From contig NZ_VNHY01000001.1 of assembly GCF_008124865.1 (NCBI RefSeq), forward strand, positions 868,001 to 932,000: 64,000 nt of DNA. Direction: 5' to 3'. The translations under genes were made by a program, and so were the position numbers. The notes under the pieces were generated by a model. That model saw nothing but the letters and a program-made list of their open reading frames with translations. It searched no databases and was not told the DNA's origin. Shown piece after piece: positions 1 to 64,000 of the stretch. The stretch's first letter is position 1, and each line of letters opens with the position of its first letter. This DNA comes from Fodinibius salinus (GTDB lineage: Bacteria > Bacteroidota > Rhodothermia > Balneolales > Balneolaceae).

Positions 1-2
1 TT

Positions 3-365
3 GCCAAAATGGATGAGCTGGATATCGGGGCTTTGTTGGTGATGGAAGATGATAACCTACAAGGCATTCTCAGTGAGCGTGATTACCGAAGTAAGATTAT
101 TCTAAAAGGCAGACGTTCCAAAAGTACAGCGGTGAGCGATATTATGAGTAATCAGGTATATTGCGTAGAGCCTACTGATTCTGTACAAGACTGTATGTCT
201 ATAATGACTGAAAAGAAAATTAGACATCTGCCGGTTCTCAAAGACGATGAGGTTGCGGGGGTAGTCTCTATTGGAGACTTGGTCAAAAGTATTATTTCCA
301 AACAAAAAGTTGAGATCAACAATCTCCGGGGGTATATACAAGAAGGGGGTACTTATCCCGGCTGA
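3..365 (+). CDS. CBS-domain protein, 5' end outside the window
   Basis: The reading frame is open to the first base, so the N-terminus lies before the window. About 120 residues remain: the end of a first CBS repeat (GILSERDYRSK) and a complete second repeat running from SDIMSNQVYCV to VSIGDLVKSII. A CBS pair (Bateman module) usually binds adenine nucleotides and regulates a partner. No catalytic domain follows, so this is probably one of the stand-alone proteins of about 140 residues; its partner cannot be told. It converges on the response regulator gene at 372-1049 with only six bases between the two stops. Family call is firm, role unknown. Confidence 0.85.
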   Translation, partial: AKMDELDIGALLVMEDDNLQGILSERDYRSKIILKGRRSKSTAVSDIMSNQVYCVEPTDSVQDCMSIMTEKKIRHLPVLKDDEVAGVVSIGDLVKSIISKQKVEINNLRGYIQEGGTYPG

Positions 366-371
366 GCCAAC

Positions 372-1049
372 TTATTGACCGCAGTGCATAATAAACCCCT
401 TTTTGCGTACAGTATCGATATATTCCTTATCAGAGTGATTACGTATTTTTTTCCGCAAATAGCTGATATAAACGTTTATATAATTTGTTTGGGTATCAAA
501 ATGGATATCCCATACATTTACAGCAATCTCTTCTTGCGTAACAATTTGATTTTTATTTTTCAGTAAGTAAACCAACAAATTAAACTCATTGTTTGTCAGA
601 TCTACTTCAGTACCATTAACCCTAAAGATACGCTCTAGCACATCCACCTCCAGCTCCCCGCATGTTAATGTACGATCTTCCAGAAGTCCATTATTGCGTC
701 GCGTTATCGCTTCAATACGTGCCAACAATTCTTCGGTATTAAACGGCTTAGTAATGTAGTCATCGGCCCCCACGCGCAGACATTTAATTTTTACATCTGT
801 TTCCTGCTCTGCAGAAAGTATGAGTACCGGGGTTGTAATATTCTCGTCACGCATTCTTTTACAAACCTCAAAACCGTCACCGTCGGGTAGCCCTAAGTCA
901 AGAACGATAACGTCATATGGATTTTCATAAGCCTGACTTTCACCGCCACTTGCCGTTTCGGCAAGGTCCACATGATTATCATCTTTTTGGAGTACCGTTT
1001 GTACTAACGTACGTACTGACGGATCATCTTCTATGACTAATATGTCCAT
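372..1049 (-). CDS. OmpR/PhoB-family response regulator
   Basis: This 225-residue protein has a receiver domain at about residues 1-115 and an OmpR-type winged-helix DNA-binding domain at about 130-225. The receiver has the acidic pair D8/D9, the phospho-acceptor D51 in VLDLGLPDGDG, S79 at the switch position and K101 in ITKPF. The output domain ends with the usual INVYISYLRKKI recognition region. It should be phosphorylated by a histidine kinase and then bind promoter DNA as a dimer. No kinase gene is next to it in the window, so it is an orphan here and its signal is unknown. Length and domain order are normal for the family. Confidence 0.93.
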   Translation of the reverse strand: MDILVIEDDPSVRTLVQTVLQKDDNHVDLAETASGGESQAYENPYDVIVLDLGLPDGDGFEVCKRMRDENITTPVLILSAEQETDVKIKCLRVGADDYITKPFNTEELLARIEAITRRNNGLLEDRTLTCGELEVDVLERIFRVNGTEVDLTNNEFNLLVYLLKNKNQIVTQEEIAVNVWDIHFDTQTNYINVYISYLRKKIRNHSDKEYIDTVRKKGFIMHCGQ

Positions 1050-1124
1050 ATTTTATTTCTTTTAATTCTTACCCCTAAATAAGTATATATCTTACAAAAT
1101 TTAAAAAATAGCCACATAAAAATA

Positions 1125-1817
1125 TCATTCATTTTGAAGTGACAAAAACCATTTTTTAATCTTTTTTACATACTCAGGCTTTAAACGATGGCCGGAATCA
1201 ATTGTCTGAAACTTAACATTCGCTCCCCACTCTGAAAGCAGATCACAACATCTTTTCTGTGGGTTGCTATCAACACTCTTGTCATTCGCGCCATGCAAGG
1301 CTAATACATTTAACTGTTCGTACTGTTTATCAGCGTCTTCAAATACTTCTGTTTTAATTCGCCCACCAATTACAACTAATTTATTTACAATATTGGGACG
1401 AGACAATCCGAAATAACCGGCCAAATATCCACCCATTGAATATCCCACAATGGCAACTGACTTTGCGTCAATGTCTTTCCTTACTTTGTCAATGATTTCT
1501 TCAATAAATTCTGAAGCAGCTTCGAGAGATTTTAAAAACTGATCTTGTTTCCCGTCATATAAGTACCATGCACGTCCCCAGTCTTCCACCTTTCGTTGTT
1601 TCTTACGATCGTAAATAGGATACGGACCTTGAATAAACAAGTGGTAAGCATCTACAGTAAACATATCATCAACTAAATCTTCAAAGCGCGCTATATTTTG
1701 CTTGAATCCATGTAAGTAAACAATTAACGGTTTAGAGCTATCTTTGCCAGTTTTAATAAGCTTATATGGCACCTCAATGTCGAATGGATGAGTACCAGAA
1801 CATAGAACACTTTTCAT
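1125..1817 (-). CDS. Alpha/beta hydrolase (carboxylesterase/phospholipase-like)
   Basis: This 230-residue cytoplasmic alpha/beta hydrolase has an oxyanion-hole motif LHGF at about 35-38, the nucleophile elbow GYSMGG with S127, an acid candidate D179 in HGANDKS and the catalytic histidine H210 in IDSGHRL. The layout matches the short carboxylesterase/phospholipase family of ester or thioester hydrolases. There is no signal peptide. The substrate cannot be deduced. It stands alone, divergent from bioB across a 304-bp gap. Confidence 0.85.
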   Translation of the reverse strand: MKSVLCSGTHPFDIEVPYKLIKTGKDSSKPLIVYLHGFKQNIARFEDLVDDMFTVDAYHLFIQGPYPIYDRKKQRKVEDWGRAWYLYDGKQDQFLKSLEAASEFIEEIIDKVRKDIDAKSVAIVGYSMGGYLAGYFGLSRPNIVNKLVVIGGRIKTEVFEDADKQYEQLNVLALHGANDKSVDSNPQKRCCDLLSEWGANVKFQTIDSGHRLKPEYVKKIKKWFLSLQNE

Positions 1818-2121
1818 ATCTATTTGATAATAGATCAGTTAATGCCGATAGAGTTTATCCAGATAATTGCAGTATAATATCTTGTCTCTACTAACCTAAT
1901 ATTTTTTTATAAACAAGAACTCCTAAATCTTGCCTAAAACACACGTATTATTTAAATCTCTTTTCAATATAACCAGATTACATCTAATTAATAAAAAGTT
2001 AAAGTTTAAATGATGCAAAAGATGATGGATTTCCATTTAGGTATATTTTCTATTGGTATTTGCCACTCATCACTATTACTTTTGAGCAAATTGAATTATG
2101 GACTGAAGACCCAACTAATTT
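1818..2121. promoter_or_regulatory. Divergent intergenic region upstream of bioB
   Basis: This AT-rich gap separates divergent genes and should hold promoters in both directions. On the + strand, TACTTTTG at 2077-2084 fits the Bacteroidota -7 element TAnnTTTG, with a TTG 21 bases upstream (2053-2055) as a possible -33 element. It lies 37 bases before the bioB ATG. No BirA-type operator or riboswitch is recognised. A 39-codon ORF at 2010-2129 overlaps the bioB start but has no coding support. Confidence 0.35.
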
Positions 2122-3126
2122 ATGGCTGATTTGCGAAATGACTGGACACATAATGAAATTTCTGAAATCTATAACACTCCACTGATGGAGCTAATCTATC
2201 GTGCGGCAACAGTGCACCGCGAGCACCAAGAAACCGGCGAAGTACAAGTGTGCACCCTTCTTTCTATTAAAACAGGGGGCTGTCCCGAAGATTGCGCCTA
2301 CTGCCCGCAATCGGCCCATCACGATACAGACGTAGAAGCCCAAGACATGCTTGACCGTGATGAAATTATATCTGCTGCGCGCAAGGCAAAAGAAGCCGGC
2401 AGTACCCGATTTTGTATGGGAGCTGCCTGGCGATGTGGAAAAGAAACAAAAGATTTTGATACCGTACTTGATATGGTCAGCGAAATTACTGACATGGATA
2501 TGGAGGTTTGCTGCACCCTAGGTATGCTTACAGATGAACAAGCCGCTAAACTGAAAGAAGCAGGGCTGTATGCCTACAATCATAATCTTGACAGCGGTGA
2601 AGATTTTTATAACCGCATTATTTCCACCCGTAAATATCAAGATCGACTGGACACTATAGAGAAAGTCCGGGAAAATGATATTAGTGTTTGCTCCGGTGGA
2701 ATTATTGGAATGGGCGAAACTGATAACGACCGTATTGAGTTGATTCACAATCTTGCGACCATGCCCGAACATCCCGAATCAGTTCCTGTTAATGCCCTTA
2801 TTGCTGTAGAAGGCACCCCGCTGGAAGATCAGCCCAAAGTTCCTTGGTACGATATGGCCCGGATGATTGCCACAGCCCGCATAACCATGCCTGATTCAAT
2901 GGTTCGACTATCAGCAGGACGTGTAGATATGAGTATGGAAGAACAAGCGCTTTGTTTTATGGCGGGTGCAAACTCTATTTTTACTGGCGAAAAACTGCTT
3001 ACTACCGACAATAATGAGTTGGAAGAAGATATGAAAATGTTTGACATCCTGGGACTATCCGCCCGAGAAGCATTTAAGGATGCCAAGGACAAGCATGTCC
3101 CCAAAGGAGCTGAAGCTGCTGAATAA
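2122..3126 (+). CDS. bioB: Biotin synthase
   Basis: BioB is the radical-SAM enzyme that inserts sulfur into dethiobiotin, the last step of biotin synthesis. The 334-residue product has the 4Fe-4S/SAM motif CxxxCxxC as C54-C58-C61 in GGCPEDCAYCPQS. It also has the family signatures RFCMGAAWR and YNHNLDS, and the arginine-containing RLSAGR that helps bind the auxiliary 2Fe-2S cluster. Length is normal. The gene is monocistronic: a terminator follows directly, and no other bio genes are nearby. ATG 2122 gives an N-terminus of ordinary length for the family. Confidence 0.97.
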   Translation: MADLRNDWTHNEISEIYNTPLMELIYRAATVHREHQETGEVQVCTLLSIKTGGCPEDCAYCPQSAHHDTDVEAQDMLDRDEIISAARKAKEAGSTRFCMGAAWRCGKETKDFDTVLDMVSEITDMDMEVCCTLGMLTDEQAAKLKEAGLYAYNHNLDSGEDFYNRIISTRKYQDRLDTIEKVRENDISVCSGGIIGMGETDNDRIELIHNLATMPEHPESVPVNALIAVEGTPLEDQPKVPWYDMARMIATARITMPDSMVRLSAGRVDMSMEEQALCFMAGANSIFTGEKLLTTDNNELEEDMKMFDILGLSAREAFKDAKDKHVPKGAEAAE

Positions 3127-3161
3127 ATTTAACTATTATAACAGGTTGCATAATAGTTACC

Positions 3162-3192
3162 AAGCTGCAGGGACTATCCTGCAGCTTTTTTA
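3162..3192 (+). terminator. Rho-independent terminator after bioB
   Basis: A perfect 10-bp stem (AAGCTGCAGG, 3162-3171, with CCTGCAGCTT, 3178-3187) closes a 6-base loop and runs into a T tract. It starts 36 bases after the bioB stop. Confidence 0.85.
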
Positions 3193-3471
3193 TTTACCTT
3201 ATTATTACAAATGTTATCCCATCAATTAATGTTATCAGAACAAAATAAAGGTTAAGAGCTTAACATAGCTTTTAGAAACACCTATTATGTTTGTATTAGG
3301 TAAATAAGAAACGACGATAATCAGTCCTCTTTGCACAAAAACTCAACGTGGGGTTACAAGGAAATAACAGCCAATAGCAAATATAGCCCTAAAATGGTTT
3401 ATTAAGATTAATTAGTTACTTATTGAATCCCTGAACGTGATAATTTAATCAGTTTAAAATAGAACATTGGT

Positions 3472-3930
3472 ATGAAAAAGGCACTTAACCTAGCGGGCTG
3501 GATTTTGATTTGTAGTCTGGCAGGTATATTCGGCGCTCAGTTTGAACCCGGCACATGGTACGAAATGCTGCAAAAACCCGCTTGGACACCTCCCAACTGG
3601 GTATTCCCTGTCGTCTGGCCCATTTTGTATATACTAATGGGTATAGCTGCCTGGATGATGAGGAAGATGAAATCAGTTAGTATTTACGGAACGGAATTCA
3701 CTTGGTTTTTTGTGCAGCTTATTCTCAATGCTCTGTGGTCGTGGATATTTTTCGGTCAACATTTAATAAGTACGGGACTGGCAGAAATACTTCTCCTGTG
3801 GGTTTCAATCATATTTACGGTATTGCTATTTTGGAGTCGAAATCGCACAGCCGGTATCTTGCTTATCCCGTACCTACTCTGGGTGAGTTATGCCTCTGCA
3901 TTAAATCTTGCAATTTGGCAGTTAAATTAA
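3472..3930 (+). CDS. tspO: TspO/MBR family tryptophan-rich sensory protein
   Basis: This 152-residue membrane protein has five predicted transmembrane helices and the family's Trp-rich signature: WTPPNWVFPVVWPILY in the first loop and helix 2, then WSWIFF and the helix-5 pattern LPYLLWVSYASALN (here IPYLLW). TspO proteins bind porphyrins and cholesterol-like ligands and modulate tetrapyrrole and stress responses, including carotenoid expression in Rhodobacter. The lycopene cyclase start lies 10 bases after the stop, so the two are probably one transcript, which supports a link to pigment control. An imperfect palindrome at 3280-3301 upstream could be an operator. Confidence 0.93.
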   Translation: MKKALNLAGWILICSLAGIFGAQFEPGTWYEMLQKPAWTPPNWVFPVVWPILYILMGIAAWMMRKMKSVSIYGTEFTWFFVQLILNALWSWIFFGQHLISTGLAEILLLWVSIIFTVLLFWSRNRTAGILLIPYLLWVSYASALNLAIWQLN

Positions 3931-3940
3931 TCTTAAAAGA

Positions 3941-5146
3941 GTGTCGAAAGCTACTTTGGATCAGCAATATGACTATATCATAGCAGGTGCTGGGGCAGCG
4001 GGCCTTTCACTGGCCTGGAAGATGATCCATTCTCCGTTATCAGATAAAAAAACACTTGTTATTGATAATGAACTGGAGCCCACCAATACCAAAACATGGT
4101 GCTTTTGGGAATCCGGCGCCCCTCCCTTTTCCGATATTATTCACAAAAAATGGACTCATACAAAAATAGGAACCTCCCAAAAGCATTTTTCCCAACCACT
4201 CAATGAATATCCTTACTATTGCATTCGCAAAATAGATTTTCAGCGAAAAATTCATCAGGCAATACGTTCCCATCCCCATTTTACACTAGCAGAAGAACAA
4301 ATCACTACCTTAGAATCTCACTCCGACAGTGCCATACTCCATACTAATGATCATTCTTACCAAGCTGAATATATTTTTCAAAGCTGTTTTCCTCTTCATC
4401 CACAAAAAAAGCAAGCCCCCAAACACCCACTTTGGCAGCACTTTCTGGGCTGGGAGATTACCGTTGAAGAACCACTCTTTGATCCGCAGGTATTTACGCT
4501 CATGGATTTTGACGATAGTTTCTGCGACGGTATCGCCTTTATGTATATTCTACCCTGGTCTGCAACTTCCGCGCTTATAGAATATACCATATTTTCTGAG
4601 CGAGTTGAGGAACAATCGTTTTATGAGGATAAAATTTCTCTTTACCTCAACAATCAGTTCAATCTCCGCCCTATCGACTATCAAATTAATCGCCAGGAAT
4701 TAGGAAAAATTCCAATGCAGGATCTTCTTGCAAAGCCATGGTATAAACCCCGAATCCTAAATATCGGCACCAGTAGCGGTCGCACTAAACCTTCAACCGG
4801 CTATACTTTTCAGCGAATTCAACAACAAACTAAAAACCTTGTCACAAACTTGAATAAAACCGGCACTCCTGATCCACAACCCCCTTCTGCATTTAGGTAT
4901 AAAGCCTACGATCTGTGGCTACTGCATATCATTCATACTAGCCCCCAAAAAGCATTAACTGTATTTAAACAGTTGTTTACTAATAATTCAGCTGATGATC
5001 TTTTCCGTTTTCTGGGAGAGCAATCCACCTTCAGGCAGGATTTAAGCATTATGAGCAGCGTTCCCTATGCACCATTTCTTAAAGCGATTTGGAATACCCG
5101 GAATCGGCTTTGGCAAATTTTTAAGAACTATTTATTACGGAATTGA
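3941..5146 (+). CDS. crtY: Lycopene cyclase (CrtY/CrtL-type flavoprotein)
   Basis: This 401-residue flavoprotein has an N-terminal dinucleotide-binding fold, YDYIIAGAGAAGLSLAW, followed by the conserved WCFWE segment near residue 53 and the internal signature PWSATSALIEYT. Lycopene cyclases of this family convert the psi ends of lycopene to beta rings without net redox change, giving beta- or gamma-carotene. The gene follows tspO by 10 bases and starts with GTG at 3941; no in-frame ATG lies near, and upstream stops exclude a much longer start. No other crt genes are present here, so the rest of the pathway is elsewhere. The pigment end product cannot be named. Confidence 0.88.
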   Translation: MSKATLDQQYDYIIAGAGAAGLSLAWKMIHSPLSDKKTLVIDNELEPTNTKTWCFWESGAPPFSDIIHKKWTHTKIGTSQKHFSQPLNEYPYYCIRKIDFQRKIHQAIRSHPHFTLAEEQITTLESHSDSAILHTNDHSYQAEYIFQSCFPLHPQKKQAPKHPLWQHFLGWEITVEEPLFDPQVFTLMDFDDSFCDGIAFMYILPWSATSALIEYTIFSERVEEQSFYEDKISLYLNNQFNLRPIDYQINRQELGKIPMQDLLAKPWYKPRILNIGTSSGRTKPSTGYTFQRIQQQTKNLVTNLNKTGTPDPQPPSAFRYKAYDLWLLHIIHTSPQKALTVFKQLFTNNSADDLFRFLGEQSTFRQDLSIMSSVPYAPFLKAIWNTRNRLWQIFKNYLLRN

Positions 5147-5213
5147 GCAGAGAATATCACAAAAAGTTATAAAACAACCTTCCCCTGCGGGTGACCAACA
5201 CTCTTAAACGCTA

Positions 5214-6290
5214 TTAATTTGTACTTTCTTCTGTTCCTGGATGATATTCTCTTTTATTACCAAAAATATATCCGTAGGGTCGGAGTATTTCCACTTGGTC
5301 AAAAATACATTTGAGAATTCCCAGAAATGGCACAAAAAGTATCATCCCGGCAATTCCCCAAATTTTACCTCCTACAATCAGTGCAATAAGCGCCATAAAC
5401 GGGTTGATACTAACCCTCGACCCGATCACATTAGGCGTAATAAAATTACCTTCTAAAAACTGTACTACCGCAAATACTGCAACCACTCCCAATGGATTTA
5501 ACAACGAATTCGTGAACAGCAGTGCATAAATAATGGCCGGCAGACTGCCGATTATAATCCCGATGTATGGGATAACGGCAAGGATGGCTGCAAAAATGGC
5601 AAAGAACAATACATGTTTAATGCCGACAATCCATAATCCTATAGCATTAAGGATGGCAAGAAGCGTAATAACGGTAATCATCCCAATAATATAGTTTTGC
5701 GTTACATTCTGGATGCCGTCAATGACCGAATCAATGGCTTCATTTTTGCCATCCCACAACTTGTGCAGGAAGGTGCGGTACATCTTTTTGTAGTACATCA
5801 TAAAGAATACAAAGAACGGTAAGAGTCCCAATGTAGTGAATACATTGGTGGTAGCTCCAAGGGCAGTTGTTACATACTGACCGCTTTTATTAACCACCGT
5901 TTCCAGTCCCCGTTTGAAATAGGCAATTTGACGATCTGGAGAAATATTAAACTGGTTTTCGAAAAACTGAACAATATCACTGCTGACAGCCTGTATTTTT
6001 TGATTGGCCTCCGGCAATTGATCGGCAAATTGCACCAGCTGTATAGAAAGCAGCGATATAATACCTGCTAAAATAATACCCAAAAAGAACATACTGGTGA
6101 TGATGGCTGCAATACGGTTAAATTTATACTGCTGCAGCCAGTTGCTTATGGGTTCTAAAAGCATGGCAAAAAGGGCGGCAAACGCCAAGGGCATCAAAAT
6201 GAACTTGCCATAATAAAGAAGTATAAAAAGCAAGGCTACCCCTCCCAGGATTGCCGGACCCTTTATCCAAAAGGGATACGGTTTATTCAT
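5214..6290 (-). CDS. AI-2E/PerM family permease
   Basis: This 358-residue inner-membrane protein has about eight hydrophobic segments, with the conserved region IPYIGIIIGSLPA and the C-terminal signature SRVSINPFMALIALIVGGKIWGIAG typical of the AI-2E/PerM family. Members have been linked to export of autoinducer-2 or to Na+/H+ antiport, but most have no known substrate. A paralogue is at 30760-31842. The PIG-L gene at 6338-7048 lies 47 bases upstream on the same strand and may be co-transcribed. Confidence 0.9.
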   Translation of the reverse strand: MNKPYPFWIKGPAILGGVALLFILLYYGKFILMPLAFAALFAMLLEPISNWLQQYKFNRIAAIITSMFFLGIILAGIISLLSIQLVQFADQLPEANQKIQAVSSDIVQFFENQFNISPDRQIAYFKRGLETVVNKSGQYVTTALGATTNVFTTLGLLPFFVFFMMYYKKMYRTFLHKLWDGKNEAIDSVIDGIQNVTQNYIIGMITVITLLAILNAIGLWIVGIKHVLFFAIFAAILAVIPYIGIIIGSLPAIIYALLFTNSLLNPLGVVAVFAVVQFLEGNFITPNVIGSRVSINPFMALIALIVGGKIWGIAGMILFVPFLGILKCIFDQVEILRPYGYIFGNKREYHPGTEESTN

Positions 6291-6337
6291 AACTCTTACT
6301 TATACTTTGTAAAGTACTCTGATAATAATTTTCACAT

Positions 6338-7048
6338 TCACGATCCGATTTTATCACCAAGATCTGACAAAGAGGGATCGAAATTTTCCTGAAATATTTC
6401 AAATGGCACCCTCTGCCCTACTTCCTCTTTGACATTGCTGTCTTCAATAACCTGTTGATAAGTTTCGTAGCAATCCAGTGCATCCAGAAACTTTTGATAA
6501 TCTTTTTCATTCGCTTCTATCCAGCAGTCAATCTCTTCTTTATTTGATGAGCTCAGCTGAAATTTACCTTCTCCATCTTCTTCATTATAGTGGGTAAAAA
6601 ATGCCAAGCGCCTGGGATATTCTTTGCCCTCTCTTTTCATATTGCAATATACACTTTTAACCGCAGCGTGGCTCACCAAGTGATCCTCAAAGCCGCTAAT
6701 TCCATGCACGGCATAGGTTATGAGTACATCTGGCTGTATCTCTTCGATATGCTCTTGAATTGGATTTTCAATATCCGCTGGATCCATCTCTTTAAGTCCG
6801 CTGTCTGGCAAGTCAAGTACGGCCATTCCATTCAAATCAAGAACTTCTTGTACACACTGCATCTCCTTAAAGCGAATCTTACCCATTTCTTCTTTACTTA
6901 CCTCCAATCGAAATCGTTGCTTGGTGGCTTCTCCTTTGGTGAGAGTCAATAAAAAAACCTCATCGCCCATGCGACGCTGAGCGGCCATAGCCGGGGCCGG
7001 ACCGAATGATTCATCATCAGGATGGGGAAAAACATATAGAATGCGCAT
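6338..7048 (-). CDS. PIG-L/LmbE-family deacetylase
   Basis: This 236-residue zinc-dependent N-acetyl-sugar deacetylase homologue has the family motif PHPDDES (H9, D11, D12) at the very N-terminus, and a downstream histidine patch HGISGFEDHLVSHAAV that supplies the third metal ligand. There is no signal peptide, so it is cytoplasmic. It differs from BshB1 at 11639-12391, which is the better bacillithiol candidate. BshB2-like or unrelated sugar deacetylation are possible roles. It reads toward the AI-2E permease gene. Confidence 0.87.
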   Translation of the reverse strand: MRILYVFPHPDDESFGPAPAMAAQRRMGDEVFLLTLTKGEATKQRFRLEVSKEEMGKIRFKEMQCVQEVLDLNGMAVLDLPDSGLKEMDPADIENPIQEHIEEIQPDVLITYAVHGISGFEDHLVSHAAVKSVYCNMKREGKEYPRRLAFFTHYNEEDGEGKFQLSSSNKEEIDCWIEANEKDYQKFLDALDCYETYQQVIEDSNVKEEVGQRVPFEIFQENFDPSLSDLGDKIGS

Positions 7049-7100
7049 ATCAGTTATACTAATTCAAATTCAGTGTAATAGTAATCATCTTACCTACAAC

Positions 7101-7125
7101 AAAAAAGCCCCGGTAACCGGGGCTT
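7101..7125 (-). terminator. Rho-independent terminator after the tolC-like gene
   Basis: A 10-bp GC-rich stem (AAGCCCCGGT at 7105-7114 with ACCGGGGCTT at 7116-7125) is followed on the minus strand by six T residues. It lies just downstream of the TolC-family stop codon. Confidence 0.85.
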
Positions 7126-7153
7126 CAAAATTAAGCTGTTGCTATCCTTTTAC

Positions 7154-8491
7154 TTAGTTTAGAGATATATTTTTATCGAGCTTACCAATGTAGTAGTCAA
7201 GCAACTTTTGTTGAAAAATAAGTCGAAACAGCGCTTGAGCCCGATTTGATTGCGCTTCAATATATTGTGCATTCGCATCACTTAATTCAATGAGCGTTCC
7301 TGCACCTACTTTATATCGCTCTTTTTGCGTTTGATATGATCTTTCAGCAGCCTGAAGTGATTTCTCTGATGATTCAAGCTGTTTTATGTATGACTTATAA
7401 TCATTATATGCCTGATTAACTTCCTGCACAATTTGTAATTCGGTGTCACGCAGGTTCAATTTAGCATTTTTGTAGTTGATTTCCTGTGATTGCACATTGG
7501 TTCTTCTATTCAAATTACCAAAAATAGGAATGTTGAGCGAAAGACCTACTGAACGGTTAATATTTTGATCAAAAAACTGATCTTGAAAACCAAACGGCTG
7601 CAATTCTGAATAACTACTTGAAACAGATCCACTTAAACTTAGTGACGGATATAAACTTCCGCGGGTAGCTTTTAGTTGATGCTTTATAGACTTGATACTG
7701 AACTCTTCACTTTTCAAATCTGATCGATTTTTAAGTGCCGTAGTTACCAACTCGTCCAAATCATAACTTGTTGCTTTTACAGACTGTGTATCAATCTCGG
7801 GAGTAGCAAATTCATATTCTTTTCGGGGATCAGTTTGCAGGGTTTGAATCAACTTTAACCGACTGGATTCCAGCGAATTTTCGGAGTTTACTACTGAAAG
7901 CTCATTATTAGCAACGGTGGATTCCTGATTGTAAAGGTCAACCTGAGGACGGGAGCCAACTTCAACCTGCGCTTTAACCTGCTCCAGCGTTTTTCTGGAA
8001 GCTGCCAAATTTTCACGATCAATCTCCAGAATTTTCTTATCTAAAATAAACTGCAGATAGTTGCTGGCTGTGTTAAAGATGATATCCTCGCGAACACGCT
8101 GCAAAGTTTCCTCATTAGACTGCTGGTTGTATTTACTATTCTTAAGTGAATGTAAATTTTCTAACCCACTAAAAACTGGTAAATCCGCACTCAAACTACT
8201 GCGGAAAGAATTGTTTGTTCGAGTTGTTATTCGACCGGTATTTTGATTAAAAGTACGGCCAATATTTTTATTTCCGGATATATTGGCATTCAAAGAAGGT
8301 AGGTAATCAGCCTTTTCACTCAACACCTCCTTTTCGGCGCGAACAACATTGTTTTTGGCTACTTTCAGCTGGTAATTATTTTCCAGAGCAATATCTATAG
8401 CATCTTGCAGCGATATTTTTTTAGCCTCTTGAGCGTATGTGGTCGTTGCCAAACACAGGCTTACAAATAAGAATAGAATTCCTTTGCGCAT
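7154..8491 (-). CDS. TolC-family outer membrane efflux protein
   Basis: This 445-residue protein has a signal peptide (MRKGILFLFVSLCLATTTYAQ) followed by two repeated coiled-coil/beta units, the plan of TolC outer-membrane channels. Recognisable parts are ISLQDAIDIALENNYQL at the start of repeat one and VGAGTLIELSDANAQYIEA near the end of repeat two. TolC channels form trimers that work with an inner-membrane pump and a periplasmic adaptor. No adaptor or pump is next to this gene, so its partner is elsewhere. Inverted repeats lie immediately upstream (8492-8507 and 8522-8537). A strong terminator follows. Confidence 0.93.
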   Translation of the reverse strand: MRKGILFLFVSLCLATTTYAQEAKKISLQDAIDIALENNYQLKVAKNNVVRAEKEVLSEKADYLPSLNANISGNKNIGRTFNQNTGRITTRTNNSFRSSLSADLPVFSGLENLHSLKNSKYNQQSNEETLQRVREDIIFNTASNYLQFILDKKILEIDRENLAASRKTLEQVKAQVEVGSRPQVDLYNQESTVANNELSVVNSENSLESSRLKLIQTLQTDPRKEYEFATPEIDTQSVKATSYDLDELVTTALKNRSDLKSEEFSIKSIKHQLKATRGSLYPSLSLSGSVSSSYSELQPFGFQDQFFDQNINRSVGLSLNIPIFGNLNRRTNVQSQEINYKNAKLNLRDTELQIVQEVNQAYNDYKSYIKQLESSEKSLQAAERSYQTQKERYKVGAGTLIELSDANAQYIEAQSNRAQALFRLIFQQKLLDYYIGKLDKNISLN

Positions 8492-8537
8492 ATCAATAAA
8501 TATTGATTTGTGATTTGTAACTCGTGCAATTACACGA
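8492..8537. promoter_or_regulatory. Inverted repeats upstream of the tolC-like gene
   Basis: Two perfect inverted repeats sit directly before the start codon: ATCAATA-AA-TATTGAT at 8492-8507 and TCGTG-CAATTA-CACGA at 8522-8537. Either could be an operator or part of the leader fold. No regulator gene is adjacent, so this is only a candidate. Confidence 0.3.
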
Positions 8538-8595
8538 ATGTCTATAAGAATTGTTACAGTAAGAAGAGATTTTAAAACCTTAAAAGTAAAATATG

Positions 8596-8979
8596 TTACT
8601 CTTGCTCTTCTTCATCAGATGACGACAAATGTTTATCAGCTTTAGCTTCCAGCAGTTCTTCTACATAATCCGTAGCGTAAGAGATGGCTTTGCGGGTCGC
8701 TAATTTTTTTAACTGTTTTACCAGCGCAGAGCTAAACTCTCCGGGAGATGATTTCTTTGCTGATGAGCGGCTGTCATGTCCCAACAAAAATCCAATTAAT
8801 GTCGCTCCCCCTACGATAGGTAGCGGATGTTTTTGAATTATCGCTTTGGGATCGAGCTTGTTATTTACATTATCCCGGACCTGGTCAATGGAATTATCCA
8901 GCTCCTCTTGTATCTGTCCCAGCTCTTGCTGTAATTCCTGTTTTTTCTTCTCCAGTTCGTCTAATTTGTCTTCAGCCAT
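8596..8979 (-). CDS. Coiled-coil membrane-anchored protein, third gene of DUF883/holin-X operon
   Basis: The 127-residue product has an N-terminal charged coiled coil (LDELEKKKQELQQELGQIQ), then a short hydrophobic glycine-rich segment PLPIVGGATLIGFLLG preceded by KHP, and a polar acidic tail. The KHP-then-glycine-zipper arrangement resembles the DUF883 protein encoded at 9430-9642, so both may insert into the inner membrane the same way. It is the last gene of a tight operon, five bases after the holin-X gene. In Proteobacteria comparable trios (YqjD-YqjE-YqjK) are stress-induced and YqjD associates with ribosomes; a similar role here is inference only. Confidence 0.7.
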   Translation of the reverse strand: MAEDKLDELEKKKQELQQELGQIQEELDNSIDQVRDNVNNKLDPKAIIQKHPLPIVGGATLIGFLLGHDSRSSAKKSSPGEFSSALVKQLKKLATRKAISYATDYVEELLEAKADKHLSSSDEEEQE

Positions 8980-8984
8980 AATAG

Positions 8985-9425
8985 TTAATTATCCTTCTCA
9001 GTATTAGATCGGTTTAAATCGGTTGCTTCCAATTTCTTTTGCTTGCTTTCTTTGGTCTCGTTTACTGCCTTAATGACTTCGGCTTCAAAGAGCTGTTCCA
9101 ATCGATCACGCATAGCCTCCGGTTTAAGGTATACAAACAACAATCCGGAAAACAGTAATGGTAACGAAACCAATACAAATCCAAGGCTTTCGCTGCCAAG
9201 CAGATCACCAAGATAAATAGCCAGCGCAACAAGCAGAAAACAAACACCGCCCAAAAGTAATAATACGCCGGCCGTACGCTGCACTGAGGCAGCCATCCAT
9301 CCGGAAATATATTCTCCGGCATTCAGCATTACCAGCTCCAGGCGTTTTTCAATATACAGCTTAATATCAGCAGAAATACGCTGCAGGCGCTGACCTAACT
9401 TGTCACTATTCTTGGACTTGTTCAT
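8985..9425 (-). CDS. Phage holin family protein (holin-X / YqjE-like)
   Basis: This 146-residue protein has a basic amphipathic N-terminal helix (KLGQRLQRISADIKLYIEKR), two hydrophobic helices at about residues 50-75 and 80-105, and a polar C-terminal tail. This is the plan of the putative Actinobacterial Holin-X/YqjE family. Despite the family name there is no lysis gene nearby, and these proteins are normal chromosomal membrane proteins. It lies between a DUF883 gene (four bases upstream) and a coiled-coil gene (five bases downstream). Confidence 0.8.
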   Translation of the reverse strand: MNKSKNSDKLGQRLQRISADIKLYIEKRLELVMLNAGEYISGWMAASVQRTAGVLLLLGGVCFLLVALAIYLGDLLGSESLGFVLVSLPLLFSGLLFVYLKPEAMRDRLEQLFEAEVIKAVNETKESKQKKLEATDLNRSNTEKDN

Positions 9426-9429
9426 GATA

Positions 9430-9642
9430 CTAATCTTCTGAACTAAATAGTTTCCCCAGCATATAACCAGCCAGCAGTCCTCCTGCTACGCTCTTAACGG
9501 GGTGCTTTCGTACCATTCGTTCTACCCGCCCTTTCAATTCATCTACCTGCTCGGTAAGTTCTTCGTCTTCAACGATACGTCGTCCGCGATCAAGGGCCTC
9601 ATCCAGACGATCATTTAAGTTATCCAGTATCTCTTCATTCAT
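9430..9642 (-). CDS. DUF883 family (YqjD/ElaB-like) small membrane protein
   Basis: This 70-residue protein has an amphipathic charged helix over its first 45 residues, then RKHPVKSVAGGLLAGYMLGKLF, the diagnostic DUF883 ending in which a basic patch precedes a short glycine-rich membrane anchor. E. coli YqjD and ElaB attach ribosomes to the inner membrane in stationary phase; whether this protein does so is not known. It is the first gene of the three-gene operon running to 8596. Confidence 0.85.
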   Translation of the reverse strand: MNEEILDNLNDRLDEALDRGRRIVEDEELTEQVDELKGRVERMVRKHPVKSVAGGLLAGYMLGKLFSSED

Positions 9643-9862
9643 AATAGTATCTATCTTGTGTAACGATTGCTTGTTTTATTATAAGGAAATATGAGGAGAG
9701 AAAATATACAGTTTTCTACTTTTGTTATTTATTTGATGCTTAATGTATTGAAGCAGTTGTTACTGTTATATTAAATTAACTATCCCAAATAGATTATACT
9801 ATTTGGAACAAGATAAATAATTATAAAAGTGGCAGTTCATATGCAATATATGCCTCACTAGA

Positions 9863-10093
9863 ATGACCATTCCCGTTCATAAAAAGAAAAACATATTAAA
9901 AACTATCAACGCAATTTAACTAATAATATCAATAGTAATACTTCTTGTATTATTTACTGCTTCATATTTATCTCAAGAAAGTTCGAAAACAGGCCAAGAT
10001 ATTAACAGCGTACCAAAGAACAAATCTGCAAACGACTGTTCAATTAGGCTGTCAAAGATCCCCAGTGACCTTTTCGGAGCATCAACAAAATAG
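9863..10093 (+). pseudogene. Small single-pass membrane ORF interrupted by an in-frame TAA
   Basis: The 521-bp gap between the DUF883 operon and the glycosyltransferase contains a frame that reads like a small membrane protein. An ATG at 9863 gives MTIPVHKKKNILKTINAI, then a TAA at 9917-9919, and then the same frame continues with a hydrophobic stretch LIISIVILLVLFTASYL and a polar tail ending at TAG 10091. A basic N-terminus followed by a membrane segment is a typical anchor, so the stop looks like a later mutation. No alternative ATG, GTG or TTG restarts the frame. It may also be chance, because no homologue is recognised. Confidence 0.35.
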
Positions 10094-10163
10094 TGTACCT
10101 ATCCCTAATAAATTTTTATGCCGTGTTGAGTCCAATAAAGCTTGTTGCCGTTAACCAACTTTA

Positions 10164-11408
10164 CTAGCTGTTCTTCTCCTCAATCCAGCGCGACATATAT
10201 TCTGTGCTGGCCACGCGATGATGCTGTAACATTTGTCCCATAAAATTTTGGCGGCGATGACTTTCCAGGCTATCACTTATTTTCTTTACCCTCTCCATAA
10301 ATTGTTTGGTGAAATCCGGACCAACAAACCTATTGTTAATGATATTGATACCATTTTTCTGTGCCCTGCTCCATGCTGTTTGGTTGCTGTACAATTCTAC
10401 AGCTTTAAATGCAATATCCTCAGGACTGTCAGCTATTTCCCCGGCCCATGGCAGCTCGCCGTTCAATCCTTCGGCTCCGATTGCAGTCGTCACGCTGGGA
10501 GTACCACACTGCATGGCTTCTATCAATTTTCCTTTGAGTCCCGCCCCAAACCTAAGTGGTGCCAACATAATACGGGCTTGCTGTATTACTTCCTGGGATT
10601 TTTTTGCTCGTCCCTCTATAAAAAATCCCTTCTCGGGATTATGGAGCTCCCTTGCTTGCTGTGTGACATATGAACCATAAATATGAAGCTGGGCTTCGGG
10701 CAGTTCTTTTCGTATCAGCGGCCAGATTTTTTCATGAAGATACCAAACCGAATCCCAGTTAGGTGGGTGATGAAAGTTACCGATAGTCATAAAATGTTTG
10801 CGATCATCAAACGATGGCCAACTACGTGATTTCTGCTTGTCAATCTCATCGAACAGAAAAGGAATATAACACAACAGTTCATCATCAATATCAAAAAAGC
10901 TGGTCAGCAACTGCATCTCATATTCTGAAATGATCAGCGACAAATCTGACCGATAAATGCTGGCTATTTCGCGCTTGGCTGTATCTTCATCCAGAAGATC
11001 ATTCTCAGTAAATGTATGCTCCTCTTTCACTGCTTCTTTGCGACTCCGACGCAAAAAGTGCAGATCTTCGGTATCTAGAATACGCAAGGCATTGGGGCAC
11101 TGCTCGGCCACCCGCCATCCAAACTGTTCTTCAATCACAAAACGATCAAACAAAACAGCAGCAGGCTGTAAATTACTCACAAAATCATCAAATGTTGAGC
11201 TGTTTACCTCAATGGAAACGGTTTCAACACCGAGCGACTCCAAATCGGTCCGATATTCACTCTCTGCTGCAGAGGTAGCAAAGGTAATTTGCCAACCGGC
11301 GGACTGAAATATCGAAATCAGCTCCATCATTCTCCTGCCTGCCGCCGATGAGTCGGGCTCCGGCCAAACGTACCCGATTATCAAAAGCTGTTTTGTTGCT
11401 TTGATCAT
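10164..11408 (-). CDS. Glycosyltransferase (GT-B fold, GT4-like)
   Basis: The 414-residue protein has the two-domain GT-B plan. The N-terminal half begins LLIIGYVWPEPDSSAAGRRM, typical of acceptor-binding domains. The C-terminal half carries MTIGNFHHPPNWDS at the domain border, LHIYGSY, and the nucleotide-sugar motif APLRFGAGLKGKLIEAM followed by CGTPSVTT. These proteins transfer a sugar from a nucleotide donor to a glycan, lipid or protein acceptor in the cytoplasm. It stands alone, so the acceptor is unknown. It is not the bacillithiol enzyme BshA, whose N-terminal signature is absent. Confidence 0.87.
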   Translation of the reverse strand: MIKATKQLLIIGYVWPEPDSSAAGRRMMELISIFQSAGWQITFATSAAESEYRTDLESLGVETVSIEVNSSTFDDFVSNLQPAAVLFDRFVIEEQFGWRVAEQCPNALRILDTEDLHFLRRSRKEAVKEEHTFTENDLLDEDTAKREIASIYRSDLSLIISEYEMQLLTSFFDIDDELLCYIPFLFDEIDKQKSRSWPSFDDRKHFMTIGNFHHPPNWDSVWYLHEKIWPLIRKELPEAQLHIYGSYVTQQARELHNPEKGFFIEGRAKKSQEVIQQARIMLAPLRFGAGLKGKLIEAMQCGTPSVTTAIGAEGLNGELPWAGEIADSPEDIAFKAVELYSNQTAWSRAQKNGINIINNRFVGPDFTKQFMERVKKISDSLESHRRQNFMGQMLQHHRVASTEYMSRWIEEKNS

Positions 11409-11638
11409 TGATACTATCGATTAAAATTTATTCCAACCTCCCTTATCCTTCTTCATAAGAAGAGGAAGATCTTCAATCCAATTTTACTTTCTTTTTAAAG
11501 AGTAGAAGAAGGGTCAAAAATCATTTTATAGAAAAATAGGTCTATTAATATCAGGATTAACTCAATTAAGTGATGCCTACATCTGTATTTAATGGTCGCT
11601 GAAATTTAAGCTATATTTAACCGCAATGATAATGAAGA

Positions 11639-12391
11639 ATGACTGATATGCAACTCGATGTTTTAGCTTTAGCACCTCATCCTGATGACACTGAACTTTG
11701 CTGCGGAGGTACTCTTACCGCACTCGTCAACCAGGGCAAAAGTGTAGGCGTTGTGGACTTTACCCGCGGAGAGATGGGCAGTCGCGGAACCCCGGAACAA
11801 CGGCTTTCTGAAGCTCAAGATGCAGCTGAAATTATTGGCCTTGAAGTCCGCAAAAATCTGGGCCTGCCAGATACAAAGCTTAAAAGCATACGCGAATATC
11901 AGAAAAAAATTATTCAACAAATTCGAGCCTATCAGCCGCATATCTGCATTGTTGGCGCTCCCTCGGACCGCCATCCCGATCACGGCAACGGCACCCAACT
12001 TGCGCTGGATGCAATTTTCTACAGCGGACTCACAAAAATTGAGACAACCGGTGAAGAAGGTAATCTTCAGGACCGTTGGCGACCGTCGCATGTGCTCCAT
12101 TTTATGCAGGACCGCCCCTTTAAGCCCGACATTGTTTTTGACATTTCGGATACCTTTGAAACAAAGAAGGAGGCTATTTTAGCTTTCGAAACCCAGTTTA
12201 ATGTTCAGGATACCGGCGATGATCCGGAAACATATATCTCAAACGAGCAGTTTTTTGAGGGTATTGAAGCGCGGGCTCGTCACTATGGACACCTGATCGG
12301 GGCCAAATACGGAGAGCCGTTTAAATATCACAACGGACCAGTACCTATGGAATCATTTGAAACATTTTTTGAGACGGAACCACAGCGGTGA
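11639..12391 (+). CDS. bshB1: Bacillithiol biosynthesis deacetylase BshB1
   Basis: BshB1 removes the acetyl group from N-acetylglucosaminyl-malate, the second step in bacillithiol synthesis. The 250-residue product has the PIG-L zinc motif APHPDDTE (H14, D16, D17), and the subfamily segments LCCGGTL, DFTRGEMGSRGT and DRHPDHGNG that separate BshB1 from other PIG-L proteins. Two Met codons (residues 1 and 4) are possible starts. bshA and bshC are not in this window, as often in Bacteroidota where they are scattered. It converges on the inositol monophosphatase gene. Confidence 0.92.
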   Translation: MTDMQLDVLALAPHPDDTELCCGGTLTALVNQGKSVGVVDFTRGEMGSRGTPEQRLSEAQDAAEIIGLEVRKNLGLPDTKLKSIREYQKKIIQQIRAYQPHICIVGAPSDRHPDHGNGTQLALDAIFYSGLTKIETTGEEGNLQDRWRPSHVLHFMQDRPFKPDIVFDISDTFETKKEAILAFETQFNVQDTGDDPETYISNEQFFEGIEARARHYGHLIGAKYGEPFKYHNGPVPMESFETFFETEPQR

Positions 12392-12441
12392 GACGACAGA
12401 TGGTAAACGTGAATTGTGAGAGAAACTAGCAATTACTGCTC

Positions 12442-13269
12442 TTATATCATTTCACGTCTGCCGTTTCGCTCCTCTTCCGAAAAATAGTTTTCCATTTCAT
12501 CCAGCAAAAAATCATGCACCACTGCATTCCCCGCCATAATACGCCGGCCAAGTAGCCAGTTGTCACTACCCTTCCAGTCAGAAACAATACCCCCGGCCTC
12601 TTGCACAATTAAAGCCGCAGCACCAACATCCCAGGGATTGAGCGCGTACTCATAAAAGCCGTCAAAACGTCCACATGCCACACAACATAAATCGTAAGAA
12701 GCCGCACCGGCACGCCGAACAGCCTGAACATTATTCATCAGCATGCGAAAAAACTGCAGGTAATGATCAACCAGACTCATATCATTATAGGGAAACCCTG
12801 TACCTACCATAGCCTTTTGAGGATCATCACATTTTGATACAGAGATCGGGTTTCCATTCCGATAAGCACCGTGGCCGTTGAGCGCTGTAAACAGTTCGCC
12901 GGATGAAACCTCAAGCACCACTCCTACTTGCGGCTTGCGATTTTCCCATAACCCGATAGACACACAGTAAACCGGGAAGCCATGCGCAAAATTAGTAGTC
13001 CCGTCAATGGGATCAATTAGCCAGGTACGTTCTTCCGGGAGTGTCAATTCTTCTGCACTTTCTTCAGCCAAAATATAATCTGCGGGAAAGTTGCTTTCGA
13101 TGATAGAAAGAATTTGCTCTTCCGCTTTTACATCAGCCTCTGTCACCAGATCGTTTTTGCCTTTGTAATCAACCGAGAAGTTGCGTTCCGTCTGATAATT
13201 TTGAATAATTTCAGCCGCCGATTTTACGGCCTTTTTTGATACGGTTAACTCTTCTAAATACTTTGACAT
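12442..13269 (-). CDS. suhB: Inositol monophosphatase family protein
   Basis: The 275-residue protein has the metal-binding signatures of the lithium-sensitive phosphatase superfamily: the GKNDLVTEAD segment, E69/E70 in LAEES, the DPIDGTTNF motif with D86 and D89, and the C-terminal NPWDVGAAALIVQEAGG. Members hydrolyse myo-inositol 1-phosphate or related sugar phosphates with magnesium; SuhB also acts in rRNA antitermination in E. coli. Substrate is not certain. It starts 41 bases after the dnaG stop and is probably co-transcribed with it. Confidence 0.9.
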   Translation of the reverse strand: MSKYLEELTVSKKAVKSAAEIIQNYQTERNFSVDYKGKNDLVTEADVKAEEQILSIIESNFPADYILAEESAEELTLPEERTWLIDPIDGTTNFAHGFPVYCVSIGLWENRKPQVGVVLEVSSGELFTALNGHGAYRNGNPISVSKCDDPQKAMVGTGFPYNDMSLVDHYLQFFRMLMNNVQAVRRAGAASYDLCCVACGRFDGFYEYALNPWDVGAAALIVQEAGGIVSDWKGSDNWLLGRRIMAGNAVVHDFLLDEMENYFSEEERNGRREMI

Positions 13270-13310
13270 CTATAACATTAAATTTGGAAAAATTACTTAC
13301 TCAATATCCA

Positions 13311-15359
13311 TTACTGATTCCGTTCGTGCTTCATCTTATACTCAAATACTTTATCAGAGACTTTTTTTGCCGCATCAGAATCAGGATCGGGGAATAGTTC
13401 ATCGATAGGTGATTGTTGTAAAATAGTACGCTGACGTCCAGCCTCTTTCATCGCTTTCATTACTTTTTTTCGCTCTTCATCTTCAGCCGAATTATACCGT
13501 TCATAAAGCTCTACCTGCAGGCGATCCAAATAATGGATCTTTAATGCTTTTAACGCCCCTTTGGCCGTCCGGTATGGGTTCTTATCCTTCTTATATTGAA
13601 CCCCCACCTTTTCGTGATGACGCTCGCTCACCGAATGTTCTTCAAGCGCCACCTCTCCCACCAACTTAGGATACGGATGTTCGCGATCAGCATAAACTTC
13701 TATTGATACTTCCTTTTCATCCTTGTACCGGGCAATGATATCCTCGTAAAATTTTCGCAGTTGTTTATCTTCAAACTGCTGGCCATTACACTGCGACCCA
13801 ATATAATCAATGATGTCACGGTCGTATATTAGCATCAGGCGAATGAGCTCTTTCTCATAATTGGGACGCTTGCCACGGGGCTGCGATTGTCGTTGATCCT
13901 GCTGATTGGCGTCTGTCTGTTCATTAAATGCAACGGTATGCGGTTGAGAGGCGCGGGAACGGCCATTATCCTGATCCCTATTAGATCGCCGGGCCTCACG
14001 TTCTCTGCGCTTTTTTTCGCGCCGCTTAGCCTTTTGGCGCTCTTCTTTAAGATCTTTGCGAATTTTACCCAGTTCATCAAAAAGAGCGCGGTCACCCACT
14101 TTCGCCTTGCTGTTGAGATGCTGCACAAATGTTTCGCGGGACACCGGATCCGGCATGTGGGCAATACTTTCCAGAATTTCAGAAATAACGTTCTTCTTCT
14201 CTGCAGGATTTTCCCAGCGCCCCTCTTCTTTGGCTTTATGAATCTGATACGTTAAAAAGTTTTCTGATTCCTCCTTTTTCATTTCCAGAAAAGAATCCTT
14301 GCCGAACTGACGCACAAATGAGTCGGGATCCTCACCTTTGGGCAGCTCCAGCAGGTTCACATCCATACCTTCGCGCAGTGCTATATTTATGCCCCGCTTC
14401 ATCGCCCGCTGACCGGCGGAATCGGAATCATAAATCATCGTAATGGTATCGCCATAACGATGCAATAGCTTCATCTGTCGGGGCGTCAGCGAGGTACCGC
14501 TGGAAGCAGCCACATTATCGATACCCTTTTGCTGCAGTGAAATTACATCCGTATATCCTTCCACTAAAATCACTTCATCAGTTTTACGGATTTCATTTTT
14601 CGCAAAATTGATACCGTAGAGTACAGAGCTCTTATCATATACTTTGGTCTGCGGTGAGTTGATATATTTTGCGGCTTTTTCTTCACCGAGTACACGTCCC
14701 GCATAAGCAATAACTTTACCCGAGGGATTAAAAATTGGGAACATAAGTCGACCGCGGAAGGCATCATAAAAACCATCATCGCGATTACTCGGCTTTACCA
14801 ATCCGGATTCTAGTAAATACTCTTCCTTAATACCGGAATCAATAGCTGTTTTATAAAGTTTATCGCCGCCAGCGGGAGCATATCCTAACCCATATTTTTT
14901 TATGATTGACCGGTCATATCCCCGTTGTTGTAAATATTCACGCGCTTTTTCGGCCTCATCGGTTTCCACCAGGTGACGATGAAAAAAGACACCGGCATAT
15001 TTTAAAGCGTAATAAATACCCTCGCGAAGGTGGTGCTGTTCGTCAAACTCCTCGTCATCTTTTTCGGGTAAGGAAACGCCGTAACGGTCGGCCAGTGAGC
15101 GCATAGCTTCCACAAATCCCACGCCCTCCATAGCCATCACAAAATTAAATACATCGCCCGACTCTCCACAGCCAAAACATTTATAAATACCTAAATCCGG
15201 TGTCACATGAAAAGAAGCTGTCTTCTCATCATGAAATGGACAAAGACCTTTCCAGCTGCGCCCGGAACGCTTTAATTTTACGTAGTCTTCGACCACCTCG
15301 ACGATATCCGCCGCCCCTCGTACTTCTTCTTTTTTTTCGTCGGGAATCATAGCTGCCAT
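13311..15359 (-). CDS. dnaG: DNA primase
   Basis: DnaG makes the RNA primers for replication. The 682-residue protein has an N-terminal CHC2 zinc finger (C40, H43, C61, C64), an RNA-polymerase catalytic core with the TOPRIM motifs VILVEGYTDVISL and YDSDSAGQRA, and a C-terminal helicase-binding domain. Between core and C-terminus is a very charged linker rich in Arg, Lys, Gln and Asn (about residues 435-500), which makes it somewhat longer than the usual 580-650 residues. It is followed closely by the monophosphatase gene. rpoD, its common neighbour elsewhere, is not here. Confidence 0.97.
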   Translation of the reverse strand: MAAMIPDEKKEEVRGAADIVEVVEDYVKLKRSGRSWKGLCPFHDEKTASFHVTPDLGIYKCFGCGESGDVFNFVMAMEGVGFVEAMRSLADRYGVSLPEKDDEEFDEQHHLREGIYYALKYAGVFFHRHLVETDEAEKAREYLQQRGYDRSIIKKYGLGYAPAGGDKLYKTAIDSGIKEEYLLESGLVKPSNRDDGFYDAFRGRLMFPIFNPSGKVIAYAGRVLGEEKAAKYINSPQTKVYDKSSVLYGINFAKNEIRKTDEVILVEGYTDVISLQQKGIDNVAASSGTSLTPRQMKLLHRYGDTITMIYDSDSAGQRAMKRGINIALREGMDVNLLELPKGEDPDSFVRQFGKDSFLEMKKEESENFLTYQIHKAKEEGRWENPAEKKNVISEILESIAHMPDPVSRETFVQHLNSKAKVGDRALFDELGKIRKDLKEERQKAKRREKKRREREARRSNRDQDNGRSRASQPHTVAFNEQTDANQQDQRQSQPRGKRPNYEKELIRLMLIYDRDIIDYIGSQCNGQQFEDKQLRKFYEDIIARYKDEKEVSIEVYADREHPYPKLVGEVALEEHSVSERHHEKVGVQYKKDKNPYRTAKGALKALKIHYLDRLQVELYERYNSAEDEERKKVMKAMKEAGRQRTILQQSPIDELFPDPDSDAAKKVSDKVFEYKMKHERNQ

Positions 15360-15574
15360 AGCACTGAAATGATAACAGAATTATGAATGATATTCATCCT
15401 TATAATCAGGAATTAGGAATTAAAAAAATCAGGAATATAAAACCATAACTATCTATCTTATCCATTATTCATTTAAAATTACTAATTCTCTACTCTCATC
15501 TTTGCCAAATCATAATGATGTGGGTATATTCCGATCGACTTGAAGAAACTTTTTAACTTAATTTTTGAAAGTTC

Positions 15575-16450
15575 ATGAGCGTACTTGTAGGTAATGATAC
15601 TCGACTCGTTGTACAGGGAATTACAGGTAGTGAAGGTAGCTTCCATGCCGAACAAATGATTGAATACGGTACCGATGTGGTAGCTGGCGTTACACCCGGT
15701 AAGGGTGGACAGACGCATCACGATCTGCCAGTTTATAATACGGTGGCTGATGCCGTGGAAAAAGAAAATGCAAATACCTCGGTCATTTTTGTACCACCCG
15801 CTTTTGCAGGCGATGCCATTTCTGAGGCTGCTTTTGCCGGTATTGAAGTCATTATCTGCATTACCGAAGGCATCCCCGTAAAGGACATGATTACCGCCAA
15901 AGAGATTGTAAATAATCACGATGCCACACTCATCGGTCCTAATTGTCCTGGTGTAATTACTCCCGGAGAAGCAAAGATTGGCATTATGCCCGGCAGCATT
16001 TTTACGCCTGGTAAAGTAGGTCTCATCTCTCGTTCCGGAACACTTACATACGAAGCAGTTGATCAGCTTACTAAAGCTGACTTGGGACAAAGCACAGCTA
16101 TCGGCATCGGCGGCGATCCGGTCATCGGCACTACGCATACTGATGCAGTAAAAATCTTTGAGAACGATGATGAAACCGAAGCTATTGTGCTAATTGGTGA
16201 AATTGGCGGTACGGCCGAGGAAGAAGCTGCAGCATATATCGAAGAAAATGTAGATAAGCCGGTGGTTGCATTTATTGCAGGCAGTACGGCACCTCCCGGC
16301 CGACGAATGGGGCATGCCGGTGCTATTATTTCTGGTGGTGAAGGCGGTGCCGATGCTAAGAAACAGGCACTGCGCGATGCAGGCGTTACCGTTGTTGATA
16401 GTCCTGCTGAAATCGGTACTACGCTCAAAGAATTGCTGGAAACTGCTTAA
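15575..16450 (+). CDS. sucD: Succinyl-CoA ligase (ADP/GDP-forming) alpha subunit
   Basis: SucD with SucC converts succinyl-CoA to succinate with substrate-level phosphorylation in the TCA cycle. The 291-residue protein has the CoA-binding N-terminus [19 protein letters not shown], the conserved [20 protein letters not shown], and the phosphohistidine H247 in [10 protein letters not shown]. Length is normal. sucC is not adjacent, which is common in this lineage. A strong terminator follows, so it is probably transcribed alone. Confidence 0.97.
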
Positions 16451-16464
16451 GTTATATTCTTTAC

Positions 16465-16504
16465 TGATCCGATCGTTTCAAACCGATCGGATCATCTTTT
16501 TTTT
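16465..16504 (+). terminator. Rho-independent terminator after sucD
   Basis: A perfect 11-bp stem (TGATCCGATCG at 16465-16475 with CGATCGGATCA at 16484-16494) closes an 8-base loop and leads into a long T tract. Confidence 0.9.
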
Positions 16505-16616
16505 CCTGTCATTATATTCCAAGGACCTGGATTAGTATTTTACTTAAATGAAATTTTCAAGAGGTCCTGAAACAAGTTAGGATGATATTTTTTAAAATTT
16601 AATCCGGGTATATATT

Positions 16617-16802
16617 ATGGCATACCTTATATTTGGTCTGGCAACGGGTACTTTTGTCTGTGGATTGATTGAGCACTTCCACAAAGACGATCAGTCCAGC
16701 TGGATTAAGCCTTCCTACCTATTTGGCATCAGCGGACTCGGATATGCTTCATTCTTATATTTTGCTTGGCCTCTGCTGCAACAAGTATTTTCACATTTCT
16801 GA
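16617..16802 (+). CDS. Small two-helix membrane protein, unknown function
   Basis: This 61-residue protein has a hydrophobic helix (YLIFGLATGTFVCGLIEHF), a short charged loop HKDDQSSWIKPS, and a second hydrophobic helix ending in FAWPLLQQVF. It is not a recognised family. It sits between the sucD terminator and the His/Cys-rich small proteins that precede the TonB receptor, 39 bases before the next start. It may therefore belong to the same transcript and act in the membrane part of that uptake system, but there is no direct proof. Confidence 0.6.
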   Translation: MAYLIFGLATGTFVCGLIEHFHKDDQSSWIKPSYLFGISGLGYASFLYFAWPLLQQVFSHF

Positions 16803-16841
16803 TTTGTAAGGTTATTAGCCAAGCACTAACTTTAGAAACTG

Positions 16842-17165
16842 ATGAAAAAGCGTAGATTTTATATTTGGCTAAGTGTTGCCATCATGCTCATTATGAGCAT
16901 GAACCTTATCATTTCTACGCTTCATTCCCATCATAATTTAGAGCTCCACAACTCCACCGATTTTGCGGATACTGGGCAGTGCCTATCCGCTGATAATCAC
17001 CTCTGCCCCATTTGTGGATATATTCTACAAACTGACCCTCCTTCAGATTTCTCTTTTGCTGATATTTTCCTCGATGTTACCGAAGTGGTAAAAGATCGGC
17101 GTGATACATCTACTTTTTCTCCTTCCTACAATATTCGCAAAGGACGTTCTCCTCCAATGGGCTAA
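16842..17165 (+). CDS. Small exported His/Cys-rich protein (DUF2946-like)
   Basis: The 107-residue protein has one N-terminal hydrophobic helix (IWLSVAIMLIMSMNLIIS) that can act as a signal peptide or anchor. After it comes a histidine cluster (LHSHHNLELH) and a cysteine motif in NHLCPICGYIL. The same order of helix, HxH cluster and CxxC appears in the protein at 17335-17706, so the two look like diverged paralogues. Small proteins of this plan often accompany TonB-dependent metal receptors, where the ligands could pass copper or zinc across the periplasm. Metal and function are inferred. Confidence 0.65.
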   Translation: MKKRRFYIWLSVAIMLIMSMNLIISTLHSHHNLELHNSTDFADTGQCLSADNHLCPICGYILQTDPPSDFSFADIFLDVTEVVKDRRDTSTFSPSYNIRKGRSPPMG

Positions 17166-17334
17166 CAGTTGAGGGATATTATATGTAGCAGTATATCAGC
17201 TGGATATATCAAAGCTAGTTGATACACAATTAATCCATCGCTGATAATACATCTCTAACCTAATTAGATTTTAAACGATCATATAAAAATACGGCTGTAA
17301 TACGTCCAATTTATTTGATCTTTAATCAGGACCT

Positions 17335-17706
17335 GTGTTACGCATCAAAACCAACATATTTAAACAATCCATAATTTTTGTAGTTGGAGTATGCCTTATT
17401 GCTTCGGCATTTCATTTCCACCAGCTACATCCTGATTACAATTTCAACAACTTTTCGCTTGATCACCACTTAACAAATTCCCAGCCCGACTGTATTGCCT
17501 GTCAAAATTTACTACAGAGCAAGTTTGTAAATCCTGATAATTCTATAACAATATACTTTGAGATAACAACACAAATTGGGTTTAGCAGTATCCCCCTCAA
17601 AGTCCTGGAACATACTGGTCTTAACAATAAGTCTCCGCCTGCCAGCTGTACCGTTTGTTTTTCTAACACAGATTTTAATAACCTATTATTGAAACCAGTA
17701 TTATGA
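17335..17706 (+). CDS. Small exported His/Cys-rich protein coupled to the TonB receptor
   Basis: The 123-residue protein begins with GTG at 17335 and has a hydrophobic N-terminal helix (SIIFVVGVCLIASAF). Then come histidines in FHFHQLH and LDHHLT, a CxxC in PDCIACQNLLQ, and a second CxxC in ASCTVC near the end. Its TGA stop overlaps the ATG of the TonB receptor (ATGA at 17703-17706), so translation of the two is coupled. This fixes it as part of the same system. It resembles the 107-residue protein upstream and small metal-binding proteins found with copper receptors. The metal is not shown by sequence. Confidence 0.7.
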   Translation: MLRIKTNIFKQSIIFVVGVCLIASAFHFHQLHPDYNFNNFSLDHHLTNSQPDCIACQNLLQSKFVNPDNSITIYFEITTQIGFSSIPLKVLEHTGLNNKSPPASCTVCFSNTDFNNLLLKPVL

Positions 17707-20096
17707 AAAATCACATCATACGTTTTTCGATTACCATTGTATTACTTTGCACTAGTTTCTTATTTAATAACAAAGCCGCTGCTCAATCAACAAACAAATC
17801 GTCAACAGCAATAAAGGGTATTGTTAAAGACAAGAATGATAACCCATTACCGGGCGTAAATGTAGCCTTTCCACAGTTGAGCCGCGGTGCTTATACCGAT
17901 TCTGAAGGGCGCTATCACATTTCTGACTTGCCAACAGGCATCTATACACTCATATTTTCTTTTGTGGGATATGAAAGCCAAAAGAAGGAAATAGTCATTA
18001 CAAAAGGTGAAACAAAAATAGTTAGCATATCGCTGACAGAAACCATGCTCCAAAGTGAAGCTATCACCGTAACCGGCACTCCATATGCCTCCGATCCGCT
18101 GACTACCCCGGCGGATGTTGATGTGCTAACGGGTGATACCAAATTTGCCAAACAACAAACCTCACTGGGAAGCTCTCTCGAGGAACTGTCAGGGGTATCA
18201 AGTATCTCAACGGGTAGTCAAACGGGAAAGCCTGTTATCCGTGGACTCAGCGGGAGTCGCGTGCGTGTGCTCGATGACGGTGTAGCCATGGATTATCAGC
18301 AATATGGGGTGCGTCATGGTCCTAATGTAGATCCTTTTACCTCCGAACGCATTGAAGTTGTTCGCGGAGCGGCCAGCGTACAATACGGTTCGGATGCCCT
18401 GGGCGGTGCCGTAAATGTAATATCGAATTCATTGCCTGATGCTATTGATGCTCAACCCTTTTTACAGGGACAAACGCTCGGTGAATTTTCCTCGAACAAT
18501 GATGAGCTTGCGGGTGGTTTGCACCTGGATGGGGCCACCGGACGATGGGGATTTACAAGCACAATTATTCGAAGAGTATCCGGCAATATGACTACTCCCG
18601 ATGTGTCGTCTAATAGTGTCTCTGCTCCGAAATTTTCGGGAGAACTTGACCATACCGACTATGAGCAGTTGAACGGGAGCTTCGGCATCGGCTATCAAAC
18701 TAAAATAGGACAACTCACTGCTGAATATACCCGTTGGCAAAACAACCATAATTTTCTACTGCCCAACGGCAAAGGATTGGGGCAAAATCTTGAAAATAAC
18801 TCCCTGCAGATCGAAGGAAATCTTCAGCTCGGCAACAACTTTATCTTGAAGCCAAGTTTCACTTACTCTACTAATCTTCGTCAGTCAAATGCCGGCGGAG
18901 CTAACGCTCAGCCCAGAAGTGAACTCCCTGACCAAGGGTTTGCTCATCTTGACATTCTTCTCAAAAGCTATACAGCCAAAACTGAGCTGGAACATCCAAA
19001 GGTAGGACCTTTTTCTGGAACTGCTGGACTGGAGTATAAGTACCAAGACCAACAAACGCGCGGTATAGAACCGCTGGTACCGTCGGCTGAGATACAAAAT
19101 ATTGCAGGATTTGTATTCGAAAAAGCAAAGTTTGGGGATCTTACGCTTTCTGTAGGTGCCAGAGCTGATGTCCGTTCCCAAACGGCAGCCGCCAACAGTG
19201 ATTTAAACCTGCCTGATTACTCAGCAGGTGAAACGACAGATGTCCTAGAACAATCCTATTTTGAATTTAGTGGTTCACTTGGGGGTACCTACCAAATTAC
19301 AAATACTTTCGCCATCGCGGCTAATGTTGGGCGCGGATTCCGAGCACCCAACCTGTTCAATCTACATGTAGACGGCGTGCATGGTGGCATAGCAGCTTAC
19401 CAAGTAGGTAATCCACATTTAGATTCCGAACACTCATTAAATACCGATCTGTCGCTCCGTTGGCGCTCATCTCGCGTTAAAGCTAAAGCTTCGGTCTATC
19501 GCAATACCATCAACAACTACATATTTCTAGTTAATACGGGTCAATCTGCAGGCCCCAACAACGGCGGGCTTCCCATTTTGGAAACCGTGCAGGGTGATGC
19601 CCGGCTGCTGGGAGCTGATGCTAATATTTCTGCCCAGGTATTTTCATGGCTACAGCTTTCGGGTACCTTTGAAACAGTGGACGGCAAAAATGTGGACAAT
19701 AACATTTCTCAGGTTGATACACTGCCGCTACTGCCACCAACAAAGTTAAGCGGGACAGTAAAATTTGTTCAAAATGAGATCGGCAATTTTCAAAATACGT
19801 TTGTAAGTGTCGGTATAAAACATTCACTTTCAAAGGAGGCTGCCGGACGTTATGAGCCATTCTGGCAGTTCGGAAATACTCCATTTGGAGTAGCCTCAAC
19901 AGATGCTTATACCCTGTTTAATGCTACCGTTGGTGGTGAAATAGCACTATGGAGTCGCCCGGTTTCCCTGCAAATATCCGCCCAAAACATTCTCGATAAA
20001 TCCTATCGGGATTTTCTGAATACTTACAAAGGATATACGTTAAGTGCTGGTAGAAATATTACATTCAGAATTAAAGTCCCTTTTACCATTCTTTAA
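17703..20096 (+). CDS. TonB-dependent outer membrane receptor, probable metal uptake
   Basis: The 797-residue protein has a signal peptide (to about residue 27), a carboxypeptidase-regulatory-like beta-sandwich at about 35-115 (GIVKDKNDNPLPGVNVAF), a plug domain at about 120-235 with GKPVIRGLSGSRVRVLDDG and RIEVVRGAASVQYGSDALGG, and a 22-strand barrel. The barrel holds the family box GRGFRAPNLFNLHVDG and ends in a final strand IKVPFTIL. Such receptors import scarce ligands using TonB energy. Coupling to the His/Cys-rich protein at 17335-17706 suggests a metal such as copper or zinc instead of a glycan. No SusD partner is present, which also argues against glycan uptake. Confidence 0.9.
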   Translation: MKNHIIRFSITIVLLCTSFLFNNKAAAQSTNKSSTAIKGIVKDKNDNPLPGVNVAFPQLSRGAYTDSEGRYHISDLPTGIYTLIFSFVGYESQKKEIVITKGETKIVSISLTETMLQSEAITVTGTPYASDPLTTPADVDVLTGDTKFAKQQTSLGSSLEELSGVSSISTGSQTGKPVIRGLSGSRVRVLDDGVAMDYQQYGVRHGPNVDPFTSERIEVVRGAASVQYGSDALGGAVNVISNSLPDAIDAQPFLQGQTLGEFSSNNDELAGGLHLDGATGRWGFTSTIIRRVSGNMTTPDVSSNSVSAPKFSGELDHTDYEQLNGSFGIGYQTKIGQLTAEYTRWQNNHNFLLPNGKGLGQNLENNSLQIEGNLQLGNNFILKPSFTYSTNLRQSNAGGANAQPRSELPDQGFAHLDILLKSYTAKTELEHPKVGPFSGTAGLEYKYQDQQTRGIEPLVPSAEIQNIAGFVFEKAKFGDLTLSVGARADVRSQTAAANSDLNLPDYSAGETTDVLEQSYFEFSGSLGGTYQITNTFAIAANVGRGFRAPNLFNLHVDGVHGGIAAYQVGNPHLDSEHSLNTDLSLRWRSSRVKAKASVYRNTINNYIFLVNTGQSAGPNNGGLPILETVQGDARLLGADANISAQVFSWLQLSGTFETVDGKNVDNNISQVDTLPLLPPTKLSGTVKFVQNEIGNFQNTFVSVGIKHSLSKEAAGRYEPFWQFGNTPFGVASTDAYTLFNATVGGEIALWSRPVSLQISAQNILDKSYRDFLNTYKGYTLSAGRNITFRIKVPFTIL

Positions 20097-20126
20097 TACT
20101 GAACAACTCCAAAATATCATTTTCAT

Positions 20127-20160
20127 AAAAAAAGACCCTCGAGAGTATCAGTCTCGAGGG
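20127..20160 (-). terminator. Hairpin with minus-strand T tract, part of repeat copy 1
   Basis: A perfect 9-bp stem (CCCTCGAGA at 20136-20144 with TCTCGAGGG at 20152-20160) is followed on the minus strand by seven T residues (20133-20127). As a minus-strand terminator it has no known gene upstream, so it may end a small RNA. On the + strand it lies 39 bases after the TonB receptor stop but lacks a T tract. Confidence 0.5.
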
Positions 20161-20243
20161 CCTGTGCTTTAGGTTTCAGCATTTAGGAGTGACTAGTTAA
20201 CTCTAGATAGGGTCTAGAGAAACAATAGTAGTGTGTTCTATTA
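20134..20243. repeat. Structured intergenic repeat, copy 1
   Basis: This 110-base element matches 20571-20680 with about seven substitutions and no indels. It has two hairpins: CCCTCGAGA/TCTCGAGGG at 20136-20160, and CTCTAGAT/GTCTAGAG at 20201-20219 with loop AGG. Between them is a conserved unpaired-looking stretch with two TTTAGG motifs and the palindrome AGTTAACT. No ORF spans it. It fits a duplicated non-coding RNA or a small structured repeat. Confidence 0.8.
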
Positions 20244-20570
20244 ACAGGATTAACGAGGAGGCTATTTGTTACAAAAAAAATAAAATTAATTCTAAATTGC
20301 CTTTTATAACTTCTTATAAGCACTTATTGATCAAATAACCAGCTGATTCAGCTTCTGGTTACGCCTTTAACTTTACCTTTTTTTGAGAAGATTGTCCGAA
20401 TTGTGCGAACTTATATACAAGTGATCTTTCGACAGGTAATGAGGGGGAGTAATCAACATTATGTAGACAATTTTAACACTTTTTCAGTATCGCTATATCC
20501 TAAAGGTACATCCTTTCAATAAGCGGTCTGAGAAAAATTACAGAAAGTAGCATACGGAACAGCCATAACG

Positions 20571-20680
20571 AACCCTCGAGAGTATCAGTCCCGAGGGTTT
20601 GTGCTTTAGGTTTCAGCATTTAGGAGTGACTAGTTAACTCTAGATAGGATCTAGAGAAACAATAGTAGTGTGCTCTACTA
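20571..20680. repeat. Structured intergenic repeat, copy 2
   Basis: This is the second copy of the element at 20134-20243, 437 bases downstream in the same orientation. The second hairpin here is a perfect 8-bp stem (CTCTAGAT with ATCTAGAG), where copy 1 has a U-G pair if read as + strand RNA. The first hairpin has one changed position. The minus-strand T tract of copy 1 is absent. The 327 bases between copies hold a further hairpin at 20337-20360 and no gene. Confidence 0.8.
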
Positions 20681-20940
20681 TCAACTATTATAATATAGGT
20701 AATTTATAAAAAAGTTCCCCAAAAATTGTAATCACCCTTTATAAGCTCATATCGCTACTTTATAATGGAATAACTGGAATATTGGGCTAAAGTCATTAAA
20801 TATCATCAAAACAAGAATATTCTGCTAAAACACGAATATTGTATTGGTATGATTCTTTTGTAAGAAACAAAAAAAATCCTGCGATACGGCGAACTAGTTC
20901 TTACCTTTACCAACTATTTATTCTCAACAAAAGTACTGTT

Positions 20941-22533
20941 ATGTGTAATTATCGATCACTTTTCCTTAGTATTATCATTATAGCATGCACAACTCTTGCC
21001 TTTGGGCAAGTTCAGAAAGCTCCTGAACGAACAATGGGCGAAGGTCCTTTCGACCGTCTTATTATCCGCGGTGTAACCTTGGTAGATGGCACGGGTTCTC
21101 CGCCACGCGGCCCTGTAGATGTGGTCGTGAAAAGGAATAAGATTGCCGCAGTACAATCAGTGGGATACCCCGACATCCCCATTAATGAAGACCGGCGCCC
21201 ACAAGCTGATGAAAATACCAAGGTGATCGAAGCCGAGGGCATGTATTTGTTACCCGGATTTATCGACATGCATGCTCATACCGGTGGCGAAGCACAAGGC
21301 ACCCCGGCCGAATATGTATATAAGCTTTGGATGGCCCACGGCATCACCACTGTACGTGAACCCGGATCCTTTAATGGGATGAACTGGACATTGCGGCAAA
21401 AAGAACGTAGTAAAAATAATAACATTACGGCTCCACGTATATTCTCATACATCGGCTTTGGAATGGGACATGACGGTCCTATCACCACTCCCAAAGAGGC
21501 TCGTGAATGGGTACAAATGATTGCTAAGAAAGGGGCTGACGGCATTAAGTTCTTTGGAGCTCCCAGACCTGTTTATAAAGCGGCTATTGAAGAAGCCAAC
21601 AAGTTGGGACTCGGCACCATGACTCACCATGCACAAACACGCGTAGTATATAACAATGCTCTTGAATCTGCACGGTTGGGCCTAACAAGCATTACTCACT
21701 GGTACGGTATCCCCGAAGCATTATTTACTGATCAAGTTATTCAGGATTATCCGCTAGACTACAACTATAATAATGAGCAACACCGGTTTGAAGAAGCCGG
21801 GAAATTATGGAAACAAGCCGCTCAACCATATAGCGATAAGTGGAACAGCGTGATGAATGAGATGCTACAGCTGGATGTAACGCTTAATCCCACCTTTACC
21901 ATCTATGAGGCCAGTCGTGATCTGAGTGCTCAACGGCGCGCTGAATGGCATAAAAAATATACCCTCCCCTCTCTATGGGAGTACTATAAGCCCAGCCGTA
22001 TTTCCCACGGTTCATACTGGCTCAATTGGGGTACCGAGCAAGAAGTAGATTGGAAAGAAAACTTTGACCTTTGGTTTGAGTTTGTCAATGAATTCAAAAA
22101 TCGCGGCGGGCGTGTAACGCTTGGCTCCGATGCCGGCTATATTTACAAGCTTTACGGCTTTGGATATATACAGGAAATGGAACTCTTTAGAGAGGCCGGT
22201 TTCCATCCTCTTGAAATTTTTCAATCGGCTTCACTTAAAGCGGCAGAAGTCCTTAATATGGATAACAAGCTAGGAACTATTGAAACAGGCAAACTGGCCG
22301 ATATGATACTTGTTAATGCCAATCCGCTGAAAAACCTTAAAACACTTTATGGAATGGGTGCTATCCACGTAAATAAGGAGAACGAGGTTGAGCGAATCGG
22401 CGGTATTCAATATACCATCAAAGACGGTATTGTTTATGACGCGCAAAAGATGCTCGAAGATGTAGGAAATATGGTAGAAAAAGCTAAAAAAGAAAAAGAT
22501 TACGAAATCACTCAACCGGGATTAGATTACTGA
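20941..22533 (+). CDS. Secreted amidohydrolase family protein
   Basis: The 530-residue protein starts at the ATG that gives a signal peptide (LSIIIIACTTLAFGQ); the frame is open further upstream to 20839 but that extension is unsupported. It has the amidohydrolase-superfamily metal motif GFIDMHAHTGG (H111, H113), then SITHWYG, LGSDAGY with the late metal-binding aspartate, and the closing GTIETGKLADMILVNANPL. The key metal residues appear intact. These enzymes hydrolyse cyclic amides or peptide-like bonds; secreted imidazolonepropionase-like members are common in Bacteroidota and often of unknown substrate. An 844-bp gap with the duplicated repeat precedes it. Confidence 0.88.
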   Translation: MCNYRSLFLSIIIIACTTLAFGQVQKAPERTMGEGPFDRLIIRGVTLVDGTGSPPRGPVDVVVKRNKIAAVQSVGYPDIPINEDRRPQADENTKVIEAEGMYLLPGFIDMHAHTGGEAQGTPAEYVYKLWMAHGITTVREPGSFNGMNWTLRQKERSKNNNITAPRIFSYIGFGMGHDGPITTPKEAREWVQMIAKKGADGIKFFGAPRPVYKAAIEEANKLGLGTMTHHAQTRVVYNNALESARLGLTSITHWYGIPEALFTDQVIQDYPLDYNYNNEQHRFEEAGKLWKQAAQPYSDKWNSVMNEMLQLDVTLNPTFTIYEASRDLSAQRRAEWHKKYTLPSLWEYYKPSRISHGSYWLNWGTEQEVDWKENFDLWFEFVNEFKNRGGRVTLGSDAGYIYKLYGFGYIQEMELFREAGFHPLEIFQSASLKAAEVLNMDNKLGTIETGKLADMILVNANPLKNLKTLYGMGAIHVNKENEVERIGGIQYTIKDGIVYDAQKMLEDVGNMVEKAKKEKDYEITQPGLDY

Positions 22534-22657
22534 CAGACCTATAGCCCACCCATATTTCGAGTAAAACAAATCGGCTAAATAGCTGTTAGTAATAACAGAA
22601 ACTTTTACTTTCTTCTTCATTATTTCTAAAAAAGATTATCTATAAATATCATTAGCT

Positions 22658-23119
22658 ATGAAAAAAGTGTTACTCATTATTTTTTTCTGTGGAACTCTCT
22701 TAACTATTGGACACTCAGCCTATGCCCAGAACTCGGGCTTCGGTGTAGGTGCAATAATTAACAGTCCCACAGGTATCAGTGCCAAAGCGTGGATTAACGA
22801 AGATTTTGCCATTGACGGCGCATTTTCCTTTCAAGTGGGAACCGGCATTTCACAAACCTATCTGCACGTCAATGCCTTACAGCACCACCAAACCAATAAT
22901 CAACAGCTAAAATTCTATTACGGACTGGGGTCACGTTTTTTATGGAATGATCTAACAAATGATGTAACTGCCGGTATCCGAGTGCCAGGCGGTATTTCGT
23001 ATGCCATCAACAATACAAAGCTGGAAAGCTTTTTCGAAATTGCTCCTACTATTGATTTTACTCCAATAACCAGATTCGGTTTTGAAGGAGCCGTAGGTCT
23101 TCGGATTTACCTTAACTGA
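22658..23119 (+). CDS. Small secreted beta-barrel-like protein
   Basis: The 153-residue protein has a clear signal peptide (VLLIIFFCGTLLTIGHSAYAQ) followed by alternating hydrophobic and polar strands such as GFGVGAIINSPTGISAKAW, and a terminal strand GAVGLRIYLN. This is the pattern of small 8-strand outer-membrane barrels. It has no enzyme motif. It ends five bases before the ATG of the PepSY-type protein, so the two are likely one operon. Confidence 0.7.
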   Translation: MKKVLLIIFFCGTLLTIGHSAYAQNSGFGVGAIINSPTGISAKAWINEDFAIDGAFSFQVGTGISQTYLHVNALQHHQTNNQQLKFYYGLGSRFLWNDLTNDVTAGIRVPGGISYAINNTKLESFFEIAPTIDFTPITRFGFEGAVGLRIYLN

Positions 23120-23124
23120 GTTTG

Positions 23125-23676
23125 ATGTTTAATATAAATCTACGGCGTGATTCCCGAAAACTGCATCGCTGGGGTGCTATTCTTATTGCCCTACCCTTTT
23201 TAATAGTTCTGCTTTCGGGATTATTCCTGCAGGTTAAAAAAGAATTCAACTGGATTCAGCCTCCGAGCCAATCAGGTAGTCAAATCGGAGCATCTATTCC
23301 TTTTGACAGTATCTTAACAACTGCGAAATCAATTCCCAAGCTCAATGTCAGCAAGTGGAAAGATATTGACCGGCTTGATGTAAGACCTGATGACGGGATT
23401 ATTAAAATTAGAGGACTCAACGGCTGGGAAGCACAAATTGATTCACATACCGGCCAGATATTACAAGTGGCACAACGCAGGTCTGACCTCATCGAGTCTA
23501 TCCATGACGGTTCTTGGTTCCATGATAAAGCCAAACTGTGGCTGTTTCTACCCTCAGCAGTTGTTGTACTCATTCTCTGGCTCACAGGTATTTACCTTTT
23601 TTTCTATCCTTATTTTGCCAAATGGTACAACAGAAAGCGGCTTAAAAAACGTAAACAAAACCGTCAAAAAGAGTGA
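23125..23676 (+). CDS. PepSY-associated transmembrane protein
   Basis: The 183-residue protein (ATG at 23125; a TTG just upstream is less likely) has an N-terminal helix with the PepSY_TM hallmark RKLHRWGAILIALPFLIVLLSG, a periplasmic PepSY-like domain at about 65-120 (DGIIKIRGLNGWEAQID), and a second helix VVVLILWLTGIYLFFY before a basic tail. Related proteins support TonB-dependent metal or siderophore uptake as inner-membrane reductases or chaperones. Being 3 kb downstream of the metal-type TonB receptor makes a shared role plausible, not proven. Confidence 0.75.
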   Translation: MFNINLRRDSRKLHRWGAILIALPFLIVLLSGLFLQVKKEFNWIQPPSQSGSQIGASIPFDSILTTAKSIPKLNVSKWKDIDRLDVRPDDGIIKIRGLNGWEAQIDSHTGQILQVAQRRSDLIESIHDGSWFHDKAKLWLFLPSAVVVLILWLTGIYLFFYPYFAKWYNRKRLKKRKQNRQKE

Positions 23677-23718
23677 AAAAGTCAAAATTTATAAATCTCT
23701 CTAACGAATATTCCGTGA

Positions 23719-24082
23719 ATGAATAAACGTGTGCGAAGGAAAGCCAAAGAATTACATATCGATAAAATAAAGCGCCACATCTTCCTCTGCGCTGACCAAA
23801 CCCAAATGTTGTAAAAAAGAAATTGGACTCAAAAGCTGGAACTTTCTAAAAAAGCGCCTCAAGGAATTAGATCTGGATGGCAAAGGAGGCATCTACCGTA
23901 CCAAAGCAAACTGCCTGCGTATCTGCAAAAAAGGTCCGGTGGCGGTCGTCTATCCCGAAGGCATATGGTACCACTCTTGCAAGCCCCAAGTACTCGAGCG
24001 TATCATCCAAGAACACCTTATCAATGGTAACCCAGTGGAAAAATATATGTTTGCTGAAAGTCCCCTCCAGGAGGAAAATTAA
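23719..24082 (+). pseudogene. Frameshifted thioredoxin-like 2Fe-2S ferredoxin
   Basis: Two frames together give a nearly complete (2Fe-2S) ferredoxin of the thioredoxin-fold type. The first frame starts at ATG 23719 and encodes a basic N-terminus then HIFLCADQ before running to a stop at 23812. The second, beginning about 23801, encodes [19 protein letters not shown], then [33 protein letters not shown] and [12 protein letters not shown], ending at TAA 24080-24082. The cluster cysteines (C in FLCAD, CC, and CxxxC in NCLRIC) are all present. The break falls in ACCAAACCCAAATG, so a short deletion between CAAAC-like repeats, or a sequencing error, may explain it. Confidence 0.75.
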
Positions 24083-24130
24083 GTAGCCTACCTTTCATAA
24101 AGAAGTTTGTTACAGGCTATAATATTATAG

Positions 24131-24161
24131 CGATGGCATCTACTTCAAGTAGATGCCATCG
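24131..24161. other. Perfect 14-bp hairpin between convergent genes
   Basis: CGATGGCATCTACT (24131-24144) pairs perfectly with AGTAGATGCCATCG (24148-24161) across a TCA loop. It lies between the ferredoxin remnant and the M14 peptidase, which converge. No T tract follows on either strand, so it is not a standard intrinsic terminator, though it may stop transcription from both sides. Confidence 0.6.
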
Positions 24162-24193
24162 TCTAAGTAAAATCTGCCTCAAAAACAGCCTTC

Positions 24194-26824
24194 TTACATA
24201 TCATGTAAAAGCATAACGGCATTTTGCATCATGCGAGCAGGCCCTACCCAGAACATACGATATTGGGTGTTATCTAGTAGAAAGACTACCTGCCCGGATC
24301 CCATTCGTTGGACACCAGCAAAAGCATTGCCAGCTACCTGTTTCTTATTTTCAGGAGAAGCATAACCTGACGCTAATACCGATTGTGAGTCCTTACTATA
24401 ATGCCCTACTACCTGCCAGTCCGTTGATGGTACCAATGACTCATCACTAAACTTTAGTGAGAATAACTTATTTGGCATTCCGAAGGCAAGTGGATTGGTA
24501 TTATCAATATGCCCCTGGAAAGCTGAACCCGGAATACGCTTAAGTCCGGATGAATCTTCACGGGCGGCATAAGTTGTATAGGCCGCTGGTTTAATCGTAT
24601 CCTCTTCTTTATCACCTTTTGAGGGTTCATCCGCAAGCTCTACAGAAGTAAAACCAGACTTGCCTTTACTCATAAATTCTGCAGCACTTTCGGTAGCAAC
24701 AAGCGTACCACCGTCTTTCACCCATCCTTTGAGCTTATCCAAAGCGGTAGAATCAAGAGTCGAAGACAATCCGCCCCAGGCACCGGGCAGTACTAATACA
24801 TCATATTCTTGCAGATCTAAGTAAGAAAGTCGGTCACTTCGAATTCGATTGATTCCAAATTCGGTCCATTGATCGAATAGAAACCAAATCTGACCGGCTG
24901 TGTACGAGCTAAACGGGCTATCGACCATAAGCGCTACATTCGGCCTATCAACCGGCTCGCTGTCATTTGAGGCTAAATCCATGCCGCTGACCATACGTCC
25001 GGTATCAAAGCCTTCAATCGTAACCTTGGCTTCTTTAGCAATACGCTCCATATCGGAGGCTATAGTATCACGCTTTTCATAGTTACGGCCAAGTAGAATT
25101 ACAAGACTGCCCCGGCTGTATCGTTTTCCGTCGTAGGTGAAATATTTTTTAGCTACCCGTACACGATAACCGGCATCCCAAAATTTAGCTAGTGCATTGG
25201 GAGCATAACGCTGTTTTCCATCAACAACATAGGCATAACCGGCCCCACTGTTTTTCACTCCATGATCATAAGTTGAAACTTCTGTTACCGGAGTTGTTTC
25301 TACCTTTACGTCATCATTCGACCAAGCGGCATCCAGATTATAAGCCATAGGAGCTGCCCAGGTTGCCATATCATACATTACCGAATCCCCAATAGCCAAT
25401 TGACGCTTCATAAGCGTATTCAAAAATATATGGCGTGGCTGATCCGTAGAAATAATGTAACTACCTTTCTTGAACTGACGGCTTTCTGCTTCTCCATCCC
25501 AATAACTGTAGGCATCATCTACTTCAAAGTTCTCTGTTGCCTGCCCTATTTCTACTCCATGCTGCAACATAATATTGATCAGCTCACCGGTATAGGAACG
25601 ATCATTATTGGGAATAATAAACGCCTCCACATCTCCTTTCTTTGCTTCCTCACTAAAGGCATTTTGGAAATAATCAAGCAGGGGCTTCCGGTTTTCAATG
25701 GAAGTACGGACTGTTGCAATCGAGTTCGTATAATGGTCAAATACACGCTGCCGGAGCGTCAACTTATATCCATCTTTTGTTTCAACGGAACGGCCGCCCC
25801 GACTGTGTCCCCCTTGTTCTGCCAACATCCCGATAGCTCCCATATTGCTGGGATAAGAAGAGCCATAACCGGGATAAAAGAAATCAAAGGCCTCACGGGT
25901 GGCATAATTGATATTATGATCATCAAACTCGGCAATCACGCCACGCCCAAAAACATCTGCCCATTTTTCATAATTCTCGGGCAGCTCATGATTTCGAGGG
26001 GTTGTACCGGGCATAGTAAAGTAGTTACTGTTGAAACCCTGCTCATGCAGATCCAGGTGAACCTGGGGCATCCACTTCTGATACGTTTCAATACGCCCGC
26101 GTGACTCTGGATGCACCAACCAAACCCAATCACGATTCAGATCAAACCAGTAATGATTAGTCCGTCCACCGGGCCAGATCTCATCATGCTCCAAGTCATC
26201 GGCATTAGAATTTAATAATGCACTTCGCGAAGATTTATACCAGTACACATATCGATCTCGACCGTCGGGATTAAGCATTGGGTCAATAATAGTAATGGCA
26301 TCACTCCTCATCTTCTTGGTCTCGGCATCCATTCCCGCAACCAACCGATAGGCCGTCTGCATAGCTGCTTCACTACTAGACGGCTCATTGCCATGGACAT
26401 TGTAACTCAGCCATACCGTAACAGGCTGGTCTCCCTTTATGGATTCCGCTGTATTGTCCTCTAAATTTCCCGGATCAGTAAGTTGGAGATTATTATTACG
26501 CAGCTGATCAATATTTGACTGATTTCCTTCAGAACTGATTACTGCAAAATAGAGCCCTCGACCTTCATAGGTTTCGGCATACTTTTTTAAACGGATACGA
26601 TCAGATTCTTCAGCCAAATATTTCAGGTAGTCTACCACATCTGAATGGAAACTAAACTCAGACCCCAGCTCATAGCCTAAAAATTCTGCCGGAGATGAGA
26701 TCTCAGAATCATATGAAATATTCGGATCAAACTGGAAACGTTTATCTTGGGCATGCAAAATACTGGTACTTATCAAAAGGAAAGCAACAGCAAAAAGGAA
26801 GTATCGAAATCGATATTCTAACAT
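24194..26824 (-). CDS. Secreted M14-family zinc carboxypeptidase
   Basis: The 876-residue protein has a signal peptide (LFAVAFLLISTSILHAQ) and an M14 peptidase domain at about residues 60-390. Zinc ligands are H144 and E147 in NVHGNEPSSSE and a later histidine in VHLDLHEQGFNS; the likely catalytic glutamate lies in GMLAEQGG. The C-terminal half (about 620-870) holds a GATase-like fold with YDVLVLPGAWGG. It should cut peptides or peptide-like amides outside the inner membrane; large M14 proteins of this plan are common in Bacteroidota. It is monocistronic and divergent from the AsmA-like gene. Confidence 0.92.
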   Translation of the reverse strand: MLEYRFRYFLFAVAFLLISTSILHAQDKRFQFDPNISYDSEISSPAEFLGYELGSEFSFHSDVVDYLKYLAEESDRIRLKKYAETYEGRGLYFAVISSEGNQSNIDQLRNNNLQLTDPGNLEDNTAESIKGDQPVTVWLSYNVHGNEPSSSEAAMQTAYRLVAGMDAETKKMRSDAITIIDPMLNPDGRDRYVYWYKSSRSALLNSNADDLEHDEIWPGGRTNHYWFDLNRDWVWLVHPESRGRIETYQKWMPQVHLDLHEQGFNSNYFTMPGTTPRNHELPENYEKWADVFGRGVIAEFDDHNINYATREAFDFFYPGYGSSYPSNMGAIGMLAEQGGHSRGGRSVETKDGYKLTLRQRVFDHYTNSIATVRTSIENRKPLLDYFQNAFSEEAKKGDVEAFIIPNNDRSYTGELINIMLQHGVEIGQATENFEVDDAYSYWDGEAESRQFKKGSYIISTDQPRHIFLNTLMKRQLAIGDSVMYDMATWAAPMAYNLDAAWSNDDVKVETTPVTEVSTYDHGVKNSGAGYAYVVDGKQRYAPNALAKFWDAGYRVRVAKKYFTYDGKRYSRGSLVILLGRNYEKRDTIASDMERIAKEAKVTIEGFDTGRMVSGMDLASNDSEPVDRPNVALMVDSPFSSYTAGQIWFLFDQWTEFGINRIRSDRLSYLDLQEYDVLVLPGAWGGLSSTLDSTALDKLKGWVKDGGTLVATESAAEFMSKGKSGFTSVELADEPSKGDKEEDTIKPAAYTTYAAREDSSGLKRIPGSAFQGHIDNTNPLAFGMPNKLFSLKFSDESLVPSTDWQVVGHYSKDSQSVLASGYASPENKKQVAGNAFAGVQRMGSGQVVFLLDNTQYRMFWVGPARMMQNAVMLLHDM

Positions 26825-26979
26825 AGCTTAGATTGTTTATTTACTTTTTTATGTTGTAATCGCTTATCATTGTACAAAAATTGAAAGTAAAATGGCGTTA
26901 AAAAAAAGTCCGAATTACCTATGATTAGAGCATATTAAGAGGTTTTGTAAATAATCCTGTTCACTTATTCATCTATTTT

Positions 26980-28581
26980 ATGAAACGTTATCAAAAAGTG
27001 TTGCTGGTCATATGCATAACCCTCCTTATAATGGTCGGTGGTATTCAGATCTATTTTAGCTTCTTTTTAGATTCTCAAATTAAACAAACGCTAACAAACC
27101 GTGTTCAACAATCTATAAACCATTCTTTTAGTTTAACGATTAACGATCTGGACTTACATCTGCTGGGAAGGCGTATTACTATCTCCGGAGCTACCCTTTC
27201 GTCAAAAAAACAAGACAAAAAAAATAATCTCTATGCCACAATAGAAGATATTCACATTCGAGGAATAAGCTTTTGGCAATTATTAATATATCAAAAGCTT
27301 AACCTCAAAAAAGTCCAAATTATCAATCCCCATATTTCACTGACCAAAGCCCCCTCCAGCAATTCTTCTATAACTCCTCGAGATATCCGGAAAAAACTTT
27401 CTAGTAACGATGTGCTAAAACAACAGTCAATTCCCAAGTTTTCCGTCACCGGCTTATCTCTAAATTATACTACAAAAAACAAACAAAATGGATCATCTTT
27501 GAGCTTTCGCGATAGTGATATCCATTTATATGAAATCTCTCTTGACTCTGCTGCTCTTACAAGCAATAAGATTATCACTGCTAAAAATATTATAACTGAC
27601 TTTCGTGATCTTCAGTATCGTACAGCCAATGGGGTGTATAAGCTCTCTACCAATCAAATAGTCTTTTCTTCTTTTGACAGTAGTATGAATATTCGTTCTC
27701 TACAGCTCAAACCCCAATTTGATAAAGCTTCTTTCCCCAAACAGTTTAAATACGAAACCAACCGGATTAGCCTGAATATACCAACCGTAGAAATACAAAA
27801 CTTAGATCCGCTGCAATTAAATAAAGCAAACGGCATAACGGCTCAAAAGGTACAGATCAACAAACCTAACCTGGATATATTTAAAGATAAGCATGCACCT
27901 TTTCCGCCTAACCGACAGCCTCCCCTGCCCCAGCAAATGCTTAAAAATATTCCATTTACGCTCGATATTGACAGTTTGTCCATAGAAAATGGCAACATCA
28001 AATACAGTCAGCTAAACCCCAGGGCCGACACTACAGGCTATATTTTATTTGCTGATCTTAATGCTGATTTCACAAACCTCAGTAATCTTCAAAATCGAAC
28101 CAAAAAAACAAATCCACCAACACTTTCGGTACGAACTAATGTGATGGATAGTGCTCGTTTGCAAGTACAGTTCACCTTTCCAACGAGCACCCTCAAACAA
28201 CATATTTCCGGTCATTTAGACTCTATGGATATGCGTGCCTTTAATAGTGCCCTCGAACCTATGGCATTTGTACGAGTGGACAAAGGACAAATTTTGGATA
28301 TGAATTTCGATATGGTCCTGGATAAACAGGAAGCAACCGGTAAAGTGGCTTTTCGTTACAAAGATTTAAAAATCTCTTTGCTGGATAAAGAATCAAAAAA
28401 AGAAGATTTTGGCAAAAAGATGAAATCACTTCTTGCAAACACTATCAAAATAAAATCAAAAAATAGAGCTGAAGATCTCCGTATTGGCAAGGTTAATTTT
28501 AAACGAATAGAACGAAAAGCCGTTTTCAATTATTGGTGGAAAAGCTTACTCTCAGGACTCAAACCAAGTATAGGACTTTAA
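26980..28581 (+). CDS. AsmA/DUF748-like membrane-anchored protein
   Basis: The 533-residue protein has one N-terminal membrane helix (VLLVICITLLIMVGGIQIYF) followed by a long beta-rich region. It includes repeated segments such as DLDLHLLGRRITISGATL and INPHISLTK that are typical of AsmA-like bridge proteins. It also has the late motif MDMRAFNSALEPMAFVRVDKGQI, seen in DUF748-type members. AsmA-clan proteins sit in the inner membrane and reach into the periplasm, several moving phospholipids to the outer membrane. The serine-racemase-like gene follows after 25 bases. Specific role unknown. Confidence 0.72.
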   Translation: MKRYQKVLLVICITLLIMVGGIQIYFSFFLDSQIKQTLTNRVQQSINHSFSLTINDLDLHLLGRRITISGATLSSKKQDKKNNLYATIEDIHIRGISFWQLLIYQKLNLKKVQIINPHISLTKAPSSNSSITPRDIRKKLSSNDVLKQQSIPKFSVTGLSLNYTTKNKQNGSSLSFRDSDIHLYEISLDSAALTSNKIITAKNIITDFRDLQYRTANGVYKLSTNQIVFSSFDSSMNIRSLQLKPQFDKASFPKQFKYETNRISLNIPTVEIQNLDPLQLNKANGITAQKVQINKPNLDIFKDKHAPFPPNRQPPLPQQMLKNIPFTLDIDSLSIENGNIKYSQLNPRADTTGYILFADLNADFTNLSNLQNRTKKTNPPTLSVRTNVMDSARLQVQFTFPTSTLKQHISGHLDSMDMRAFNSALEPMAFVRVDKGQILDMNFDMVLDKQEATGKVAFRYKDLKISLLDKESKKEDFGKKMKSLLANTIKIKSKNRAEDLRIGKVNFKRIERKAVFNYWWKSLLSGLKPSIGL

Positions 28582-28606
28582 ATTTTTGCTAATAAAACTC
28601 TAGTCA

Positions 28607-29557
28607 ATGCAAATTCCAAATTTTCAAGACGTACGACAGGCATATCTTAAAATACGGGACCAAGTGCATCGAACTCCCGTACTGACGAGCCAAAAAGTGA
28701 ATGAACGCGCTGGTGGAAAACTTTTTTTCAAATGCGAAAACTTTCAAAGGGTTGGTGCTTTTAAATTCCGTGGCGCTACGCACGCCGTAGGTGAACTATC
28801 CAGTAAACAGGCTCAAAACGGAGTAGCCACACACTCCTCCGGTAATCATGCACAAGCTGTAGCACTAGCAGCTAAACTTCGCGGTATCCCCGCTCATATT
28901 GTGATGCCCGAAAATGCTCCAAAAGTGAAAGTCAATGCTGTACGGGATTACGGAGCTAATATTACGTTTAGCGAATCTACACAAGAAGGACGGGAAGCAA
29001 CCCTGCAAAAAGTAGTCGAAAAAACTGGCGCTACCTTTATTCATCCCTATGACAATCCGGATATTGTCATGGGACAGGGCAGCGCTGCTATCGAACTGCT
29101 TGAAGAACAGCCAGAGCTTGATATCATTCTTGCTCCTATTGGCGGCGGTGGGCTCATGAGCGGAACAGCGATTGCAGCATCTGGCTTATCACCGGAGACT
29201 AAAATTATTGGTACAGAACCGGAAGTAGCTAATGATGCATACCTTTCCTTCAAAACGGGTGAGCGTCACCCTGTTCAAAGCACTGATACCGTAGCAGATG
29301 GACTCCGAACATCATTAAGCCCCTTGACCTTTTCCTGTATACAGGAACATGTAGATGCTATTTACACTGTAACAGAACAAGAGATTGTTGAAGCTATGCG
29401 CTTTATTTGGGAACGCATGAAAATTATTATTGAACCTTCATGTGCAGTTCCAGCAGCAGCAATTTTTAACGGCGAAATTGATGTTCAAGACAAAAAAGCT
29501 GGAATTATTATAACAGGCGGCAATATTGATTTGGATAAATTGCCGTGGCAAGATTAA
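28607..29557 (+). CDS. Serine racemase / threonine-serine dehydratase-like PLP enzyme
   Basis: The 316-residue fold-type II PLP enzyme has the Schiff-base lysine K53 in AFKFRGATHA, the substrate loop THSSGNHAQA, the phosphate-binding loop PIGGGGLMSG and the closing segment IIITGGNIDLD. It lacks the C-terminal ACT regulatory domain of biosynthetic IlvA, so it is of the short catabolic or racemase type. N-terminal LTSQKVNERAGGKLFFKCENFQ, THSSGNH and the C-terminal segment resemble eukaryotic-type serine racemase. The D-amino-acid oxidase gene starts 13 bases later, so a D-serine route is a good guess; plain dehydratase activity is the alternative. Confidence 0.88.
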   Translation: MQIPNFQDVRQAYLKIRDQVHRTPVLTSQKVNERAGGKLFFKCENFQRVGAFKFRGATHAVGELSSKQAQNGVATHSSGNHAQAVALAAKLRGIPAHIVMPENAPKVKVNAVRDYGANITFSESTQEGREATLQKVVEKTGATFIHPYDNPDIVMGQGSAAIELLEEQPELDIILAPIGGGGLMSGTAIAASGLSPETKIIGTEPEVANDAYLSFKTGERHPVQSTDTVADGLRTSLSPLTFSCIQEHVDAIYTVTEQEIVEAMRFIWERMKIIIEPSCAVPAAAIFNGEIDVQDKKAGIIITGGNIDLDKLPWQD

Positions 29558-29570
29558 GAATTAGGAATTG

Positions 29571-30740
29571 ATGTCAGAGCAGATCATCATTATCGGCAGT
29601 GGCGTGTCCGGAATTACTACAGCCCTTACCTTACAATTGCTGGGTTATGATACAACAATATACACCGAAAAGGTCATTACGGACATTTCAAATAAAAATG
29701 AACACCCAAAGTTTGCCAGCCTCTTTCCATCGGCTTCGGTAATTCCCCACTCGGTGTACTCCGATCAATTGAAAAAGCTATTCAAACGGTCTCAGTCTAT
29801 ATTTTATGAGCTCCGTAAACTGGCTTTTCCGGGCATTACCATCAACAAACATTATGAACTATGGGAGTCTAAACCCAACCGCCCCGACTACTGCAACTGG
29901 ATGCTAAACTATGAAGCTGTATCTGATACAGATATAGAAAACATTCCCCACCGACCGCCTGTTGATAATCTGTATGGCTGGAGCTTCAACTGTATTTTCG
30001 CGGATTGGTCACTCTACATGCCGGCACTGCTCGATACCTACTTACAAAATGGTGGAACAATCAGGCAGAAAAAAATTACCAGGAAAATAATTTCTGACCT
30101 GCCTGCAGAAACTATCATCAACTGCAGCGGCACCGGTAGTCCTTCTTTATTTGATGATCCCAGTGATAAGCAACTTGTTGTCCGTGGACATCTGCTCCAC
30201 AAGGCAGATGCCCCCTTACTCACAAATCCAAACGGGGAAGTCGTATCCTATAACTATACTCCAAAACCAGCTATCTATTCCGATAGTAAGGGCAAGGCTG
30301 CTGATGTGTATTGCTATCCCCGAAAAGACGGTTGGATTCTTGGGGGGAGCCGCCAAGTTGGAACTCTTGGAAGTGAAGAATGGCAAGTTAGTGATAATTA
30401 TCATGAAATTGAGGGTATTAGATTTCCAAAACAGATTGTCGACCTCAACAGTGAAATTATTAAAACCCTTTTTGATACTGAATTAAGTATAAAGGATGAG
30501 CTTACCCCAGCAGTAGGCTATCGATATATCCGAAATAAAAAAGATGGTCTTCGCCTTGAATCAGAAACTGTATCAAATAAAAAGGTAATACATAACTATG
30601 GGCATGGGGGCGCCGGTGTTACGCTTTCCTGGGGATGTGCCCTTACTATTTCTGAACAACTCTTGTCTCAAGAAATAGATTCAGCTCATGATGTTTTACT
30701 ATCGGAGATTAAAAAGGTCGTGCCAGTAAATTCCAGCTAA
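29571..30740 (+). CDS. D-amino-acid oxidase family flavoprotein
   Basis: This 389-residue FAD enzyme of the DAO family has the N-terminal dinucleotide motif IIIIGSGVSGITTALTL, GWILGGSRQVG in the middle, GYRYIRNKKDGLRLE with a substrate-carboxylate arginine, and the DAAO signature HNYGHGGAGVTLSWGCA near the end. These features fit D-amino-acid or D-aspartate oxidase better than glycine oxidase. The reaction deaminates a D-amino acid with O2, giving the keto acid, ammonia and H2O2. ATG 29571 is preferred because AGGA lies just upstream. It follows the racemase-like gene by 13 bases. Confidence 0.88.
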   Translation: MSEQIIIIGSGVSGITTALTLQLLGYDTTIYTEKVITDISNKNEHPKFASLFPSASVIPHSVYSDQLKKLFKRSQSIFYELRKLAFPGITINKHYELWESKPNRPDYCNWMLNYEAVSDTDIENIPHRPPVDNLYGWSFNCIFADWSLYMPALLDTYLQNGGTIRQKKITRKIISDLPAETIINCSGTGSPSLFDDPSDKQLVVRGHLLHKADAPLLTNPNGEVVSYNYTPKPAIYSDSKGKAADVYCYPRKDGWILGGSRQVGTLGSEEWQVSDNYHEIEGIRFPKQIVDLNSEIIKTLFDTELSIKDELTPAVGYRYIRNKKDGLRLESETVSNKKVIHNYGHGGAGVTLSWGCALTISEQLLSQEIDSAHDVLLSEIKKVVPVNSS

Positions 30741-30759
30741 CTTTTTAACAGTAAAGGCT

Positions 30760-31842
30760 ATGGAAAAATCTACTTTTGCTAAACGAATCTTAATACGGCT
30801 GTTACTGGCATTTTCAATCATTGCAGCTCTTATTATAACGCGTCAACTACTGGTTCCCCTGTTCCTATCAATTTTATTTGCTTATCTACTCTTTCCGGCT
30901 GCTCAAAAATTTGAGAATAAAGGACTGCCAAGAATTCTCACAAACTTCATCTTAGTGGGAGGTTCTTTCCTGCTGGTAATCGGCTTTTCTTACGGCATTT
31001 CATTACTTGTTGTAACATTTACCGAAAACCTTCCGGATATACAGGAACAAATAAATACTAATATTACTCATTTCCGCTGGGCTTTGGGCCGGACCTTTGG
31101 AGTAACAGCAGAACAGCTGGACTCTATTGTTGAAAGCATCAAAGGGTCAGGCCAATATATCAAACAGTTTTTTACAGGAACCGCTAATACCATCCTTACC
31201 ATCGGACTTATTCCCGTTTATACGTTCTTACTACTATTTTATAGAAATAAGTTTAGAACATTTATTTCTATGTTGGTACCTGATGAACGGAAACAAGAAG
31301 CACAAAATATTATTGATCAGGCAGCAGAGGTTGTTCCCAGCTATTTGAAGGGATTATTTTTAGTCTGCCTTATTCTAATCGGACTCAATAGCCTAGGATT
31401 CTATATCATCGGAGTCAAATATGCACTGCTGTTAGGATTAATAGCAGCAATATTCAATCTTATCCCCTACCTGGGAACTATAATCGGTTATGGTATCGCT
31501 CTCCTTTTTGTTCTGGCTACCCAGTCGTTATCTGTCGCCCTCTTAGTTATAGTACAGTTTTTTATCGTGCAATTTATTGAGAATAATATTCTGACGCCTA
31601 ATATCACCGGCTCCTATGTGCGGATAAATCCATTAGTAACCATTCTCTCACTTATTGCCGGCGGTATGATATGGGGACTGCCCGGAATGTTTATGGTTAT
31701 TCCTTACTTGGCAATGTTAAAAATAGTATGCAAAAATATTGAAAGCCTTAATCACATAAACTACCTCTTAGGAACAAAAGGTACCGAGGACCACTCATTG
31801 ACGTTTCAATCTTTTAGAAATGTCTTCAATAAAAAAGCGTAA
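30760..31842 (+). CDS. AI-2E/PerM family permease (second copy)
   Basis: The 360-residue membrane protein resembles the permease at 5214-6290 along its whole length. It has the same family segments LIPYLGTIIGYGIA and SYVRINPLVTILSLIAGGMIWGLPG, with about eight hydrophobic helices. It lies 19 bases downstream of the D-amino-acid oxidase gene, so it is probably the last gene of that transcript. Whether it exports a product of that pathway is unknown. Confidence 0.9.
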   Translation: MEKSTFAKRILIRLLLAFSIIAALIITRQLLVPLFLSILFAYLLFPAAQKFENKGLPRILTNFILVGGSFLLVIGFSYGISLLVVTFTENLPDIQEQINTNITHFRWALGRTFGVTAEQLDSIVESIKGSGQYIKQFFTGTANTILTIGLIPVYTFLLLFYRNKFRTFISMLVPDERKQEAQNIIDQAAEVVPSYLKGLFLVCLILIGLNSLGFYIIGVKYALLLGLIAAIFNLIPYLGTIIGYGIALLFVLATQSLSVALLVIVQFFIVQFIENNILTPNITGSYVRINPLVTILSLIAGGMIWGLPGMFMVIPYLAMLKIVCKNIESLNHINYLLGTKGTEDHSLTFQSFRNVFNKKA

Positions 31843-31872
31843 TAAAAAAATGGCTAGGTAGGCTAGTCAATA

Positions 31873-32211
31873 TCAGCTTTGAATTTGTTTTTCGGCGCAG
31901 TCAGGACAATCTAACCAGTGCTCTGATGGCATAGAAGGTAATGCTTTTGGACTACTGCCCTTTTCAAATACAGGTCGATATAATATATCACCCTTCTTAT
32001 GTGATTCCCCACAGCTATGGCAGTTTTCCACTTCATCGAGTTCTTTAGGAGTATATCCTGCAATTACCCAGCCTTCGTGGCCGGCATGCACTGCCAAACT
32101 TTCTAAAGCAGCACGTACTGTTTGGGATTTATTGCCGTTATAATATTTCTCAGACAATTCCTCCAAAAGTTGAACCGTCTCATTATCCAATGTAAAGTTT
32201 AGCCGTTTCAT
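31873..32211 (-). CDS. Ribbon-helix-helix regulator with zinc-ribbon tail
   Basis: Starting at ATG 32211 (the frame is open upstream into the ZIP gene), the 112-residue protein has an N-terminal ribbon-helix-helix domain: KRLNFTLDNETVQLLEEL, then GNKSQTVRAALESL. The C-terminal half has two cysteine pairs, ENCHSCGE and LDCPDCAE, that look like a zinc ribbon, with histidines between. RHH proteins bind DNA as dimers, and NikR shows that the fold can sense metal. Position directly after a ZIP transporter gene (26 bases) suggests it represses that operon in response to metal. The zinc role is inferred. Confidence 0.78.
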   Translation of the reverse strand: MKRLNFTLDNETVQLLEELSEKYYNGNKSQTVRAALESLAVHAGHEGWVIAGYTPKELDEVENCHSCGESHKKGDILYRPVFEKGSSPKALPSMPSEHWLDCPDCAEKQIQS

Positions 32212-32237
32212 AATATCTTTTCCTATTGAGTTCCCTT

Positions 32238-33059
32238 TTAATACACAATATACCAAGCTGCAAAAACGACTATTCCCCCAATAAAGGTATTTAACACAGC
32301 CCATTGACGGTATTTATCCAGCTTGTGATGTTCATCATGATCTAACTTTGTATCTCGATGGATATTCCCCCCCACCTCACATTCGGGCAAAAAATCGATG
32401 GCAACATGAAAAAAGATTCCCGTTGCAAATCCAAAAATAAGTGCATTAGCAACTGCATTTCCCGGGATGTTTATCATACTGACAGGAAGAGCTGTAAGGC
32501 CTATTGCTGAAGCCGGTAAAAGCAACAATACCGATGATTTCCCCTGCATTTTAAGGCGACGTGAAGCAGCATAGCCTGCAGGAGCTTTGTGAGAGACAAT
32601 AGCGATACCCAAGAGTAATCCTATTTCCGGCATTGCTGCATATACGATACCAATAATCAGACCTGCAGCAAGGGCGTGGGATGTCAATTCCAGCACTACA
32701 GGAGGAGTCGCAAAAGAAGTGTGCGTTAACCCATGATTGAGAGTATGAATAGCAAAACCAGCCATGATACCAACTGCAATACCTACGCCCCCGTAAACCG
32801 GATCGTGGTTAACGGCCGTCGGGACTAAAAAGATAGCCGCACTTGTAATCATAGCCCCACTTGCCAAACCATAACCCGCAATGAGATTATTCAGTTTTGT
32901 TTTCCCAGCCGCTTGAACTCCCATCGGGATAGCCAGTGCCATAGCTCCAAATGCGATCCATGAAATACCGATGACCTTCCAGTTCGAATCCAACATGGCA
33001 AACACAGTCAATAGGCATAAAATAGTAATAGTACTGTAAGCAATAACTTTGTCAGACAT
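32238..33059 (-). CDS. ZIP-family divalent metal transporter
   Basis: The 273-residue membrane protein has about eight hydrophobic helices and the two ZIP hallmarks: ELTSHALAAGLIIGIVYA in helix 4 and SHKAPAGYA (HxxP) in helix 5, the histidines forming the metal site. ZIP carriers bring zinc, iron or manganese into the cytoplasm. A His/Asp-rich stretch HDEHH near the C-terminus may be a metal-binding loop. It heads a two-gene operon with the ribbon-helix-helix/zinc-ribbon gene. Metal identity is not certain. Confidence 0.85.
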   Translation of the reverse strand: MSDKVIAYSTITILCLLTVFAMLDSNWKVIGISWIAFGAMALAIPMGVQAAGKTKLNNLIAGYGLASGAMITSAAIFLVPTAVNHDPVYGGVGIAVGIMAGFAIHTLNHGLTHTSFATPPVVLELTSHALAAGLIIGIVYAAMPEIGLLLGIAIVSHKAPAGYAASRRLKMQGKSSVLLLLPASAIGLTALPVSMINIPGNAVANALIFGFATGIFFHVAIDFLPECEVGGNIHRDTKLDHDEHHKLDKYRQWAVLNTFIGGIVVFAAWYIVY

Positions 33060-33406
33060 ACACAGTAAAAACTTATTTCAAATTAGTACCCTTAATAATA
33101 AAACACCCTCACACTGAATGGCCCATCTAGTTAATACAATAACCAGCGATCCAAAGCAGATTTCTGGGTTATGATAACTGATTCAACAACCGGAAAAACA
33201 AGCAATAAAAAGTGCATAATCCCAAAAGATCAATCCCTAGTATTTTTTAAACAATGAGTTGATACAGATGAAATTTAGTGTGTACTAAAATACACACTTT
33301 ACTACTTTGTCACAAATTCTTCCCAATCAATTAATGTTAATTGTTTCATAATAATCACAGTCTGCTATATTTAGTGGTAACAAAAAAGATAATAAACTCC
33401 CGTGAT
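33060..33406. promoter_or_regulatory. Divergent control region with perfect palindrome
   Basis: This 347-bp gap between the ZIP operon and the S15 peptidase gene contains a perfect inverted repeat, AGTGTGTA (33277-33284) and TACACACT (33291-33298), separated by CTAAAA. It is a candidate operator, perhaps for the ribbon-helix-helix protein. It is about 220 bases from the ZIP start and 109 from the peptidase start. Nothing else is recognised in the gap. Confidence 0.4.
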
Positions 33407-35287
33407 ATGAAGAATAAGAGTAGTATTATCCGTTATTCTACGCTCATACTTTTCATTATTTGTATTGCTCTCCCCTTGTATGGGCAATCCCAACAATTTT
33501 CTAAATCTGATTACATCAAATCAGAATACGATATTGAAATGCGCGACGGTATAAAACTGCATACTGTTATCTACCGACCCGACAGTGCTAAACAAAAACT
33601 GCCCTTTTTGATGAAGCGCACGCCCTACAGTTGCCGCCCGTATGGTGAGGAGACGATGCCACGAAGCATTCACAGCAACCCTCAATTAGTAAAAGACGGC
33701 TATATCTTTGTCTGCCAAGATGTTCGGGGGCGCTGGATGTCCGAAGGACAGTACTCTACGCTCACGCCCAACGTGCCCGGTCCGGGAGGTACCGACGAAA
33801 GTTCCGATACCTATGATACCATTGAATGGCTGCTCGACAACATATCCAACCACAATGGCAAAGTGGGTCAGTACGGTATTTCATATCCGGGATTTTACAC
33901 CGCAGCAGCCTTGCCCAATGCTCACCCCGCTTTGGTAGCTTCATCACCGCAGGCTCCTATTTCAGATTTCTTCTTTGATGATTTTCATCACCACGGTGCT
34001 TATTTGATGAGCTACTGGTATGCTACTAATGTATTTGGATATCAACATGAACAGCCTACCTCGAACCCCTGGTACAATCTACCGGATATTTCTTCGAATG
34101 ATGCCTACTGGTTTTATTTAAATAAGCTGGAACCTCTCAGCAAAGCTTCAAAATATTATAAGAAGGATAATTTCTTCTGGCAGGAAATCATTAATAATCC
34201 GAACTACAACAACTTTTGGCAGAGCCGCAATATCCTGCCACACCTGCGTAATATCGACCATTCGGTATTAGTTGTAGGCGGATGGTTTGATGCTGAAGAT
34301 CTGTACGGTCCGCTCAATGTGTATAAAACCATTGAAAATAAAAATGATGGAGAAGCCCAAAACACTATCGTTATGGGACCCTGGAGCCACGGCGACTGGG
34401 CAGGGTCGGACGGCCCGCAAATAGTCGGTGATATTTTCTTTGGCAATAACCTTTCAGGCTGGTTTAAGAAAAATGTAGAAGCTCCCTTTTTCCGATCTAA
34501 ACTCAAAGGAAAAGGCAGTGCCGATCTGCCCGAAGCTTATATGTTTGACACAGGACTTAAAAAATGGGATCAATTTGAGCAATGGCCGCCCCAAAATGCT
34601 AGCCAACAAAGCTGGTATGTACATGGAGATGGATCTCTTAACCTGCAGAAACCTTCTAAAAACAGTACCGAATATACTGAGTATGTCAGTGACCTTTCTC
34701 ATCCCGTGCCTCATATAGAAACCCCTAAAATGCGCTTTACCCCGCGCCCTTTTATGACCAGTGACCAACGCTTTGCCGCACGGCGGCCCGATGTTGCCAC
34801 TTTTGAAACTGAAGTGCTAAAAGAAAATGTTACGATTTCCGGTGAGATCCTCTCTAAGCTCTATGTCTCAACATCCGGTACAGCATCCGATTGGATTGTA
34901 AAACTGATTGATGTCTATCCGCCTTCGGTTAAAGAAGGTAAACATACCCCTAAAAATGTTGAGCTGGATAATTATCATCAGATGGTACGCAGTGAAGTTA
35001 TAAGGGGTCGTTTTCGCGATAGCTATGAGAATCCAAAACCTTTTGAACCCGACAAAATTACCTCTGTAGATCTGCCGCTACAAGATATTCACCACACTTT
35101 TAAGAAAGGACATAAAATTCAAATTCAGATTCAAAGTACCTTCTTCCCCTATATCGATCTGAATCCCCAAAAATATGTAAAGAATATTTTTAAGGCCGAC
35201 AGCAGTGACTTCCAAAATGCTACACAGCGGATTTACCATACATCCGAGCATCCTACGTCAATCCTAATGGATGTGCAAAAAAAATAA
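33407..35287 (+). CDS. Secreted CocE/NonD (S15 X-Pro dipeptidyl-peptidase) hydrolase
   Basis: The 626-residue protein starts at the ATG giving a signal peptide (YSTLILFIICIALPLYGQ). The alpha/beta hydrolase domain has the nucleophile elbow GISYPG (in VGQYGISYPGFYTAAA), an acid in WFDAEDLYG and the histidine in GPWSHGDWAG. The C-terminal jelly-roll of the family follows from about residue 430. Families with this plan cleave X-Pro dipeptides, glutaryl-beta-lactams or cocaine-like esters. The natural substrate here is probably peptide. No near neighbour shares its strand. Confidence 0.9.
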   Translation: MKNKSSIIRYSTLILFIICIALPLYGQSQQFSKSDYIKSEYDIEMRDGIKLHTVIYRPDSAKQKLPFLMKRTPYSCRPYGEETMPRSIHSNPQLVKDGYIFVCQDVRGRWMSEGQYSTLTPNVPGPGGTDESSDTYDTIEWLLDNISNHNGKVGQYGISYPGFYTAAALPNAHPALVASSPQAPISDFFFDDFHHHGAYLMSYWYATNVFGYQHEQPTSNPWYNLPDISSNDAYWFYLNKLEPLSKASKYYKKDNFFWQEIINNPNYNNFWQSRNILPHLRNIDHSVLVVGGWFDAEDLYGPLNVYKTIENKNDGEAQNTIVMGPWSHGDWAGSDGPQIVGDIFFGNNLSGWFKKNVEAPFFRSKLKGKGSADLPEAYMFDTGLKKWDQFEQWPPQNASQQSWYVHGDGSLNLQKPSKNSTEYTEYVSDLSHPVPHIETPKMRFTPRPFMTSDQRFAARRPDVATFETEVLKENVTISGEILSKLYVSTSGTASDWIVKLIDVYPPSVKEGKHTPKNVELDNYHQMVRSEVIRGRFRDSYENPKPFEPDKITSVDLPLQDIHHTFKKGHKIQIQIQSTFFPYIDLNPQKYVKNIFKADSSDFQNATQRIYHTSEHPTSILMDVQKK

Positions 35288-35477
35288 AACTTCCGGTATC
35301 GGTCTAAAAGAAGAGAACATAGCAACTACAATGGCAAACATTCATGGAAACTGCTTTTAATCCACCATTTAAATTTCTCAATGGTTAAGGAATAAGATTC
35401 GTGGTTCAACATGTTTCTCGTAGTACCAATCCACACGATCTTGATCCTCTAAACGAACTACTATAATGTATTCCAAT

Positions 35478-35506
35478 AAAAAAAGCCCCGGAAATCCGGG
35501 GCTTTT
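35478..35506. terminator. Bidirectional terminator between peptidase and aconitase genes
   Basis: An 11-bp stem (AAAAGCCCCGG at 35481-35491 with CCGGGGCTTTT at 35496-35506) has T runs on both strands, seven on the minus strand. It ends the aconitase gene and could also stop transcription from the peptidase side. Confidence 0.88.
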
Positions 35507-35530
35507 AATTCATTTTCTATGAACAGTTGT

Positions 35531-37495
35531 TTAACTACCGTTCTTTCTAGCTTTAAAACGATTAATCACACCACCGTGTAATACAGCTTCCTTTTGCCGA
35601 TCACTGAAAGTGTGCTTGACCGTGTATTTCTTATCCTTCGTTTTGTTGTGAATAACAACCTCGTTGCCATTCTCGATAGCCCCTCGGATGTCATTTACTT
35701 CAAGGATATCTCCTTGATCAATATCTTCGTAATCCGCATCATTCTCAAACTCTAATGGCGGGATTCCGAAGTTGATCAGATTTTGCCAGCCAATACGAGC
35801 ATAACTTTTAGCAATGACAGCCTTCATGCCAAGATATCGGGGAGCAATGGCCGCGTGTTCACGACTTGAGCCCTGTGCATAGTTTTCACCAGCAATAACT
35901 ACGTGGCCACCATGCTCATCTTTAGCTTCCATGGCACGGTCGTGGAAGTTCTCATCCACAACATCAAGCGTAAACTTGCTAATTTCAGGGATATTGCTGC
36001 GGTACGGAAGTACTTCAGCTCCAGCACGCAGAATCTCATCCGTTGAAATATCATCACCCATCTTCAACAGAACAGGAACATCAAAATCTTTCAGCTCATC
36101 AAAATTAGGCATGGTAGAAATATTGGGCCCTTTCTTGATTTCACCACGTTCTTCTTTGGGCTTTGGCTCGGTCAGCATCTCGGTATTGATATGAATTTCT
36201 TTCGGATGCTCAAACTTGGGATATCTCATATTGTAAAGATCCTCAAGATCCCGCGGATCAGTAATTTTACCCGTCAGCGCTGAAGCTGCTGCTGTTTCAG
36301 GACTAACCAAGAATACTGAGTCTTCGGGCGTTCCCGACCGATCAGGGAAGTTACGAGGCACCGTACGGAGACTATTCTGTCCTGATGCCGGCGCTTGTCC
36401 CATTCCGATACAACCATTACAACCGGCCTGGTGAATACGAGCACCGGACTGTACCAGGTTAAACATCACGTTATTTTTGACCATGTTCTCAATGATCTGA
36501 CGCGATGTGGGATTAATATCAAAAGAAACGTTGTCCTTTACTGTCTTGTCCTTCACAATTTCGGAAGAGATCCAGAAATCGCGGTAGCCCGGGTTAGCGG
36601 ATGAACCAATATACGATTGGTAAATGTCTTCCCCTTCAACCTCACGGACCGGAACTACATTTCCGGGACTGCTTGGCAGTGCAATCATCGGTTCAACATC
36701 ATCAAGCACAAGCTCCTCGTACTTGTCATATTCAGCACCTTCATCGGCTTTAAGCTCTACAAACTCATTACCGCGTTCTTGTGATTCCATAAACCGGTGA
36801 ATTTCGCCATCAGCAGGGAAAACCGTACTTGTTGCCCCCATTTCTGTTCCCATGTTGGCAATTACGTGGCGGTCCATGGTGGAAAGATTTTTCAATCCTT
36901 CACCAAAATACTCAATAACATATCCGGTAGCACCATCAACATCGTAGCGGCGCAGCATTTCAAGCACTACATCTTTAGCGCTCACCCAGTCGGGCAGGTC
37001 GCCTTTTATTTCAACGCCTAGTACTTTAGGCATTTTTATATATAGCGGCTCACCGGCAATAGCAAAAGCTACGTCCAATCCACCGGAACCGATTGCTAGC
37101 ATACCCATACAACCGGAGGCAGGTGTGTGACTGTCGGATCCCGCCAGTGTTTTACCCGGAATAGCAAACCGTTCGGTCTCAATTGGGTGACTTACTCCAT
37201 TACCGGGTCGGCTAAACCACATGCCAAATCGTTCAGCGGCAGATTTCAGAAATACGTGATCATCCGGATTTTTAAAATCGGTCTGGATCAGGTTGTGATC
37301 AACATACTGACACGACATTTCGGTCTGCGCCTCATCCAGCTCCATGGCTTCAAGCTCTAACATTACCATCGTACCGGTAGCGTCCTGCGTTAAAGTCTGA
37401 TCAATTTTTAGGCCAATTTCTTCACCCGGTACCATTTCTCCATCCACCAGGTGGTCTTTAATTAACTTTTGCGTGACATTTAGTGACTGACTCAT
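35531..37495 (-). CDS. acn: Aconitate hydratase (Aquifex-type)
   Basis: Aconitase interconverts citrate and isocitrate in the TCA cycle. The 654-residue protein begins LNVTQKLIKDHLVDGEMV and has LAGSDSHTPASGCMGM, whose cysteine binds the 4Fe-4S cluster. The remaining cluster cysteines lie in HQAGCNGCIGMGQ, and the swivel domain motif is YAQGSSREHAAIAPRYLG. It is shorter than AcnA (about 890) and closer to the 640-660 residue Aquifex-type enzymes found in Bacteroidota. A terminator follows the stop. Together with sucD at 15575 it shows an ordinary TCA cycle. Confidence 0.95.
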   Translation of the reverse strand: MSQSLNVTQKLIKDHLVDGEMVPGEEIGLKIDQTLTQDATGTMVMLELEAMELDEAQTEMSCQYVDHNLIQTDFKNPDDHVFLKSAAERFGMWFSRPGNGVSHPIETERFAIPGKTLAGSDSHTPASGCMGMLAIGSGGLDVAFAIAGEPLYIKMPKVLGVEIKGDLPDWVSAKDVVLEMLRRYDVDGATGYVIEYFGEGLKNLSTMDRHVIANMGTEMGATSTVFPADGEIHRFMESQERGNEFVELKADEGAEYDKYEELVLDDVEPMIALPSSPGNVVPVREVEGEDIYQSYIGSSANPGYRDFWISSEIVKDKTVKDNVSFDINPTSRQIIENMVKNNVMFNLVQSGARIHQAGCNGCIGMGQAPASGQNSLRTVPRNFPDRSGTPEDSVFLVSPETAAASALTGKITDPRDLEDLYNMRYPKFEHPKEIHINTEMLTEPKPKEERGEIKKGPNISTMPNFDELKDFDVPVLLKMGDDISTDEILRAGAEVLPYRSNIPEISKFTLDVVDENFHDRAMEAKDEHGGHVVIAGENYAQGSSREHAAIAPRYLGMKAVIAKSYARIGWQNLINFGIPPLEFENDADYEDIDQGDILEVNDIRGAIENGNEVVIHNKTKDKKYTVKHTFSDRQKEAVLHGGVINRFKARKNGS

Positions 37496-37727
37496 AAATA
37501 TTTTTCTTTTAAAGTTCCGCTGTATTCGTGAATATAAACGTTTTTCTCTTAAAAAATCGTTTATTAAAATACCATTTGAATGCCCTAATCTTCAAGTTAA
37601 TCCCCAAAAAACTTCTATTTATAAGTATTCTAAGCTATCATCAAACAGGGTGTTCGTTTTTAAACAATTTTTTTCTTAATTATAAGAGGATCTGATTCTT
37701 TAAACACCCAAATGATTAGTACATCAT

Positions 37728-38021
37728 ATGAATACCGCGGATCTGGTTAAAAAACTTGCCAATAACTGGGATATTACCCAACGACAAGCCCGAAAATATT
37801 TGGATATTATCATTCAAACTTTTAGCGATACGTTGGCAGCCGGAAATTCATTTACATTGCCCGGCGTGGGGACTTTTGAAACTACCACGCGCGATGAGCG
37901 TGAATCATATAATCCACACTATGAACAAAAGATGAAGCTGCCGCCCAAACGCGTAGTTCATTTTTCACCCAGTGCAGGATTAAAAGAAGATGTTAAACAA
38001 ATAGAACAAGACAATGAGTGA
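37728..38021 (+). CDS. HU-family DNA-binding protein
   Basis: The 97-residue protein covers a whole HU/IHF domain: an N-terminal helical pair (DLVKKLANNWDITQRQARKY), then TLPGVGTFETTTRDERESYNP and VVHFSPSAGLKEDV. HU proteins bend and compact DNA as dimers. Its stop overlaps the start of the HU-LysM gene by eight bases (38014-38021), so the two are translated together and may form heterodimers. A GGGTGTT/AACACCC inverted repeat at 37648-37709 may fold the leader. Confidence 0.88.
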   Translation: MNTADLVKKLANNWDITQRQARKYLDIIIQTFSDTLAAGNSFTLPGVGTFETTTRDERESYNPHYEQKMKLPPKRVVHFSPSAGLKEDVKQIEQDNE

Positions 38022-39759
38022 GAAAGTAACGTTTCAGGAACTCATTGAGTCAATTGCCGAAGAGACAGATAATACCGAGCAATTCACTCACGATTTCCTC
38101 AAAGATTTTGCGGAAGTTATTAACGGTGGGCTACAGCAAAATGATACCGTCAATATTGCCGGCTTTGGTAAATTTAAGCTGCGCAAGATGGAGGAGCGCG
38201 AGGGTTATAATCCTCAAACAGAAGAAAAAATTACCATTCCCCCTCATAATAAAGTGGTTTTTAAGCCCTATAAAGATCTTCGCGAATTGGTAAATGCACC
38301 TTATGCCCACTTGGAACCGGAACTTATCAAAGAAGAGGACTCTTCTGTCAAGGAAGAGGAAGACACTTCTTCACCCACGACTTCGGAGACTGACGAAGGC
38401 CCAGCAGAAAATATTGAGAGTGATCAAGATACAACAACGGAAGAAGAAAATGAGATAACGCCGCAAGTAACAGCCGAAGAATCAGCACCGCAAGATACTG
38501 CATCAGCTGATGATACCACTACTGATCAATCGGATGACACAGAAAAAAGCAAGGTCTCAAACGAGAAGACAGAACAGGAACAAGATCCATTTGACTTTGA
38601 TAATGATGATGCGGAAGCGCCAAATTCTTTACTCCAGGAAATTGCTGATGAAGATGATAATGAGGACCATGAAAGTACTGAAGATCTCACCGATGACTCT
38701 TCTGTAGATGACGATGATATTGTAGAATTTCAGGAAAGTCCTGCCCAAGAGGAAAGTAAAGATGAGAAAGAGGATGAAAACGTTGAAGAATTTGACGAAG
38801 ATGATGAAAAAGATGATGCTCCTGCTTGGCTAGATGCTATGGTGGGACCAGAAGCATCAGGGAAGATCCAACATTCTGATGAGGAAGACGATCAGAAGTC
38901 TAAAAAACAGGGTCAAGAACCTCAACATACTGATTCTAAAGAAGATAAAGAATCTGATGAGACCTATATGCCCGGGAATGAATCTTCTGAGGATAAAAAA
39001 GAAGGTGAGCAAATAGAGGAGAAACCAAAAACTGCTAACCCAAACATGGATCGAAATATGCGCAATCGTAACTCCGGGTCCTCTCTCGGTATTTGGATTG
39101 CAGCAGCGGTTATTCTGCTGATGCTGGCAGGCGGGGTTCTCTACTTTAGCTTGATGTCCGACACAAACCAACGTAGATCAAACACTCAGAAAGTTGCGTC
39201 CACCTCTACCGTACAAAAGAATGACGCTAGTCAACGGCAAGAACAGTCAGCTGACCAACAAAAAGAAACCAGATCAGAAAATAAGCAGCAGTCCACATCA
39301 CAGAAACAACCCCAAAAATCAGCACAGCAACCTACTGCCGAAAAATCCTCTGGGAATAAATCTTCTGCAGATAAGACTGCTACAAAGAATAAAAAAGTAA
39401 GTCACTCGATTAAAAAAGGACAAACCTTGTGGAGTATTGCCGAAGATAAGTATGGCAATCCGCGGCTTTGGCCCTGGATTTACGGCAAGAATGATACACT
39501 AACTAATCCACACGTAATCCAAACCGGGCGATTGTTGACCGTACCTCTGCCCTCTGGTAATCAAAATAGGTTGAGCCAGTCAGATTCTGTGGGTGTAGCA
39601 AAAGGATTCCTTTCAACTTATCAATGGTACAGAAATAACGAGCCATCGAAAGCTAAGAACCACCTTTGGGTGGCAATGCAGTACCATGAGAATATTCGGG
39701 ATTTAGCAACAACTAAAATAGACCAAGCCGATCTTTCTTACGCCAATAGATTCCGTTAA
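38014..39759 (+). CDS. HU-acidic linker-transmembrane-LysM fusion protein
   Basis: The 581-residue protein joins domains rarely seen together. Residues 1-95 are an HU/IHF DNA-binding domain (NIAGFGKFKLRKMEEREGYNP, then NKVVFKPYKDLRELV). Residues about 105-345 are extremely rich in Glu, Asp, Ser and Gln, a disordered acidic arm. One membrane helix follows at about 356-380 (LGIWIAAAVILLMLAGGVLYF). After another polar Gln/Lys/Ser stretch comes a LysM domain at about 461-515 (KGQTLWSIAEDKYGNPRLW) and a conserved-looking tail. Predicted topology puts HU in the cytoplasm and LysM on peptidoglycan, so it could tether DNA to the wall. It overlaps the upstream HU gene by eight bases. Confidence 0.88.
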   Translation: MSEKVTFQELIESIAEETDNTEQFTHDFLKDFAEVINGGLQQNDTVNIAGFGKFKLRKMEEREGYNPQTEEKITIPPHNKVVFKPYKDLRELVNAPYAHLEPELIKEEDSSVKEEEDTSSPTTSETDEGPAENIESDQDTTTEEENEITPQVTAEESAPQDTASADDTTTDQSDDTEKSKVSNEKTEQEQDPFDFDNDDAEAPNSLLQEIADEDDNEDHESTEDLTDDSSVDDDDIVEFQESPAQEESKDEKEDENVEEFDEDDEKDDAPAWLDAMVGPEASGKIQHSDEEDDQKSKKQGQEPQHTDSKEDKESDETYMPGNESSEDKKEGEQIEEKPKTANPNMDRNMRNRNSGSSLGIWIAAAVILLMLAGGVLYFSLMSDTNQRRSNTQKVASTSTVQKNDASQRQEQSADQQKETRSENKQQSTSQKQPQKSAQQPTAEKSSGNKSSADKTATKNKKVSHSIKKGQTLWSIAEDKYGNPRLWPWIYGKNDTLTNPHVIQTGRLLTVPLPSGNQNRLSQSDSVGVAKGFLSTYQWYRNNEPSKAKNHLWVAMQYHENIRDLATTKIDQADLSYANRFR

Positions 39760-39831
39760 ATAACCGGGAACTATATACGTAGAAAATCTTAAATTTTATC
39801 ACTGAAACTTAACACAAAAGGAGAAATATTT

Positions 39832-40152
39832 ATGATTCGCCATGTAGTAATGTGGAAACTCAAAGATGAAGCCGAAGGAGCCTCAAAAGAAAAAAATGCG
39901 GAGAAGATGAAGCTGATTTTGGAGGGGCTTAAAACCAATATCGACGAAATTAAAAATGTGGAAGTCGGTATTAACATTTCCGAAGATGATGATGAAGCGG
40001 GTTCTCCACACGATGTAGTCCTTATTTCTGACTTCGAGACAGAATTAGACTATTCAATGTACACGCGTAATGAGCACCACAAAAAAGCAGTGAAATTTAT
40101 TAACTCTGTTATTGAAGAACGTCATTTTGTAGATTACAATGTTGACATGTAG
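39832..40152 (+). CDS. Dabb-family (stress-responsive A/B barrel) protein
   Basis: The 106-residue protein matches the dimeric alpha/beta barrel Dabb fold: it begins IRHVVMWKLKDEAEG, has VGINI in the middle, and ends with HKKAVKFINSVIEERHFVDY. Members range from stress proteins to polyketide cyclases; most bacterial ones have no known substrate. A strong ribosome-binding site AAAGGAG lies seven bases before the ATG. It is probably monocistronic. Confidence 0.88.
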   Translation: MIRHVVMWKLKDEAEGASKEKNAEKMKLILEGLKTNIDEIKNVEVGINISEDDDEAGSPHDVVLISDFETELDYSMYTRNEHHKKAVKFINSVIEERHFVDYNVDM

Positions 40153-40179
40153 TGTATAAAATCCACTGACATTCTTTTA

Positions 40180-40211
40180 CCCTGATTGGGCTAACCACTC
40201 AATCGGGGTTT
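40180..40211 (+). terminator. Probable terminator after the Dabb gene
   Basis: CCCTGATTG (40180-40188) pairs with CAATCGGGG (40200-40208) with one G-T pair and is followed by a short T run. The tract is weak, so efficiency is uncertain. Confidence 0.5.
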
Positions 40212-40322
40212 ATCATGAAGGCATATAGAATTTTGAACAACAAAAAACATTTGCCAACGGAACTACGATTTTTAATAATAAGTTCAATTGACAGAATATT
40301 TCATCCTCAAACCGGACGGCCT

Positions 40323-41618
40323 ATGAAACGACTTATCCTATTAAGTTTACTTGTCATTAGTATTCCCTCCCTTGTATCAGCACAACAACCAAAAGTGTTT
40401 ACCGGCGCAAAGATTATCCCCATCAGCGGTGAAGCTATTGCAAACGGCGTTATGATTATAGAAGATGGTAAAATTACTGAAGTCGGGTCACAAGCAAATG
40501 TCAAAATTCCTTCTAACGCCAAAACACACGATGTATCCGGCAAAGTTATTATGCCCGGGCTAGTAGATTCGCATTCTCATATCGGCGGTGGCTCCGGCGG
40601 TGACCGTTCGGCCGCTATGCACCCCGACGTTCGCATCCTTGACAGCATCGACCCGCGCAGTGATACCTTTAAAAAAGCGCTGGCCGGGGGCATTACCACC
40701 GTAAATGTTTTGCCCGGCTCCGGACATTTGATGAGCGGCCAAACCGCATATTTAAAGCTGCGCAAAGCAAATCAAATTGAAGAAATGCTGTTTGTAGATA
40801 ACCCCAAAGAGCAAGTAGCCGGCGGACTCAAGATGGCCAACGGTACCAATCCTATTGGCGATGGTCCTTTTCCCGGAACGAGAGCCAAATCAGCATCAAT
40901 GGTTCGCGAACTATTTATTAAGGCACAAAATTATAAAGAGAAAATTGAAAAAGCCGATGGTGATCCCGATAAGATGCCATCCCGCGATATTGGCATGGAA
41001 ACACTGGTTGAAGTGCTAAATGGCGAACGCATTGTGCATAATCACACGCATCGCCACGATGATATCCTCACAGCTATTCGACTTGCTGAGGAATTCGACT
41101 ACAGGCTGGTTCTGCACCATGTGAGTGAAGCCTGGAAGATTGCCGATGAAATTGCTGAAGCTGATGTACCTGCTTCTATTATCGTTTTGGATTCACCCGG
41201 TGGAAAAATGGAAGCGGTGAACATCAAATATAAAAACGGTGCAGTCCTTGAAGATGCCGGCGTAACGGTAGGATATCATACTGATGCTTCAATCACCGAT
41301 ACGCGGCTGTTTTTACGCTCTGGAGCATTCGGCGTCCGCGCGGGAATGAGCAGAAAGGCCGCCCTGAAAGCACTAACCATCCAAAATGCCAAGATGATGG
41401 ATCTGCAAAACCGGGTAGGCACCCTTGAAGAAGGTAAAGATGCTGACTTTATTGTGCTCTCCGGCAATCCGCTCAGCGTTTATACCCGCGTACAGCAAAC
41501 TTGGGTAGAAGGCAAAAAGCGCTTTGATCTCAGCAATCCCGAAGACCAAGAATATGCCACCGGCGGTTACAATGTATTTGAACGCACCACCCAGAATCAT
41601 CACCACGGGCGTAAATAA
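40323..41618 (+). CDS. Secreted amidohydrolase, first of a tandem pair
   Basis: Starting at ATG 40323, the 431-residue protein has a signal peptide (LILLSLLVISIPSLVSAQ). The amidohydrolase metal motif is intact in PGLVDSHSHIGG (H84, H86), with later ligand candidates in LVLHHVSEAW and GYHTDASITDTR. The end has the usual GTLEEGKDADFIVLSGNPL. It resembles secreted imidazolonepropionase-like hydrolases. The next gene, 125 bases on, is a paralogue in which these residues are lost. The C-terminal HHHGRK could also bind metal. Confidence 0.9.
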   Translation: MKRLILLSLLVISIPSLVSAQQPKVFTGAKIIPISGEAIANGVMIIEDGKITEVGSQANVKIPSNAKTHDVSGKVIMPGLVDSHSHIGGGSGGDRSAAMHPDVRILDSIDPRSDTFKKALAGGITTVNVLPGSGHLMSGQTAYLKLRKANQIEEMLFVDNPKEQVAGGLKMANGTNPIGDGPFPGTRAKSASMVRELFIKAQNYKEKIEKADGDPDKMPSRDIGMETLVEVLNGERIVHNHTHRHDDILTAIRLAEEFDYRLVLHHVSEAWKIADEIAEADVPASIIVLDSPGGKMEAVNIKYKNGAVLEDAGVTVGYHTDASITDTRLFLRSGAFGVRAGMSRKAALKALTIQNAKMMDLQNRVGTLEEGKDADFIVLSGNPLSVYTRVQQTWVEGKKRFDLSNPEDQEYATGGYNVFERTTQNHHHGRK

Positions 41619-41743
41619 ATCACTCCCCCCCTGTCATGTTAACAACTCATAATTCTTTCTTCCCTCTTGAAGGGAAATACAAGAAGGGGTCAACTTTGTT
41701 CGCAGCATCAAAAAAATCTGTACAAATATATTTTCTCAATATT

Positions 41744-42949
41744 ATGAAGAATCGAATTACACTATTTATTTTTGCAATCCTTTTCGGAGTTTCCACAGCT
41801 GTGCAGGCACAGATTGCCGTACAAGCCGACACTATCTATACCATGGAAGGCGCTAAAATTGTGGACGGCATTGTGCTTGTTGACGGACAACAGATTGAAG
41901 ACGTAGGTTCCGCCTCCGATATTCAAATACCCTCTGACTATAAAACGTATGAAACCTCTGTTGTTACTCCCGGGCTGATTGATGCCCACACTGTTGTAGG
42001 GCTGGCAGGGATTTATAACCAGGATAGCGACCAAGATCAGCTTGAAACATCAACGGCCATCCAGCCGCACCTCCGGGCTTTTGACGCTTACAATGCCCGT
42101 GAAGAATTGGTCAAATTTGTGCTCGGTAAAGGAGTAACAACCGTTCATACGGGGCACGGTCCCGGTGCACTGGCCAGCGGACAAACAATGATTGCCAAGA
42201 CACCTTACAATACCGTGGAAAAGGCACTCATTGATTCGGCAAAAACGGTTTCTTTTACGCTGGGATCATCTGTAGGGCAATATTTTGATACCCCGGGTAC
42301 CAAATCCAAAGGTGTTGCCATGCTGCGGCAAAAATTAATTGATGCCCAAGAATATATGGACAAGATGAAGGTCGACGATCCCGCAAAACGTCCCCCCAAG
42401 AACCTTGAGCTGGAAGCCCTGGCTGATGTACTAAACGGAAAATTGACGGCCATGATTACTGCTCATCGATCGCAGGATATTATGACAGCACTGCGTCTCA
42501 AAGAAGAGTTCGGTTTTGATATGATTCTGGATGGTGCTTCCGAAGCCTACCTGGTTCTTGATGAAATTAAGGCAGCAGATGTACCGGTAATTGTACACCC
42601 CACTATGGTCCGCACTTATGGCGCTTCTAAAAATGCCAGCTTTACCACGGCCGCCAAGCTGGCCAAAGCAGGCATTCCCTTTGCGTTCCAGAGCGGTTAT
42701 GAAAGCTACGTACCCAAAACACGGATTATTCTTTATGAAGCAGCTGTTGCATCTGCATACGGTCTAAACCGAAGTATGGCACTGAAAGCTCTTACAAAAA
42801 GTCCGGCTCAAATTCTCGGTATTGATGATCGCGTTGGCACATTGACAGAAGGCAAAGACGCTGACCTCGTACTCTTTGACGGTGATCCTCTGGAATATAC
42901 TACACATATAAGCACTGTCATTGTTGATGGCAACGTAGTCAAAAAATAA
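41744..42949 (+). CDS. Amidohydrolase paralogue, probable pseudoenzyme
   Basis: Starting at ATG 41744, the 401-residue protein has a signal peptide (ITLFIFAILFGVSTAVQAQ) and the same fold and closing motif (GTLTEGKDADLVLFDGDPL) as the preceding gene. Its metal site is degenerate: the HxH motif reads LIDAHTVVG, keeping H82 but with V84 in place of the second histidine; LVLHHVSEAW has become MILDGASEAY, and GYHTDAS has become AFQSGYES. It is therefore unlikely to hydrolyse amides in the usual way and may be a structural partner of the first enzyme. Confidence 0.88.
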   Translation: MKNRITLFIFAILFGVSTAVQAQIAVQADTIYTMEGAKIVDGIVLVDGQQIEDVGSASDIQIPSDYKTYETSVVTPGLIDAHTVVGLAGIYNQDSDQDQLETSTAIQPHLRAFDAYNAREELVKFVLGKGVTTVHTGHGPGALASGQTMIAKTPYNTVEKALIDSAKTVSFTLGSSVGQYFDTPGTKSKGVAMLRQKLIDAQEYMDKMKVDDPAKRPPKNLELEALADVLNGKLTAMITAHRSQDIMTALRLKEEFGFDMILDGASEAYLVLDEIKAADVPVIVHPTMVRTYGASKNASFTTAAKLAKAGIPFAFQSGYESYVPKTRIILYEAAVASAYGLNRSMALKALTKSPAQILGIDDRVGTLTEGKDADLVLFDGDPLEYTTHISTVIVDGNVVKK

Positions 42950-43152
42950 AATATCATCCTGCCCTGTGCAGCTGTAGTTGCCGGGGCTGGACGCTTGGGA
43001 TAGCAGAGATCAACAAGCAGAGCAGCCCATGGGATAAAAATACTTGTCTTATACTACTCCAAAAAATATATCAATCATTTTCAGGCCGTTGCCCTCCTAT
43101 GAATAAATAGCTATCCTAGGGTTCATACTGAATCGCAGATTAGTTGTTTGTA

Positions 43153-43749
43153 ATGGACATTGCCGCCTACTTAAATGCTCTTGCAGGACTCTTTGTCATC
43201 ATTGATCCCATCGGCGCCGCACTCATCTTTCATTCGCTGGTACCGCCGGGTGAATCGCGTCACCGGCGCATCATGGCTTTTAAAGCTATCACCATTTCTG
43301 TGGTTTTGCTGATTGTCTTTGGCAACTATGGACAGCCACTGCTAGAACTACTGGGCATAAACATACAGTCGCTGCGCATTGCCGGCGGACTGCTACTCTT
43401 TTACACCGCCTTTAATATGGTTACTGAAGAAATCGAGTACTCTACAGCCGACAAAAAGAAAGATATATCGGTGTTCCCCATGTCTATCCCCCTGCTGGCC
43501 GGCCCCGGCTCACTAACTTTGTCCATCCTTCTTTTTTCAAAATCAGCCGAGATGAGCGCAGATATAGGTGTTATGGCTGCTATTCTTACCGTATGCCTGC
43601 TCACACTCATCCTGATGCTGGTTTCCAAGTATTTAAAGAAGATTATCGGCCAGACCGGCGATGAAATTCTGAAGCGATTTTTGGGCGTCATCCTTGCAGC
43701 TCTGGCCATACAGTTTGTGTATGACGGTATTGCCAATATTGCGGGATAG
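43153..43749 (+). CDS. MarC-family integral membrane protein
   Basis: The 198-residue protein (ATG 43153; a TTG upstream is less likely) has six hydrophobic helices and family motifs: FVIIDPIGAALIFHSL in helix 1, LRIAGGLLLFYTAFNM in helix 3, and MSIPLLAGPGSLT. MarC proteins were once linked to multiple antibiotic resistance in E. coli, but that is no longer held and the substrate is unknown. It stands alone before a gene-poor stretch. Confidence 0.9.
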   Translation: MDIAAYLNALAGLFVIIDPIGAALIFHSLVPPGESRHRRIMAFKAITISVVLLIVFGNYGQPLLELLGINIQSLRIAGGLLLFYTAFNMVTEEIEYSTADKKKDISVFPMSIPLLAGPGSLTLSILLFSKSAEMSADIGVMAAILTVCLLTLILMLVSKYLKKIIGQTGDEILKRFLGVILAALAIQFVYDGIANIAG

Positions 43750-44026
43750 CAATACGACTGTTCAGCTAATTGAAACTGTTTTCCTATATTTTTTTGAGCT
43801 GAAATTCACACTGCCAGCTAAAGATTACCGTTGGTATTATATTACAATATGATGCCTACTAGCGATAATATTTTATAGTCGTTGATAGTCTGTTGTCTAT
43901 TCCATAAACTTTTCATAGCCTTATCAGCAGATAACCGGTGCCCCGTAATACATTATCCAAACTCCTAGTTAAAATATTTATGGGATAGGTTACTTTCGAA
44001 AAAACTACATATCCATCCAGATAAAA

Positions 44027-44392
44027 ATGAAGAAAATATTTAGAGTTTATATTTCACCGATTTTAATTTTACTAGCAATTGGATGGTGGTATTTAGCAGC
44101 TTATCGATGGTTGAGCATACCATTTTTGGCTATATTACTCATTGCTTATCTCATGCAATTAAAGAAAAAGAAGTTGTCCAATCTTTTTCTGGCTGGATAT
44201 ATCTTTTTTCTAATTACTACATTTTTACCATTTGATATAAGCTAAAAAAATTATCCTGGGAATCCTCAATTCGTACCTGTAATAACTGGTTTGCCAACTG
44301 AAAAGGCAATAGAAAAGGCCTCAAATGGAGAAGCAATACTATACGGGTGTGTTATTTCTGGATTCGAACCTAAATGGGTGTTTGTCTGGTAA
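44027..44392 (+). pseudogene. Small membrane protein cut by an in-frame stop
   Basis: The intact part at 44027-44245 encodes 72 residues with two to three hydrophobic helices (ISPILILLAIGWWYLAAY and IPFLAILLIAYLMQL). The TAA at 44243 is followed in the same frame by 48 coding-like codons (NYPGNPQFVPVITGLPTEK, then EAILYGCVISGFEPKWVFVW) up to TAA 44390. TAA could come from a TAT or TAC tyrosine codon by one change, so an ancestral 121-residue protein seems to have been shortened. The short form may still be made. Family not recognised. Confidence 0.5.
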
Positions 44393-44565
44393 AAATTCAC
44401 GGCAACTCAACCCGCGCGTGAAGCGGAAAAACCTCCCTACCCTGCCAATTTTGGGATAGTCAATTTCTATAGTACATTTTGTTTCTAAATTGATAGCAGA
44501 CCGTATGCCTCTTATACCCAAATTGTTAGGAACTGCGAACCAAGATCCTGTTATATAATTTTATC

Positions 44566-44886
44566 ATGAATATGATTAACACTTATTTATATATAGGTTT
44601 CAGTTCCTTAGGGATAGTGGTGGTGAATCTGATTTGGTGGATTTATCTTTCAATTACTTTTGGATCATTTAATGTAGTTAAACAAAAATACTTAAGCCAT
44701 TTTCCCGAAGAGATTAGGAATGCCATTATACTAACCTTGATTTCTATTTCTCTTTTGGGAATAGCTATTTTCTGCTTTTATAAAGCTTATAATCTATCCC
44801 AAAATAAAATTAAGAAAAAGATAACCAAGGCTTCCTTAATAATATCCTGTCTTTTATTAGCTTGGCATATATTTTCTTTAATGTGA
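44566..44886 (+). CDS. Small three-helix membrane protein, unknown function
   Basis: The 106-residue protein has three hydrophobic helices: LYIGFSSLGIVVVNLIWWIY, AIILTLISISLLGIAIFCFY and ASLIISCLLLAWHIFSL. A short basic loop (KIKKKITK) lies before the third, suggesting that loop faces the cytoplasm. It is not a recognised family. It lies in the gene-poor patch 43750-45159 beside another small membrane ORF; neither has a functional neighbour. Codon use looks AT-rich compared with flanking enzymes, hinting at a newer arrival. Confidence 0.6.
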   Translation: MNMINTYLYIGFSSLGIVVVNLIWWIYLSITFGSFNVVKQKYLSHFPEEIRNAIILTLISISLLGIAIFCFYKAYNLSQNKIKKKITKASLIISCLLLAWHIFSLM

Positions 44887-45080
44887 TATCATTAAATGCC
44901 CCTGGCAGGCTTCGGTGAGCCGGCTAGTGCCCAATTTGTTTTCTGGGTGCCAACTGGTAAACTGCAATCGTATTCACACTAGCCTGTGCGCTGGTTAAGT
45001 ATAGCCTGGTTATGCTCCATAGCTTCAGCAACGGGGCGCGTAGTGGCCCGTAAAAGAGTTAAATACTGCTGACTCAACTA

Positions 45081-45152
45081 AACACGGTGGGGTTTATATC
45101 CCACCTTTTAATAAAACATATGCTTGGCGCAAGTTTTATTAAAAGCTGTGTT
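45081..45152. repeat. Folded palindromic element (possible three-way junction)
   Basis: Three nested or adjacent inverted repeats occupy 72 bases: outer AACAC (45081-45085) with GTGTT (45148-45152), GGTGGG/CCCACC at 45086-45105, and a perfect 13-bp CTTTTAATAAAAC/GTTTTATTAAAAG at 45105-45145. It lies just after the adenosine deaminase stop and in the gene-poor patch. It may be a terminator, a REP-like repeat or a mobile-element remnant. Confidence 0.6.
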
Positions 45153-45159
45153 CAACCCA

Positions 45160-46149
45160 TTAACACTTATAAGCCTCTATTATCTCTTGACGTAATTGCT
45201 TTTTAATCTTCTCAGTCGTAAAAGCATGCTCAATAGCCGCTAAATTACACTCAATAAGCTGGTCTTTATCCCACTGAAACACATTTTGAAGTTTCTGATA
45301 TTCCTCTGTGAGCGTCACGTCTGAAATGGTCCGCGTATCCGTATTGATGCTCAGCGAAACGCCAGACTCAAAAAGCATATCTACGGTATGGTCCGTGATT
45401 CCTTCATACACATTTGTCTGAATATTACTAGTGGGACACACTTCTAGGTGAATATCTTGTTTCTTTAATATCTTCAGCAGGTCCTCGTCTTCAGCACTAC
45501 GCACACCGTGGCCAATACGCGCCGGTTTAAAATATTCAAGTGTCTCCTGCACACTGGCTGCCCCGCGTGCTTCTCCCGCATGAGCCGTACAATTAAGACT
45601 ATGCTCATCCGCATATTCAAAAGCTGAAATATGATTATCAATTGGAAAGCCCGCCTCGTCAGCAGCAATATCAAACCCCACCACACCGGTATCGCTAAAC
45701 TGCTCTACCAGTTTTACCGTATGCATGCTTTGGGCCTCGGAGTAATGGCGAAGCGTACACAAAATTATACCTGCTTCAGTACCTGTCTCCCCTATTTGAT
45801 CAACGACTGCTTCACTCACTGTTTCTACAACTTCCACGGCCGACAATTCGCCCTTTGTATGCTCCAGCGGCGCAAAACGGAGTTCTGCATAGATTACATG
45901 GTCAGCCTGTAGCTGTTTAAACAAGTCTTCAACAACTAATGTTAATGCCTCTTTCGTTTGCATCAGCTTGATGGCTTCCTGCGAACGACTGATATAATCC
46001 GCCAAATCACGACACTTATCAGGAGCTACAAATGAATCTCTATATGCTGATTTGCTGATATCCGGATTGAGCTTGCTAACTACATCATAACTCAGTGAGC
46101 AATCCAGATGGAGATGCAATTCTATTTTTGGTAAGGAAGAAAAGTCCAT
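45160..46149 (-). CDS. add: Adenosine deaminase family protein
   Basis: Starting at ATG 46149, the 329-residue protein begins MDFSSLPKIELHLHLDCSL, with the HxH zinc ligands. It has TAHAGEA with the third histidine and the catalytic glutamate, RIGHGV with the catalytic histidine, EVCPTSN and INTDTRTI with the zinc-binding aspartate. It would deaminate adenosine to inosine in purine salvage. Two details differ from E. coli Add: HLHLDC where HLHLDG is usual, and TDT where TDD is usual, so a related substrate is possible. A TTG further upstream is a less likely start. Confidence 0.9.
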   Translation of the reverse strand: MDFSSLPKIELHLHLDCSLSYDVVSKLNPDISKSAYRDSFVAPDKCRDLADYISRSQEAIKLMQTKEALTLVVEDLFKQLQADHVIYAELRFAPLEHTKGELSAVEVVETVSEAVVDQIGETGTEAGIILCTLRHYSEAQSMHTVKLVEQFSDTGVVGFDIAADEAGFPIDNHISAFEYADEHSLNCTAHAGEARGAASVQETLEYFKPARIGHGVRSAEDEDLLKILKKQDIHLEVCPTSNIQTNVYEGITDHTVDMLFESGVSLSINTDTRTISDVTLTEEYQKLQNVFQWDKDQLIECNLAAIEHAFTTEKIKKQLRQEIIEAYKC

Positions 46150-46342
46150 ATAAGAATATATTTTTTGTGGCTCAATAAAACAATGATCTACTGTTTCTTG
46201 CAAGCCTAATTTTAGGCGGGCATCTATTACACAAATTCAATTTATCCAGCGTTTCTAAGTGGCCTGATCGTTCCTTATTTTTATAAATTGCATGCAACAT
46301 TTTTCTCGATCAAGATCGGAACTACACCATTTATAGAAAATC

Positions 46343-48235
46343 ATGACCTTTCTTTCTACCGAAAATTTATCTAAGAGCTACGCAGATAAAACGCTTTTTG
46401 AAGGACTCTCATTTGGCATTTCTGAAGGAGATAAAACAGCACTCATTGCCGAAAACGGATCGGGGAAGTCCACACTACTGCAAATTCTGGTGGGTGATGA
46501 AACAGCCGACAACGGGAAAGTGATGGTACAAAACGGCGTCAATATCGGCTTTCTGGAACAAGATCCCCAGCTTAATGAGGATATGACAATACGCTCCTAT
46601 ATTGCGCAAAGTGATAATGAGATGGTGCAGCTCATCCAAAATTATGAACAGGCTGCCCAAGCACAGGCAGAAGATTATAATGCAGAAACACAAGAAAATT
46701 TTACACAGGCTGCTGCCGCCATGGATGCCGCCGGTGCCTGGGATTATGAGCAGCGGATGGAACAAATTTTGGGACAACTTGATATCCATAATCTTGACCA
46801 AGAAATTGCTACGCTTTCCGGAGGACAGCGAAAACGCGTGGCCCTGGCCTTTGTACTGCTCGACGATCCCGATATGCTAATCCTTGATGAGCCTACCAAT
46901 CATCTGGATGTAGCCATGATTGAATGGCTCGAAAGATATCTCCAAAAGAGCAACCTAACCCTCCTTATGGTAACCCACGACCGTTATTTCTTGGATCGTG
47001 TATGCGACCATATCATTGAGCTCGAAGGTAACAACCTGTATCATCACGAGGGCAATTACCAATACTTTTTACAGAAACGTGCTGAACGACGCAAAATCGA
47101 GCGCAAGCGGGCTCATAAAGCCAATCAGCTGTATAAAAAAGAACTGCAGTGGATGAGGCGATCGCCCAAAGCACGAACGACAAAATCAAAATCGCGGATT
47201 GACGATTTCAAGGATCTGAAAGATAATCTTGATGACGGTCCCGATGATCCGGAGCTGCGCCTACAAATGGATATGAGTCGGATGGGCGGTCAAATACTAG
47301 AGATGCTCAATGTATCCAAAAGTTATGGCGACGAGCAGATTCTGGATAGTTTCTATTATGATTTTGAGAAGGGTGAACGTATCGGCATTATTGGCAAAAA
47401 TGGGGTAGGCAAAAGTACCTTTCTTCAAATGCTAACCGGCGAAGAACCCATCGATTCGGGAAAGCGAAGAGTGGGCAAAACTATTGTATTCGGGCATTAT
47501 CGCCAAGAGGGACTCGATTTTGACGAAGATCAACGGGTGATTGACGTGATACATAGCGTTGCCAAAGTCATTAAGCTTGAAAGCGGCAAAAAGATATCGG
47601 CCTCCAAGTTTTTAACTCATTTCATGTTTACGGATGAGATGCAATATACCCCCGTCAAAAAACTCAGCGGTGGTGAAAAACGCCGACTCAGCCTGATGAT
47701 GGTATTACTCGAAAACCCAAATTTCCTGATTCTTGACGAACCCACCAATGATCTTGATCTACTTACGTTAAATAAGCTTGAAGAATTTTTACTGGATTTT
47801 CCGGGCTGCCTGATTCTCGTATCCCACGATCGCTTTTTTATGGATAAGCTGGTGGAACATTATTTTGTGTTTGAAGGTAATGGTCAAGTTCGTGACCACC
47901 ATGGTACCTACGAAGAATATCGCAATCAGCGCAAAAAAGAGCTGTCTCAACAATCTGCATCCGAGAAGTCATCAGCTTCCAAAGATAACAGCAATAAACA
48001 ATCACGGTCTTCTGGAAATGACAACACACTTAGTTACAATGAAAGACGTGAATACAATAAGCTCGAAAACAAGATTGATGAACTCGAGGAACAAAAAAAG
48101 CAGCTGGAATCCGAAATGAGCAACGGCGACTTGGATCACAAAGAACTACAGGAAAAGTCGGACCAGTATGAAGAGTTAAAACAAGAACTTGAAACCAAAA
48201 CCGAACGGTGGTTTGAACTTGCCGAACGAGCCTAA
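46343..48235 (+). CDS. ABC-F family ATPase (Uup-like)
   Basis: The 630-residue soluble protein has two ABC ATPase domains with no membrane part. Domain one has Walker A AENGSGKST and signature LSGGQRKRV with DEPTNHLD; domain two has GKNGVGKST and LSGGEKRRL with DEPTNDLD. A charged linker joins them, and the C-terminus is a coiled coil (EYNKLENKIDELEEQKKQLE) typical of Uup. ABC-F proteins act on the ribosome or on branched DNA. No antibiotic-resistance context is seen. The Smr gene overlaps its 3' end. Confidence 0.93.
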   Translation: MTFLSTENLSKSYADKTLFEGLSFGISEGDKTALIAENGSGKSTLLQILVGDETADNGKVMVQNGVNIGFLEQDPQLNEDMTIRSYIAQSDNEMVQLIQNYEQAAQAQAEDYNAETQENFTQAAAAMDAAGAWDYEQRMEQILGQLDIHNLDQEIATLSGGQRKRVALAFVLLDDPDMLILDEPTNHLDVAMIEWLERYLQKSNLTLLMVTHDRYFLDRVCDHIIELEGNNLYHHEGNYQYFLQKRAERRKIERKRAHKANQLYKKELQWMRRSPKARTTKSKSRIDDFKDLKDNLDDGPDDPELRLQMDMSRMGGQILEMLNVSKSYGDEQILDSFYYDFEKGERIGIIGKNGVGKSTFLQMLTGEEPIDSGKRRVGKTIVFGHYRQEGLDFDEDQRVIDVIHSVAKVIKLESGKKISASKFLTHFMFTDEMQYTPVKKLSGGEKRRLSLMMVLLENPNFLILDEPTNDLDLLTLNKLEEFLLDFPGCLILVSHDRFFMDKLVEHYFVFEGNGQVRDHHGTYEEYRNQRKKELSQQSASEKSSASKDNSNKQSRSSGNDNTLSYNERREYNKLENKIDELEEQKKQLESEMSNGDLDHKELQEKSDQYEELKQELETKTERWFELAERA

Positions 48236-48491
48236 CCATATTCCCATCAACGGTGTGCTCGACCTGCACAAATTCCGTCCTGATGAACTGGGTTCGCTCA
48301 TCCCCACTTATATTGACGAATGCCTGAAAGAAAATATTTATAAAATCCGAATTATACACGGCAAAGGTACCGGCAATCTGCGCCGTTCGGTACATGCCCT
48401 ACTCGACCGAAATTCACATGTACAAAGTTACTCCCTGGCAAGCGATCGCAGCGGATGGGGAGCTACGGTAGCAACATTAAAAAATGATTAG
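48189..48491 (+). CDS. Stand-alone Smr-domain protein
   Basis: The 100-residue protein carries a complete Smr domain: LDLHKFRPDEL, IRIIHGKGTGNLRR and the closing GWGATVATL. Smr domains cut or bind nucleic acids and are found at the end of MutS2. The start is uncertain: the frame has no ATG near the domain and could begin at TTG 48189, 48213 or 48219, inside the ABC-F gene. It lies 68 bases upstream of a membrane MutS-like gene, which is notable because MutS and Smr are fused in MutS2. Confidence 0.85.
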   Translation: MKPKPNGGLNLPNEPNHIPINGVLDLHKFRPDELGSLIPTYIDECLKENIYKIRIIHGKGTGNLRRSVHALLDRNSHVQSYSLASDRSGWGATVATLKND

Positions 48492-48559
48492 CAACTAGCT
48501 GTTATTTTTCTCATCCTTTCTATATCCTTCAACCGAGTTTACCTTCAATTAGTTAAATT

Positions 48560-50401
48560 ATGAATACCTACAGCCGCAATTCTTTACAACAGGCGTTAAA
48601 GAATCAGATCCGCCGTCTTAGTAATAAAACAGAAGAACTTGATCAGCTGAGCAGCCGTCTTTCTATGGTACGGCTCGGTACATTTGTCGGCGGTTTGACC
48701 CTAATTTACTTGGCGGGCACCTTTGGTCCTGAGTGGCTTTTTTGGCTTAGCGTAGCAGCATTTATAGGTGGATTCTGGAAGCTGGTGAACCTGCATAATC
48801 ACGTTGATCGTGCTGTTGAGAAATTTACGATCTGGAAGTCAATCCGCAGCCAGCATTTTGCACGACAACAGCTGAACTGGGACAAAATTCCGGAACATAA
48901 TATCTCGGAAGATTATGAAAACCATCCCTTTGCCTATGATTTAGACCTTATTGGCCAACATTCTCTCTTACAGCTCATAGACAACGCTACGTACAACGGC
49001 AGCACTGATCAACTGTGCAAATACTTGTTAAATAGAGAAGCTGACTGGGACAAAATTGGGAATCGACAGGCCATCATTAAAGAGCTGGTCCAAATACCTC
49101 AGTTTCGAGATCAGCTGCATCTTCGAGCTAAAATTGGTAGCGAAAAAGAACTTGAAACAGATTGGTCGCTCGATGAACTTCGTACATATCTTCATCAATC
49201 GGAGGAAGTTAATTATACCCTTTCTCTCGCTGTGCTGGGATTTCTATCGCTATGCAACATAACCTTGGGTATACTTTACCTGGCAGGAATCATCAATCCC
49301 TATGTTATTTTCAGTTTTATACTGTACTTGGTGATCTACAATTTTAACAGTAAAAAAGTATCGGGATTATATGAGGAGTCGCACCAGATCAAAAAATTAC
49401 TTACCCAATTTAATGCCGTCCTCAACTTTCTAGAAAATTATAACTACGCTAACCAATCTCATCTTAAAAAGTTTTGCCGGATATTCTGGAAAAATGATCA
49501 TTCACCGTCGAAATATGTGAACAAAATTATTCGCATTGCCGGTGCGGCTTCATCACAACAAAGCGAAGTAATTTGGGCGCTGCTAAATTTCCTGGTGCCC
49601 TGGGATTTATACTTTACCCAAAAATTAAGCTCTTACAAGAAAGAGCTAGCACCCTACTTCTCAGAGTGGGTTGACGATGTGTATAAACTGGAGGCCTACT
49701 GCTCCATGGCAAACTTTGCGTGGTTGCATCCCCATTATAATTTTACACTGCCCGATAAAGATGCTGAAAAACCGTTTTTAGCAACCAGTCTCGGCCATCC
49801 ACTTATCCCAGAAGAACAAAAAGTAACTAACGATGTTTCAATAGATCAGAAAGGGAATATTTTGCTTATCACCGGCTCAAATATGGCCGGTAAAAGTACT
49901 TTCCTGCGGACCATGGGCATTAACCTGGCACTTTGCTTTGCCGGCGCTCCCGTTAATGCCAAAACATTGTCAACCATCCCTTTTCGGTTATTTTGCAGTA
50001 TCAATGTCAGCGATTCGCTGGATGACGGGCTCTCTCATTTTTATGCCGAGGTTAAAAGACTGCGCGAGCTACTTAACTTACTGAATGACAACCACCAAAC
50101 GCCAGTCTTTTTTATGGTCGATGAAATCTATCGCGGTACAAACAATCGCGAGCGCCTGCAAGGCAGCAAAGCTTTTCTGAAACAGGTAGCCGGGAAAAAT
50201 GGCGTGGGGCTTGTTTCAACTCATGACCTGGAATTGGCAGGGCTCGAAGAAGAAATACCACAGCTAAGCAACTATCACTTTGCCGAAACGCTGGAAGACG
50301 ATAAGATGAGTTTTAAATATAAACTAAAACCCGGTCCTTGTCCCACAACGAACGCCCTCAAAATTATGGAGATGGAAGGACTGCCCACCTCAACAAATTA
50401 A
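48560..50401 (+). CDS. Membrane-anchored MutS-family ATPase
   Basis: The 613-residue protein has hydrophobic helices at about 37-75 (LGTFVGGLTLIYLAGTFG) and 218-262, and a MutS domain V ATPase at the C-terminus: Walker A ITGSNMAGKSTFLRTMG near residue 440, then FYAEVKRLRELL, VDEIYRGTNNRER (Walker B) and STHDLELAGL. It lacks the mismatch-recognition domain, so it is not a repair MutS. Transmembrane MutS relatives are common in Bacteroidota and their role is unknown. The second dehydratase-like gene follows by 15 bases. Confidence 0.9.
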   Translation: MNTYSRNSLQQALKNQIRRLSNKTEELDQLSSRLSMVRLGTFVGGLTLIYLAGTFGPEWLFWLSVAAFIGGFWKLVNLHNHVDRAVEKFTIWKSIRSQHFARQQLNWDKIPEHNISEDYENHPFAYDLDLIGQHSLLQLIDNATYNGSTDQLCKYLLNREADWDKIGNRQAIIKELVQIPQFRDQLHLRAKIGSEKELETDWSLDELRTYLHQSEEVNYTLSLAVLGFLSLCNITLGILYLAGIINPYVIFSFILYLVIYNFNSKKVSGLYEESHQIKKLLTQFNAVLNFLENYNYANQSHLKKFCRIFWKNDHSPSKYVNKIIRIAGAASSQQSEVIWALLNFLVPWDLYFTQKLSSYKKELAPYFSEWVDDVYKLEAYCSMANFAWLHPHYNFTLPDKDAEKPFLATSLGHPLIPEEQKVTNDVSIDQKGNILLITGSNMAGKSTFLRTMGINLALCFAGAPVNAKTLSTIPFRLFCSINVSDSLDDGLSHFYAEVKRLRELLNLLNDNHQTPVFFMVDEIYRGTNNRERLQGSKAFLKQVAGKNGVGLVSTHDLELAGLEEEIPQLSNYHFAETLEDDKMSFKYKLKPGPCPTTNALKIMEMEGLPTSTN

Positions 50402-50416
50402 AGACACTGAGGAATA

Positions 50417-51385
50417 ATGAATCTCTTACAAGAAATTGACAGTGCATATCGACGCATTAAATCTGATATTCTGCATACTCCCCTCCTCTACTCCAATTGG
50501 CTTAGTGATTATTGTGAGGGTGATATATATCTAAAGATGGAAAGCGAGCAAATTACCGGCTCCTTTAAAGCGCGGGGTAGCCTCAACAAATTGAAATGGA
50601 TACAGGATCAACAATTAGATGCACTGCCAGTCACCGCCTCTACTGGCAATCACGGCCTCGGTTTTGCCCGGGCATGCGACCTCTTGGATATCAACGGGAA
50701 AGTTTTTTTACCCCATAATGCAGTTTCTTCAAAAGTTGAAAGTATTCGGGCTTATGATGTAGAGCTGGAGTTTCATGGTGATGACCCATACACAACAGAA
50801 ACCTATACGCGAGAACAAGCCGAAGAAAAAGACTGGATCTACGTATCACCCTATAACGACCGGCAAATTATTGCAGGACAGGGAACCATCGGTATTGAAA
50901 TTCTGGAAGAGCTTTCTGATGTCGATAATATCTTGGCCACAGTGGGCGGTGGCGGACTTATCAGCGGTATTGGAACGTATATAAAGCATCAATCAGCAGG
51001 TACCAAAATCATTGGCTGTCAACCGGAAAATTCTCCCGAAATGACTATGAGCGTTCGTACCGGTGAATACCAAGAAATAACATCAAAGCCAACGCTCTCA
51101 GACGGCTCGGCCGGTGGGTTCGAACGTAACTCAGTCACTTTTGATCTCTGTAAAAAGCTTGTCGATGATTTTATCTTAATTTCTGAAGACGAAATTGCCA
51201 ATGCCATTCGTTCTATGATTAAGCATCACAGCAAATTAGTGGAAGGTTCCGCGGGCGTGGCCATTGCCAGCCTGCTTAAACATCCCGGACGGTTCTCCAA
51301 TCAAACGACTGTCATTGTAGTCTGTGGTGCCAATATTTCATCCGATAAATTGCAATCTGTGTTATGTGACACCGATAAATCCTAA
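50417..51385 (+). CDS. Threonine/serine dehydratase-like PLP enzyme (second copy)
   Basis: The 322-residue fold-type II PLP enzyme has the Schiff-base lysine K51 in GSFKARGSLN, the loop STGNHGLGFA, the phosphate-binding VGGGGLISGI, and the ending TVIVVCGANIS. It lacks an ACT domain. The substrate loop begins ASTGNH, unlike the THSSGNH of the enzyme at 28607-29557, so the two probably act on different hydroxy-amino acids. It lies between the membrane MutS gene (15 bases) and a SIMPL gene (17 bases) and is likely in one transcript with them. Confidence 0.88.
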   Translation: MNLLQEIDSAYRRIKSDILHTPLLYSNWLSDYCEGDIYLKMESEQITGSFKARGSLNKLKWIQDQQLDALPVTASTGNHGLGFARACDLLDINGKVFLPHNAVSSKVESIRAYDVELEFHGDDPYTTETYTREQAEEKDWIYVSPYNDRQIIAGQGTIGIEILEELSDVDNILATVGGGGLISGIGTYIKHQSAGTKIIGCQPENSPEMTMSVRTGEYQEITSKPTLSDGSAGGFERNSVTFDLCKKLVDDFILISEDEIANAIRSMIKHHSKLVEGSAGVAIASLLKHPGRFSNQTTVIVVCGANISSDKLQSVLCDTDKS

Positions 51386-51402
51386 TCTATTTTTTTGGAC
51401 TT

Positions 51403-52071
51403 ATGAGAGTTTTAACATTTGCCCTGTCGCTATTTGTACTCGCTGGAACCGTCCAAGCCCAAAACGAAATTAGTATTAATGCAACAGCTGATGTTGCCGT
51501 CCCGGCGGATGAAATATCATTCCAGATAACATTAAACGCACAAGCGCCTACTCCTCAAGAAGCATACGGGATTCACCAGAAACGGGAACAAGTGCTCATA
51601 GAACAACTGAAAAAGCATGAGATTAGTGAAGAAGATATTCATTTTAAACCTGTTAGCATACGCAAAAGCCACAATAATAACTATCCCAAGGGGGAACGCC
51701 AGCAGGTCCAAACCCAACAAAATGTAACCCTATCGCTAAGTGATTTTGATACGTATGAACAAATACAAGTTACGTTAATCGAAAATGGGTTTGATCAGTT
51801 TAGCGGGGAGTTTTCATCAAGTAAGTCTAAAAAAGCAGAAGAAGAGGCACTCAAAAAAGCCCTGAAAATTGCCCGTCAAAAAGCGAATATTATCGCATCA
51901 GAGACGGGATTAACCATCTCGGGCATCAAAAATGTGAATTACAATTATGACCATTCTCCCTCGCCTTCTATTGCAATGCGGTCACAATCAACAGCCAGCC
52001 TAATTGAGGAATATGATCAGTCGGTAAGTATCTCAGCCAGAATATCAGTTACCTATAATTTTGATGAGTAA
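51403..52071 (+). CDS. SIMPL-domain (DUF541) secreted protein
   Basis: The 222-residue protein has a signal peptide (FALSLFVLAGTVQAQ) and a SIMPL/DUF541 domain: EISINATADVAVPADEISFQ at the start, KKALKIARQKANIIASETG in the middle, and SISARISVTYNF at the end. SIMPL proteins form large oligomers in the periplasm or outer membrane; their role is not well known. It follows the dehydratase-like gene by 17 bases. Confidence 0.88.
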   Translation: MRVLTFALSLFVLAGTVQAQNEISINATADVAVPADEISFQITLNAQAPTPQEAYGIHQKREQVLIEQLKKHEISEEDIHFKPVSIRKSHNNNYPKGERQQVQTQQNVTLSLSDFDTYEQIQVTLIENGFDQFSGEFSSSKSKKAEEEALKKALKIARQKANIIASETGLTISGIKNVNYNYDHSPSPSIAMRSQSTASLIEEYDQSVSISARISVTYNFDE

Positions 52072-52196
52072 CAGATAACATCTCTTATTAATCGTTACGT
52101 GACCTACTCCTCTTCTATTATCCCTTTAGGAACCAAAGTTGGCCTGTATAAAATCGGCAACAAACCGTTCATATATTTTTAAAAGGACCAACCATT

Positions 52197-53126
52197 CTAT
52201 TCGTTATCAAAATCTATATCGGGATTCCGATAAATAGGTACTTCGTTAACAGCTTCAAAAAAGGTGTGTGCTTTCTCAATGCGCGCCGAATCATTCATGG
52301 CATAGGGCCAGTACTGCTCAACATTGCCACGCCCCATCAGCAGCTGCATGGTGCCCTGTGATTTGTGCTCGGCAATTACCCAGCTAGCAATAATCTTGTA
52401 GTTCAACCGCTCCTCGTGGCCAAATGTTTGCCGCCTATCAAACTGCAGGGGGCTTTCTTCCACCGCTAGTTTTGAAATTGGGTACCCTTCTAACTGTGTA
52501 TAAGAAGTCGAATCATCCACTGATGATGTGATATCCGTAGCCAGCACAGTGGGTCGTTCATCTTTAGGAAGTTTTTTAATCGCGCGCAATGCTAAAATGG
52601 CTGATGCTTTATGATGAGCATGCGTATCCTCAGACGGGGTCATCGTAAATACGAAATCGTACTGCTCTTGTTTTAAAATATTCTGCAATCGACGGATAAC
52701 GATTTTTGTATCCCACCTTTTCAAAGGATTATCAATGTCTTTTGAATATTCTTTATCCACTTGGTCAAAAAAGAAATAGTTCCGCAATCCCACGATTTTT
52801 CCGCCGGCCATCAGCTCGCGCTTGCGGATACCGGGTAAATAAGCTCGTCCCACTTCCTCTTTATCCAGCTCCCGGTTGTAAATAAAGTTACCCAGCGTAG
52901 AATATTTATAACCACCTTCTCCATTGGTCATTAGTGCTAAATCAACTACTCCATTCAACAAATGCGTAGTCTTGAATACTGTAGCTGAAAAAAGAGCATC
53001 ATCATCAGGGTGAGCCGTTACCAGCAAAACTTTAGGTTTATAATCAAGCTCTTGCGCATCGGCTGGACTACCAATGACAAATATCCCCAGAAGTAAAAAA
53101 CAAAAAAGATAACTTAACTTGCGCAT
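52197..53126 (-). CDS. Secreted PIG-L family deacetylase
   Basis: Starting at ATG 53126, the 309-residue protein has a signal peptide (LFCFLLLGIFVIGSPADAQ) and the PIG-L zinc motif TAHPDDDALF, with the distal histidines in DTHAHHKASA. Unlike the PIG-L proteins at 6338 and 11639 it is exported, so it acts on extracellular or envelope sugars or glycolipids. The frame is open upstream and overlaps the esterase gene by four bases if extended. It follows that esterase on the same strand and is probably co-transcribed. Confidence 0.88.
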   Translation of the reverse strand: MRKLSYLFCFLLLGIFVIGSPADAQELDYKPKVLLVTAHPDDDALFSATVFKTTHLLNGVVDLALMTNGEGGYKYSTLGNFIYNRELDKEEVGRAYLPGIRKRELMAGGKIVGLRNYFFFDQVDKEYSKDIDNPLKRWDTKIVIRRLQNILKQEQYDFVFTMTPSEDTHAHHKASAILALRAIKKLPKDERPTVLATDITSSVDDSTSYTQLEGYPISKLAVEESPLQFDRRQTFGHEERLNYKIIASWVIAEHKSQGTMQLLMGRGNVEQYWPYAMNDSARIEKAHTFFEAVNEVPIYRNPDIDFDNE

Positions 53127-53164
53127 AACAAATGAACTATATGGTCTGATTAATTTTGTGATAC

Positions 53165-53797
53165 TCATTTATTCATATTTAAAAGCATCGGCTTCAAGGT
53201 ATCCCAAACCGTTTGTGCCAAAATTTTATGGCCCTGAGCAGTGGGATGAATACCATCAGCTTGCATGAGGTCGGAATCTCTGGCTACTCCTTCTAATAAA
53301 AATGGGATAAGTTTTGCATCATTTTCTTCTGCCAATGCGGGATACATCTCTTTAAACTTTTTGGTGTACTCAGGACCCAAATTGGGAGGAACTTCCATAC
53401 CGGCAATGATTATTTTTGCGTTGGGATACTTTGCTTCTACTTTATCAATAATTTTTTGCAGATTCTTCTTTGTGGCATCCAAATCTATCCCGCGCAGTCC
53501 ATCATTGCCACCAAGCTCCAGCATAAATACCGACACCGGCTGGCGTAACATCCAATCTACGCGGCGCAATCCACCGGCAGATGTTTCGCCACTCAGACCC
53601 GCATTTATAGCATTGTAATCCCAATTGAGAGAATCAATTTTGTGCTGTATCAATGCCGGAAATGCCTTTTCTTTAGTTATACCATTGCCTGCTGTTATGC
53701 TGTCTCCAAAAAATAATATGCGGTTTGATGAATCTTGAGCAGATAAGCTAATTGACAGTAAAAAAGATGCAACGAAAAAGACTAAAAATCGTTTCAT
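53165..53797 (-). CDS. tesA: TesA-like arylesterase/thioesterase (SGNH hydrolase)
   Basis: The 210-residue protein has a signal peptide (FLVFFVASFLLSISLSAQ) and the SGNH blocks: FFGDSITAGNG with the nucleophile serine, the glycine in the second block, GGNDGLRG with the asparagine, and DGIHPTAQGH with the Asp and His. It should hydrolyse acyl esters, thioesters or lysophospholipids in the periplasm. It is divergent from the YbbA/YbbP-like ABC genes, the same layout as tesA-ybbA-ybbP in E. coli. Confidence 0.9.
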   Translation of the reverse strand: MKRFLVFFVASFLLSISLSAQDSSNRILFFGDSITAGNGITKEKAFPALIQHKIDSLNWDYNAINAGLSGETSAGGLRRVDWMLRQPVSVFMLELGGNDGLRGIDLDATKKNLQKIIDKVEAKYPNAKIIIAGMEVPPNLGPEYTKKFKEMYPALAEENDAKLIPFLLEGVARDSDLMQADGIHPTAQGHKILAQTVWDTLKPMLLNMNK

Positions 53798-53915
53798 TAT
53801 TCTAGATCAGGTATTAGAGAATTATATCCATGGATGATACCAACGCAGAGTACCTCTGAATGATTCATCCGTCCCAATATGTTATAATCGGTAATCAATA
53901 TTACAAAAAATTTTT

Positions 53916-54635
53916 ATGCAGAAAGACCCGATACTCAAAGTTACGAATCTTACACAACAATTCAGCAGTGGCGATCATACACTTACTGTTATTGATGATG
54001 TTAGTTTTTCAGTTCAAAAAGGTACCAGTTGTTCTATTGTTGGTCCATCAGGCAGTGGAAAAACTACTCTTTTAGGACTCTGCGCCGGTCTGGATCGCCC
54101 CACCAGCGGGCAGATCATCCTGAATGGTACAAATCTCAACCCATTAAATGAAGACCAGCGCGCCGAAATTCGCAATAAGCACGTGGGGTTCGTTTTTCAA
54201 ACTTTTCAGTTGGTGCCTACCCTTACCGCCCTAGAAAATGTGATGGTACCTCTCGAACTGAGAGGAGAAGAAAGATCTGAAGTAGAACACGATGCCAAAG
54301 ATTTACTGCAGGATGTTGGGCTTGGCGACCGCATGGATCATTATCCGGCGCAACTCTCCGGTGGCGAACAGCAGCGAGTGGCCATTGCACGAGCTTTTAT
54401 CAACAAGCCGCGCATTTTATTTGCTGACGAACCTACCGGTAATCTCGATACTGACACAGGCAGTACCATAGAAAAGTTACTCTTTGATCTGAATGAAGCT
54501 ATTGGCACTACGCTGGTGCTGGTAACGCATGACCTGTCTCTGGCCAAGCAATGCCAGCGTATGATCAGCCTGGAAAATGGCCAAATTTTTGATGATGAAT
54601 GGATTGCCGACTCCCAATCAGCCCAACTAATCTAA
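53916..54635 (+). CDS. ABC transporter ATP-binding protein (YbbA/LolD-like)
   Basis: The 239-residue ATPase has Walker A GPSGSGKTTLLGL, the Q-loop region FVFQTFQLVPTLTALEN, the signature LSGGEQQRVAIARAF, Walker B ILFADEPTGNLD and the H-loop VTHDLSLA. This is the MacB/LolD/YbbA group, which pairs with FtsX-like permeases. The permease gene follows after 18 bases. Divergence from the TesA-like gene points to the YbbAP system, which is thought to act on the envelope lipid or lipoprotein pathway; substrate not known. Confidence 0.93.
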   Translation: MQKDPILKVTNLTQQFSSGDHTLTVIDDVSFSVQKGTSCSIVGPSGSGKTTLLGLCAGLDRPTSGQIILNGTNLNPLNEDQRAEIRNKHVGFVFQTFQLVPTLTALENVMVPLELRGEERSEVEHDAKDLLQDVGLGDRMDHYPAQLSGGEQQRVAIARAFINKPRILFADEPTGNLDTDTGSTIEKLLFDLNEAIGTTLVLVTHDLSLAKQCQRMISLENGQIFDDEWIADSQSAQLI

Positions 54636-54653
54636 AGATTTTTATACCCGTTT

Positions 54654-57200
54654 ATGTCTTCATTCTTCTCTAAATGGTCATGGAAAATGGCCTGGCGCGA
54701 CGCTCGTTCAAACAAAAAGCGGCTTTTTATCTATATCTCAGCCATTATTATTGGTGTGGCAGCTCAAGTGGCTATTACCTCATTCAGAGACAGCCTGAAC
54801 AATACCATCGACAACCAATCCAAGGAACTGTTGGGCGCCGATCTGGAAATTGAAACAGAAAAACCACCCCCCGACACCCTTACTACCTATTTTAATTCGC
54901 TGGGCGGTGAACAGGCTACCATCACACAATTTCCGTCTATGGTGCTACTTCCCAAAACCGGATATACCCGTCTGTCGAATATTCGCGCACTCAAAGGTGA
55001 CTTCCCATTTTACGGCAAACTGGAGACTATACCATCATCAGCTGCACAATCCTTTAAGACTGACTCATCAGCACTAGTTGATCAGGCATTGCTAACACAA
55101 TTTGGGGCTGAAGTAGGAGACTCTATTAAAATAGGTGAAGTTACTTTTCCCATTGGCGGTGCGATAACCAAAGTGCCCGGCGAAGCAGCTGCAGCATCAC
55201 TCGTGGGGCCGCGCATTTTTATCCCGCAGTCTATGCTAACCGCCACAAACCTTATCCAACCCGGCAGCCGCGTAGAGTATAAACAATATTTTAAGTTTGC
55301 TGACGGCCGGGCCATGAATCCTATAGAAACAGAACTTGATTCGCTCGAAAGTAGCCTTAATATGGATGTGGATTACGAGACGGTAGAAGAACGGCGTGAA
55401 GAAATCGGCGAAGCTATCAGCAATCTGGGCAAATTTCTTAATCTTGTTGGCTTTATTGCCCTGTTGCTGGGAGGCATTGGTGTAGCCAGTTCCATCCACG
55501 TGTATATCAATCAAAAGATTAATACGGCATCGGTTCTGCGTTGCTTCGGTGCGTCTTCGAATCAGACAATGAGCATTTTCCTCATACAAGCCGTCGTGCT
55601 TGGATTTTTGGGGGCCCTTACCGGCACGGTGCTCGGCGTGGGGATTCAATACTTGCTGCCTAGCTTGGTAAGCGATTTCCTGCCGGTAAATGTGGAGCTT
55701 ACGATATCCTGGCTTTCTATTGGTCTTGGACTGTTCACCGGCACCGGGGTTGCGCTGGTCTTTGCCCTGCTCCCACTAATGGGGCTCCGAAAAGCTTCAC
55801 CACTGTATGCCCTGCGTACCATCGAAGGATCCATTACCGAACTGCTATCCACCAAAACAAAATCAATTATCTATACTGCTGTAGTAATAACGGTGGTAGG
55901 CTACGCTGTCCTGCTTACCGGGGATTGGCTTATTGGCGGACTTTTTACGCTTGGCATGATCGGAGCATTTGCATTACTTCTTCTAGTCGCAAAAATGCTT
56001 ATCAAATTAGTACGTCAATTTTTTCCCTCACACTGGCCGTACGTATGGCGACAGGGGTTAGCTAACTTATACCGTCCACACAATCAAACAGCCACGCTTA
56101 TGCTCTCTCTTGGATTGGGGATGCTTTTGGTTAGCACACTTTATTTTAGCCAGGATATGCTAATGAAAGAACTTGATTTTGCTACTCGCGATGATGCTCC
56201 AAATCTTATCTTCTTCGATATTCAACCTGACCAAAATGAGGGCGTCAACCAGCTTTTGAAGGATAACAATTTGCCTGTACTACAAAACGTACCCATGGTT
56301 ACCATGCGGCTGGATTCCCTGCGAGGACGCAGCACACAGGCCATCGACGATGATTCTACTAATAATGTACGCGACTGGGCGCTGCGCCGTGAATATCGTT
56401 CCACCTATCGCGATTCGCTCATCGACTCCGAGACCCTGACCCAAGGCAAATGGATTGGCCAAACACCTGATACCGGACGTGTCCCCATTTCGGCAGCCAA
56501 AGAAATTGCTACGGATCTCAATCTTTCTATCGGGGATTCCCTTACCTTTGATGTACAGGGTGTACCCGTCAAGGGTTATGTGGCCAGTATCCGCAAAGTT
56601 GACTTTCAACGGGTCCAACCTAATTTCTTTATGCTCTTCCCGACTGGTGTACTCGAACCGGCCCCCCAAATTTATGTAACCATCTCCCGTGCCGCAAATG
56701 AGGATATTTCCGCTTCCGTCCAGCAGGCCGTGGTACAAGAATATCCCAATATTTCGGCTCTTAATGTGGGACAAATCTTGGAAACCATTAATCAATTTAT
56801 TGGCAAAATATCATTTGCCGTGCAGTTTATGGCGTTGTTTAGCATTATCACAGGACTCATTGTCCTGGCCAGTTCTGTAGCTACCAGCCGATTCCAGCGT
56901 ATCAAAGAAAGTGTACTGCTGCGTACTCTCGGTGCCAGCAAAAAACAAATCATCCAAATACTATCCGTGGAATACCTCTTTCTGGGAATCCTCTCTGCAC
57001 TTACGGGACTAATATTATCCATCGGCGCCACTTGGCTGCTGGCATATTTTTACTTTGACATCACCTTTACTCCGAACCTGTGGGTTATTTTGATTGGCAT
57101 ACTTGCAGTTACTGCTCTAACAATCTTCATTGGGATGATCAACAGCCGCAGCATCTATACCAAAACACCGCTCAAAGTACTTCGCCTGGAAACTACCTAA
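54654..57200 (+). CDS. ABC transporter permease with FtsX domains (YbbP-like)
   Basis: The 848-residue protein has an N-terminal helix (FIYISAIIIGVAAQVAI), a large periplasmic domain, and two groups of membrane helices holding FtsX-type domains. The first group (about 260-440) has FLNLVGFIALLLGGIGVASS; the second, near the C-terminus, has FMALFSIITGLIVLASSVATS and LRTLGASKKQI. This duplicated plan is that of YbbP. It works with the ATPase gene 18 bases upstream. A small membrane ORF follows. Confidence 0.92.
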   Translation: MSSFFSKWSWKMAWRDARSNKKRLFIYISAIIIGVAAQVAITSFRDSLNNTIDNQSKELLGADLEIETEKPPPDTLTTYFNSLGGEQATITQFPSMVLLPKTGYTRLSNIRALKGDFPFYGKLETIPSSAAQSFKTDSSALVDQALLTQFGAEVGDSIKIGEVTFPIGGAITKVPGEAAAASLVGPRIFIPQSMLTATNLIQPGSRVEYKQYFKFADGRAMNPIETELDSLESSLNMDVDYETVEERREEIGEAISNLGKFLNLVGFIALLLGGIGVASSIHVYINQKINTASVLRCFGASSNQTMSIFLIQAVVLGFLGALTGTVLGVGIQYLLPSLVSDFLPVNVELTISWLSIGLGLFTGTGVALVFALLPLMGLRKASPLYALRTIEGSITELLSTKTKSIIYTAVVITVVGYAVLLTGDWLIGGLFTLGMIGAFALLLLVAKMLIKLVRQFFPSHWPYVWRQGLANLYRPHNQTATLMLSLGLGMLLVSTLYFSQDMLMKELDFATRDDAPNLIFFDIQPDQNEGVNQLLKDNNLPVLQNVPMVTMRLDSLRGRSTQAIDDDSTNNVRDWALRREYRSTYRDSLIDSETLTQGKWIGQTPDTGRVPISAAKEIATDLNLSIGDSLTFDVQGVPVKGYVASIRKVDFQRVQPNFFMLFPTGVLEPAPQIYVTISRAANEDISASVQQAVVQEYPNISALNVGQILETINQFIGKISFAVQFMALFSIITGLIVLASSVATSRFQRIKESVLLRTLGASKKQIIQILSVEYLFLGILSALTGLILSIGATWLLAYFYFDITFTPNLWVILIGILAVTALTIFIGMINSRSIYTKTPLKVLRLETT

Positions 57201-57207
57201 AGCTAAT

Positions 57208-57381
57208 ATGATGAATATTTCCCAACGAACAAGTCTTATATCAGGCATCATTTTAGTGGTTTGCCTGCTCATAGCAGTCTTAACCTATTATTACACCGGC
57301 CAAATAGTTATTGCCATCTTCTTTGCCCCACCCATCATCCACTGGATCCTAAAAAAACGACAAAAGTCATCGGATAGTTAA
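57208..57381 (+). CDS. Very small membrane protein after the ABC permease
   Basis: This 57-residue ORF starts at ATG 57208 (a second ATG follows at once), seven bases after the permease stop. It has two hydrophobic stretches, LISGIILVVCLLIAVLTYYY and IVIAIFFAPPIIHWIL, and a basic tail KKRQKSSDS. The compact hydrophobic pattern and tight spacing support a real gene in the ABC operon. It has no recognised family. Confidence 0.6.
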   Translation: MMNISQRTSLISGIILVVCLLIAVLTYYYTGQIVIAIFFAPPIIHWILKKRQKSSDS

Positions 57382-57456
57382 TATCCTAAGCACATTTGTT
57401 AATAGAAGTAAGCTTACTCATATTACAGTAGTGTTAATCTTATATTAATCGTAGAT

Positions 57457-58569
57457 ATGAGTACTAAAAAAACGTTTAGCCATTTTTTACCTGATATTCG
57501 GTTGCCCTCCCGGAAACAGAAAGATGCCGGTGCTGCACCGGGAACTATCGAACATATTGGTGAACGCCATCTCGACGAAGTTCAAATAATCGTTCGTGAC
57601 TATGATGAGAACCAGTTAAATGTAGAATCTGTTCCCGATATCCATAATGTGCAGCCCTTTCTTGAAGCCGCATCCAACACATGGATTCAGGTTAGTGGCC
57701 TCCACGATACCGATAAATTGACATCCATCTGGGAGTTTTTTGACCTCCATCCCCTTATTCGGGAAGACATTGTTAATACAGCTCAGCGTCCCAAAGTAGA
57801 ATTCTATGATAACTGTGTGTTTTTCGTAATGCGCATGCTCAATTATTCGGATCAAGAACTTACGGCTGAGCAAATAAGCATCGTCCTTGGCAACGATTTT
57901 GTGTTATGTTTTCAAGAGACAGGCGAAGACTATTTCAATCCTATTGTAAAGCGGTTATCTACCAAAGATGCACGTATCCGCAAGCAAGGTACCGATTATC
58001 TTACCTATGCACTTATCGATACTGTAGTAGATTATTATTTTAATATCATCAATCATTTAGCCGATGAAATTGAACAGGTAGAAGATGAACTGCTTGAAGA
58101 ATCAGACACTGAGCAGTTAAATCAGATCCACAAACTGCGCAGAGAAATTATCTTTTTCCGCAAATCCATCTGGCCACTGCGTGATGCCGTTAACGCAACC
58201 ATTCGCGACGAAACAACCTTTATAGAAGATAATACAAAAATATATCTGCGGGATGTATATGACCACATGATTCAGTTGATTGACAATATTGAACATTACC
58301 GCGATATGATGCTGGGCATGCATGATATGTATATGTCACAAGTCAGTAACAGGATGAATGAGGTAATGAAAGTACTAACGATTATTGCCACTATTTTTAT
58401 TCCCCTGACTTTTATTGCCGGCATTTACGGGATGAACTTTAATCCCGAAAACAGCCCTTATAATATGCCGGAACTCAGCTGGTACTGGGGGTATCCTGCA
58501 TCACTGGGTTTTATGACCATTATCGCTCTAATTATGATCTATTATTTTAAACGAAAAGGCTGGTTTTAG
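57457..58569 (+). CDS. corA: CorA magnesium/cobalt transporter
   Basis: The 370-residue protein has a large cytoplasmic alpha/beta domain with LIREDIVNTAQRPKVEFYDN, a long helix region, and two C-terminal membrane helices. The first ends in the diagnostic GMN motif (IYGMNF) and the second precedes the basic tail YYFKRKGWF. CorA channels form pentamers that import Mg2+ (and Co2+/Ni2+). Length and order are normal. It is monocistronic by spacing. Confidence 0.95.
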   Translation: MSTKKTFSHFLPDIRLPSRKQKDAGAAPGTIEHIGERHLDEVQIIVRDYDENQLNVESVPDIHNVQPFLEAASNTWIQVSGLHDTDKLTSIWEFFDLHPLIREDIVNTAQRPKVEFYDNCVFFVMRMLNYSDQELTAEQISIVLGNDFVLCFQETGEDYFNPIVKRLSTKDARIRKQGTDYLTYALIDTVVDYYFNIINHLADEIEQVEDELLEESDTEQLNQIHKLRREIIFFRKSIWPLRDAVNATIRDETTFIEDNTKIYLRDVYDHMIQLIDNIEHYRDMMLGMHDMYMSQVSNRMNEVMKVLTIIATIFIPLTFIAGIYGMNFNPENSPYNMPELSWYWGYPASLGFMTIIALIMIYYFKRKGWF

Positions 58570-58679
58570 TTTTTTTTCAAACATTATCACCTTTAATAGA
58601 ATAATTATTTTTTTCTGATAATTGATTATCTTATCTAATAACAAATCTACTTTATTTAAAACGAATCAAAGAGGCTACC

Positions 58680-59567
58680 ATGGAAAATATCAATATTCTA
58701 GTACCGCTCGATTTTTCCGATCTGGGATCGAAAGCACTGTACTCGGCTGAAAAGATGGCGAAATTATTTAATGGTTCTATCACACCCTTCCACTCATACC
58801 TTCCGCTTAACGAAGTTAACAGCGGGCCCTACATGTTTGGGATGGAACCAGCCTCGGTAGGAGAATATGATAACATTGAAGATACGCTGCACGATCGCTT
58901 AGCCGAAATTGCCAATGAGGCAGTAGATTCTTCCCTGCTGACGGAACCGCAAATTTCTATTGGCAACCCAGCACAAACCATTGTTGAAGAGGGAGAAAAA
59001 TTTGACATGATCGTAATGTCCACCCACGGCCGTACAGGGTTTTCGCGATTTTTCTTGGGATCGGTGTCGGAAAAAGTGCTACGCACTTCGCGCGTGCCGG
59101 TGCTCATTGTAAATCAAGAACGTGAGCTTGATACGTTGAACCGAATCATGCTTACCACCGATTTTTCGGATAACTCGCGGGCAGCCTTCCCCTTTGCCAA
59201 AGCTATTGCCAAACAGGCCGGCGCTAAACTTGAACTGGTAAACATTTTGGCTTACGACCAACAGCATGAAGAACAGCCGGAACAATCTAAAATCGACCTG
59301 CGCCGACAACGACTTGATGTGCTGGCGAAAGAACAGCTGCACGAAATAAGTGATCTGGTGGAAACAAAAGTTATAGTCTCCACCGAAACCCCACACGAAG
59401 CAATCTTAAATTTTAATCTCAATAATCCCCACGATTTGATTGTTATGTCCACTGTGGGACGAACCGGCATCGACTATCTTATGATGGGGAGTACTACGGC
59501 TAATGTGGCCAGACATGTTAAAAGCCCCGTACTGAGCTTGAATCCTAAACAACAAACTGAGCAGTGA
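58680..59567 (+). CDS. Universal stress protein, tandem UspA domains
   Basis: The 295-residue protein has two UspA domains. The first (about 1-145) starts INILVPLDFSDLGSKALYSA and carries the ATP-binding GxxGxF motif in STHGRTGFSRFFLGSVSEKV. The second (about 150-290) starts IMLTTDFSDNSRAAFPFAKA and ends STVGRTGIDYLMMGSTT. Tandem UspA proteins bind ATP and help survive stress. It overlaps the next gene by four bases (GTGA at 59564-59567), so the two are co-translated. Confidence 0.93.
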   Translation: MENINILVPLDFSDLGSKALYSAEKMAKLFNGSITPFHSYLPLNEVNSGPYMFGMEPASVGEYDNIEDTLHDRLAEIANEAVDSSLLTEPQISIGNPAQTIVEEGEKFDMIVMSTHGRTGFSRFFLGSVSEKVLRTSRVPVLIVNQERELDTLNRIMLTTDFSDNSRAAFPFAKAIAKQAGAKLELVNILAYDQQHEEQPEQSKIDLRRQRLDVLAKEQLHEISDLVETKVIVSTETPHEAILNFNLNNPHDLIVMSTVGRTGIDYLMMGSTTANVARHVKSPVLSLNPKQQTEQ

Positions 59568-60577
59568 AGCACACTGACTTTTCTTTTGTTTTTATTTTCT
59601 TTCTCGTATTTGCATTGATCAGCGGCTGTGGCACCGAATATCAGCCTTCAGAAGAAGACAAAGAGGATCAGGAACCACAAGAAGAAACCAATCTTCCTAC
59701 TACCGATGCTGTAGCAGCTGATGCCAATCTGGATGCTGTGACATGGAATTTACTAGGATATGGAACGGGCTTTACCGGACCTTCGGACACTCTGCAACAA
59801 ACGAAAAATATTATCAGTGTCATCGACTCTCTTGATGCCGATTTGTATGCCTTCCAGGAGGTAGCTGGCCAACGAGACCTGGATAAAATCGTAGATCAAA
59901 TGAAAGAATTTAAGGGATTTGTGACTGATTTCGTGCCCCGATCCCAAAAAATGGCTGTTGCCTATAACACAAATACAATTGATTCTCTGGAGGCGGGCTC
60001 AATAAAAAATGTTGCCAACATTAGTAATAACGACTGGAGCTACTACTGGGCCAGTGGACGCATTCCACTGTATTTCCGATTTAACTACACCTTTGGAAAT
60101 ACTACCAAAGAATTCTATGCTGTCGTTATTCACGGAAAGGCTAGTGCCGAGTACGAGGCCTATCAACGGCGAAAAAAAGCAGCCGAAGGACTTTATACTT
60201 ACCTGCAAAATAACAAGCCGGATGCCAATATTATCTTGCTGGGCGATTATAATGATGATGTGGATAAGTCTATATACTCTTCTGAAGATCAGAATGGGAA
60301 TGAAGTATATCAGCAAACCCCCTATTATAATTTTGTTAATGATACCCAAAATTTTGAGGTCATCACTAAAAAATTCTCTGATACGGACGAATCTGCTTCG
60401 GTCAACTATTCAGACATCGTTGATCACATCACCATGAGCGATGAGCTGTCTAACTTGTATGTTGACAACAGTACCGATATTTACAAAGAGCCCCAGTCGT
60501 TTATCACCAATTACGGTACTACTACCTCTGATCATCTTCCCGTCTCGGCCGCATTTGATATTACGGCTTCGAATTAA
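59564..60577 (+). CDS. Endonuclease/exonuclease/phosphatase-fold lipoprotein
   Basis: The 337-residue protein starts at GTG 59564, overlapping the UspA stop. It has a lipoprotein signal (VFALISGC, C22), then an acidic spacer, then the EEP fold: VTWNLLGYGTGF, YAFQEVAG with the metal-binding glutamate, AVVIHGKAS, ILLGDYNDDV with the catalytic aspartate and asparagine, and the ending TSDHLPVSA with the last Asp-His pair. The active site is complete. The target may be extracellular DNA or a phosphoester. Co-translation with a stress protein is unusual. Confidence 0.88.
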   Translation: MKHTDFSFVFIFFLVFALISGCGTEYQPSEEDKEDQEPQEETNLPTTDAVAADANLDAVTWNLLGYGTGFTGPSDTLQQTKNIISVIDSLDADLYAFQEVAGQRDLDKIVDQMKEFKGFVTDFVPRSQKMAVAYNTNTIDSLEAGSIKNVANISNNDWSYYWASGRIPLYFRFNYTFGNTTKEFYAVVIHGKASAEYEAYQRRKKAAEGLYTYLQNNKPDANIILLGDYNDDVDKSIYSSEDQNGNEVYQQTPYYNFVNDTQNFEVITKKFSDTDESASVNYSDIVDHITMSDELSNLYVDNSTDIYKEPQSFITNYGTTTSDHLPVSAAFDITASN

Positions 60578-60698
60578 CCTGTGTATCATTAAAGTACGAT
60601 AAGCAAGTAAATTATCTATCCCGCGGCTTCATTCGCCCCATTGGAATCGGGGTTCTTTGTGCACAGCATGGCATTACACCCTATATCCCTCACAAAAT

Positions 60699-62180
60699 TT
60701 AAAGTGCCATTTTAAAGCCGGCCATCACATTTATCCTAGTCACCTCTTCGGTTGCCACTTCGCGGGTACTGGGCGTTTGATATAACGTATTTTGATCTTT
60801 CCAAAAGCTGTACTGCAACCCAAAGTCGAACATGAGCCCTTTCGTGATAATCGCACTAAATCCACCGTTAATAAACTGCCGATCTCTGTTTAAATTTTTC
60901 TGTGGACTGGGGAAATAAGCATAGCCAATACGAGGTGTAAACCGTTCATTAATAGCATATTCTATACCTCCGCGCAGGTTTATCACATCCCGGAAGTTGG
61001 ATCGAACAACATTGTTAATCCCGTTTTCCTGGGGATTTAAGTTAAGGTCATCAAACTCTATACGTGCATCCGAATAAAATACCGCCTCTGCCGAAGCCGA
61101 AAGGGTAACGCTATTCGCTAAAGCTACCGTTGCCCCACCATTAATTCGCCGGGGACGCGTAATTTTATATGAAAACGCTCCGGGTGCATCGTCTTCAAAA
61201 ACCACACCGTTGTCAAAAGTAGTTCTCAAACTGGTATTATATTCTTCATCAATATGTAATGTGCTGGGAAATTCATACGCCCCCCCAATACTTAGCTGTT
61301 CCACTGGTTTAAACACAAACCCAATCCTGGCGCTAAACGCACGAATATCTCCATCAATAGTATCAATACTTTCTATTGACTCAATATCAGTCTCAAAGTT
61401 ACCGTCTCCGTCAGTATCAATAAACTGCGCGTCATAATCGTTTTGACGATCCGACTCCAAAAAGTTACGGCGATAAGAATATGAACCGCTCAGATATCCC
61501 ACGGAAGCTCCTACAAAGAAATTCTTTGAAAATTCAGTAGCAATAAATGCCGAATACTCTCCCATTCGGCCCCGCTCAGTAAGTTCAAAATCCTGATTGA
61601 TACCTGGATATGAATTAGGGTTAGAAAAAAAGCGAAAGATAGATTTTGTGTTGGCAAAAGAACTGTCGGTCGCCGCAAAATCAATGGCATACACATCAAA
61701 AGCAGCAAAAAACAGACTATCGTCAGCAAAAGAGCTATTATAAAAATCAGTGATGGTAGACTCGTTATTGCGGCCACTGCCAGACAATGCACGGTTAAAA
61801 TCAGTGGTTTGACTAAAGCCCCCACCAATCACCAAGCTGCCCCGAGCCGTTGGAATCTTATAGGCCAACATGGCATCTCCTATGCTGGTCTGATTATCAG
61901 AATATTGCGAAGTATTTCCCAAATACGTGCTGCTTTCATCCAAAAATCGACTGCTTAATCCAAGTGATAAATAGCTGTCTTTCAGCAAGGCCATCGTGGC
62001 CGGATTTGCCTGGAACCCACCCAGTCCTGCGGCATCGCTGACTCCCGGCATCACCAAACTCACCGGATCATACGAAGGATATTCGAGGCTATATCGCAAT
62101 ACATCATCCGCCGTTTGAGCGTTAAGCACTCCGGCCAGAACAAAAAGTAAGGCGAATGCAATTATGCTTTTTTTACACAT
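60699..62180 (-). CDS. FadL/OmpP1-type outer membrane transport protein
   Basis: Starting at ATG 62180 (a start 30 bases upstream is possible), the 493-residue protein has a signal peptide (IIAFALLFVLAGVLNAQ) and the FadL/TodX pattern: an N-terminal hatch with GVSDAAGLGGFQANPATMAL, then repeated beta strands, and IGGAYEFPSTLHIDEEYN with FTPRIGYAYFP and GLMFDFGLQYSFW late in the barrel. FadL proteins let long-chain fatty acids and other hydrophobic compounds diffuse across the outer membrane. Neighbours give no hint of the substrate. Confidence 0.85.
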   Translation of the reverse strand: MCKKSIIAFALLFVLAGVLNAQTADDVLRYSLEYPSYDPVSLVMPGVSDAAGLGGFQANPATMALLKDSYLSLGLSSRFLDESSTYLGNTSQYSDNQTSIGDAMLAYKIPTARGSLVIGGGFSQTTDFNRALSGSGRNNESTITDFYNSSFADDSLFFAAFDVYAIDFAATDSSFANTKSIFRFFSNPNSYPGINQDFELTERGRMGEYSAFIATEFSKNFFVGASVGYLSGSYSYRRNFLESDRQNDYDAQFIDTDGDGNFETDIESIESIDTIDGDIRAFSARIGFVFKPVEQLSIGGAYEFPSTLHIDEEYNTSLRTTFDNGVVFEDDAPGAFSYKITRPRRINGGATVALANSVTLSASAEAVFYSDARIEFDDLNLNPQENGINNVVRSNFRDVINLRGGIEYAINERFTPRIGYAYFPSPQKNLNRDRQFINGGFSAIITKGLMFDFGLQYSFWKDQNTLYQTPSTREVATEEVTRINVMAGFKMAL

Positions 62181-62237
62181 ACTTCTCGTAGTTGCTGGAA
62201 AATTCATCATCTCAATTTATAGAATTGAATTTATAGG

Positions 62238-63494
62238 CTAATTGTCGCGACTTCTATCTGAGGATGAGCTTCCGCCACCGTCATTTCCTCCACTCCGGGA
62301 ACGGGATGAACTGCCGCGTGAACGTGAACTGCTCGACGAAGACTGACTGCTACCTACACTCGATCTATTGCTAGTGCTGGATCCTACTGTAGATCGACTT
62401 CTAGTAGTTGCTGCTGAAGAAGAACCAAAACTAGATCTGATAGATGACCCAAAGGTAGAATTAGACCTACTGCCAGTAGTTAAGGTCTGCGAATTTCGTT
62501 TTAAAAACTCTTTAAAACGATTTAACAGGGTACGCCTGTCGTTTTCTCGCACCTCAACTGTAACCTTTTGAAAGGTTCTGGATTGTTGCTGTGTAGCTAT
62601 ATTATCCAAATCATTATCTGAAACAGAACGATTGCGAATACGCTGTGAGGAACGGTTATCATTACCGCGATCGTCTCGGCTACGAACTGTCCCTCGGCTG
62701 TTGTTTTCCGAACTACTGCTATTGCGTACTGTGCCTCGGTTACGGGTCCGCGAAGTGCCTACCGAAGACCGAGTACGTACGGTAGTACCACCGGACGTTA
62801 CGATCGATTTTTGCAGGCCTCTGACCGTTCCATTATTACTCCCTCTGCTCCTGTTTACATTTACCCGATCCGTACCAATACTACGCCGTCCGTATCGATT
62901 ATTTTTGCTTACATCCTGGCTATTGCTACCATAATAAATACTGGATCCATAAGAATTACTATAGGCATCGTGGTTGTGATATCCCCAAAATCCACTATAG
63001 CCATAACCGTAAAATCGATTATAAAAATAACTGTGATAAGGATATCTCCAAGAAAAGCCAAGACTAAAACGGCTGCCATAATAATACCGTGGACTATAGA
63101 AACTACCGAATCTCCAGGAATTGTAAAATGGACTGGTTGTCAGATATGGCTGTTGCCATCCATAAGGATAGTATCCGTAGTCATTAAAAGATAAACCATA
63201 AAAATTATAGGGATTACATTCACATTCCTCCCATTTTTGAAGATATTCATAATATTTATAAGTGCTTCTATAGTCATCCTCTAATGACTGCCTGGTCTTG
63301 ATGTTCTCTCCCTTCTCCTTATAGGCCTCTGCAGTTTCACCATTATTGTCGTCATCAGTCCATGAGTAACCACTTACGTTTTCTTCTTGCTCATCGTTAC
63401 TTTTCTGAGTCGTTTTCGAATATTGCAACTGCGTATAACAACCTGTTAACAGTATCGCAAACAACGTAAGTAACAAAGCTTTGAAATGTCTCAT
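62238..63494 (-). CDS. Tyr/Gly-rich and Ser/Arg-rich lipoprotein, unknown function
   Basis: The 418-residue protein has a lipoprotein signal (LFAILLTGC, C19), an acidic stretch, then a Tyr/Phe/Gly/Ser-rich section at about 100-185 (YGYYPYGWQQPY, FYNRFYGYGYSGFWGYHN) and a long Ser/Arg/Gly/Thr-rich tail (from about residue 205 to the end, for example SSSSSRSRGSSSRSR). The middle could form sticky or amyloid-like surfaces; the basic tail could bind nucleic acid or polysaccharide. No enzyme motif is seen. It sits between the FadL-type porin and the LuxR-type regulator. Confidence 0.75.
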   Translation of the reverse strand: MRHFKALLLTLFAILLTGCYTQLQYSKTTQKSNDEQEENVSGYSWTDDDNNGETAEAYKEKGENIKTRQSLEDDYRSTYKYYEYLQKWEECECNPYNFYGLSFNDYGYYPYGWQQPYLTTSPFYNSWRFGSFYSPRYYYGSRFSLGFSWRYPYHSYFYNRFYGYGYSGFWGYHNHDAYSNSYGSSIYYGSNSQDVSKNNRYGRRSIGTDRVNVNRSRGSNNGTVRGLQKSIVTSGGTTVRTRSSVGTSRTRNRGTVRNSSSSENNSRGTVRSRDDRGNDNRSSQRIRNRSVSDNDLDNIATQQQSRTFQKVTVEVRENDRRTLLNRFKEFLKRNSQTLTTGSRSNSTFGSSIRSSFGSSSAATTRSRSTVGSSTSNRSSVGSSQSSSSSSRSRGSSSRSRSGGNDGGGSSSSDRSRDN

Positions 63495-63601
63495 AACAGA
63501 CTCCTCTGGGGATTTAGTTTATCCATGTAAAGTGATTTTCAGCTTCTACTAAAACTTATGAACTGTTTTGTTATCCAACAATCACATGTTCATGTGAAGG
63601 A

Positions 63602-64000
63602 CTAAATTTCACCTTTCAGCGATTTGGCAATCACTTCGGCCTTAGAATTAACGTGCAGCTTCTTGTAAATATTACGGATATGGGCACGCACGGTATCGAT
63701 AGAAATGTCATAGCGGTCGGCAATCATCTTGTAACTGAGCCCATCTACGAGGCCGTTAACAATATCATGCTCACGGGGTGTTAAGTTCGAGTCACTGTCT
63801 TTTTTGGGCGTATTTTCCTGAAAATGATTGATAACTTTTCTTGCAATCTGCGGAGACATCGGTGCCCCACCATCAGCAAGTTTTAGGATAGATTCTTTAA
63901 TTTCCGGCAGTGAAGTGTGTTTCAAAAGGTAACCCGAAGCCCCGGCCCGCAAAGCATTAAATATTTTATGTGAATCATGATAAACGGTAAGCATAATAAT
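63602..64000 (-). CDS. LuxR/NarL-type response regulator, N-terminus outside the window
   Basis: The minus-strand frame is open to the window end, so the N-terminal part of the receiver domain is missing. The remaining 132 residues hold the end of the receiver (NALRAGASGYLLKHTSLPEI, with the conserved lysine) and a LuxR helix-turn-helix at about 70-130 (LTPREHDIVNGLVDGLSYK, then TVRAHIRNIYKKLHVNSKAE). This is the NarL/FixJ plan. It may regulate the lipoprotein gene 107 bases downstream on the same strand, or act elsewhere. Confidence 0.92.
   Translation of the reverse strand: MIMLTVYHDSHKIFNALRAGASGYLLKHTSLPEIKESILKLADGGAPMSPQIARKVINHFQENTPKKDSDSNLTPREHDIVNGLVDGLSYKMIADRYDISIDTVRAHIRNIYKKLHVNSKAEVIAKSLKGEI

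Follow-up and report, generated by a model that had tools for sequence, protein, structure and literature searches.

HubP/FimV of Vibrio cholerae and Pseudomonas, which acts in the positioning of cell poles and chromosomes, has a LysM domain outside the membrane, one membrane helix and a long acidic cytoplasmic part. Kbp/YgaU, which joins LysM to a BON domain, is soluble and has neither an HU domain nor a membrane helix. In HU alpha/beta and IHF alpha/beta, two related subunits carry the same domain. For Bacteroidota, we know of no settled account of how the envelope holds the nucleoid. Among the Bacteroidetes there are HU-SPOR proteins, whose domain set we take to be HU-CCDC81_bac_1/_bac_2-TM-SPOR (PF18174, PF18175 and PF05036). 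Burroughs and colleagues (Cell Cycle, 2017) are said to have put these proteins forward as candidates for a part in chromosome partition; the idea of a tether is therefore not wholly new. Among open-licence PMC papers, we found none on an HU-TM-LysM protein.

The window analyzed here is a stretch of 64,000 nucleotides from Fodinibius salinus (contig NZ_VNHY01000001.1, positions 868,001 to 932,000). It contains two overlapping genes, A and B, which share the plan of HU-CCDC81-SPOR: two HU domains, one helix and, outside the membrane, a domain of peptidoglycan-binding type (Table 1). The difference lies at the end of the protein, which is SPOR in the known type and LysM, with no SPOR, in B. Compared with HubP/FimV, B has the reversed order, LysM being N-terminal there, and HubP/FimV has neither an HU domain nor a partner HU gene. 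An earlier sequence-only reading of the window had described B as an HU domain, an acidic arm, one membrane helix and a LysM domain, in that order, and Pfam, profile searches and AlphaFold bear this out. The eight-base overlap of B with a small HU gene, also described there, is present as read (ATGAGTGA).

Table 1. Features of the A+B locus, in positions of the window, and the HU-SPOR module of the same genome
Feature	Position	Strand	Evidence or remarks
Gene A, small HU-family protein, dedicated partner subunit	37728..38021	+	PF00216 79.9 bits, 97 aa
Stop/start overlap of A and B, 8 bases	38014..38021	+	ORF coordinates
Gene B, HU-acidic arm-membrane helix-LysM protein	38014..39759	+	581 aa, ATG start
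HU domain of B, residues 1-95, arm-tip Pro at residue 67	38014..38298	+	PF00216 90.0 bits
Disordered acidic arm, residues 104-355	38323..39078	+	pLDDT<50, net charge about -75
Single membrane helix, residues 358-382	39085..39159	+	hydropathy 2.52, helix in model
Disordered, putatively periplasmic spacer, residues 389-456	39178..39381	+	pLDDT<50
LysM domain, residues 461-511	39394..39546	+	profile search, predicted fold, conserved residues
C-terminal helical extension, residues 522-581	39577..39756	+	high pLDDT, no family match
HU-SPOR module	L090 2006-4107 (same genome)		HU-like-acidic arm-membrane helix-SPOR, 632 aa

The two genes travel together. Across 35 sampled Balneolaceae genomes, the window's own included, the whole A+B locus is found in 24 and a fragment of it, at a contig end, in one more. 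The pair is absent from the other 10, among them 4 of the 12 genomes of the window's genus, and is therefore not essential in the clade. No genome in this sample carries one intact gene, A or B, alone, and the locus is missing from all 24 genomes examined in other families of the same order. Orthologues of A, at 114 to 152 bits, occur in exactly the 24 genomes that carry B; the best HU of any other genome scores 62 bits or less. The linkage to an HU gene that the sequence-only reading had pointed to is thus conserved in Balneolaceae, where A and B are either both present or both absent, and the pattern indicates that they are gained and lost together, the housekeeping HU being separate. A search with the A-type motif named Fodinibius/Aliifodinibius, Gracilimonas and Balneola as relatives. 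In one of the 24 loci (L016), B has a frame change between the membrane helix and LysM, which is either decay or a sequencing error.

The architecture is not confined to the family. When 296 genomes of the phylum were searched with a profile, it turned up in two genomes outside Balneolaceae, which we take as Bacteroidales from their gene content (rimO, moxR) and phylum. The gene order in both is rimO, small HU, HU-TM-LysM, moxR, with moxR either directly next or after a transposase-like gene. With a Bacteroidales B as query, 20 of 149 genomes of this presumed order gave a relative at E<=1e-10; with the family profile at E<=1e-26 the number was 24 of 149, a few of them matching only in the C-terminal part. 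A small HU gene lies directly upstream of B in all 20 Bacteroidales loci. Full-length orthologues, each with a partner HU gene, occur in many genera. The neighbors vary, being rimO and moxR in Bacteroidales, while Balneolaceae have a Dabb-like gene or other genes there; since they differ between the clades, it is the pair and not the neighborhood that is kept. In the window, the gene directly 3' of B (39832-40152), as at many Balneolaceae loci, encodes a 106-aa protein that looks like a Dabb stress-responsive barrel.

Two metagenome-assembled genomes, whose taxonomy is that of the record titles, hold further copies. One titled Deltaproteobacteria (L053, 3396-5040) has a complete A and HU-TM-LysM, near genes for an SPFH-type lipoprotein and a transglycosylase-like protein; here the pair reflects either transfer or a mislabeled bin. 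One titled Verrucomicrobia (L055, 3501-4741) has A and an HU-TM protein with a coiled-coil-like tail and no recognizable LysM.

The junction between the genes is tight. When the conserved ATG is taken as the start of B, the 24 Balneolaceae loci show overlaps of 8 bases (14 loci), 11 bases (2 loci) or 4 bases (6 loci), and a gap of 2 bases in the remaining 2. The overlap likely means translational coupling.

Descent was examined with a tree of 111 HU domains, which has only 103 columns, so that its inner forks are weak. All 46 B-type HUs fall in one clade (support 100/99), and this grouping gives good support to B having arisen once. The A-type HUs form a group with support of 95/92 when two long-branch HU-SPOR rows are included and 96/33 without them; as judged from the tree, the small A subunits are grouped less firmly than the membrane-anchored B subunits. 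Both types stand apart from housekeeping HUs. The partner had been called a plain HU, and this part of the sequence-only reading fails: A forms a type of its own and is a dedicated subunit. Its identity with the housekeeping HU is ruled out by the separate A-type group; the housekeeping HU is encoded elsewhere in the same genome. A+B is an old two-gene pair of common descent. It differs from the HU and IHF heterodimers in that B is membrane-anchored, fused to LysM and acidic, and in that both subunits are apart from housekeeping HU.

The HU domains themselves are clear. A and B both score well above the PF00216 cut-off of 22.4. In the AlphaFold model of B, built with 23 orthologues, residues 7-94 have a pLDDT of about 90, and the PDB entries closest to this domain are IHF and HU. 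In Balneolaceae, the HU arm is intact in A and B, as in HU and IHF. The arm-tip Pro is present in A in 23/24 Balneolaceae and 20/20 Bacteroidales, and in B in 24/24 Balneolaceae and only 2/20 Bacteroidales; P67 of B is invariant in family alignments A1/A3, and position 87 of B, a Lys, is K or R in all 24 Balneolaceae. The net charge is +2 for the HU domain of A in the window and -6 for that of B, as against +2 for L001, a further HU from this genome, and a mean of +4.9 for 17 ordinary HUs. Family means are -2.4 for the Balneolaceae B domain, +7.5 for Bacteroidales A and near neutral for Bacteroidales B.

Loss of DNA-binding residues in relatives, which the sequence-only reading had named as telling against it, is thus seen in one subunit and not in the other: Bacteroidales B has lost the arm-tip Pro in 18 of 20 cases and Bacteroidales A has kept it in every one. 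The net negative charge of the B domain makes it doubtful that B itself binds DNA strongly. Because A retained the arm-tip Pro that Bacteroidales B lost, soluble A is probably the main DNA-gripping half. Such an asymmetry agrees with a heterodimer whose A subunit would provide most of the grip on DNA and whose B subunit would serve as the anchor, and an A:B heterodimer is likely given the conserved linkage and co-occurrence of the two genes.

The same features bear on the strongest competing explanation, that these HU domains have turned into protein-protein modules which organize wall synthesis or division without DNA. A role of this kind has been proposed for CCDC81-type HUs, the arm is wholly missing from the HU of the SPOR paralogue, and the B domain is acidic or neutral, with its arm-tip Pro lost in Bacteroidales. 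Against this, both arm and Pro survive in 43 of the 44 copies of A from Balneolaceae and Bacteroidales, the Bacteroidales copies being basic, and B has kept arm, Pro and Lys at 87 in 24/24 Balneolaceae. We consider a DNA-free envelope scaffold unlikely.

Next to the HU domain of B lies the acidic arm, of about 250 residues, 38% of them Asp or Glu, and with a net charge of -75. Its length ranges from 32 to 251 residues across B relatives, and it is net negative in 36/36 of them at a sequence identity of only 21%. The helix that follows is the sole strongly hydrophobic stretch in B, and there is no N-terminal hydrophobic signal. Its internal position is that of a stable anchor; a cleavable signal peptide, which the sequence-only reading had named as telling against it, is ruled out, there being no N-terminal hydrophobic stretch and no other strong helix. 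Over 36 B proteins, Lys and Arg average 3.3 in the 15 residues before the helix versus 1.25 in the 15 after it, with the excess on the N side in 30 proteins, equal numbers in 3 and the opposite in 3. By the positive-inside rule this favors the N-in/C-out topology on which the sequence-only reading was conditional, and the charge bias together with the lack of an N-terminal signal makes it likely that HU is inside and LysM outside.

A cytoplasmic DNA-binding domain, one helix and a periplasmic domain are also the layout of membrane-bound transcription factors, and B could accordingly be read as a regulator. Its LysM would sense the state of the wall (fragments, stress) and the HU pair would alter transcription or local DNA structure, in the manner of a one-component transducer of the ToxR/CadC type with HU replacing the winged helix. 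Some species do without the pair, which would suit such a role. However, HU is as a rule not sequence-specific, a disordered leash of 32 to 251 residues transmits no conformational signal, and no obvious target operon is found, since the gene neighborhood is not conserved between clades. We rate the regulator, and with it the likeness to ToxR/CadC, as improbable, slightly more so than the scaffold.

The LysM domain of B is divergent by its scores. By itself, B gives a PF01476 score of 15.0 bits, below the Pfam cut-off of 20.9; of the LysM-type relatives scanned in the same way, two reach 16.6 and 17.4 and the others have no LysM match at E<=0.01. The domain is seen by the family profile and would be missed by a one-sequence search. 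In the PDB, the B family profile picks out LysM structures, namely Kbp (E=3.8e-10), TsaP (2e-6) and SafA (7e-4). Residues 461-511 are modeled as a beta-alpha-alpha-beta fold with a pLDDT of 93, and with helices 522-580 the range is 93-98. For the modeled C-terminal region, the best Foldseek matches are LysM entries with a probability of 1.00 and E values of only 0.009-0.1. Residues W486, P487, P499 and P511 are kept in the family alignments. With LysM below library cut-offs, automatic annotation can easily overlook the HU-TM-LysM architecture. The C-terminal tail has a pLDDT of 94-98 over most of its length and a mean pairwise identity of 32%; no family match was found for this conserved helical segment. 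In some family members, the tail after LysM is cut down to a TPR-like helix pair.

Kbp/YgaU holds the closest solved LysM to that of B, and its depositors describe Kbp as a potassium-binding protein. The LysM of B might therefore bind an ion or a protein partner in place of peptidoglycan; B would then be an HU anchored in the membrane and equipped with a periplasmic sensor of unrelated kind. Kbp constructs are also its best Foldseek matches, and its score under the Pfam cut-off points the same way. The likeness to Kbp is, however, that of the LysM fold itself, and most other matches, by profile and by Foldseek, are wall- or chitin-binding or phage tail proteins. Moreover, SPOR, the end of the sister module, is a peptidoglycan-binding domain and so points to peptidoglycan for LysM. 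A different ligand seems to us distinctly improbable.

Mean identity among B relatives is 50% for HU and 40% for LysM, as against 21% and 15% for the disordered linkers, which are of low complexity. By this comparison, HU and LysM are the conserved parts of B, and the linkers between them are predicted to be disordered and change fast. The low-complexity linkers and the frame-broken L016 locus might suggest an accidental fusion or an annotation artefact with no selected function, a reading to which we give almost no credence and which is refuted by the conservation of both end domains in about 25 Balneolaceae genomes and 20 Bacteroidales loci, by the single origin of B and by its constant pairing with A.

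The genome of the window also encodes a HU-SPOR module, and it too is split in two: a 68-residue HU-like gene overlaps the HU-SPOR gene by 4 bases, and exbB, exbD and tonB-like genes follow. In Bacteroidales the equivalent is one protein, HU-HU-TM-SPOR (three were read by eye), so that the first HU is fused in the SPOR type of that clade, whereas for A+B both clades keep it as a gene of its own. The SPOR protein has an HU without an arm, and the HU arms of the module are degenerate; in contrast, A+B have HU arms. At a PF18175 cut-off of 35, A (22.2 bits) and B (13.9 bits) both fall below, and PF18174 gives no match; PF18175 matches over the cut-off occur in 15 of 19 LysM-module genomes searched. 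Of the 59 genomes sampled from the order, 56 have a relative of the HU-SPOR protein, those that lack the LysM pair included; such relatives are thus near universal there, whereas A+B is patchy. Four genomes of the window's genus without A and B retain such a relative. Taken by its domains, HU plus HU-LysM appears as a better DNA-equipped, new variant of the plan of HU, membrane helix and peptidoglycan-binding domain.

From the computed domain order, conservation, A/B pairing and common descent, we infer a topology, a heterodimer, DNA binding, wall binding and a role in the cell as follows. A and B would be co-translated and would pair as an HU heterodimer beneath the inner membrane. A, joined in Balneolaceae by the HU arm of B, would grip or bend DNA without sequence specificity. 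B would hold the heterodimer, by a long, flexible, negatively charged leash, to its one helix in the N-in/C-out orientation, and the roughly 250 residues of the leash would give the DNA reach and freedom. On the far side of the membrane, LysM would hold peptidoglycan. Nucleoid and cell wall would in this way be joined by a diffuse tether, through which chromosome position or segregation would be linked to the envelope, and which would operate alongside the second, SPOR-type HU tether. Since the pair is old and inherited together, tying the chromosome to the wall is its probable function; for the specific version, in which the heterodimer grips DNA mainly via A and is anchored to peptidoglycan by B, we see the chances as about balanced. 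The Verrucomicrobia-titled contig, with A and an HU-helix protein lacking a recognizable LysM, counts against this tether.

More broadly, A+B may be an ancient two-gene system in which the HU subunit that grips DNA would dock on the membrane-spanning HU-LysM subunit and bulk chromosomal DNA would be tied physically to peptidoglycan, in parallel with a HU-SPOR tether that would mark the septal wall. This idea is tentative, with chances somewhat short of even, and so is its scope of Balneolaceae, Bacteroidales and the contigs labeled Deltaproteobacteria and Verrucomicrobia. If this is true, nucleoid and wall would be linked directly, and in a testable way, by a dedicated protein reaching from an HU heterodimer to the wall. 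The presence of LysM and SPOR modules in one genome would allow a clean double-deletion test of how important such tethers are, and the genomes of the window's genus that lack the LysM pair and have HU-SPOR would offer a natural set in which to judge what the pair contributes.
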